A DNA stretch of 33,126 bases. Source: Denitrovibrio sp. GTDB lineage: Bacteria > Chrysiogenota > Deferribacteres > Deferribacterales > Geovibrionaceae. Where the stretch lies: positions 60,334 through 93,459 of the forward strand of contig PKTM01000027.1 of assembly GCA_002869145.1 (NCBI GenBank). The letters are read 5' to 3'. The translations under genes and the position numbers were made by a program. Under the pieces are notes generated by a model, which saw only the letters and a program-made list of their open reading frames with translations, was not told where the DNA came from and did no database searches. Below, piece after piece: positions 1-33,126 of this stretch. Within the stretch, counting starts at the first letter, position 1. The number at the start of each line of letters is the position of its first letter.

Positions 1-146
1 TGGAAGTGTCTGAAAAGATAAAAACAAGAACCAGAAATTTTGCAAAAAGACAGCTGACATGGTTCAGACATATGGAAAATATAAATTACATAGATTTATC
101 AGATATTAACAAGACAAAAGGTCTTGAAGAAGGCATTTTCACTTGA
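1..146 (+). CDS. miaA: tRNA dimethylallyltransferase, C-terminal fragment (5' end outside window)
   Basis: The open frame entering from the left edge (first full codon at base 3, TGA at 144-146) ends with the motif TRTRNFAKRQLTWFRH. This matches the conserved C-terminal TRxYAKRQxTWFR block of MiaA, which adds an isopentenyl group to A37 of tRNAs reading UNN codons. Only 47 residues are visible, so the P-loop and catalytic region cannot be checked. The miaA-hfq order seen here is common in many bacteria and supports the call. Fragment only; identity rests on this motif plus context. Confidence 0.85.
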   Translation, partial: EVSEKIKTRTRNFAKRQLTWFRHMENINYIDLSDINKTKGLEEGIFT

Positions 147-226
147 ATATCTCGTAAATATCTTATAAATTCATGATTATAGTAATTAATTTTATGATTG
201 TTTCTTGATTTAGGGGGTTCTTTTGA

Positions 227-451
227 ATGAGTAAAAAGATAAACATTCAGGATGTATTTTTAAATCACCTCAGAAAGAGGCGTATTTCTGCTACTATCTA
301 TCTCGTTAACGGGGTCAAGGTAGAGGGCTTTGTAAAAGGGTTTGACAACTTTGTTGTAATCCTCAAGGATGATTCGCAGAAGATGATCTATAAGCATGCA
401 ATATCCACAATTGAACCTGCAGAAGAGATCCTTGAAATTGACATGAACTGA
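227..451 (+). CDS. hfq: RNA chaperone Hfq
   Basis: This 74-residue protein has the size and both signatures of bacterial Hfq. An Sm1 segment ([21 protein letters not shown], about residues 26-46) is followed by the Sm2 motif YKHAIST (about 55-61). Hfq forms a hexameric ring that binds U-rich 3' ends and A-rich stretches and helps small RNAs pair with mRNAs. The start follows AGGGGG with about 9 bases of spacing. There is almost no C-terminal tail beyond the Sm fold, unlike enterobacterial Hfq. It follows miaA by about 80 bases, and its TGA overlaps the next ATG by one base (TGATG), which suggests translational coupling with the DUF4416 gene. Confidence 0.97.
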
Positions 452-1011
452 TGGTCACAGGCGGCGGTTTTAGACAAACCGGTCATATTATTTACTTTAA
501 TGCCGTACTTTTCAACAAAGATCTGGTAAAAAATCCTGATGATCTTGCAATGCCTATTTTCGGCGAACCTATTCTGAAATCACCAGAATTCGACTTTTCA
601 CACACTTCATACTATGAGCCGGAGATGGGGAACAATCTCATTAAATATTTTGCGCTTTACGACAGGGTGGAAACTCCGGACAAGTTACCTGATTATAAAA
701 AGCAAGCGGTGGCTATTGAGGATGCAAACCAGTTAGACGGCAAAAGAATAATCAATATAGACCCGGGTTATGTTGCTATGGAAAAGATAGTGGCTGCCAG
801 TACAAAAAACTTCACACATAGAGTGTATATCAGGGATAACATTTACGGAGATCTTCAGCTGTTCCGAAGAAAAGGGCGGTATGTCCCTCTGGAATGGACC
901 TTTCAAGATTATGCATTTGACTTCTCGCTAGGCTTTTTTGAAAAAGCCAGAAAAATTTTGGAAGAACGTATAGGCAAAGATGACACCTGTGGTATAATTG
1001 CTCCAAGATAA
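451..1011 (+). CDS. DUF4416 family protein
   Basis: This 186-residue soluble protein has the conserved features I associate with DUF4416. These are an FDFSHTSYYEPEMG segment near residues 47-60, a central INIDPGYVAMEKIVAASTKNFTHRVYI block (about 101-127) and the later LEWTFQDYAF motif. The family is found mainly in deltaproteobacteria-like and related lineages and has no established function that I know of. No signal peptide or membrane segment is seen. Its start overlaps the hfq stop by one base, so it probably shares the hfq transcript. A role linked to RNA or envelope biology would be guesswork. Confidence 0.85.
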   Translation: MVTGGGFRQTGHIIYFNAVLFNKDLVKNPDDLAMPIFGEPILKSPEFDFSHTSYYEPEMGNNLIKYFALYDRVETPDKLPDYKKQAVAIEDANQLDGKRIINIDPGYVAMEKIVAASTKNFTHRVYIRDNIYGDLQLFRRKGRYVPLEWTFQDYAFDFSLGFFEKARKILEERIGKDDTCGIIAPR

Positions 1012-1032
1012 TTCTTAATTACGAGAGGCTCC

Positions 1033-1350
1033 ATGAAACTCAACATCTTCTTTATTGCTATAATTGTTGGCTTGGCTGCGTACATGGTTTTTGGTCATAA
1101 CGGCCTTATCAAATACCGTGAGCTTGTGCGCATTAAAAACAACTACCAGCTTCAGCTTGAAACCACAGAAGAGAAGGTCGAAAATCTTGAAACCGAGCTG
1201 AATCAGGTAAGTAAAAATGTAGAATATCTTGAGATGATGATTAAAAAAGAACTTAGCCTGCAAAAGCCTGAAGAAGACCTTTACATTATGGAAGAACCTC
1301 TTTTCGAAGAGGATAAACCAAAAGAAGAAGAATCTGAAAAAAGCGAATGA
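1033..1350 (+). CDS. FtsB/DivIC-like septum formation initiator
   Basis: The 105-residue protein has one N-terminal membrane helix (about residues 4-20) with a very short cytoplasmic tail. Next comes GHNGLIKYRELVRIKNNY, a long heptad-rich coiled coil to about residue 75, and a segment (MMIKKELSLQKPEEDLYIMEE) resembling the end of the FtsB/DivIC fold. That architecture fits the bitopic divisome proteins that pair with FtsL. A GAGAGG ribosome site sits 6 bases before the ATG. The tail beyond residue 85 is acidic and low-complexity. The last four bases overlap the start of xseA (ATGA). Length and topology fit well; sequence identity to characterised members is low. Confidence 0.75.
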   Translation: MKLNIFFIAIIVGLAAYMVFGHNGLIKYRELVRIKNNYQLQLETTEEKVENLETELNQVSKNVEYLEMMIKKELSLQKPEEDLYIMEEPLFEEDKPKEEESEKSE

Positions 1351-2831
1351 AAAAATATACAGTTACAGAGATAACAAGAGCCGTTAAAGGACTCATTGAA
1401 AATACATTTGCGGATAATGTTGGAGTGAAAGGTGAGATTTCCAGCTTTTCACGCTCCCCAGCCGGACACCTTTATTTTGTTTTGAAAGATGAAAGGTCTC
1501 AGATAAAGTGCGTTATGTTCCGCGGAATGGCAGATAAGAACAGCGGATATGACCCAAAAAACGGAGACAGTGTAGAGGCTGTGGGGGAGATGACAGTTTA
1601 TGATGCTGGAGGAAACTATCAGCTTCTGGTGAAAAAACTCGACTATGACTCTGTGGGGCTCTTCTGGCAGCTTTTTGAAGAGGTCAAAAAGAAACTCGAA
1701 GCTGAAGGACTCTTTGATGAGACCATAAAGAAGCCTGTCCCGTATCTGCCTAAAAGAGTTGCAGTTATAACCTCACCAACTGGGGCTGACATAAAGGATT
1801 TCCTCATAACAATGAAAAACAATGGGGCTGTCTTTGAAGTTGATATATGGAGTGTTCCTGTACAGGGTAAAGATGCTGTGGTTCCTATAGTACAGGCAAT
1901 AGCGAAAGCCGGGTCCATGACAGAGAGGTACGATGCTCTGGTACTTATGCGTGGCGGAGGCTCACTGGAAGATCTGGCGGTTTTTAACTAAGAATATGTG
2001 GCAAGGGCTTTGGCGGACTGCAAAGTGCCTACCATTAGCGCCATAGGTCACGAAAGAGATATATCTATATGCGATTTTGTGGCGGATAAAAGAGTGGCCA
2101 CACCAACTGCGGCAGCGATGTCTCTTGGCGAGGGTTATGTGAACTCCGGCCGAGAACTTGACAACTGCGGCAGAAGAATAGTGAATGTAATGAACCAGAA
2201 GCTAATGAACGCCAATCAGCGGCTGGATATGCTTATGAGCGCTGTTAACGGTGCGAATCCGAAAAAGAGGATAGAAGCTGATAAAAGGCATTTGGATCAT
2301 CTGATAAAGACACTTTCTGCACAGACACTGAACAGTATCAGTGCTAAAAAAGCTCGTGTACGTGAGCTTTCAGTTTTTGTCGGAGGCATGTCTCCCAAGC
2401 TTCTTATAGATAGGCGAAAGAATATTTTAAATGATTTTGAACGAAGATTAAAGGATGCTCTGTTGACAAAGAAGCGGTCTGAAACTGAAAAGATCAGTTT
2501 TTTGACACAGAAAATTCTTAAATATACACCCGACAGAAAAACAGAAAAACTGAAGGGTAAAATTGACAATCTGACATATAGAATGTGTACGGCTGTAAAA
2601 ACTAAAGTTGCTGATAATAAAGCGATACTTGCCCCGCTGAATGCAAAACTGGAAACCCTTGACCCGGCAGGCCTGCTGTCAAAAGGTTACAGCTTTGTGA
2701 TGATGAACGGTAGCCCCGTTAGATCAGTTTTTGATGTTTCGTTGCAAGATGAGCTTGAAATAAGGTTAAATGATGGTTATATTAACAGCTTCGTAACCGG
2801 AAAGAAAGTTTCGGAGGAGAATAATGGCTAG
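1347..2831 (+). pseudogene. xseA: Exodeoxyribonuclease VII large subunit interrupted by an in-frame TAA
   Basis: One reading frame from 1347 to 2831 encodes a complete XseA-like protein of about 494 codons, broken by one TAA at 1989-1991 (codon 215). Upstream are the N-terminal OB fold (residues 1-100), the TSPTGADIKDF segment (about 142-152) and RGGGSLEDL (202-210). Directly after the stop and in the same frame come EYVARAL and [26 protein letters not shown], then the coiled-coil region and the typical C-terminal LLSKGYSFV...DGYINSFV. The family usually has FNDE or FNEE where this gene reads FN-stop-E, so one base change explains the break. The stop separates conserved catalytic-domain motifs, so neither half should work alone. 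No ribosome site precedes the GTG at 1998. The gene overlaps ftsB-like upstream and greA downstream (8 bases). No xseB is visible. It could be a real nonsense mutation or a sequencing error. Confidence 0.85.
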
Positions 2832-3297
2832 GATTCCGATTACCACGGAAGGTTATACAAGGCTAAAAAAAGAGCTTGAAAGACTGAAGACAGTAGAGAG
2901 AAAGGAAGTAGTTGCGGCTATTGCTGAAGCACGTAGTCACGGCGACCTTAGTGAAAACGCTGAGTATGATGCTGCCAAAGAGCGGCAAGGTATGATAGAG
3001 GCGAGAATAGGTGAGCTGGAAGGGAAGATCGGACGCTTTCAAGTTATTGATACATCCACAATCTCCAGCGATAAAGTTGTTTTTGGTGCGACTGTTGTTA
3101 TAGAAAACATCGAAACAGAAGAGCAGAAGACTTATAAGATAGTAGGTCCCGATGAGGCTAATATATCCAACGGAACTATCTCTATTATGTCACAGCTGGC
3201 CAGAGCCCTGGTGAACAAAAAAGTTGGGGACGAGGCGCTTGTGGTTGCTCCTGGCGGAGAGCGTGAGTATGAGATACTCGAAGTAAAATATAAATAA
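2824..3297 (+). CDS. greA: Transcription elongation factor GreA
   Basis: The protein is 157 residues, the normal length for GreA. The N-terminal coiled coil contains [21 protein letters not shown] and the conserved [25 protein letters not shown] block (about residues 33-57), whose acidic tip residues reach into the RNA polymerase channel. The C-terminal FKBP-like domain follows, ending [10 protein letters not shown]. GreA stimulates RNA cleavage by backtracked RNA polymerase. The ATG lies within the xseA 3' end, with GGAGG at about 2814-2818. A strong intrinsic terminator follows at 3328-3354, so greA is the last gene of this unit. Confidence 0.97.
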
Positions 3298-3327
3298 TCT
3301 TCATATGGTATTAATATATTAAGCACT

Positions 3328-3354
3328 AAGGCAGGATTTGTTCCTGCCTTTTTT
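3328..3354 (+). terminator. Rho-independent terminator after greA
   Basis: A perfect 9-bp stem (AAGGCAGGA / TCCTGCCTT) with the 5-base loop TTTGT runs straight into a T run. It lies 31 bases after the greA stop and ends the hfq-greA transcription unit. Confidence 0.93.
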
Positions 3355-3421
3355 AGTTCATTTAAGTCTAAAATAACACGGTCATATGTAATTTTTCACT
3401 CGTAAGTCGATATTAAAGGTT

Positions 3422-3427
3422 TATAAT
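3422..3427 (+). promoter_or_regulatory. Perfect -10 hexamer (TATAAT) before the transglutaminase-like gene
   Basis: TATAAT lies 28 bases upstream of the ATG at 3456, after the greA terminator, where a new promoter is expected. No good -35 hexamer is found at 16-18 bases, so it may be weak or need an activator. Confidence 0.45.
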
Positions 3428-3455
3428 TCTGTATATGAACTCAGGTAGGTGATCT

Positions 3456-5081
3456 ATGAGAAAGATATTATTTGTAATGTCGGTTTTGATATTAACAACG
3501 GTTCTGTCATCATACGCTTTTGAGTCTTTTGAGGAATACCTTAAAATGCAGCAGGCGGAGTATGAGAACTATCTGGAAGAGATAGACCGTGAGTTTACGG
3601 CTTTTTTGAAGCAGACATGGAAAGAGTACGAAGGGGAAGAGCCTATCGAGCTTCTGGAGGAACCGAAGCCTGTGGATATTCCAGTTGCTGTGCCAGAGAA
3701 GAAGCCGGAACCAATTAAGATCACCCCAAAACCTAAACCTAAACCTGTTATTCTGAAAGAAAAACCTGTTTCAAAACCAGAGCCAAAGCCTGAGCCTGTA
3801 AAAGATGAACCAGTAGTGGATTCTCCTAAACCAGCTCCTGCACCTGTAAAAGAGGAACCTGTCAAAAAAGAGCCGGTAAAAAAAGAGCCAGTAGTTAAAG
3901 CGCCTGAGCCTGAAGAGCCTGTTGTGCAAGAGCCTGTGGTTGTTGCTCCGACTCCAGAACCTCAGTATGTTCCGAAGCAGGAAGCAAAAGGACTTGCACT
4001 CTCTTTTTATGGACGTGAGCTTGACATACCGGTAGACAATGCCCTGAAAGCATACGCTAAAAGGCCGCTCTCATCAAAACACATAGCTGACTGGTGGGAA
4101 GCTGTGGCTGTGACAGATTATAAAAAGACACTTAAATACTTTAAAAAAACATCTGTAGACATGAAACTCGGCGACTGGTGTTATGTTAACCTTGTGGAAC
4201 GTTTCGCTGCGAAGCTTATGGGAGACGTTGCTGAGAGGAAGCTGCTTGTCTGGTTTTTTATGAATAAAGGCGGTTATGACACAAAGCTTGGCTACACAAA
4301 AGAGGGAGTTGTGAAGGTGATGGTTCCTACTGACAAGGAGCTTTATGGTGTCACATACTACACTTTTTCCGGAAAAAGATATTACGTTATTGACGTTTTC
4401 GGCAAGGTTGATAAAGTTGAGAGCTTATACACATATAAAGGAAGCTACCCTGATGCTAGAAATGAACTGGTTCTTTCGAAAATGCAAAACCCAAAGCTTG
4501 GTTTTAATGGTTTTGCGAGGGATCTGAAATTTAATTTCGATGGCAAAGATTACAAAATACAGGCAATTGCAAATAAGTTTGATATTGCCTATCTGAACAA
4601 TTTCCCACAGGCCGATCTGGCTGTTTATACAGGAGCGCAGGCTCCAGAGTGGATTGACCAGACTATTCTGCCTGAGCTTAAAAAGATTATTGAGGGCAAA
4701 AACCCGAGAGAGGCTGTTAACATTATTCTCCGTTTTGTGCAGACCGCTTTCGAGTATAAAACAGATGATGTGCAGTTTGGAAAAGAGAAATTCCTCTTTG
4801 CAGAAGAGACAGTATATTATCCATATTCCGACTGTGAGGACAGGAGTGTGTTGTTTGCATATCTTGTTGGCAAACTATTGAAACTTGATATGATAATGCT
4901 GGATTTTCCCGGGCATATTGCTGTAGCTGTTGATCTTGGCAAGTACAATACTGGTGCTGTTGTTGGGTATAAAGGTAAAAGCTTTAGCGTAACAGATCCA
5001 ACGTATATAAATGCTACAGCAGGGATGGTTATGCCTCAATACAAAGACACAAGCCCAGAAATAATTGAGCCGGAGATATAA
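3456..5081 (+). CDS. Exported transglutaminase-like (papain-fold) protein with proline-rich spacer
   Basis: The 541-residue protein starts with a signal peptide (about residues 1-21, cleavage near SYA-FE). A short helical stretch follows, then a spacer at about 70-175 rich in Pro, Lys, Glu and Val (EPV, KPKPKP and KEEPVKKEP repeats). Such spacers, as in TonB, can extend across the periplasm. The C-terminal part carries a transglutaminase-like core. YYPYSDCEDRS places the likely nucleophile at Cys460, FPGHIAVAV gives His487 and VTDPTY gives Asp514, a complete Cys-His-Asp triad. Bacterial relatives include peptidases and uncharacterised envelope proteins, so protease or cross-linking activity cannot be separated from sequence. 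A small exported protein begins 3 bases downstream and is probably cotranscribed. Fold is fairly sure; substrate is unknown. Confidence 0.75.
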   Translation: MRKILFVMSVLILTTVLSSYAFESFEEYLKMQQAEYENYLEEIDREFTAFLKQTWKEYEGEEPIELLEEPKPVDIPVAVPEKKPEPIKITPKPKPKPVILKEKPVSKPEPKPEPVKDEPVVDSPKPAPAPVKEEPVKKEPVKKEPVVKAPEPEEPVVQEPVVVAPTPEPQYVPKQEAKGLALSFYGRELDIPVDNALKAYAKRPLSSKHIADWWEAVAVTDYKKTLKYFKKTSVDMKLGDWCYVNLVERFAAKLMGDVAERKLLVWFFMNKGGYDTKLGYTKEGVVKVMVPTDKELYGVTYYTFSGKRYYVIDVFGKVDKVESLYTYKGSYPDARNELVLSKMQNPKLGFNGFARDLKFNFDGKDYKIQAIANKFDIAYLNNFPQADLAVYTGAQAPEWIDQTILPELKKIIEGKNPREAVNIILRFVQTAFEYKTDDVQFGKEKFLFAEETVYYPYSDCEDRSVLFAYLVGKLLKLDMIMLDFPGHIAVAVDLGKYNTGAVVGYKGKSFSVTDPTYINATAGMVMPQYKDTSPEIIEPEI

Positions 5082-5084
5082 TTT

Positions 5085-5366
5085 ATGAAAAAGTGTTTAG
5101 TCGTTTTTACAATCCTGCTTTTTGCCCTGACGGCTGCTGCTGAAACAGCAGAGAAAAAAGCCTTAAACAAGCGCAATGTTGATATTGCAAAACAGCTTCA
5201 TTATTATAAAGTTATTGCCACTGAAGAGAGCAATATTCTGGAAAAATATATCAAATGCCTCAATGGTGTTAATGATAAGAAGATGCTTGATATGTGCAAC
5301 AGAGCACGTCACCAGCAGTTGGCTAAGCTGCGTAGATCTCCAGCTTTGAAAAAGAAGCCGGAGTAA
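5085..5366 (+). CDS. Small exported protein of unknown function
   Basis: This 93-residue protein has a clear signal peptide (MKKCLVVFTILLFALTAAAET, cleavage near residue 19). The mature part is a highly charged, mostly helical segment with two cysteines (in KYIKCLNG and LDMCNRAR) that could form a disulfide. The tail is basic (LAKLRRSPALKKKPE). I recognise no family. It starts 3 bases after the transglutaminase-like gene, so it is likely part of the same transcript and may be a periplasmic partner of that protein; this is inference from position only. Confidence 0.7.
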   Translation: MKKCLVVFTILLFALTAAAETAEKKALNKRNVDIAKQLHYYKVIATEESNILEKYIKCLNGVNDKKMLDMCNRARHQQLAKLRRSPALKKKPE

Positions 5367-5424
5367 CAGATAAATTTCTCAGGTGAAAATATATTTCATA
5401 TTAAACCTGAGCATGAGAAGGCAA

Positions 5425-5856
5425 ATGATAAAAGAAGAAGCGCTTAAGGTTAAAAAAGAAGGCTACAACTGTGCAGAGACTGTTATGATTATGACCGGGA
5501 GGTATTATCTTCCTGAGATAAACTTTTCTTATTCTAACCTTGTTACAGGTTTCGGCGGCGGAGTCGGAAGAAGCAGACAGGAGCTTTGCGGTGCTCTCAC
5601 AGGGTGCGTTGTTGCTTTGAATATGCTGATAGGAAGAGACAGTGCATCTGTTGAAGTGGATCCTATTCATGAGAAGATTGCAGCTTTTCGTGATGATTTT
5701 ATAGCATCATTTAACCATACTATTTGCGAAGATTTACGTGAAGGCTACGAAGGTGAAGAGGCAAAGAAGATGTGTCACAATATGACCGCAGATACAGTTG
5801 TAATGTTTTTTGAGTATCTTGAATCAATTGGCATTAAGCAAAAAGAATCTTTCTGA
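5425..5856 (+). CDS. C_GCAxxG_C_C family protein (putative redox-active)
   Basis: From the chosen ATG the protein is 143 residues. It shows the family's cysteine pattern: GYNCAET near the N-terminus, LCGALTGCVVALNML in the middle, and later cysteines in TICEDLR and KKMCHNM. The glycine-rich FGGGVGRSRQELCG segment is typical. Members are often proposed to be redox-active or metal-binding, but I know of no firm function. The frame is open back to a GTG at 5383 and includes an ATG at 5413. I chose 5425 because AGAAGG sits just before it and MIKEEALKVKKEGYNCAE matches the usual family N-terminus. The gene ends just before the hairpin-rich repeat region. Confidence 0.82.
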   Translation: MIKEEALKVKKEGYNCAETVMIMTGRYYLPEINFSYSNLVTGFGGGVGRSRQELCGALTGCVVALNMLIGRDSASVEVDPIHEKIAAFRDDFIASFNHTICEDLREGYEGEEAKKMCHNMTADTVVMFFEYLESIGIKQKESF

Positions 5857-5860
5857 CAAA

Positions 5861-5917
5861 TGATGCGAAACGCAAAATAATTCATTTTGTTCAGATGGAT
5901 TATTCTGTTTAATTAGT
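5861..5917. repeat. Intergenic direct repeat, copy 1
   Basis: This 57-base unit is matched by copy 2 at 5985-6041 with 51 of 57 positions identical. It opens with TGATGCGAAACGC, contains a 12-pair hairpin (5876-5887 with 5893-5904, two G-T wobbles) and ends CTGTTTAATTAGT. It begins 5 bases after the stop of the upstream gene. It could be a terminator duplicated in place or a dispersed element. Confidence 0.85.
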
Positions 5918-6002
5918 CTCAGGACGAGACTCACGGAGCTGTTGCGAAGCAATTTAGCGTAGTGTAAGTGAAGCATCAATGTATTGATGCGAAACGCTAA
6001 AT
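5915..6002 (+). other. Hairpin-rich segment between the two repeat copies
   Basis: Several stems can be read by eye. AGTCTC/GAGACT (5915-5920, 5926-5931) closes an AGGAC loop, the same loop as the copy 2 hairpin. TTGC-GAA-GCAA is at 5942-5952. ATTTAGCG/CGCTAAAT (5952-5959, 5995-6002) encloses the near-perfect palindrome GCATCAAT-GT-ATTGATGC (5973-5990). There is no convincing coding frame. The segment lies between convergent genes, so it may be a bidirectional terminator, a small RNA or a mobile repeat. GGA motifs in hairpin loops resemble CsrA binding sites, which is only a suggestion. Confidence 0.55.
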
Positions 6003-6041
6003 AATTCATCTAGGACAGATGAATTATTCTGTTTAATTAGT
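5985..6041. repeat. Intergenic direct repeat, copy 2
   Basis: This is the second copy of the 57-base unit. Its hairpin is perfect: AATAATTCATCT (6000-6011), loop AGGAC, AGATGAATTATT (6017-6028). The unit runs over the stop codon of the SspB-like gene on the minus strand (6037-6039). Five of its six differences from copy 1 lie in the stem or loop of the hairpin; those in the stem remove wobbles, so pairing is kept or improved. Confidence 0.85.
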
Positions 6042-6441
6042 TCTTCTTCTTTGGAAAAGTCAAAACCTTACCACCTGAGTCGTTGTCTGCCGGATCATCC
6101 ATAACGTTGTCATCTCCACTTTCAGAGCGCACAACAGGTTTAAAGCTGAACATAAACTCCGGTTTTACAGGGTCATTAAAGATAGCGCTGATGGCATTCA
6201 GTGGCACGTAAAGGCTTTCCCAGCTGCCGGAGAACTTCATATTAACTGTTATGCATTCTTTTTCAAGAGATAGCTTGTCGTATGAGTGAGGGCTGAAAAC
6301 GAGCACAATGCCGTTTTTTGACTCTTCACCTAAAAGTCCGCGAGAACCTATGATAAGCTCCGGGTGAGGCATAAGGTGGACATAAAACTTTTCGTATTCT
6401 TTCAGGATTTCCTGAAATATTGTTCTTCGAAATTCATTCAT
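6037..6441 (-). CDS. SspB-like ClpXP adaptor protein
   Basis: From the ATG at 6441 the protein is 134 residues. The central part reads NGIVLVFSPHSYDKLSLEKECITVNMKFSGSWESLYVPLNAISAIFND. This fits the SspB fold, where a beta strand with FSGxxxxxxVPLxAIxAI forms the substrate-tag groove. A long acidic linker (SGDDNVMDDPADNDSGG) and a short basic-hydrophobic tail (KVLTFPKKKN) follow, like the SspB tail that docks on ClpX. SspB delivers ssrA-tagged peptides to ClpXP. The frame is open 9 codons further up, but AAAGG placed 7 bases before 6441 favours this start. It lies downstream of the exonuclease gene on the same strand. The call rests on pattern and architecture. Confidence 0.65.
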   Translation of the reverse strand: MNEFRRTIFQEILKEYEKFYVHLMPHPELIIGSRGLLGEESKNGIVLVFSPHSYDKLSLEKECITVNMKFSGSWESLYVPLNAISAIFNDPVKPEFMFSFKPVVRSESGDDNVMDDPADNDSGGKVLTFPKKKN

Positions 6442-6496
6442 TGCTAAACCTTTAAATAAATATAACACCAGATTTTACATAGTCAATTAAAATGAA

Positions 6497-7183
6497 TCAG
6501 GTGATGGAAGTCTTTTGACAAGTGCAAAGGTCTCTTGTGGTGTTAAAATCACGGCTGACCTGCGTTATCATTTTTGTAAACACCTCTGCAGTGGCCAGGG
6601 CATCCCCTAGCGCAGTGTGCCTTCCGTTGCAGGTTACACTGTATTTATCCAGAAGATAGTCAAGGCTGTAGTGCTCGTCTTTCTTTATAATAACTCTGGA
6701 ATAAATAAGCATTGTGTCCAGCCAGTCGTTCAGCATCTGACATCCGAAAGTATTCATCATCTCTTTATTTATCATCTTTATGTCAAAGTTGATATTATGT
6801 CCAACGATGATAGAATCGCCGACAAAATTAATAAAATCCGGCAAAACTTCTCCCACAGTAGGCTTGTCCTGTACCATTTCATCAGTGATGTTATGCCATT
6901 TTATAGATTCTTTCGGGATCATTTCTTCAGGATTTATGAAAGTGTTGTAAAAATCGATTATTTTAAAATTCTGCACTTTAACAGCGGCAACGTTTATAAT
7001 TCTTGCTTCGTTTATGTTTAGCCCGGTTGTTTCTGTATCCACTACAGAAAAGACGGTATTTTCCAGTTTTTCATCCAGTGTTTTACTGTGGGCTATCTTT
7101 TCGCACTTTTTGTTAACAAAAATAGATATCGGATCAGTAGGCACGCCTATGTCTGACTTTTTATTGAACAATTTACCGATCAT
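6497..7183 (-). CDS. DnaQ-type 3'-5' exonuclease (DEDDh)
   Basis: The protein has all motifs of the DEDDh exonuclease superfamily. Exo I is FSVVDTETTGLN, Exo II is IIVGHNINFDIKMIN, and Exo III is HTALGDALATAEVF with the catalytic His and Asp. The TFINPEEMIPKESIKWHNITDEMV segment between Exo I and II is typical of PolC/DnaQ-like exonucleases. At 228 residues it is a stand-alone nuclease of about the size of the DNA polymerase III epsilon subunit. It could be epsilon itself or an accessory exonuclease; sequence reading cannot separate these. I chose ATG 7183 over TTG 7198 because GGAG sits 9 bases ahead of it. It is followed by the SspB-like gene after about 55 bases. Confidence 0.88.
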   Translation of the reverse strand: MIGKLFNKKSDIGVPTDPISIFVNKKCEKIAHSKTLDEKLENTVFSVVDTETTGLNINEARIINVAAVKVQNFKIIDFYNTFINPEEMIPKESIKWHNITDEMVQDKPTVGEVLPDFINFVGDSIIVGHNINFDIKMINKEMMNTFGCQMLNDWLDTMLIYSRVIIKKDEHYSLDYLLDKYSVTCNGRHTALGDALATAEVFTKMITQVSRDFNTTRDLCTCQKTSIT

Positions 7184-7248
7184 ATAACAGGTCTCCAATA
7201 AAATGCTATTTTACTTAAGAACTATATTAAATTATTAACACAAAGATT

Positions 7249-7277
7249 GCAATATCCATTACAAAGCTTTACATTAC
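7249..7277 (+). promoter_or_regulatory. Possible sigma-70 promoter for the MATE gene
   Basis: TTGCAA and TACATT are separated by 17 bases, each matching 4 of 6 consensus positions, and end 25 bases before the ATG at 7303. The intergenic region also serves the divergent exonuclease gene. Confidence 0.35.
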
Positions 7278-7302
7278 TGCTAATTATTATTGTAGGTAAA
7301 AT

Positions 7303-8622
7303 ATGTCTTTTTTCAATGAGCGTTACCGTAAGGTACTTAGAATATCTTTACCGGCAGCCATGCACAATCTGCTGAACATTGTTCAAGGCCTGATAGATAT
7401 GTTTTTTGTCGGCAGCATTTCAGCTGTCAGTGTCGCGGCTGTTGGTGTGAGCATGCAGTACATGGGGCTGATGTATGCCTTTATGTCGCTTATTTACGTA
7501 GGAACAAATACCTTAGTATCAAGGTTTTACGGCGCAAGAGATATGACAAAGGCGGGTCAGACCATCTTTATGATGATACTGTTTTCGTTTGTGATATCAG
7601 GACCTATTACTTATATAGCTATTAATTACGGACCAGAGCTTTTTAACCTTCTGAATACTGGCGAAGAGGTAGCAAAAGAAGGCACAGCATACATGAAGAT
7701 GTTTGCTTTAGGGATACCGGCTATGTATATTATGGGAGTTTTCTTCAGCGGTATGAATGCAATAGGCGCCACGAAAATTCCTCTTTTCATCAGCATCAGC
7801 GGAAACATTTTAAATGTATTTCTCGATTGGGTACTTATATTCGGTAAACTAGGGTTCAAGCCTATGGGTGTTGAGGGTGCAGCCCTTGCTACTGTGCTCG
7901 TTATATATTTTCAGATCGTTCTTTATCTATACGTTTATGTTGTACGCAAAAAGATTCAGATAACTATTAAAATTGACCTCACTCTGCTCAAGCGCGCTTT
8001 GAAAGTAGCCATACCTACTTGGGTGGAGAGGATATCCTCTCATCCGTCATACCTTGTGCTCTCTGCACTGATAGCAAAATATGGCGTAGATTCACTAGCT
8101 GGCTACCAGATAGGGCTCCGGCTTGAAGGGATTGCATTTATGCCTGGGATTGGCTTCACAATGGCTGGGATGGCGCTTGTGGGGCAGGGGATAGGTGCGG
8201 GCAGTCCTGATGATGCGGAGAGGGATGCCATAGCCACAACGGTCTCTGCGGCTGCTGTGATGGGTTTTATAGGCGTGCTGATGATAGCTTTTGCTCATCC
8301 TATGGCATCAGTATTTTCTGACAATGAAGATGCAATAAATTATGCAGCCTACTATCTGAGGATAATGGGTTTTTCTCAGGTTCCCCTTGCTATAACATTT
8401 GTTATGTCCGGTTGTCTCAGGGGAGCAGGGGATACCAGAGGGACTTTTCTGATAAACACTGCATCACTTTGGGGGCTTCGAATATTTCCCGCATGGCTTA
8501 TCTCTATGATAACTGATACGCCGATATGGATTTTTATTGTGTGTGTTGCAGAGACATTTATCAGAAGTATAATTCTGATGCGCCGTTTCCGCTCAGGACA
8601 CTGGAAATCAATTAAAGTGTGA
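7303..8622 (+). CDS. MATE family efflux transporter
   Basis: The 439-residue protein has about 12 hydrophobic membrane segments arranged as two similar halves, as expected for MATE proteins, which export cationic drugs or metabolites using a sodium or proton gradient. Typical features are LPAAMHNLLNIVQGLIDMFFVGSIS near the N-terminus, ALATVLVIYFQ at the end of the first half, and GIGFTMAGMALVGQGIGAGSPDDAER and MSGCLRGAGDTRGTFLINTASLWGLRI in the second half. Length is normal. AGG lies 7 bases before the start. A DUF805 gene follows after 13 bases. Substrate cannot be told from sequence. Confidence 0.93.
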   Translation: MSFFNERYRKVLRISLPAAMHNLLNIVQGLIDMFFVGSISAVSVAAVGVSMQYMGLMYAFMSLIYVGTNTLVSRFYGARDMTKAGQTIFMMILFSFVISGPITYIAINYGPELFNLLNTGEEVAKEGTAYMKMFALGIPAMYIMGVFFSGMNAIGATKIPLFISISGNILNVFLDWVLIFGKLGFKPMGVEGAALATVLVIYFQIVLYLYVYVVRKKIQITIKIDLTLLKRALKVAIPTWVERISSHPSYLVLSALIAKYGVDSLAGYQIGLRLEGIAFMPGIGFTMAGMALVGQGIGAGSPDDAERDAIATTVSAAAVMGFIGVLMIAFAHPMASVFSDNEDAINYAAYYLRIMGFSQVPLAITFVMSGCLRGAGDTRGTFLINTASLWGLRIFPAWLISMITDTPIWIFIVCVAETFIRSIILMRRFRSGHWKSIKV

Positions 8623-8635
8623 TTAAGGACTTTTT

Positions 8636-8977
8636 ATGAACTGGTATATTAAAGTGATGAAGGACTATACTAATTTTGACGGGAGAGCAACTAGAACTGA
8701 ATACTGGTATTTTACAATGTTTAACATTCTGTTTTACATCGGAGCTTCACTTGTAGATGTGATTATTATGGTGCCTATTGCAAGCATGTTATACGGGCTT
8801 ATAGTTCTTTTGCCGGGCATTGCTGTTTTGGTGCGCCGTCTTCACGATATTGGAAAAACCGGATGGTGGATACTGCTGAGCTTTGTTCCAGTTATCGGTT
8901 TTGTTATACTTATCTATTTTCTGGTGCAGGACAGTCATCCTGATAATGAATACGGTCCAAACCCAAAAGGCCGTTAG
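8636..8977 (+). CDS. DUF805 family membrane protein
   Basis: The 113-residue protein has the DUF805 hallmarks. WYIKVMKDYTNFDGRATRTEYWYFTMFN leads into the first membrane helix. LPGIAVLVRRLHDIGKTGWWILLSFVPVIG is the most conserved block, and DSHPDNEYGPNPKG closes the protein. Three or four membrane helices are likely. Function is unknown for the family. It follows the MATE gene closely on the same strand and is probably cotranscribed. Confidence 0.92.
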   Translation: MNWYIKVMKDYTNFDGRATRTEYWYFTMFNILFYIGASLVDVIIMVPIASMLYGLIVLLPGIAVLVRRLHDIGKTGWWILLSFVPVIGFVILIYFLVQDSHPDNEYGPNPKGR

Positions 8978-9002
8978 AGCCTTAGTCTGTTAAAAACAAG
9001 CA

Positions 9003-9944
9003 TCAATAAGGGTAAAAGCAGGAGAAGTCGTCTTTGAAGGGGGGCTTTTCTGTACGACATTTTTCGGTAGCTTTTTCGCAGCGTGGGTGAAAGACGCAGG
9101 CGTTATCGAAGTCTTTATTGTTAAAGGTTATTGTGCCTTTGATGGTGTTCAGATAATCTCTGTCATCGCCGAGTTTTGGCACACAGTTTTGAAGGTTAAT
9201 GCTGTATGGATGGCGCACCTTTCCGCTTTTCAGGCTTTCAGATGTCACTCGCTCCATTATCTCCCCCGCATACATAATGAATGATTCATCAGCAACACGG
9301 GACATGAGCGACAGGTCGTGGGTTATGAAAATAACTGTCAGATCTTTTTCGCGGTTCAGCTTTTTTATAAGCTCGACTATCTGCTCCTGAATGGTGACAT
9401 CCAGTGCTGTTGTAGGCTCATCCGCTATTAGCAGCTCAGGGTTAGAGGCAAGTGCCATAGCTATCATAACCCTTTGGTTCATACCGCCTGAGAGCTGGTG
9501 GGGGAATGAGTTCAGCCTTTCCGCAGGGTGAGGTATCTCAACCTCTTCGAGCAGCTTTTCGGCTCTTTTAAGGGCATCAACTTTTGATATTTTAGGTTCA
9601 TGCATCCTTATGGTTTCTACTATCTGATTTCCAACGGTATATACAGGATTCAGAGATGCTGTAGGGTTCTGGAATATCATAGAAACCCTAGTGCCTCTGA
9701 TAGCTCTGAAATCCTTCTCTGTTATAAGCTCTTTGCCATCGAGGAATATGGAGCCGCCTGTTTTCACTACAGGTTTTTTTATAAGGTTCAGTATGGTCTT
9801 TGCAAGAATGGTTTTCCCGCTGCCGGATTCTCCTGCTATGCCTAATATTTCTCCAGTTTTAAGAGACAAAGAGACGTCACGCAGAATGATAAAGCTGGCT
9901 GATGGGTCTTGTAATTCAATCGTGAGGTTTTTAACTTCAAGCAT
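9003..9944 (-). CDS. Oligopeptide/dipeptide-type ABC transporter ATPase (OppD/DppD-like)
   Basis: The 313-residue protein has a Walker A motif (GESGSGKT), a Q-loop in [20 protein letters not shown], the signature LSGGMNQR, a Walker B ([12 protein letters not shown]) and an H-loop (VIFITHDLS). The C-terminal segment [21 protein letters not shown] is the cysteine-bearing tail typical of Opp/Dpp/Nik ATPases. It would couple ATP hydrolysis to import of peptides, nickel or similar substrates. No permease, binding protein or second ATPase lies beside it in this window, so it is an orphan subunit here. The frame is open to 10025, but [11 protein letters not shown] at 9944 matches the usual start; no strong ribosome site is seen. 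Confidence 0.88.
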
Positions 9945-10039
9945 GTGGAAAATATAGTTGATGTTTGTCGGCATGTCTATATAATTAAGTAGGTCGTTCG
10001 GTTGTGAACGGCTTTTTTTGTGCAACAGAGGTTGAACCC

Positions 10040-11761
10040 TTGAAAATTCCTGATACCAAAATCGACGAAATACTTGAACAAACGGATATTTATCAGCTCA
10101 TAGATGAAGTTGTGCCGCTGAAAAAAGCGGGTAACAGCTTCAAAGGGCTTTGTCCGTTTCACACAGAAAAAACTCCATCATTCAATGTTCATCCGGACAA
10201 AGGCTATTTCCACTGTTTCGGCTGCGGCGAAGGGGGAAACTCCATCTCTTTTGTGATGAAATATCATAATTTCGCATTCCCTGATGCTGTGAGGTTTCTG
10301 GGTGAACGGTGCGGTGTTACCATTGAATATGATCAGAATGCCAGTCAGGATGCAAAGGACATAGTTGCTCTTCACGATGAGCTAACCATAGATTCACGAA
10401 AATTCCTTTACTCGCAAGAGGGGAAGACTGCGCTGAACTATCTTTATAAAAGAAGTTTCACTGACAAATTGCTGGAGGAATTTCTGGTAGGTTATTTTCC
10501 GGCAAATGTAGATACTTCCAAATATGTTAGAAAATACGATAAATCAGTACTTATAAACTCAGGGCTCTTTAAAGAGGGCAAATATGGGCTTCGGCTGATG
10601 TTTTACGATCGTGTAATGATTCCTGTGAAAGGCGTTACAGGGAAGACTATAGCATTCTCAGGCCGCACAATATCAGACCAGCAGCCGAAATACATAAACT
10701 CACCGGAGACGGAAGTTTTTAAAAAACGCCGAGTCCTTTACAACATGGACAAAGCTAAGCAGTTTCTTAGAAAATCTGAGTTTGCAATGGTTGTGGAGGG
10801 GTATTTTGACGTGATGCGTTTGTCGGAGTATGGCTTTGGCAACTGCGTGGCGTCAATGGGTACATCGCTCACCAGCGAACACATAAGTCTGCTGCGGCGG
10901 TATACCGGTGATATTTATATGCTTTTTGACGGCGATCAGGCTGGATATAATTCTGCATTAAAAAGCCTTGAAACTTTTCTTATGACGGATACATTCCCTT
11001 ATGTGGTGTTTCTGCCGGAGGGTGAGGATCCTGACTCATTTCTGGCAAAACACGGAAAAGATGGATTTGAGCAGATGCTGGGTGAAAAGAAGGATCTTTT
11101 TCTCTTTGCCGCAGAAGCACTTCTAAAAAAGTCAAAAGATTTCAATGCAAAACTCAGAAGTCTTGATAAAATTAAGAACCTGCTTGTTTCTGTGAAGAGT
11201 CCATACAGAAAAGATCACTATGCAGCAAAGCTCTCGGCAATGTATCAGGTGGATGAAAATACTTTAAGAAAGGATATTGATATTTCCGCCGCAAAAACTA
11301 CATTAAGAAGGACTGAGTACTCAGCGCAAAACGGCAAGACCGGGAACAGGAGTATGACTTACTTCTGTGAAAGGGATTTTGTCGCAGCGTTGGTTCAGCT
11401 TCCGGAGGACGTATCTCTGATGATGACAGAGAACATATTGCCAGAATATTTCAATGACAGAAAAATGTCTGAAATATATAAGAAAGTTCTTGAAGTTTTA
11501 GAGAATGGTGATAATATCAATGTCCTTTTGAGTACACCCGATATAGCTAAGGAGCTTTCTCCTGTATTAGTAAGTGATTTAAATTCGGACCTGTACCGCA
11601 CGGCTGCAGCCAGCAGAGAAAAAATTCTGGCCAATTCTATCAGAGAATCCATGAACCGTAAGATTAAAGATACTTCGGATATGGGTGAAAAGCGCAGACT
11701 TTTGATAGAAAAGTTCAGAGTAAAAAAACAATCTCAGGAAAAGACAGAACCGGAGGATTGA
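10040..11761 (+). CDS. dnaG: DNA primase DnaG
   Basis: The protein carries the CHC2 zinc finger (CPFH at about residues 38-41 and CFGC at 59-62, after VPLKKAGNSFKGL). The primase catalytic core follows, including a TOPRIM domain with MVVEGYFDVM and YMLFDGDQAG, and then a C-terminal helicase-interaction region. It makes RNA primers at the replication fork. I chose the TTG at 10040 because AGAGG lies 8 bases ahead and the N-terminus then reads MKIPDTKIDEILEQTDIYQLI, as in other DnaG proteins. The frame is open to a GTG at 10004 with a weak ribosome site. At 573 residues the length is normal. rpoD follows after 6 bases, the conserved dnaG-rpoD pair. Confidence 0.96.
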   Translation: MKIPDTKIDEILEQTDIYQLIDEVVPLKKAGNSFKGLCPFHTEKTPSFNVHPDKGYFHCFGCGEGGNSISFVMKYHNFAFPDAVRFLGERCGVTIEYDQNASQDAKDIVALHDELTIDSRKFLYSQEGKTALNYLYKRSFTDKLLEEFLVGYFPANVDTSKYVRKYDKSVLINSGLFKEGKYGLRLMFYDRVMIPVKGVTGKTIAFSGRTISDQQPKYINSPETEVFKKRRVLYNMDKAKQFLRKSEFAMVVEGYFDVMRLSEYGFGNCVASMGTSLTSEHISLLRRYTGDIYMLFDGDQAGYNSALKSLETFLMTDTFPYVVFLPEGEDPDSFLAKHGKDGFEQMLGEKKDLFLFAAEALLKKSKDFNAKLRSLDKIKNLLVSVKSPYRKDHYAAKLSAMYQVDENTLRKDIDISAAKTTLRRTEYSAQNGKTGNRSMTYFCERDFVAALVQLPEDVSLMMTENILPEYFNDRKMSEIYKKVLEVLENGDNINVLLSTPDIAKELSPVLVSDLNSDLYRTAAASREKILANSIRESMNRKIKDTSDMGEKRRLLIEKFRVKKQSQEKTEPED

Positions 11762-11767
11762 AAATAT

Positions 11768-13675
11768 ATGTCAATGTCTCGAAAGATCAAAAGCCCTGAA
11801 GTAAAGAACATTATCGCAATGGGCAAGGAAAAGGGCTTCCTTACATTCGACGAGATCAATGAAAGCCTTCCAGATGAAATACTTTCTACAGAACTTATTG
11901 ATGAAATAATGATGCTTCTTGCACAGCTTAAGATAGATGTTATTGACTCAAAAGTTGATAAAGCAAATCTTTTCTCTTCTGATGACGATATGGATGACGA
12001 TGAAGATTCTATCTCACTTCTGAAAGAGGTGGAGGAATCCATTAGTACAGATGACCCTGTAAGACTCTACCTGAAAGAGATGGGGAACATACCGCTTCTT
12101 AACAGGGAAGAAGAGATAGAAGTAGCCAAAGAGATAGAAGAGGGGCAGAGAAAAGTTGTTCGTGCCGTACTTCTTTATCCTAACACTGCAATGAAGATCA
12201 TGGATATCGCACGCAACATTCGTAACGATAGCGTAAGACTGAAAGATATCATAGATATCGATGACGGAGTAGATGCGGAGAATGAAGAGCTGGACGCAGT
12301 TGAAAACGCAAATGAAGATTCTGAAGTTGATGAAAATTCTGAAGAGATAAAACAGCCTGAAACTGAGCCAGAAGTGGAACCAGCACCAGTGAAAACTCTT
12401 GAAGAGATTGCCGCAGAGATTGAACAGGAGCAGCAGTTACAAGAAGAGCGTGAGGAACAGATCAAAGTTCAGTACATCACCATCCTTGAGGATATTGCTG
12501 ATAAGCTCCACAAGAATATAGAAATCAACGACATGATCAAAGAGAACAAGTGCTCCATCGATGAGATGCTTAACATCAAACTGAAGATGCACGAGTCTGT
12601 AGATGAAATAACAGACAAGCTCCTTGAGATTAAAGTAAATTATTCTAAAATATGTATAATAGCCAACGAGATAAAAGATGCTCATCTTTCGATCTATGAG
12701 AAATCAAAAGATATTGATAAGATATGCAAGCTTATAAGATATACAGATTATTCCGACCCGGCTGCTGTTACAGAAGAAGAGCTGGAAAGAGCTTGCGAAA
12801 ACAGAGGAATGTCTGCTCCTGACTATACCATAATTCTGAAAAAATACAGAAAAGCCAAAAAAGGACTCGATGGCTGCATAAGCGGACTCGGTTTTGATAA
12901 GGCCGAGCTGGATGTAATCCATGATTCTCTGCTTACAGGCGAGAATGACACTGAAATGGCAAAGTCAAAACTTATCGAGGCAAACCTTCGACTTGTTGTT
13001 TCCATAGCTAAAAAGTACACAAACAGAGGCCTTCAGTTTCTTGACCTTATTCAGGAAGGAAACATCGGTCTTATGAAAGCTGTGGAGAAGTTCGAGTATA
13101 AGCGCGGATATAAGTTTTCTACATATGCTACATGGTGGATAAGACAAGCTATAACCAGAGCTATTGCTGATCAGGCAAGAACGATACGTATCCCTGTGCA
13201 CATGATAGAGACCATAAACAAGATGATGAAGATTACAAGACAGCTTCAGCAGGATATGGGGCGTGAGCCTACACCTGAGGAGATATCCAGCAAGATGGAT
13301 ATTCCTGTCGAAAAAATAAAAAAGGTAATGAAGATAGCCAAGGAACCTGTTTCTCTGGAAACACCTATAGGTGAAGACGAGGACAGCTCTCTTGGAGACT
13401 TTATAGAGGACAAATCTGCCAAAAACCCATCGGAAGAGGTGACATACCTTAAACTTCGGGAGCACACCAAGCAGATTCTCGAAACTCTTTCACACAGAGA
13501 GGCGAGTGTCCTGAAACTCAGGTTCGGTATTGAGTGCGATTCCGACCATACTCTGGAAGAGGTAGGTAAGCAGTTTAATGTTACACGTGAGCGTATCAGA
13601 CAGATCGAAGCAAAAGCACTTCGGAAGCTACGCCACCCTACCAGAAGCAGAATACTGAAAACCTTTACAGAATAG
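11768..13675 (+). CDS. rpoD: RNA polymerase primary sigma factor RpoD (sigma-70)
   Basis: The 635-residue protein has all regions of a group 1 sigma factor. Region 1.1 is N-terminal ([12 protein letters not shown]), followed by an acidic stretch. Region 1.2 is [32 protein letters not shown] long acidic non-conserved region comes next. Regions 2.1-2.4 include [75 protein letters not shown]. Region 3 is next, and region 4.2 ends [32 protein letters not shown] lies within the last codons of dnaG, so the two are probably translated from one transcript. It directs housekeeping transcription, so sites such as TATAAT at 3422 would be its targets. Confidence 0.98.
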
Positions 13676-13686
13676 TATATTAGTTG

Positions 13687-13715
13687 TTGACAAAACCATC
13701 AATTTTGGTTAAAAC
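13687..13715 (+). promoter_or_regulatory. Possible sigma-70 promoter for the tRNA
   Basis: A perfect TTGACA (13687-13692) is followed after exactly 17 bases by TAAAAC (13710-13715, 4 of 6), placing the start near 13722, about 55 bases before the tRNA. The site lies inside an imperfect inverted repeat (GTTGAC at 13686-13691, GTCAAC at 13716-13721), so a stem or a regulator site is also possible. Confidence 0.4.
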
Positions 13716-13776
13716 GTCAACTCGCTAACCGACATACAGCGAATTTGGTTTTAGCGATGAAAGAAAAAATAGATAC

Positions 13777-13850
13777 GGGCCAATAGCTCAGTTGGCTAGA
13801 GCCACCGGCTCATAACCGGTAGGTCCTTGGTTCGATTCCAAGTTGGCCCA
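13777..13850 (+). tRNA. tRNA with CAU anticodon, probably elongator tRNA-Met
   Basis: A full cloverleaf can be drawn. The acceptor stem is GGGCCAA/TTGGCCC, the D stem GCTC/GAGC, and the anticodon stem ACCGG/CCGGT with loop CTCATAA. The T stem is CTTGG/CCAAG with loop TTCGATT, and the discriminator base is A. CCA is not encoded. The first pair is G-C, so it is not the initiator, which has a mismatch there. Elongator Met and Ile (lysidine-modified CAU) tRNAs share this anticodon and are not cleanly separable by eye. A T run follows at 13851-13856. Confidence 0.95.
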
Positions 13851-13905
13851 TTTTTTCAGTCCGGCAGCTTCACGGGAGGCTGTAAGGCAAACTTAAAAAT
13901 ATGGT

Positions 13906-15018
13906 ATGGGAAGAGTGATTAGAGTAAAAGAGATACTAAACTTTTTAGAGAGAGGCTTTGCCGATTTATCCCGACAATACGATTGGGATAACAGCGGAAA
14001 GCAACTGATTTTGACCGATCAGAAAATCTCCAAAACAGCTCTTGCACTAGACCCAACTGAAAAGGTTATAGAAGAAGCAATCAAAGAGGGGTGTGAGTTA
14101 CTTATAACTCATCACCCCCTTTTTTTTGGCAAAATACGAAGTCTGGATATTTCTAAAACCTTTGATAGAAAAGTGATAAAAGCCATACAGGGCGGGCTTT
14201 CCATTGTATCCGCTCACACAAGCCTTGATCTAGCAGACTTCAGTCTTAACGACTATATATGTAAAATTCTAAACGCTAATGTGGTTTCATCTTTTATAAA
14301 AGAGGGTGCAGACGAATATGTGAAATTTGTCGTTTTTGTACCTGTTGCTCACGCAGATAAAGTTCGTGAAGCAATTATAAAATCAGGCGGCGGTCACATA
14401 GGCAACTATTCAGGCTGTACGTTTTCTATCTCTGGCGAAGGGACATTTATACCCGAAGACGGTACAAATCCGTTCATAGGCAAAAAAGGCGAACTGGAGA
14501 AGGTTCAGGAACTGCGCATTGAGACCATTATAGAGAAGAAGAACCTCTCTGGATTGTTGAAGGCTGTTGTAGAAGCACACCCATACGAAGAGGTGGCACA
14601 CGATGTATATAAGCTTGATATGGGTAAAGCATACGGCTTAGGCAGGGTTGGTGAGCTGAAAGAAGAACTTTCAGCAGAAGAGTTTCTGGGGCTTGTGAAG
14701 AGCAAGCTGTGTGCAGACACACTAAGGCTTAACATGAACCCGGAAGGAAGAAAGATAAAAAAGTTTGCAGTTGTCACCGGCAGCGGTGCGTCACTTTGGA
14801 AAAATTGCCTGTCAGCGGGTGTTGACGTTCTTATCACCGGCGATATGAAACATCACGATTCGCTGGACGCTAAAGAAAACGGTGTGATGATAATCGATGG
14901 CGGCCACTACGAAACTGAAAAAATATATATGAGCTTCCTTGCGGAACTGCTCAGCAAAGAATTCGAAATAGAAACTGTTTTAATAGAGGAAGAATCCTCT
15001 ATTATTAACTGGAGGTAA
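13906..15018 (+). CDS. Nif3-like dinuclear metal centre protein (YqfO/GCH1 type 2-like)
   Basis: The 370-residue protein has the Nif3 metal-ligand motifs. LLITHHPLFF holds the two adjacent histidines (about residues 68-69), SAHTSLDLADFSLND gives a further His and Asp, and ITGDMKHHDS with IIDGGHYETEKIY sits near the C-terminus. A central insert of about 100 residues (YVKFVVFVPVAHADKVREAIIKSGGGHIGNYSGCTFS) resembles the PII-like insert of YqfO. Function of the family is not settled. The ATG at 13906 has no strong ribosome site, and an in-frame TAA at 13894 limits the start. The zinc-ribbon gene follows after 4 bases, an order seen in other bacteria. Confidence 0.92.
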   Translation: MGRVIRVKEILNFLERGFADLSRQYDWDNSGKQLILTDQKISKTALALDPTEKVIEEAIKEGCELLITHHPLFFGKIRSLDISKTFDRKVIKAIQGGLSIVSAHTSLDLADFSLNDYICKILNANVVSSFIKEGADEYVKFVVFVPVAHADKVREAIIKSGGGHIGNYSGCTFSISGEGTFIPEDGTNPFIGKKGELEKVQELRIETIIEKKNLSGLLKAVVEAHPYEEVAHDVYKLDMGKAYGLGRVGELKEELSAEEFLGLVKSKLCADTLRLNMNPEGRKIKKFAVVTGSGASLWKNCLSAGVDVLITGDMKHHDSLDAKENGVMIIDGGHYETEKIYMSFLAELLSKEFEIETVLIEEESSIINWR

Positions 15019-15022
15019 ATAA

Positions 15023-15742
15023 ATGCTTGAAGCTGTCTCAAAACTTATTGAGATTCAGAGACTGGATAACCTTATTGCAGATGCAGAGGACAAACTGGCC
15101 GGGATACCTGATTATCTCGCCGAAGCACAAAGTGAGCTGGAAACAGCTCAGAAAGAATTTGACGTTTTCAAAGAGGAGTACGGCAAAGACCTTGGTTCTA
15201 AAACCGAACTGGAAACATTTTATGAAGAGAACAAAGCTCAGCTTGAAAAAGCTCAGAAGAAACTCCCTGAAGTAAAAAATAACAAAGAGTACGAAGCTGT
15301 ACTGAAAGAGATGGACACCCTTAAAAAGAATGTCAACACAGCGGAGTATCAACTTTTAGAGCTAAACGACTCAGTGGACAAGTTCAAGTCCGAAGATGAT
15401 AATGTCATCAAAAAACTCGAAGATGCTAAAGTTAAGAATGAAGAGTGTCTGAAAAGACGTGATGAGGAAAATTCTGAACTCACTTCTGAACTTGCGAAGA
15501 ACAAGGAGAAGAGAATAGAAGCCATTAAAAATGTAAAGAAGTCTCTCCTTGCCAAATACGACAGAGTCAGGCACGCCAGAAACAACCTTGCAGTGGTAAG
15601 AGTAGAAGATGAAACATGTACAGGCTGCTGTATTAAGGTTCCGCCACAGCTTTATGTTGAAGTAGTAAAAGATAAGGAGCTCTTTCAGTGCCCTAACTGC
15701 CAGAGATTTCTTTACTACAGAAGCGAAGAAGCTGATGCCTGA
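15023..15742 (+). CDS. C4 zinc-ribbon coiled-coil protein (DUF164/CdsZ type)
   Basis: The 239-residue protein is mainly two long coiled-coil helices (about residues 15-185). They are followed by a zinc ribbon with CTGCCIKVPPQLYVEVVKDKELFQCPNCQRFLYY, giving CxxC...CxxC. This fits the family of Chlamydia CT398 and Helicobacter HP0958, which have been linked to sigma-54, secretion chaperones and flagellar regulation. A sigma-54 promoter occurs elsewhere in this window, which is at least compatible. GGAGG precedes the ATG. Its end overlaps the RNase H start by 8 bases. Confidence 0.9.
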   Translation: MLEAVSKLIEIQRLDNLIADAEDKLAGIPDYLAEAQSELETAQKEFDVFKEEYGKDLGSKTELETFYEENKAQLEKAQKKLPEVKNNKEYEAVLKEMDTLKKNVNTAEYQLLELNDSVDKFKSEDDNVIKKLEDAKVKNEECLKRRDEENSELTSELAKNKEKRIEAIKNVKKSLLAKYDRVRHARNNLAVVRVEDETCTGCCIKVPPQLYVEVVKDKELFQCPNCQRFLYYRSEEADA

Positions 15743-16139
15743 GATAAAGATATACACCGACGGGGCTAGCAGGGGAAACCCTGGTCCCGCCGGATGTGGT
15801 TATGTTGTTTATGCTGATGGGCAAGAGATAGCAAGCGGTAAGAAATATATTGGTACAGCCACAAACAATGTAGCTGAGTATACCGCAGTTCTTGAGGCTT
15901 GCAAAAACCCTGTTCTTGCAAAGTTCACCCACCTTAATTTTTACCTTGATTCAGAACTGGTAGTAAAACAGATGAAAGGGGAGTACAAGGTCAAAAGTCC
16001 TGGTCTTATACCTCTGAAAGATGAGCTTCGCAATATGATTCGCGAGAAATTTGTCACTTTTAACCATGTACCCAGAGAGCTTAACAAAGAGGCTGATAAA
16101 CTTGCAAATCAGGCCATCGATTCATACCATATAGGTTAA
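15735..16139 (+). CDS. rnhA: Ribonuclease HI family protein
   Basis: The 134-residue protein has the four acidic residues of the RNase H fold: the Asp in IYTDGASRGNPGPAG, the Glu in NNVAEYTAVLEA, the Asp in NFYLDSELVVKQM, and the Asp in LNKEADKLANQA. It lacks the basic protrusion of E. coli RNase HI and so resembles the shorter bacterial and archaeal type (YpdQ/Sto-RNase HI-like). It would cleave RNA in RNA-DNA hybrids. The start lies inside the end of the zinc-ribbon gene, indicating coupling. The gene symbol is by family and may not mark the sole RNase HI. Confidence 0.93.
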   Translation: MPEIKIYTDGASRGNPGPAGCGYVVYADGQEIASGKKYIGTATNNVAEYTAVLEACKNPVLAKFTHLNFYLDSELVVKQMKGEYKVKSPGLIPLKDELRNMIREKFVTFNHVPRELNKEADKLANQAIDSYHIG

Positions 16140-16162
16140 CCCATTCCTATAATTTTTATTTT

Positions 16163-16172
16163 GTGCTAGAAT
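16163..16172 (+). promoter_or_regulatory. Extended -10 promoter before the TPR gene
   Basis: GTGCTAGAAT contains the extended -10 pattern TGnTAGAAT (5 of 6 in the hexamer). The -35 area (TTCCTA at 16144-16149) is poor, as is common for extended -10 promoters. A start near 16179 gives a leader of about 124 bases. Confidence 0.45.
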
Positions 16173-16198
16173 CTCACTGAAAGCTTTACTTTTCTATG

Positions 16199-16273
16199 AT
16201 TTATCCGATTTATATAAAACAGAAATATCTGTCTGTTTTGGCCTTCAGAGGATCTGGCGGATGATGGATAAAT
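16199..16273 (+). other. Structured 5' leader of the TPR gene
   Basis: ATTTATCC (16199-16206) pairs perfectly with GGATAAAT (16266-16273). Inside are a perfect 8-bp hairpin AAAACAGA/TCTGTTTT (16216-16223, 16232-16239) and a smaller CAGA-GGA-TCTG stem, so a three-way junction is possible. I could not match it to a known riboswitch. The ribosome site GGAGGG (16287-16292) lies just downstream. It may be a regulatory leader or chance pairing in AT-rich DNA. Confidence 0.45.
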
Positions 16274-16302
16274 AAGAAAAAAGGCCGGAGGGATAACGGA
16301 GT

Positions 16303-19119
16303 ATGCCACCGGGCAAACACAGCCGACTCAATTTTAGAATATTTAAGAGAATTATCTATATTCTTATCGCTTTACTGACAATATCCTTATGTCTATTTCT
16401 CTATTCCTGTTCTGGCGATGATAAAAAAGAAAAACTTGATGAAAATCTTACACAGTCTGCGCCAGTTGTTTCACCTATGCTGGCAGCCAGTGCAGACATT
16501 ACTAAAGGTAACGAATTCTTTCTTAAAGGTCAGTTTGAAAGCGCAATCCAATTTTATAAAGAAGGCATAGCAAACAATAGATCTGTTGCTTTTTATAACA
16601 TGGGAGTCAGTTACTATCTGATGGGTGACCTGGCCAAGAGTGAAGAGGCTTTCAGAAACTCTGTAGCAGAAGACCCTACTTTCCGTGAGGCTTACATGAA
16701 TCTGGCTGTGGTTCTCATACAGACTGACAAACTTGGTGAAGCTGAGCAGTATGTTGACAGGCTTCTGGAAGCAGAAAATTCAGCAAAACTTCTGGTTAAT
16801 ATGGCTAACATTCATCTGAAAAGAGGAGAGACTGCAAAAGCCTCTCAATATTTTAATCAGTCTATCAATCAGGATGACAGCTCTAAATACGTACTTTCAA
16901 ACTATGCATATTTCCTGATGACAGTGGGCGAATTCCAGAAAGGGATAGCTATTATAGAAGGGCTTAAGTACAAAGACTATACGGATTATTTTAACCTTGC
17001 AAAGGCCTACCTTGGGGTAGGGCTGAACAAAGCTGCTCTTGATTCTGTGCTGAAAGCGCTGAACCTTTCGATAACAGAAGATGCTCACTCTTTAGCAGCA
17101 GAAAGCTACCACGCTTTAGGTGACTATTTTAACGAGATAAAACAGTTAATCTACCTTATATCCACAAACCCTGATAAAGATTATATATTTAGACTTTCAC
17201 ACGCATACTATCTGAATGGTAAAATGCAGCAGGCTGAGAGCGAGATCAAAGAACTTATATCAAAATATCCAGAAATCCCAAAATATTACAGACTTTACTA
17301 TGAAGTTCTTATTGCACTTGGTTTCATAAGAGAAGCAGGCGATATGGCAACAGCCGCTTATAAGCAGTTTGGCTCTGACAGCACTCTTTATACAGTTTTA
17401 AAACACAAAATTATATATCACGAAGAGTTTGATGACATAAAGAAACTAGTGCTTGAGGACAGGTCATCACCGTACCTTGATCTGGCAAAAACAGCTTATT
17501 ATATTTCTCAGGACGAAATGCTGAATGCAAGAGAGCATATACTGAAAGTACCCGCAGATACTGATAACGATTACTATGTTTTCCGTTCATACATACTACT
17601 GCGTTACGGCAAATATGAAAATGCTTTAGCTTTTGCAAAGGGTATAGACAAGATACGCCCGGAAAGTTTCTGGTACAAGATGGCAGCTTATTACAATACC
17701 GCTGATATAAGAGGCGTCCAGTCGCTGCTTGCTGAACAGGTGGCTAGAAAAGCTGTATACCGTAAAACTACAAAGGTCTCCTTTCATCTAAAACCAATGC
17801 TGGATGACATACACTTCTCGTATCGTTTTGATGGAAATTTTGAGGACATTCTTACCACAATACTTTATCCCCTTTTTATGGATCCGGACGATATGATGGA
17901 TTTTGTGGCGCTTGGTTATAAGATGCTTAGGGAGAATGAGAAGGCTGTTGCTCTCGAAGAATTACAGCGTTCAGTGGAATATTCCGAAGGGATAAAAAAG
18001 AATAACGAAGGGGTAGCTCTTCTCTTACAGTATAAATTCGACCAAGCTTATGTGCTTTTCAAAGAAGCAAATGCGCTTTTGGGCAACAACCCTTACGCTC
18101 TTTACAATATGGGGCTTGCCAAGCTGAATCTGGGCGATATAAATGCCGCCGCCAGAAATTTTGATACTGCTATACTTCAAAATAATTTTCATTTTCCTGC
18201 TTATCTAGGGATGGCTATTTGTTATAAAGAGATGGGAAAGATGCACAAGGCTCTGGATTATTACAACCTTGTCAGAGACAGGGTTCAGCTAGTACTGGCG
18301 GAAGGTCGTGATCTGCCGGAACCTATACTTTATGCAGGTTTTCTGGCCGAGATGGGATTCAAAGGTTACAATAGAGTTATAGAAACCATTGGTAATAATA
18401 AAGATGATAATTCTTTCCTAACAGCTATGTTTTCCATAGCGCAATACCTTAAAGGTGAAGGTTTCCTCTCTTTAGAGCCTCTCAGGGAGCCGAATACTAT
18501 TTTTAGAGGTAAGGCCTTGCGCGACCTTTTAGGTACAATAGACGGTGAGATAGTCTCCTTTGATGAATCGATGAAAAATGACAGACTCTACAGGTTTATG
18601 AAGGCTTACACTCTTTTAAAAGAGGGAGTTGGTGTGCCAAAAATTGATCCTTCTGAGTACCCGGGCGACACAATGGTACTGAAAGAGTTGGTCTATTACA
18701 GTATTTTGATGAACGAGAGAGAAAATGCCCTGAGTTACCTTCAGCAGCTTAGTGAGATTACAATACGCTCAACAGAGCTATATAAAGCGTCCATGTATTA
18801 CTTTATGTGGGTGGAGGACTTTGTGAACGCGGAGGCGTCATACACCTCCCTTGATCAGCTTAAATACACTGATCCATATGTTGAGTATTATAAGATGCTT
18901 TATTTTGTGTTAAATTATAATAATAAACGTTTGATTGACACAGTTAAGAACTTTATGAAAGAATACCCTGATGACATCAGGGGTAAAGCCATAAGGGTGT
19001 TATACTCCATAAAAGAGGAGGATTTTGAAATAGCACTGAACAGCCTGAATGATCTTGCAAAAGAGAGGGGGAACTTTCTCGAAAATATGCCTCTGGAGTT
19101 AAGTATAGATGGTTTATAA
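16303..19119 (+). CDS. Large TPR-repeat membrane-anchored or lipoprotein
   Basis: The 938-residue protein starts with a basic stretch and one hydrophobic helix (about residues 16-36) ending LYSC-SGDD. The cysteine looks like a lipobox, though Tyr at -2 is unusual, so a plain membrane anchor is possible. The rest is helical with many tetratricopeptide repeats, clearest at residues 67-150 (GNEFFLKGQFESAIQFYKEG, FYNMGVSYYLMGDLAKSEEAF) and again near 570-665 (YALYNMGLAKLNLGDINAAARNF). No catalytic domain is seen. It is probably a scaffold facing the periplasm. The ribosome site GGAGG is about 11 bases from the ATG. Its 3' end overlaps the next gene by 11 bases. Confidence 0.85.
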   Translation: MPPGKHSRLNFRIFKRIIYILIALLTISLCLFLYSCSGDDKKEKLDENLTQSAPVVSPMLAASADITKGNEFFLKGQFESAIQFYKEGIANNRSVAFYNMGVSYYLMGDLAKSEEAFRNSVAEDPTFREAYMNLAVVLIQTDKLGEAEQYVDRLLEAENSAKLLVNMANIHLKRGETAKASQYFNQSINQDDSSKYVLSNYAYFLMTVGEFQKGIAIIEGLKYKDYTDYFNLAKAYLGVGLNKAALDSVLKALNLSITEDAHSLAAESYHALGDYFNEIKQLIYLISTNPDKDYIFRLSHAYYLNGKMQQAESEIKELISKYPEIPKYYRLYYEVLIALGFIREAGDMATAAYKQFGSDSTLYTVLKHKIIYHEEFDDIKKLVLEDRSSPYLDLAKTAYYISQDEMLNAREHILKVPADTDNDYYVFRSYILLRYGKYENALAFAKGIDKIRPESFWYKMAAYYNTADIRGVQSLLAEQVARKAVYRKTTKVSFHLKPMLDDIHFSYRFDGNFEDILTTILYPLFMDPDDMMDFVALGYKMLRENEKAVALEELQRSVEYSEGIKKNNEGVALLLQYKFDQAYVLFKEANALLGNNPYALYNMGLAKLNLGDINAAARNFDTAILQNNFHFPAYLGMAICYKEMGKMHKALDYYNLVRDRVQLVLAEGRDLPEPILYAGFLAEMGFKGYNRVIETIGNNKDDNSFLTAMFSIAQYLKGEGFLSLEPLREPNTIFRGKALRDLLGTIDGEIVSFDESMKNDRLYRFMKAYTLLKEGVGVPKIDPSEYPGDTMVLKELVYYSILMNERENALSYLQQLSEITIRSTELYKASMYYFMWVEDFVNAEASYTSLDQLKYTDPYVEYYKMLYFVLNYNNKRLIDTVKNFMKEYPDDIRGKAIRVLYSIKEEDFEIALNSLNDLAKERGNFLENMPLELSIDGL

Positions 19120-19621
19120 AGTTGACAGGCGGCTAGTGCTGCTCACAGTTATACTTCTTATAGCATCACTGTTTTTCACAGTGTCCGTATATTTTTCCAA
19201 TATTGGTCGCGGCGGTCTTATTGTATGTTTTATAGTAGTTGTTTTTATACTTTACAACCTACTGGTACTAATATCGAAAAAGATTGAGGTGAAAGGTACT
19301 GAGATATGTCAGACAACCCTGTACGGTAAAAAAACGGTGGACATATCAAAGATAGAAGATATTGGTGTTGTGAAGTTGCGTTGGAGGGTGCTGCTGATTA
19401 TTTCAGATCCGCATAAGTTTGTTTTCATCTCTTCTTTTTATGAGGATTTCGAAGGTTTTGTGCAGTATCTTAAAGACAATCTGACAGGTTATCTTGAATC
19501 TTTGCTGAAACCTGTGTCTGACAAGGTGATAAGGAAGAAACGAAAGTTTTTAATAACTGTTGTTATTGGACTGACAATTTTCTTTATTGGTTCAGGTGTT
19601 TATAATATCCTGTACCGCTGA
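19109..19621 (+). CDS. Small membrane protein with PH-like middle domain, unknown function
   Basis: The 170-residue protein has two adjacent N-terminal membrane helices (about residues 8-30 and 35-54) and one near the C-terminus (about 146-166). Between them is a beta-rich segment (KIEVKGTEICQTTLYGKKTVDISKIEDIGVVKLRWRVLLIISDPHKFVFISSFYEDFEGFVQYL) like bacterial PH-like domains. No known family is recognised with certainty. It starts inside the TPR gene, suggesting a functional pair. Its last 30 bases overlap the convergent rsmI gene. Confidence 0.75.
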   Translation: MVYKVDRRLVLLTVILLIASLFFTVSVYFSNIGRGGLIVCFIVVVFILYNLLVLISKKIEVKGTEICQTTLYGKKTVDISKIEDIGVVKLRWRVLLIISDPHKFVFISSFYEDFEGFVQYLKDNLTGYLESLLKPVSDKVIRKKRKFLITVVIGLTIFFIGSGVYNILYR

Positions 19622-20410
19622 ATAAGCTTCGTTCCTTTTGTAGCCCAGCGCTTTTAATATTTTTACAGTCTCTTTGCCGTCATACCCGAAGCTGATAAGC
19701 TTTCCTGCAGTATCACAGCAGTCAGAAGGGTTTTCATCTTTTATATGTCTGTTGTTTACCGCCAAAACAAACTCACCTTTTAGAGTGATCTGCTCTACGT
19801 CTTCGGGAGTATTTATAAAATAGCTTGTCTCAAACATCTTTGTGATTTCTCTGGCACAAAAAACCGGAGCAGGAAAGATGTCTAACAGTATTTTTATGGT
19901 TTCTTTTACCCGGTGAGGAGATTCGTAAAAAGCAATTACAGTGTTATAAGATTTAAGGGATTCTGCTGTTTTTATTCTTTCTTGTTTTTTGTGAGGGAGA
20001 AATCCATGAAAATAGAAATTTTCCACAGGAAAACCAGACATAAGCAGCGCAGGGGTGAATGCAACGGCTCCAGGAAGCGCCTGAAAGCCTATACTTTCTC
20101 TCACAAGGGCAGCCGTAAGGGTGTTGCCGGGATCGCTTATGCATGGTGTACCAGCTTCTGATATAATACAAATATTCTTACCTTCGTTAACAGCGCTTAT
20201 AACTTTCGCTGTGGCAGAAGATTCGTTGTCTTTGTGGTATGATTCCACCGGCTTTTTTATATCCAGTGCATTTAGAAGTGATTTTGCAGTGCGGGTGTCT
20301 TCAGCAAATATGACATCGGAAAGACCTAATGTTTCAAGAGCTCTTTTAGTGATGTCTCCTAGGTTGCCTATAGGTGTTGGAACAAAAGATACCTGTGGAA
20401 TTTTAGTCAT
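19592..20410 (-). CDS. rsmI: 16S rRNA (cytidine1402-2'-O)-methyltransferase RsmI
   Basis: The 272-residue protein has the RsmI signatures. VPTPIGNLGDITKRALETL is at the N-terminus, FAEDTRTAKSLL follows, and ISEAGTPCISDPGNTL forms the S-adenosylmethionine site. FHGFLPHKKQERI and VIAFYESPHRVKETI follow. It methylates the 2'-OH of C1402 in the ribosomal decoding centre. It ends the long minus-strand operon, starts within the DUF2914 gene (8-base overlap), and overlaps the convergent membrane protein gene by 30 bases, so no separate terminator region exists. Confidence 0.96.
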   Translation of the reverse strand: MTKIPQVSFVPTPIGNLGDITKRALETLGLSDVIFAEDTRTAKSLLNALDIKKPVESYHKDNESSATAKVISAVNEGKNICIISEAGTPCISDPGNTLTAALVRESIGFQALPGAVAFTPALLMSGFPVENFYFHGFLPHKKQERIKTAESLKSYNTVIAFYESPHRVKETIKILLDIFPAPVFCAREITKMFETSYFINTPEDVEQITLKGEFVLAVNNRHIKDENPSDCCDTAGKLISFGYDGKETVKILKALGYKRNEAYSAVQDIINT

Positions 20411-20786
20411 GTATTTTGAAGTCTATTGAGTCTATCAACTCGCCGTTTTCAGAATAGACTTCAACCTTCCAGTTGCCTGTCCACTCTTCTAAAATAGCCT
20501 TAGAGCTGTAGGTTCTCCATTTCGGTGACTTTACGGGCAGTTTTATCTCAGCTTCGATATTTTTATCATGAATCCAAATATGTGTGACTTCAGTAGGGTA
20601 TTTGTCAGTCTCTATCTCTGTGAAGCAAAACACTCTTCCTACAGAACTTTTAAACTCTGTGGCTGATCCCACAGGTTCTCTGTTTTGCATATCAGTAGTT
20701 GTAACGATTCTGCTGACCGACGTCTCCGCAAATACATTTACAAATATTATCAGGTTTGCGAAAACGGTTAATAAAAGCAGTCTCAT
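20403..20786 (-). CDS. Exported DUF2914 domain protein
   Basis: The 127-residue protein has a signal peptide (about residues 1-20, ending VFAET). It is followed by a compact beta-rich domain with TTDMQNREPVGS, VFCFTEIETDKYPTEVTHIWIHDKNIEAEIKLPV and SPKWRTYSSKAILEEWTGNWKVEVYSENGELI. These match the DUF2914 pattern of conserved tryptophans and the HxW and WRTxSSK motifs. Function is not known; the domain is found in secreted or membrane proteins. GGAGGG precedes the ATG. It sits between trxB and rsmI in the operon. Confidence 0.85.
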   Translation of the reverse strand: MRLLLLTVFANLIIFVNVFAETSVSRIVTTTDMQNREPVGSATEFKSSVGRVFCFTEIETDKYPTEVTHIWIHDKNIEAEIKLPVKSPKWRTYSSKAILEEWTGNWKVEVYSENGELIDSIDFKIHD

Positions 20787-20806
20787 TATTCCCTCCGGAA
20801 AATATA

Positions 20807-21766
20807 TTAGCTGAAATTCTCGTTGATGTATTTTTCACAAGACTTTGCAGCAACAGTGCCATCACTGACTGCTGTTGTGATCTGTCTGAACTCTTTTGTT
20901 CTGACATCACCTGCGACATATATTCCAGGTGTTGAGGTTTGTGTAGATTCATCTGCAATGATAAATCCCCACTCGTCCCTATCCACAAGATCTTTCACAA
21001 GCTCTGTGTTTGCAGTCTGTCCTATAAAAATAAAAAGTCCGTCAACTTTCAGCTCGCTGGTTTCACCTGTTTTAACGTTTTTTACTGTTAAACATTCAAC
21101 TTTTGTATCACCATTAATAGATTCTACCACAGAATCTAAAATAAACGCCATCTTTTCATTATTTTCTGCTCTTTCTATAGCAATCTTTGATGCACGCAAT
21201 TTGTCACGTCTGTGAATCACGTGTACTTTACTTGCAAACTTTGTGAGATAGAGCCCTTCTTCTATGGCTGATTCGCCCCCACCAACTACTGCGACCTCAC
21301 GGTCTTTGTAAAAAGAGCCGTCGCAAGTGGCGCAGAATGAAACACCACGGCCGTAGAATTTGTTTTCACCCGGTACTTCAAGTTTTTTTGGTTCACAACC
21401 AAAGCCTACTATCACAGCTTTACACTTAACAGGTTTTTCTCTGTTTTCAATGTATACAAGTTTATAGTTACCTTCAATTTCTATCTTTGTGCAGTTTCCG
21501 CTTCTTATAAGCGCATCAAATTTAACAGCATGCTGGTAAATCTTTTCAGAAAGATCAGCTCCCATTATGCCGTCGGCAAACCCGGGATAGTTTTCTACCC
21601 ACTCTGTAATGGCGACAAAACCACCGGGGAATTGTTTTTCAAGTACCAGCACATTCTGTTTATCTCGCGCAGCATACATTGCAGCTGTAAGCCCTGAAGG
21701 TCCGGCTCCCAGTATGACTATATCGTATTCGTCTTTAATGTCTTGTACGTTGAAAAAATCCTGCAT
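20807..21766 (-). CDS. trxB: Thioredoxin reductase
   Basis: The 319-residue flavoprotein has an N-terminal FAD-binding motif (GAGPSGLTAAMYAA, about residues 20-33) and the active-site pair SFCATCDG (Cys145, Cys148). The NADPH-binding motif is GGGESAIEEGLYL and the C-terminal FAD motif is GIYVAGDVR. It reduces thioredoxin with NADPH. AGGAGA precedes the start. It lies in an operon between a cysteine-free thioredoxin-fold gene and DUF2914. The position after the active site and overall length are normal. Confidence 0.96.
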   Translation of the reverse strand: MQDFFNVQDIKDEYDIVILGAGPSGLTAAMYAARDKQNVLVLEKQFPGGFVAITEWVENYPGFADGIMGADLSEKIYQHAVKFDALIRSGNCTKIEIEGNYKLVYIENREKPVKCKAVIVGFGCEPKKLEVPGENKFYGRGVSFCATCDGSFYKDREVAVVGGGESAIEEGLYLTKFASKVHVIHRRDKLRASKIAIERAENNEKMAFILDSVVESINGDTKVECLTVKNVKTGETSELKVDGLFIFIGQTANTELVKDLVDRDEWGFIIADESTQTSTPGIYVAGDVRTKEFRQITTAVSDGTVAAKSCEKYINENFS

Positions 21767-21767
21767 C

Positions 21768-22304
21768 TTATCTCCTGTTTAAAATTGAATCTATTGTGTT
21801 TATAGATGGTATTTTTGATTCATATGCTATTGTATGTGTTCCGTCTATAAGGAAAAAGTGAGGCCAGCTTGACAATCCATACTTCTCCTTTGCATTTTTA
21901 ATATTACCTAAATAGACAGTATTTTCAAGAATTTTATACTTTTTTAACCGTAATTTCTTTTTAACAGCTTCCGGAGTTTGATCTGTATCCAGAAGAACCA
22001 CCAGTCCCGAAACTCCCCGCTGTTCCAACAGTTTCAATCTGGGCATTCTGCGCAGTATCTGGTCAGGGTACACAGAGCTGGAAAGAAACGTCTTGGTGTT
22101 TAGAAAGACTAGCATAACAGGTATGCTGAAATCATATAACTGAAAATCCTGACCATCCAGCGTTTCTAACTGAAGATTTGGCGCAGGAAGACCAGCCGGA
22201 ATGGCATTAACATTGGCTCTATATTTGAAAAGGATATGAAACGACAGACCAACTAAGATAAAAACTAAAAGATTTTTGCCGCTAAAGAATTTTCTTAATT
22301 TCAT
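21768..22304 (-). CDS. Membrane-anchored thioredoxin-fold protein without cysteines
   Basis: The 178-residue protein has one N-terminal membrane helix (about residues 12-26) and then a TlpA/AhpC-like fold: LPAPNLQLETLDGQDFQLYDF, PVMLVFLNTKTFLSSSVYP, then YGLSSWPHFFLIDGTHTIAY. The last block matches the cis-proline loop of TlpA-like proteins. The usual CxxC is absent and the whole protein has no cysteine, so it cannot be a thiol oxidoreductase. A structural or chaperone role is possible. It overlaps nadC by four bases (ATGA) and ends 2 bases before trxB. Confidence 0.78.
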   Translation of the reverse strand: MKLRKFFSGKNLLVFILVGLSFHILFKYRANVNAIPAGLPAPNLQLETLDGQDFQLYDFSIPVMLVFLNTKTFLSSSVYPDQILRRMPRLKLLEQRGVSGLVVLLDTDQTPEAVKKKLRLKKYKILENTVYLGNIKNAKEKYGLSSWPHFFLIDGTHTIAYESKIPSINTIDSILNRR

Positions 22305-23128
22305 CCTTTTTGAATTTTAAGGCTTATATCTACACTTGTTGCGTGGTGTGTAAGGGCTCCCACAGAGATATAATCTATGTCAAGCTCTCGGTAGTCTTTA
22401 AGGTTTTCCAGCCTTATTCCTCCGGATATTTCTATCTTTGCCCTTTTGTTTATAATTTCTATAGCCTTCTGGATATCATTTATTTTGAAGTTGTCCAGCA
22501 TTATGATGTCAGCTCCTGCATCGGCTGCCTGAGCTGCTTCAATGTGGTCGCGAACTTCTACTTCCACCTTAACAGTGCTTGGTATGTTTCGTTTAACGGT
22601 GGCAACAGCCTCATGTATTCCGCCTGCTGCATCTACGTGGTTATCTTTAAGCATTACACCATCAAAAAGACCAATGCGGTGGTTGTGCCCACCACCTGTG
22701 AGTACGGCATATTTTTCTGCTACCCGCCAGCCTGGTGTTGTTTTTCTGGTATCCAAAAGCTTAATATTAGTACCTTCAAGCTCTTTTACATACCTTGATG
22801 TGTTTGTGGCTATGCCGCAGAGTCTTTGAAGGAAATTAAGGGAAGTTCTTTCGCCGGTCAGTATGGAATATATTGGTCCTTCTACCTGTCCGAAGTATTC
22901 GCCTTTTTTAATAAGTGTTCCGTCTTCCTGATAAAAGGTGACATGGATATTTTCATCCAGCTCCTTGAAAACAAGTCCCGCCGAAATGGTCCCGCAGAGG
23001 ATAAAATCTTCTTTAGCCAGGTATCTGAAAATACCTTTTTTGTTTTCCGCCCTGAAAGCTTTTGCGGTAAGGTCACCCGTACCTATGTCTTCGTCAAGGG
23101 CAAGATGAATTAGTCTTTCTCTCAGCAT
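22301..23128 (-). CDS. nadC: Nicotinate-nucleotide diphosphorylase (quinolinate phosphoribosyltransferase)
   Basis: The 275-residue protein shows NadC signatures. DEDIGTGDLTA is near the N-terminus, GERTSLNFLQRLCGIAT follows, and LLDTRKTTPGWRVAEKYAVLTGGGHNHRIGLFDGVMLKDNH contains the substrate-binding residues. VEVEVRDHIEAAQAADAGADIIMLDNF and the ISGGIRLENL end strand come after. It converts quinolinate and PRPP to nicotinate mononucleotide in NAD synthesis. Its start overlaps valS by 7 bases. nadA and nadB are not in this window. Confidence 0.97.
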   Translation of the reverse strand: MLRERLIHLALDEDIGTGDLTAKAFRAENKKGIFRYLAKEDFILCGTISAGLVFKELDENIHVTFYQEDGTLIKKGEYFGQVEGPIYSILTGERTSLNFLQRLCGIATNTSRYVKELEGTNIKLLDTRKTTPGWRVAEKYAVLTGGGHNHRIGLFDGVMLKDNHVDAAGGIHEAVATVKRNIPSTVKVEVEVRDHIEAAQAADAGADIIMLDNFKINDIQKAIEIINKRAKIEISGGIRLENLKDYRELDIDYISVGALTHHATSVDISLKIQKG

Positions 23129-25743
23129 AATCCTGACAGCCTCTCTATAGTTTCTTTTACTTTATCAAGCTTTTCATTTATATCTGCAAACTTTGCTTTA
23201 TCCTTTTCGATAATCTCTGGTTTGGCGTTTGCCAGATATTTTTCATTTTTTAATTTACCGCCAAAAATACTGAAGTCTTTTTCAAGTTTTTTCAGCTCTT
23301 TGTTAAGTTTAGCAATCTCAGCTTCGAAGTCAACAAGCCCTTCCAGAGGTACAAAAACCTCAAAATTTGTGGATATGTTTGATGCTGCTTTATCCACGTT
23401 TTCTGTTATTATTTCCAGCTTTTCAAGTCTTGCAATGTTCATTATCAGTGCAGAGTTCTTTGTAAAGCTCTCTTTAACGTTCGTTTTTTCTGTTTTCACA
23501 AAAGCTGTGAGCTCTTTGGAAGGCGCAATATTGTATTCGCCCCGGATATTTCTTATAAGGCTTATAAGCTCTATAACATCATCCATCTCAGCTTTCTCAG
23601 TGCCGAATGTGCAGTCAAATTCTTTCCATTCAGCGCTCATGATAGACTCTTTGTCTGTCACTAGCTTATATATGTATTCTGTTACAAAAGGCATGAAAGG
23701 ATGCAGCAGTACAAGAGAGTTCTCCAGAACGTAAGATGCCACCGCCAGAGCTTTGTCTTTCCGGTTTTCGTCATATATTCTCGGTTTGATCAGCTCTATG
23801 TACCAGTCGCAGAATTTATGCCAGAAGAACTGATATATGGCTCCAGCTGCTTCGTTGAAATCGTAATTTCTTGTTGCTCGAGCTACTTTTTGCTCTGCCT
23901 CTTTCAGGTTTTCCAGAATCCATTTATCTTCAATTTCCAGTCCGTCGTAGTTGTCCAGTTTTTGACCATCATAACTGGTAAGTATGAAACGTGATGCGTT
24001 CCATATTTTGTTTACAAAGTTACGGTAGCCGTCAATACGTGCTTCATCTAGTTTTATGTCACGGCCTTGTGCTGCAAAAGCAGCCAGAGTGAAGCGGAAA
24101 GCATCTGCTCCGTATTTATCTATCATAGTAAGCGGATCAATGACATTTCCTTTAGATTTGCTCATCTTCTGACCGTCTTTGTCACGGATGAGAGCATGGA
24201 GATACACTTCTTTAAAAGGTTCTACTCCGTCCTGAAATTTCAGCCCGAACATCATCATTCTGGCAACCCAGAAAAATAGAATATCAAAACCTGTGATAAG
24301 ACATGATGTAGGATAGAATTTTTTCAGTGTGGCAGTCTCTTCAGGCCAGCCCTGAGTGGAGAAAGGCCAAAGACCGGATGAGAACCAGGTGTCCAGTACA
24401 TCGGTCTCCTGTTCTATGTTTTTACTGCCGCAAGCACTGCAGCATTCAGGGTCTTCCAACTCTACTGTTATGTGTCCGCATTCGCAGTACCAAGCAGGGA
24501 TACGGTGTCCCCACCATATCTGACGGCTTATGCACCAGTCGCGGATGTCATTCATCCAGTTGTAGTATGTTTTGTGCCATGTTTCAGGGAGCAGTTTTAT
24601 CTGTCCTGTTTCAACAGCTTTTACAGCTTCGTCAGCTAGGGGTCTGATTTTTATAAACCACTGGTCGCTCAACATAGGTTCGATGGAAGTCTTGCACCTG
24701 TAGCAGTGGCCCACCTGATGTTTTACTTCACGCTTCTCTTTGAAAAGCCCCTGCTCGTTAAGCTTGGCTATTATCTGTTTTCTAGCTTCGAATCTGTCCA
24801 ACCCTTCGAACTCACCGCCGTTTTCGTTTATCTTTCCATCGTCATCCATTACGCTTATAAAAGAAAGATCGTGTTTATGACCTAGCAGAAAGTCGTTTGG
24901 GTCGTGGGCAGGTGTTACTTTCAAACAGCCTACACCCATCTCCATATCTACATATTCGTCACCAACCACAGGGATCTCCCTGTTCAACAGAGGCAGTATT
25001 ACAGTTTTACCTATAAGGTGCTTATACCTTTCATCATCCGGATGTACTGCAACAGCAGTATCACCAAGCATGGTTTCCGGTCTTGTTGTGGCTACTTCAA
25101 ATTTGTAGTCGGAATCCTTCACAGGATAAAACAGATGGTAGAAAGCACCGTCGATCTCTTCGTGCTCTACTTCCAGATCAGAAAGTGCGGTATGGCATCT
25201 AGGACACCAGTTCACCAGATAATTTTTAGAACGATAAATAAGTCCCTCTTTATAAAGGGATACAAAAACCTCTCTAACAGCCTTGCTAAGTCCTTCGTCC
25301 ATGGTGAAGCGTTCACGTTCCCAGTCACACGCGCAACCGAGTCGTTTTAGCTGATTTATTATGGTTCCGCCTGACTCCTCTTTCCATTCCCACACTCTTT
25401 CTATGAATTTTTCACGTCCCAGCTCGTGTCTGCTGGTTCCCTGCGAGGCCAAGAGTTTTTCAACCACGTTCTGAGTGGCTATACCTGCGTGGTCTGTGCC
25501 CGGCATCCACATAGTTTCATATCCTTTTAGTTTATGAAAACGTATCATGATGTCCTGCAGTGTGTTGTTAAGTGCGTGCCCCATATGCAGCGAACCTGTT
25601 ACATTGGGCGGCGGAATCACTATGGAGTAGGGTGGCTTGCTGCTTGTTTCATCTGCGTGGAAGTAATTTTTATCAAGCCAGTCGTTGTATATGTCTGTCT
25701 CGAAACTTGAAGGGTCTATTCGGGTCGGGTATTCTTTCTGCAT
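23122..25743 (-). CDS. valS: Valyl-tRNA synthetase
   Basis: The 873-residue class I enzyme has PPPNVTGSLHMGHALNNTLQD (HIGH motif) near residue 45 and KMSKSKGNVIDP (KMSKS motif) near 520. The editing domain lies between them (TTRPETMLGDTAVAVHPDD). Several cysteine pairs (CPRC, CYRC, CxC...CSAC) could bind zinc. The C-terminus is the coiled coil typical of bacterial ValS (LVDFEAEIAKLNKELKKLEKDF). It charges tRNA-Val. Length is normal. It is the largest gene of the operon. Confidence 0.98.
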   Translation of the reverse strand: MQKEYPTRIDPSSFETDIYNDWLDKNYFHADETSSKPPYSIVIPPPNVTGSLHMGHALNNTLQDIMIRFHKLKGYETMWMPGTDHAGIATQNVVEKLLASQGTSRHELGREKFIERVWEWKEESGGTIINQLKRLGCACDWERERFTMDEGLSKAVREVFVSLYKEGLIYRSKNYLVNWCPRCHTALSDLEVEHEEIDGAFYHLFYPVKDSDYKFEVATTRPETMLGDTAVAVHPDDERYKHLIGKTVILPLLNREIPVVGDEYVDMEMGVGCLKVTPAHDPNDFLLGHKHDLSFISVMDDDGKINENGGEFEGLDRFEARKQIIAKLNEQGLFKEKREVKHQVGHCYRCKTSIEPMLSDQWFIKIRPLADEAVKAVETGQIKLLPETWHKTYYNWMNDIRDWCISRQIWWGHRIPAWYCECGHITVELEDPECCSACGSKNIEQETDVLDTWFSSGLWPFSTQGWPEETATLKKFYPTSCLITGFDILFFWVARMMMFGLKFQDGVEPFKEVYLHALIRDKDGQKMSKSKGNVIDPLTMIDKYGADAFRFTLAAFAAQGRDIKLDEARIDGYRNFVNKIWNASRFILTSYDGQKLDNYDGLEIEDKWILENLKEAEQKVARATRNYDFNEAAGAIYQFFWHKFCDWYIELIKPRIYDENRKDKALAVASYVLENSLVLLHPFMPFVTEYIYKLVTDKESIMSAEWKEFDCTFGTEKAEMDDVIELISLIRNIRGEYNIAPSKELTAFVKTEKTNVKESFTKNSALIMNIARLEKLEIITENVDKAASNISTNFEVFVPLEGLVDFEAEIAKLNKELKKLEKDFSIFGGKLKNEKYLANAKPEIIEKDKAKFADINEKLDKVKETIERLSGLC

Positions 25744-25760
25744 TTTATTATATTGCTCCG

Positions 25761-26036
25761 TCAGGATAGTTTTTCTTTCTCATCTTCTGTGCCCATGGCG
25801 TTATTTACTTTATTGTTCAGTTCAGCCAGGTACTTCTCTAGTGTGAGCAGACGCAGTTTATGATGCTTCCGTTCGCGGTCGGATATGCTTATATCCCCAA
25901 GCTGTTCGTAGGTGTCCTCTATCTCTTGTAATATGAGATTAAGATCCTCCAAACCGCTTTTCAACAGCATTATTCTACTTATCTCATCTTCGCTCAAGTG
26001 TTCGAAAATATCAGTGACTGAATTTTTTTTCACCAT
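25761..26036 (-). CDS. Small coiled-coil protein, unknown function
   Basis: From the ATG at 26036 this is a 91-residue, charged, helical protein (VTDIFEHLSEDEISRIMLLKSGLEDLNLILQEIEDTYEQLGDISISDRERKHHKLRLLTLEKYLAELNNKVNNAM). It has no membrane segment and no cysteine. I recognise no family. The start is uncertain: GAGG sits close before ATG 26036 and 6 bases before a GTG at 26033, and longer starts run into the preceding gene. It overlaps the end of the zinc-ribbon gene and precedes valS by 17 bases. Confidence 0.6.
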   Translation of the reverse strand: MVKKNSVTDIFEHLSEDEISRIMLLKSGLEDLNLILQEIEDTYEQLGDISISDRERKHHKLRLLTLEKYLAELNNKVNNAMGTEDEKEKLS

Positions 26037-26250
26037 CGTCCTCGTCATTGTCAGAATCCAGTTCATCGGAAAAGAGGTCAAACTGCATCTCCCCTTCAGG
26101 AATTATCTTGTCAAAAACCTCAGAGCAGAACTGGCATTCGTAGTGATATATGGTCCAGAGCATGTCGTCTATGACAACCTCTGTGGGCTGAAGTTCCTCC
26201 AGCCTTTTTTCTCCGCAATAAGGGCACATTTCCGGTTTAATTTGTAACAT
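26011..26250 (-). CDS. Small zinc-ribbon protein, unknown function
   Basis: From the ATG at 26250, which has GGGGAGG 9 bases ahead, the protein is 79 residues. Two CxxC pairs (MCPYCGEKRLEE and ECQFCSEVFDK) form a likely zinc ribbon, followed by a very acidic tail (LFSDELDSDNDEDDGEKK). No family is recognised. The position between tsaE and valS gives no clear role. The frame is open upstream to 26298, but that part lies within tsaE. Confidence 0.65.
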   Translation of the reverse strand: MLQIKPEMCPYCGEKRLEELQPTEVVIDDMLWTIYHYECQFCSEVFDKIIPEGEMQFDLFSDELDSDNDEDDGEKKFSH

Positions 26251-26266
26251 AATATGTATCCTCCCC

Positions 26267-26683
26267 TTAAACCTCTTCAATAATAAAAGTTCTGGCATTA
26301 GGGTTATCTACAGTTATAGTTATTTCCGTGTAATTTTCAAGCTCATCCTTCAAATTAAACTTATCTGCCCACTCTATAAAGCAGGTATCGCCGGAGTCTA
26401 TATATTCGAAAAAGTCTATATTATCAAGCTCATACATGCTTTCCAGTCTATAAAGGTCAAAGTGATGTATTGTTATATCACCTTCATATCTTTGGTGCAG
26501 GGTAAATGTAGGGCTGCTGGTGTCGTAACAATTGAAGTATTGGGCAACACCTATTACAAATGTTGTTTTTCCTGCTCCCAGTGTGCCATTCATAAGCACT
26601 ATTTTACCTTTCATGTTTTCAGCTATTTCATGAGCAAACCCAGTTGTCTGGGCGGCTCCTTTAAGTGTTTTTTGCAAGCTCAT
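26267..26683 (-). CDS. tsaE: tRNA threonylcarbamoyladenosine biosynthesis protein TsaE
   Basis: The 138-residue protein has a P-loop (NGTLGAGKTTF) and the TsaE motifs SSPTFTLHQRYEG, IHHFDLYRLES and CFIEWADKF. TsaE is the ATPase that works with TsaB and TsaD in making t6A37 in tRNAs. I chose ATG 26683 because GGAAAG lies 7 bases ahead; the frame extends 5 codons further. It overlaps the end of nnr by 23 bases. The nnr-tsaE order is frequent in bacteria. Confidence 0.95.
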   Translation of the reverse strand: MSLQKTLKGAAQTTGFAHEIAENMKGKIVLMNGTLGAGKTTFVIGVAQYFNCYDTSSPTFTLHQRYEGDITIHHFDLYRLESMYELDNIDFFEYIDSGDTCFIEWADKFNLKDELENYTEITITVDNPNARTFIIEEV

Positions 26684-28181
26684 CAAGTGTCTTTCCAATA
26701 TTTTCTATAATGTCTGTTGTAAGGATTGTTCTTTCATTCATCTCTTCGCTGATGATCTCAGCTGTTCTGCCGAGGATATAAGTCCCCAAACAGGCAGCTT
26801 CTGCGAGGTCATACCTCTGAGATATAAAAGCTGATATAAGCCCTGTCAGGCAGTCTCCGCTCCCACCTTTGGAAAGGGCGGGAGTTCCTGTGATGTTAAC
26901 ATATACTGCTCCGTCTGGAAGAGCTATGAGTGTGTCTGAGCTTTTCAGCACCAGTACAACACCATTGTTTTCTGCATACACCTTGGCAAGCTCAAGCCTT
27001 TCGCTGAGAACCTCTTCGGTGGTCTTGCCTATCATTTCGGCAAATTCACCGATGTGTGGTGTGAGAACCGCTCTGCCTGAAAGCTTTTTTATGCTTCTGG
27101 CATCCAGCAGATTAAGCCCGTCGGCATCTATTACAAGCGGAAGTTTTGTTTGCTTTACAAGCTCCCGGACGAAATCTCTAGTATCTTTATCTTTACCAAT
27201 GCCCGGGCCTATGGCACAAACAGTCTTATCCTTAACAAAATCAATCAGCTCCGAGACTGTATCAGAAGTAAAATGAGTACCTTTACCTGTGGCGAAGGAC
27301 ATTATCTCCGGATTTACAGCTTCAGCGGCAGAGATAAGCCCGCCCGGAATAGCTGTTGTTGTAAGTCCTGCACCGCATCTGGCGCATGCTCTGGAGGCAA
27401 TGAACACTGCACCTGATTTCCCCTGTGAGCCTCCAGTTATAACAGCGTGGCCAAAATGACCTTTGTGACTGTCTGTCTCTCTGGGCGGGATCATCGGAAG
27501 TGTGTCCTCGTCTAAGAGATAAACTGAGTTTTCTGCACTGTCTATCGCAAAATCAGGGATAGAGATGTCTGTTACTACTACCTCACCGCACATCTCTCTG
27601 GCGGGGAACATTATGTGAGGAAACTTTGGCCTTGCAAATGTTACAGTGAGGTCAGCATCCACACATTCGCCTATGATATTATGAGTGTCGCCGGATAATC
27701 CGCTTGGGATATCCAGAGAAACCACAAAGTTAGATGTGAGGTTTATCCTCTGCACAAGAGCCGCGTAAAAGCCTTTCAAAGGACGGGAAAGTCCGGTTCC
27801 AAAAAGGGCGTCTATAGTTATGTCATAGTCTGAAAATGTAGGTATCTCTTTACCTTCTATAATGAAAATTGGTGCGTTGTAGTTTTTTAGAATGTTGTAG
27901 TTTAAAAGACAGTCGCCTTTCAGCTTTGATTCGTCACAGTCCATGTAAACATCACACGCCAGTCCGGCGTTAATGAGAAGTCTGGCTACTGCTAAACCGT
28001 CGCCTCCGTTGTTTCCGGAGCCGGCAACAACCGCTGCGCTGACAATATCAGGCATTCTGGTGAGTATTTCGTCTGTTACTGTAATGGCAGCGTTCTCCAT
28101 CAGCACAGAAGAAGGTATTCCTATTTCATTAATGGCGAAAGAGTCCGCCTTTGCCATCTGAGAAGAATTAAGTATTTCCAT
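26661..28181 (-). CDS. nnr: Bifunctional NAD(P)H-hydrate epimerase / ADP-dependent dehydratase
   Basis: The 506-residue protein is a fusion of two repair enzymes. The N-terminal epimerase part (about residues 1-215) has MAKADSFAINEIGIPSSVLMENAA and GSGNNGGDGLAVARLL. The C-terminal dehydratase (about 230-500) has KGHFGHAVITGGSQGKSGAVFIASRACARCGAGL, VLTPHIGEFAEMIG and TPALSKGGSGDCLTGLISAF. It repairs damaged, hydrated NADH and NADPH. Length is normal for the fused form. The Trm112-like gene lies 34 bases upstream. Confidence 0.97.
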   Translation of the reverse strand: MEILNSSQMAKADSFAINEIGIPSSVLMENAAITVTDEILTRMPDIVSAAVVAGSGNNGGDGLAVARLLINAGLACDVYMDCDESKLKGDCLLNYNILKNYNAPIFIIEGKEIPTFSDYDITIDALFGTGLSRPLKGFYAALVQRINLTSNFVVSLDIPSGLSGDTHNIIGECVDADLTVTFARPKFPHIMFPAREMCGEVVVTDISIPDFAIDSAENSVYLLDEDTLPMIPPRETDSHKGHFGHAVITGGSQGKSGAVFIASRACARCGAGLTTTAIPGGLISAAEAVNPEIMSFATGKGTHFTSDTVSELIDFVKDKTVCAIGPGIGKDKDTRDFVRELVKQTKLPLVIDADGLNLLDARSIKKLSGRAVLTPHIGEFAEMIGKTTEEVLSERLELAKVYAENNGVVLVLKSSDTLIALPDGAVYVNITGTPALSKGGSGDCLTGLISAFISQRYDLAEAACLGTYILGRTAEIISEEMNERTILTTDIIENIGKTLDELAKNT

Positions 28182-28215
28182 GTCAGACTCCGTGTTATGA
28201 GGAAAGTGTTAGGTT

Positions 28216-28398
28216 CTAGTATGCTGAGGTGTCTTCAACCTGTTTAGCCTCGTCAATGAGCATCACAGGGATGTCCTCTCTTATCTCGTATAAAAGTCCG
28301 CAGGGGTCACAGACGATGTGTTTTTCATCTTTTGATACTCTGATGCTCTCTTTGCATTTCGGGCATGCAAGCACATCCAGAAGTTCTTTTTTGATCAT
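28216..28398 (-). CDS. Trm112-like / UPF0434 (YcaR-type) zinc-binding protein
   Basis: From the ATG at 28398 the protein is 60 residues: MIKKELLDVLACPKCKESI, then IVCDPCGLLYEIREDIPVMLIDEAKQV. This matches the UPF0434/Trm112 family with CPxC and CxxC and the YxIRxxIPVML motif. Family members in eukaryotes activate methyltransferases; the bacterial role is less clear. GAGG precedes the start by 6 bases. It is the first gene of the long minus-strand operon. Confidence 0.9.
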   Translation of the reverse strand: MIKKELLDVLACPKCKESIRVSKDEKHIVCDPCGLLYEIREDIPVMLIDEAKQVEDTSAY

Positions 28399-28554
28399 TG
28401 TCATCCTCGTATGATAAGTATTTACCAATTTAAATCAAGATAGTGATAATTACAAGACTATGTATCAGAAAATAAAGGGAATTATTTTAAAATCTTCGAC
28501 TTTTCCTCTAATAACTGTTAATAGTTTTGATATCGATTTTCTACGAAGGCGGAC

Positions 28555-29448
28555 ATGTATTATAAACTGAGCGATTATCTTAAAAAAAGGTTTGGCACTA
28601 AAGTGTGGAAAGTGCCTGTGGATGCCGGGTTCTCCTGTCCTAATAGAGACGGGCATAAAAGTGAAGGCGGCTGTATATATTGTAGCGTGGACTCCTTCTC
28701 TGGTTCTGAAACTGGCTCAATATCATTTCAGGTGAAAAGCCGTATAGAGAAGCTGAAGAAACGTAAAATCAGTAAATATATAATATATTTCCAGTCATAC
28801 TCCAACACTTATGGCGATGTTGATACTATCAGAAAAAGAGTTGAGGAATCATTGATAGACGAAGGTATAGTTGCACTGCACATCGGCACCAGACCTGATG
28901 TTGTTGACGAAGATAAACTGCAATATTTCAAGGACCTTTCTGACAGGTATGAGGTTGTTATTGAATACGGACTCCAGTCTTGCAGTGACAGTACTTTAAA
29001 GCTAATAAACAGAGGCCACACTGTGCAGGACTTCATAGACGCTGTGGAGCTGACACACAGATTTGGCATTAAAACCTGCGCGCATCTTATCTTTGGACTG
29101 CCCGGCGACAGCAGGCAGGATATGATGAAGTCTGTGGAGCTTGTAAACAGCATAGGTGTGCACTCGGTGAAATTTCATCATCTGCATGTTGTTAAAGGCA
29201 CAGAGCTGGCAAAACAATATGAGGCTGGTAAGTTGAGCCTGCTGACAGAGGATGAGTATATAGATATCTTATCTGAGGCTATAGGTATGCTTCGCAGCGA
29301 CATTGTTGTTTCCCGTATAGTAGGGGATGCTTCCGGTGACACTCTTATTGCTCCAGTTTGGGAATTTAGTAAGGGTGAGTTTGAAAACAGGCTGAAAGAT
29401 CGTATGAAACATAAAGGGATTGTCCAGGGGAGCCTTAGCGGCCTTTAA
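28555..29448 (+). CDS. Radical SAM protein, YhcC/TIGR01212 type
   Basis: The 297-residue protein has SCPNRDGHKSEGGCIYC at residues 27-43. This places the cluster cysteines at 28, 40 and 43, the long first spacing typical of the YhcC group rather than CX3CX2C. Further family features are IYFQSYSNTYG, ALHIGTRPDVVDEDKL, IEYGLQSCSDSTLKLINRGHTVQDF and HLIFGLPGDSRQDMM, all in the radical SAM barrel. Its reaction is unclear to me. It is transcribed away from the UPF0434-nnr operon. Its stop overlaps the stop of the convergent EAL gene. Confidence 0.93.
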   Translation: MYYKLSDYLKKRFGTKVWKVPVDAGFSCPNRDGHKSEGGCIYCSVDSFSGSETGSISFQVKSRIEKLKKRKISKYIIYFQSYSNTYGDVDTIRKRVEESLIDEGIVALHIGTRPDVVDEDKLQYFKDLSDRYEVVIEYGLQSCSDSTLKLINRGHTVQDFIDAVELTHRFGIKTCAHLIFGLPGDSRQDMMKSVELVNSIGVHSVKFHHLHVVKGTELAKQYEAGKLSLLTEDEYIDILSEAIGMLRSDIVVSRIVGDASGDTLIAPVWEFSKGEFENRLKDRMKHKGIVQGSLSGL

Positions 29449-30689
29449 AGCTGGCAGGATTTATTGTCTATAAAATCTATGCATAGCACATAGTCTTCGC
29501 CGTTGCATGTGAACTTCTTTGCCATTGTTCTGCATAAAATACCTGTTGCCAGCGAGATGTAAGGATCTGTGTAATATGTGTTCAGATTCAGGTTGCTTAT
29601 ATAATAGAAATACTCTTTCAGAGAGTGATCAGTGCCTGATTTTGAAGGGTGGAAGAGATTGTTGTCTGCGAAAATTATCTCGAATCCGCAGATAGTTTTT
29701 CCCACCTGAAACCCTTTCGAATCAAGTATAAATACACACTCAATTTCATAGGTGTTTTTAAGATATTTTGTTACAGTCTCTTCAAAAACACATACATCAG
29801 ATTTCAGTATCTCCTCTTGTATCTTGTCGAAAATACTTTCAAAATTAGCATGTTGAAGTTTTTTTGTATCGATACTTTCTGACATGTGCTTTTTTATATC
29901 GAACGATATCATGTCCATCATGGGTTTGATGTCCTGCACCTCTAATGAGTTGATACTCTGTGGTCTGGCAAAGTAAAACCCCTGAAAAAGGTCAGCGCCA
30001 AGCTCGTGGCATTTCAGAACGTCCTCTTTGGTTTCAACCCCTTCGGCGAGCGTTAAAGAACCAATCTTTTTTGCCAGATCGATGATCGATTTTATAATGG
30101 ATTGCTGATAATAGTTCTGACTGACGTTTTTTATTAGCTGACGGTCTATTTTTATGATGTCTGGTCTGGAAATAACAAGTCTGTTGAGGTTTGAGTGGAG
30201 AGCTCCAAAGTCATCTAATACAACAAACATGCCGAGGTTTGAGTACTTCTCAGTTATCTGCTCCAGTTTGTAGTTATTTTCTATTTGGGATTCAGTTATC
30301 TCAACTGCGATATTATTATAGTAAAGCCCTGCATCATCAGCGTATATCTTTGTCCATGATTTGTCATTCGGGGTAGGGATATCCAGAACAGCAGGGTCAA
30401 AATTTAAAAACAAGACAAGTTCTTTAGATAGTTTAAACTTTGCAAACTCTTTCATGGCTAACCGACGGCACATCCTGTCAAGTTCAACAGTCTGCCCACA
30501 GGAAGCGGCATCACTAAAAAGTTTTACTGGAGGTATTGTCTCCTTTGTCTCCGGGTGAATACCTCGACAGAGAGCCTCGACACCCACAGTCTTTTTCAGT
30601 TTCAAGCTTATGATGGGTTGGAACTCAATATAGACAAGTTCCTGTTCAATTATGGTAGACATAATTGAAGTAAGCGTTTCGGTTTCCAA
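29445..30689 (-). CDS. EAL-domain c-di-GMP phosphodiesterase with C-terminal sensor-like region
   Basis: The 414-residue protein has an N-terminal EAL domain with the usual catalytic and metal ligands: GVEALCRG, LFLNFDP, VEITESQIE, VVLDDFGALHSN, IIKIDRQLI, LAEGVETKED and LFQGFYFARP. All look intact, so c-di-GMP hydrolysis is expected. The C-terminal part (about residues 280-414) resembles a Cache/PAS-like sensor (VFILDSKGFQVGKTI, GTDHSLKEYFYYISNLN, YTDPYISLATGILCRTM). No signal peptide or membrane segment is seen, so it is cytosolic. The TTG start at 30689 follows AGGGG by 9 bases and keeps the N-terminus similar to its paralog. It lies 4 bases after that paralog. Confidence 0.9.
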   Translation of the reverse strand: METETLTSIMSTIIEQELVYIEFQPIISLKLKKTVGVEALCRGIHPETKETIPPVKLFSDAASCGQTVELDRMCRRLAMKEFAKFKLSKELVLFLNFDPAVLDIPTPNDKSWTKIYADDAGLYYNNIAVEITESQIENNYKLEQITEKYSNLGMFVVLDDFGALHSNLNRLVISRPDIIKIDRQLIKNVSQNYYQQSIIKSIIDLAKKIGSLTLAEGVETKEDVLKCHELGADLFQGFYFARPQSINSLEVQDIKPMMDMISFDIKKHMSESIDTKKLQHANFESIFDKIQEEILKSDVCVFEETVTKYLKNTYEIECVFILDSKGFQVGKTICGFEIIFADNNLFHPSKSGTDHSLKEYFYYISNLNLNTYYTDPYISLATGILCRTMAKKFTCNGEDYVLCIDFIDNKSCQL

Positions 30690-30693
30690 AAAA

Positions 30694-31953
30694 TTAAGCC
30701 CCTAATTTACTAAAAATACTTTCTCCGGAAGCACCGTCAACAAATTCAACGCAAAGCACTATCTTTTTTGCTTCAATCTCTAAAAGACATGACATAGTTC
30801 TAATAACCCTGCCTTAGACCGAAGAAAGATACGTGTCAGTGTAGAATCTGTCTGAATCGATTTTTCCCAGATAGTAAAAATAATCTTTCAATGAGTGATC
30901 AGATGAATTCTCGTGTAACATTAAAAATGATTTTTGCTTTTTTTTCAAGATGTTTGTGTTGTGTATCGACTGAGATACCTGCTGGCCTTTTTCGTCCAAA
31001 AGAAAAAGTCTTTCTATTTCTTCGAAATTCGGAACCTGCTTTTTTAAATATTCTAAGTATTTATTTAAACTTTTGTTTTCGGTATTCTTTTTAAGAACCC
31101 CTATAATATAATCGAAATTTGAATGCTGATTTTTTTGTATGAGTACATTTTCTTTAAGCTTATTTTTTATTACGTGTACAAGATAATCTATCTTTGTTTC
31201 CAGAAAAGGGAAGTTAGAATATACATCTACACAAGGCTTATAAAAATAAAAGCCCTGATAAAGGTCTATCCCAAGCTCATAACATTTAATGATGTCATCT
31301 GCTGATTCTAAACCTTCAGCGAGGGTTAGTGCCCCTGTTTTTCTGGCCAGGTTTATTATAGAGCTGATGATCGACTGCTGGTAGTAGTTCTTATGAACGT
31401 TTTTTATAAGTTCCATGTCGATTTTTATAATGTCAGGCTTGGAAGCCATTATTCTGTCAAGGTTGGAATGCATGGCTCCGAAATCATCAAGAGACACGTA
31501 GTAGCCGAGCCTTTTGTAGTGTTCTACGAATTATGATAACTTTTCGTTATCTTCTATTTTTGACTCTACTATCTCAAGTGATATAGAGGCATAGTCAAGT
31601 CCTAGCTCGTCTGTGTAGTCTTTTGTAACTCTGGTTGCTTCTGCTGATGTTTTGTCTAGAATTGAGGTGTCAAGGTTCAGGAAGAGGATATAATTACCAT
31701 GTCCGGGTATAGACTTAAAAGATCTTAGCGCTGTTTTGCGACAAAGCCTGTCCAACTCAACGTCAACACCCTCGCTCTTAGCCATTTTAAAAAGATCAAG
31801 AGGTTCTATTATCTTGCCGGTGTTAGAGCAAATGCCTCTTGAGAGTGCTTCGAAACCTACCACTCTTTTGTCTTTTAAACTGATGACCGGTTGAAATAAT
31901 GTCAGTATATTTTTTTCATCAATCAGTTTGTTTATATCAGCAGATTTACCCAT
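30694..31953 (-). pseudogene. Paralogous EAL-domain gene interrupted by two in-frame TAA codons
   Basis: A single frame of 420 codons aligns along its whole length with the downstream EAL gene, but has TAA at 31531-31533 and at 30814-30816. At the first, KLS-stop-FVEHY aligns with KLEQITEKY of the paralog, so CAA to TAA explains it. At the second, YLSSV-stop-GRVIRTM aligns with YISLATGILCRTM, and the frame then continues (KIVLCVEFVD) to a terminal TAA at 30694. EAL ligands (FEALSRG, FLNLDT, LEIVESKIE, LDDFGAMHSN, IKIDMELIK, LAEGLES, YQGFYFYKP) are all kept. The start ATG has a good AAGAGG site. Either recently inactivated or affected by sequence errors. Confidence 0.85.
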
Positions 31954-31979
31954 ATAGCCTCTTAGTATTTAATATTCTG

Positions 31980-32029
31980 ATACAGTATATTACCGAAAAG
32001 AGCAACAGTATTATTTCAATATACTGTAT
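31980..32029. promoter_or_regulatory. 12-bp inverted repeat upstream of the EAL pair (possible operator)
   Basis: ATACAGTATATT (31980-31991) and AATATACTGTAT (32018-32029) are perfect inverse copies 26 bases apart, about 27 bases upstream of the EAL start. The arms could be a dimeric regulator site or a long hairpin in the leader. The half-sites are in the opposite orientation to a LexA box. Confidence 0.4.
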
Positions 32030-32093
32030 AAGATAAATATAGTCTTTTTAGTAGGTTTGCAATATTTAGTTAGTGTGAATATTAACATTATTG

Positions 32094-32125
32094 AAGAATA
32101 ATACCAAAGGCTTAGTATTATTCTT
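32094..32125 (-). terminator. AT-rich hairpin after the thioredoxin-like gene
   Basis: A perfect 11-bp stem AAGAATAATAC/GTATTATTCTT with a 10-base loop lies 21 bases after the thioredoxin-like stop (minus strand). The stem is weak in GC and no clean T run follows on the minus strand, so terminator strength is doubtful. On the plus strand it runs into TTTT-AG. Confidence 0.45.
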
Positions 32126-32145
32126 TTAGTGAATTATTGCAAATG

Positions 32146-32553
32146 CTAGTTTAATGCTTCATTAAGAAGGCTTTTCATACTGTCAAATGAGAGATAACCG
32201 GTGTTTCTGTAGATTTCCTCACTTCCTGTTGATAAAAGAACCTGGGTAGGTACAGCATTTACTGCAAACTGTGTAGCAATAGATGGGTGCGCATCAACGT
32301 CAACATTAACAATAAAGATGTTTTGGTTATTTGCAAAATCAGCCATAAGTTTTTCCAGTTCAGGCTTCATTTTTCTGCAAGTAACACATCCGGTGGAGCT
32401 TAGCTGAATGAAAACATTTTTGCCATCAGCTGAAGCAGTCTTTATCTCTGCAGCAAGTTTTTTAGATGCAGCAGGTGTATTCGGCATAACAGCAGTAACA
32501 ATGATAAAGGCAACAACGCTTAACACAACAAAAGAAATAATGAGTTTTTTCAT
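32146..32553 (-). CDS. Membrane-anchored or exported thioredoxin-like protein
   Basis: From the ATG at 32553 the protein is 135 residues. An N-terminal hydrophobic helix (about 4-22) is a signal anchor or signal peptide ending near AVMPNTPAAS. The thioredoxin fold follows, with active site GCVTCRKMKPELEKL (Cys56, Cys59) and the cis-proline motif AVPTQVLL. It resembles periplasmic thiol-reducing or thioredoxin-like proteins (DsbD C-domain or TlpA-like). GGTG lies 6 bases before this start; a TTG 12 bases upstream is less likely. It follows the small protein gene at 32810, and both probably depend on the sigma-54 promoter. Confidence 0.85.
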   Translation of the reverse strand: MKKLIISFVVLSVVAFIIVTAVMPNTPAASKKLAAEIKTASADGKNVFIQLSSTGCVTCRKMKPELEKLMADFANNQNIFIVNVDVDAHPSIATQFAVNAVPTQVLLSTGSEEIYRNTGYLSFDSMKSLLNEALN

Positions 32554-32585
32554 TTTCTTCACCAATTATTTTTGTGGGAAGAATA

Positions 32586-32810
32586 TCACGCAGATTCTTT
32601 TGTTTCAACATCCTTTTTGAGCGATTGTGCTAAATGTTTTGCTTCGTTAGCAGTTGCTAGTATATCTAGAAGGGCTTCCATTTCGTTTTTCGTAAGTGGC
32701 TTTTCACCAGCCAAAAGTTCTTTAGCAACTGAGATATGCAGGTTTGCAATACCATTTAGCTGCTTCGCTTTCTCTTCGTTTGTTTTTGCGTATAGCTGCA
32801 TGTTTAACAT
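32586..32810 (-). CDS. Small helical protein, unknown function
   Basis: The 74-residue protein is helical and charged (EEKAKQLNGIANLHISVAKELLAGEKPLTKNEMEALLDILATANEAKHLAQSL) with no cysteine or membrane segment. AAGGAGG sits about 5 bases before the ATG, one of the best ribosome sites in the window, suggesting good expression. It is the first gene after the sigma-54 promoter and is followed by the thioredoxin-like gene. I do not recognise a family. Confidence 0.72.
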   Translation of the reverse strand: MLNMQLYAKTNEEKAKQLNGIANLHISVAKELLAGEKPLTKNEMEALLDILATANEAKHLAQSLKKDVETKESA

Positions 32811-32842
32811 ATTTTCCTCCTTGCGCTTTCAATAATGATAAA

Positions 32843-32858
32843 GCAATCGAAGTGCCAA
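32843..32858 (-). promoter_or_regulatory. Sigma-54 (RpoN) promoter, -24/-12 type
   Basis: On the minus strand TTGGCAC is followed by five bases and then TTGCT, matching the sigma-54 consensus TGGCAC-N5-TTGCW at all key positions (GG at -24, GC at -12). The start would fall near 32831, about 20 bases before the ATG at 32810 and just ahead of its AAGGAGG. Such promoters need an ATP-driven enhancer-binding protein bound upstream, and no regulator gene is visible here. Confidence 0.75.
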
Positions 32859-32948
32859 ATATGTTCGATGTGTAGTAAATGTTAGTTATTAATCATTTAG
32901 ACAATGTGGATTATTATTAGGAGAAAGTATTTCCCTATTTTTGAATTA

Positions 32949-33126
32949 TCAGCTTCCGCTATTGAAAAAAATGTCTAGCTTCTTATCAAGCTCTTTTACT
33001 TCATCTATGAATTTTGTAAAAGCTTTAGATTCTGATATATTTTTATTATTTTTGATCAGCTTTTCGATCTTTTCACACTGAGTGCTGACATTTGTTGCAC
33101 CAAGAGTCTTTGTAACACTCTTTATG
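32949..33126 (-). CDS. Hpt-like phosphotransfer protein, C-terminal fragment (5' end outside window)
   Basis: The frame entering from the right edge on the minus strand gives 58 residues ending at TGA (32949-32951). It begins IKSVTKTLGATNVSTQCEKIEKLIKNN and ends FIDEVKELDKKLDIFFNSGS. The pattern LGATNVSTQCEKIEKLI resembles the second helix and following segment of Hpt domains (LGA..L...C..LE), which relay phosphate in hybrid two-component systems. The phosphorylated His would lie outside the window. Low sequence complexity makes the call tentative. Confidence 0.5.
   Translation of the reverse strand, partial: IKSVTKTLGATNVSTQCEKIEKLIKNNKNISESKAFTKFIDEVKELDKKLDIFFNSGS

Follow-up and report, generated by a model that had tools for sequence, protein, structure and literature searches.

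Introduction

Bacterial genomes contain short palindromic repeats, such as ERIC/IRU, RUP and REP/BIME, that lie between genes and have no enzyme of their own. Among insertion sequences, IS1549 and IS1634 have target duplications that vary from 8 to 514 bp, and the elements themselves measure 1.5–2 kb and carry a DDE transposase (PMC2266710). In fungal mitochondria, mobile ORFs bring a foreign C-terminus and leave the native C-terminus behind, which results in hybrid genes (PMC3630166). Lastly, the motif CAGGA(U/A/C)G is the repeat motif of CsrB (PMC7652899).

Here we analyze a segment between two convergent genes in a 33,126-nt stretch of Denitrovibrio sp. DNA, referred to throughout as the window. 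A previous sequence-only reading had described this segment as a duplicated 57-base unit with several hairpins and had considered a CsrA-binding sRNA, a repeat element or a bidirectional terminator. Our analysis indicates, with a probability that we put at about 60%, that positions 5913–6040 are a copy of an old, small, non-coding, non-autonomous and mobile-like family found at gene ends in the Deferribacterales.

Results

Anatomy of the locus

The direct repeat occupies positions 5861–5917 and 5985–6041, with 51 of 57 positions identical (89%), as first reported. It lies between an upstream gene of the C_GCAxxG_C_C redox family on the forward strand (5383–5856; Pfam PF09719, 2.2e-20) and a convergent gene of the SspB family (stringent starvation protein B) on the reverse strand (6037–6468; Pfam PF04386, 4.5e-9). 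On either strand, none of 200 dinucleotide-shuffled sequences folds as well as the segment (z −3.9 and −4.0). A complete, four-hairpin gene-end element of 128 nt runs from 5913 to 6040 on the forward strand (covariance-model match, 115 bits), and the scan of its own genome re-finds this copy at C12:66244-66373, about 5911–6040 of the window. The 57-mer is the 3′ part of the element, consisting of the right arm of hairpin c, hairpin d and the tail.

All parts of the element are given on the forward strand. Hairpin a (5916–5930) is GTCTC-AGGAC-GAGAC. Hairpin b (5932–5964) has the core TTGC-GAA-GCAA (5942–5952) and is closed by CAC (5932–5934) and GTG (5962–5964) around a GNA/GNA internal loop. 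Hairpin c (5973–5990) is GCATCAA-TGTA-TTGATGC, and hairpin d (6000–6028) has a perfect 12-bp stem and an AGGAC loop. Hairpins a, c and d are supported both by the fold and by covariation in the family. The stop codon of the convergent SspB-like gene, TAA, lies in the conserved 3′ tail, CTGTTTAATTAG (6029–6040). The AGGAC loops previously noted at 5921–5925 and 6012–6016 were confirmed by reading the sequence, and hairpins a, b and c account for the at least three further stems that had been proposed.

The upstream repeat, 5861–5917, is what is left, on the same strand, of the 3′ part of another copy that has decayed (right arm of c, a degraded hairpin d and the tail) and starts 4 nt past the stop of the C_GCAxxG_C_C gene. 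Differences between the copies had been said to keep or improve pairing. This holds for the perfect downstream stem and fails upstream, where the hairpin at 5876–5904 is a degraded form of hairpin d without the AGGA loop. The same arrangement, a 5′-truncated copy followed by a complete one, is also found at L003, L053 and L054.

Taken by itself, a 1.5-copy tandem repeat between convergent genes could be a local tandem duplication or a bidirectional terminator without wider meaning. No site resembling an intrinsic terminator (a GC stem followed by a T run) was found on either strand of 5700–6200, which leaves the terminator suggestion without support from the sequence. Additionally, about 25 dispersed copies contradict a purely local event, and the covariation described below also speaks against it. 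We give this explanation almost no weight.

The element family

BLAST of the segment against its own genome returned diverged matches at C23, C10 and C14 with one architecture common to them: hairpin a with an AGGA loop, TCACGGAGC, hairpin b, AGCGTAGTGTAAGTGAAGC, hairpin c, an AT-rich hairpin d with an AGGA loop, and CTGTTTAAT. In the consensus, hairpin a is of the GGCAC-AGGAT-GTGCC type, CAC-GGA-GC and GC-GGA-GTG enclose hairpin b, hairpins c and d follow, the latter with an AGGAC-type loop, and CTGTTTAATNAG ends the element, which is about 105–150 nt long.

A first covariance model, built from five copies, identified 21 copies in the own genome and 3–39 in each of 11 other genomes of the same taxonomic family. 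A second model, built from 77 copies, matched 27 places in the own genome, with E values of 3e-5 or better for 25. When 156 genomes were searched with the second model, matches were found in 12 of 12 genomes of the own family (f1) and in all 10 searched of genus g13 (family f6); the remaining matches were one in another genus of f6, one in f4 and one weak match outside the phylum. The repeat element named in the sequence-only reading is borne out by the roughly 25 copies in the genome. Records matching an exact-pattern scan were from Seleniivibrio and Deferribacteraceae. An exact-pattern match in a Clostridia MAG (L069) was rejected, as the rest of the element was absent.

Some elements are clustered. 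At L061 and L062, elements are paired in tandem with a period of 137–144 nt; the own genome also has a tandem pair, at C12:166373-166602. At L063 (G009:C2:325248-325584), two tandem elements have near-identical hairpins a–c and unrelated d regions, the second of which is degraded and extends into the ribosome-binding site of the next gene. In G006, two elements lie beside tRNA-Ile in an apparent rRNA operon spacer, with equal scores at both positions (C1:2287144-2287867 and 2848382-2849105; L064). The flanks of elements (L090, L091, L101, L104) often hold another dispersed repeat, of the GTCATTGCGAG...GAAGCAATCTC type, which is similar to the linker sequence of the elements.

Rfam gave no match in the window at gathering score and no CsrB/RsmX family match at the locus at permissive E-values; one sub-threshold rsmX match elsewhere scored 23.7 bits versus 56. 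Plasmid, phage and viral collections, each searched with one or two queries, also returned no match. In the literature covered, mainly outside subscription journals, we found no earlier description of the element, and the family is apparently new to description.

Covariation of the hairpins

Across the 77 copies, in an alignment fitted to the first model and hence biased toward that model's own pairs, 92.4% of pair cells are standard, versus 61% in shuffles and 39–46% with partners slid, and two-sided (compensatory) changes occur at 37 of 38 pairs. The helix of hairpin a is 99.8% paired, with two-sided changes at 6 of 6 pairs. The CAC/GTG helix (columns 27–29/110–112), which closes the conserved GNA/GNA internal loop, lies outside the fitting model and nonetheless covaries. 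By these covarying pairs beyond the fitted model, the element is a structured RNA family, and the earlier hint of selection on RNA structure is strongly supported. G-U pairs make up about 2% in the terminal hairpins a and d and about 10% in b and c. The low level in a and d would fit recognition at the DNA level, a role for both strands, or correction of one palindrome arm by the other.

Relation to CsrA

The loops of hairpins a and d match the CAGGA(U/C/A)G repeat of CsrB, GGA is present in both loops of 42 of the 77 copies, and csrA is found in all 12 genomes of the carrier family. These features would suit a model in which the two GGA loops bind a CsrA dimer and the dispersed copies act as a sponge or as 3′-end regulators of mRNAs. 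Against this, GGA is absent from the a-loop of 13 and from the d-loop of 25 of the 77 copies; ACGA or ATGA takes its place in many loops, with the flanking A and GA retained. csrA is also widespread among element-free genomes, and stem d, at 11–12 bp, is much longer than SELEX CsrA hairpins. Because GGA varies in both loops, CsrA binding is not what keeps the structure in all copies. From the loop sequences, CsrA binding may be a property of some copies, and we regard the sponge or regulator model as improbable. The CsrA-binding sRNA proposed in the sequence-only reading is a possibility: the loop motif and the presence of csrA stood, while the many loops lacking GGA, the long stem d and the dispersal of copies did not agree with it. 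The many GGA motifs that one sRNA of the CsrB/RsmZ kind carries were not found, as each copy has at most two AGGA loops.

Position at gene ends

Using a simple ORF rule, we found a same-strand upstream neighbor for 61 of 74 copies. The 5′ end lies −6 to +20 nt from the upstream stop in 33 of the 74, and none lies at 21–55 nt. In about 19 of 74 copies, as in the window, the 3′ end lies no more than 20 nt from a convergent gene's stop, and about 17 of 74 run in antisense orientation to the adjoining gene. Element ends are able to supply a stop codon. In G007 (C19:55671-55816, in L167), an element is antisense at the csrA 3′ end and its tail overlaps the csrA stop codon. Judging from sequence, the element is probably transcribed as a 3′ structure of mRNA.

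Duplications flanking the element

In about 22 copies, the last codons of the upstream gene recur right after the 3′ end of the element. The duplications are mostly 29–61 nt long (median 52 for the 19 tabulated lengths), and in nearly all of them the downstream duplicate begins no more than a few bases from where the element stops. In a random-pair control, the 99th percentile score was 18, and the maximum of 153 came from an accidental pairing of copies from one tandem locus. The gene-end copies differ at 46 synonymous versus 21 non-synonymous codons, clustered beside the element. At L075 and L105 every codon beside the element is synonymously changed, and at L083 five of the last seven are; toward the left, the duplicates are identical. 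Additionally, most downstream duplicates retain a sensible reading frame up to a stop. Because the differences are mostly synonymous and the frame is kept, this is not what would be expected if the downstream duplicates were dead sequence.

Tandem duplication of the gene end together with the element explains loci such as L081, L101 and L050. It was rejected as the sole cause, since the downstream copy at L052 keeps the native overlapping stop/start of both congeners. No consensus emerged when we looked for where the 5′ filler sequence came from.

At the 3′ end of rsmH, different elements are found in three genomes and the duplications begin at the same codon. Several gene ends are occupied in more than one genus; a rough Poisson estimate for at least 3 shared gene ends, which assumes 2,500 gene ends, gives P of about 4e-5. 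The rsmH case and the gene ends common to genera are consistent with spread between orthologous sites, and ancient residence with gene conversion is possible. An explanation built on such spread is recombination between species at orthologous gene ends, by coconversion or gene-end replacement, in which the last codons upstream would have been imported with the element from the orthologue of another species and the native C-terminus would remain downstream. The synonymous bias beside the element and the different elements at the same gene ends in several genera favor this explanation, and fungal mitochondrial mobile ORFs that replace a C-terminus provide a precedent (PMC3630166). However, neither a donor nor an endonuclease was found, the duplicates show no differences in their left part, and an ancient insertion followed by gene conversion could also account for the pattern. 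We consider such recombination unlikely. Its fullest form, a protein-free gene-end element that crosses species at orthologous gene ends with synonymous foreign last codons, leaves the native C-terminus downstream and has its arms rewritten pairwise while the loops stay fixed, strikes us as doubtful.

Empty sites, remnants and divergence

The orthologous gene ends of 13 own-genome loci were read in one or both congeners (G001 and G002). The element is absent in one or both at the window locus and at L052, L047, L050, L048, L003, L005, L015 and L054. At the window locus, G001 has overlapping stops of the convergent genes and G002 has a short spacer, both without an element; L052, L047 and L050 correspond to native junctions in both congeners. 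Remnants were recognized by reading at the L055 locus and, in G002, at the L002 locus, of which only L002 was scored by the model, weakly. Within the genus Seleniivibrio, remnants seem to be present at some of the sites that lack a full element (the loci of L104, L107 and L111). Gain and loss of the element both seem to occur, and loss through recombination between the duplicates would mimic a site that was never filled. At the L104 locus in G011, considered together with L178 (G007) and L179 (G010), hairpin a has a left arm and loop, AAACATCAGGAT, that coincide with the final codons of the upstream gene in element-free relatives; either this is a remnant, or the arm was acquired from the target.

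Mean divergence between copies is 45–46% within a genus versus 49% between genera. For nine duplication-flanked copies (G000–G002), no dispersed full-length sibling was found in nine genomes of the family; their best partial siblings reach 74–77% over about 60–115 nt, and higher values only over less than 50 nt. Three more copies (G009 and G011) have no close sibling among the collected copies, their own genomes being outside the sibling search. Because dispersed copies lack near-identical siblings, the pattern is not one that recent copy-and-paste predicts.

Such deep divergence, with pairing intact in nearly all copies, would agree with a resident functional RNA, that is, vertically inherited 3′-UTR structures selected by the host for mRNA 3′-end processing or stability. 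Their scattered distribution would then stem from repeated loss, and gene conversion would keep the direct repeats alike. Elements or remnants at guaB-guaA, rsmH and the L002 locus in several species, together with the observed loss and decay, add to the case. Most own-genome loci are nevertheless empty in both congeners, the duplicated gene ends are freshly identical, copies sit at unrelated genes, and some are antisense to the gene beside them. Vertical inheritance of a host-selected RNA is accordingly a minority view for us and an unlikely one.

Candidate mobilizing enzymes

The reverse transcriptase domain RVT_1 is present in 4 of 10 family genomes searched and is not universal. Y1_Tnp is present in 4 of 12 and is absent from G003 and G011, both of which have many copies. 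No autonomous version of the element was identified. With this distribution of the two surveyed domains, a REP/RAYT repeat and a retroelement spreading by target-primed reverse transcription were both rejected. A MITE of a DNA transposon, which would have the terminal inverted repeats of a resident transposase and a short target duplication, is a possible alternative; the ends of the element are hairpins with no evident common terminal inverted repeat, and the duplications are long. At G000:C10:66960-67256, a RAYT-sized Y1 transposase-like ORF (219 aa) lies about 2 kb from the L003 element and from a tRNA gene whose anticodon-like loop is UCA and which is probably tRNA-Sec.

Discussion

The element behaves most like a non-autonomous mobile repeat. 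The hallmarks that we looked for to recognize a REP/RAYT repeat, a retroelement, a CsrB-type sRNA or an intrinsic terminator were absent. A mobile-like origin is favored by copy number and presence throughout the family, by covariation that includes a helix outside the fitting model, by the narrow placement at upstream stops, by duplications that start sharply at the element 3′ end, by the empty orthologous sites with the native stop/start kept downstream at L052, and by the rsmH elements. Weighing against it are the lack of a universal enzyme among the surveyed domains, divergence within genera nearly as high as between them without close siblings, and precise loss between direct repeats, which also yields empty sites, some of those in Seleniivibrio being remnants. 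Under the mobile-like reading, new copies would enter at gene ends and duplicate the 3′ end of the target, which would spare both the target gene and its neighbor. Sense copies would be transcribed as a structured mRNA 3′ end. Copies would later be lost by recombination between the direct repeats or would decay, as at 5861–5917, and the mobilizing enzyme is presumably supplied in trans or has been lost.

These results define a structured repeat family in a phylum poor in RNA annotation, with a covariation signal unusually clear for a dispersed bacterial repeat. They also present two puzzles: insertion sites turn over despite the lack of close siblings within a genome, and the duplicated gene ends differ chiefly at synonymous sites. 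If gene-end replacement were true, a very small element could pass from one species to another while encoding no enzyme. Lastly, isolated AGGA hairpins should not be taken for CsrA sRNAs.

Compared with the sRNAs CsrB, CsrC and RsmX/Y/Z, the element shares CAGGA(U/A/C)G motifs in hairpin loops (PMC7652899) and differs in having two such loops per copy, copies scattered at gene ends and a variable GGA. Like IS1549 and IS1634, it is flanked by direct repeats much longer than the bacterial norm (PMC2266710). Unlike them, it is about 130 nt long, its duplications are mostly 29–61 nt, and no transposase was identified for it in a survey that covered Y1_Tnp. The order of gene end, element and native C-terminus downstream, with synonymous differences between the copies, is that of fungal mitochondrial mobile ORFs (PMC3630166), whereas the present element is bacterial, about 130 nt, non-coding, without an endonuclease, and found at many genes. 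ERIC/IRU, RUP, REP/BIME and other MITE-like repeats share with it a short, non-coding, palindromic and intergenic nature, tens of copies and the lack of an enzyme (PMC2817692, PMC2229807). In contrast to these repeats, the element has neither near-identical copies nor a universal REP-type Y1 transposase, and is set apart by four separate covarying hairpins, placement at stop codons, and gene-end duplications of 29–61 nt.
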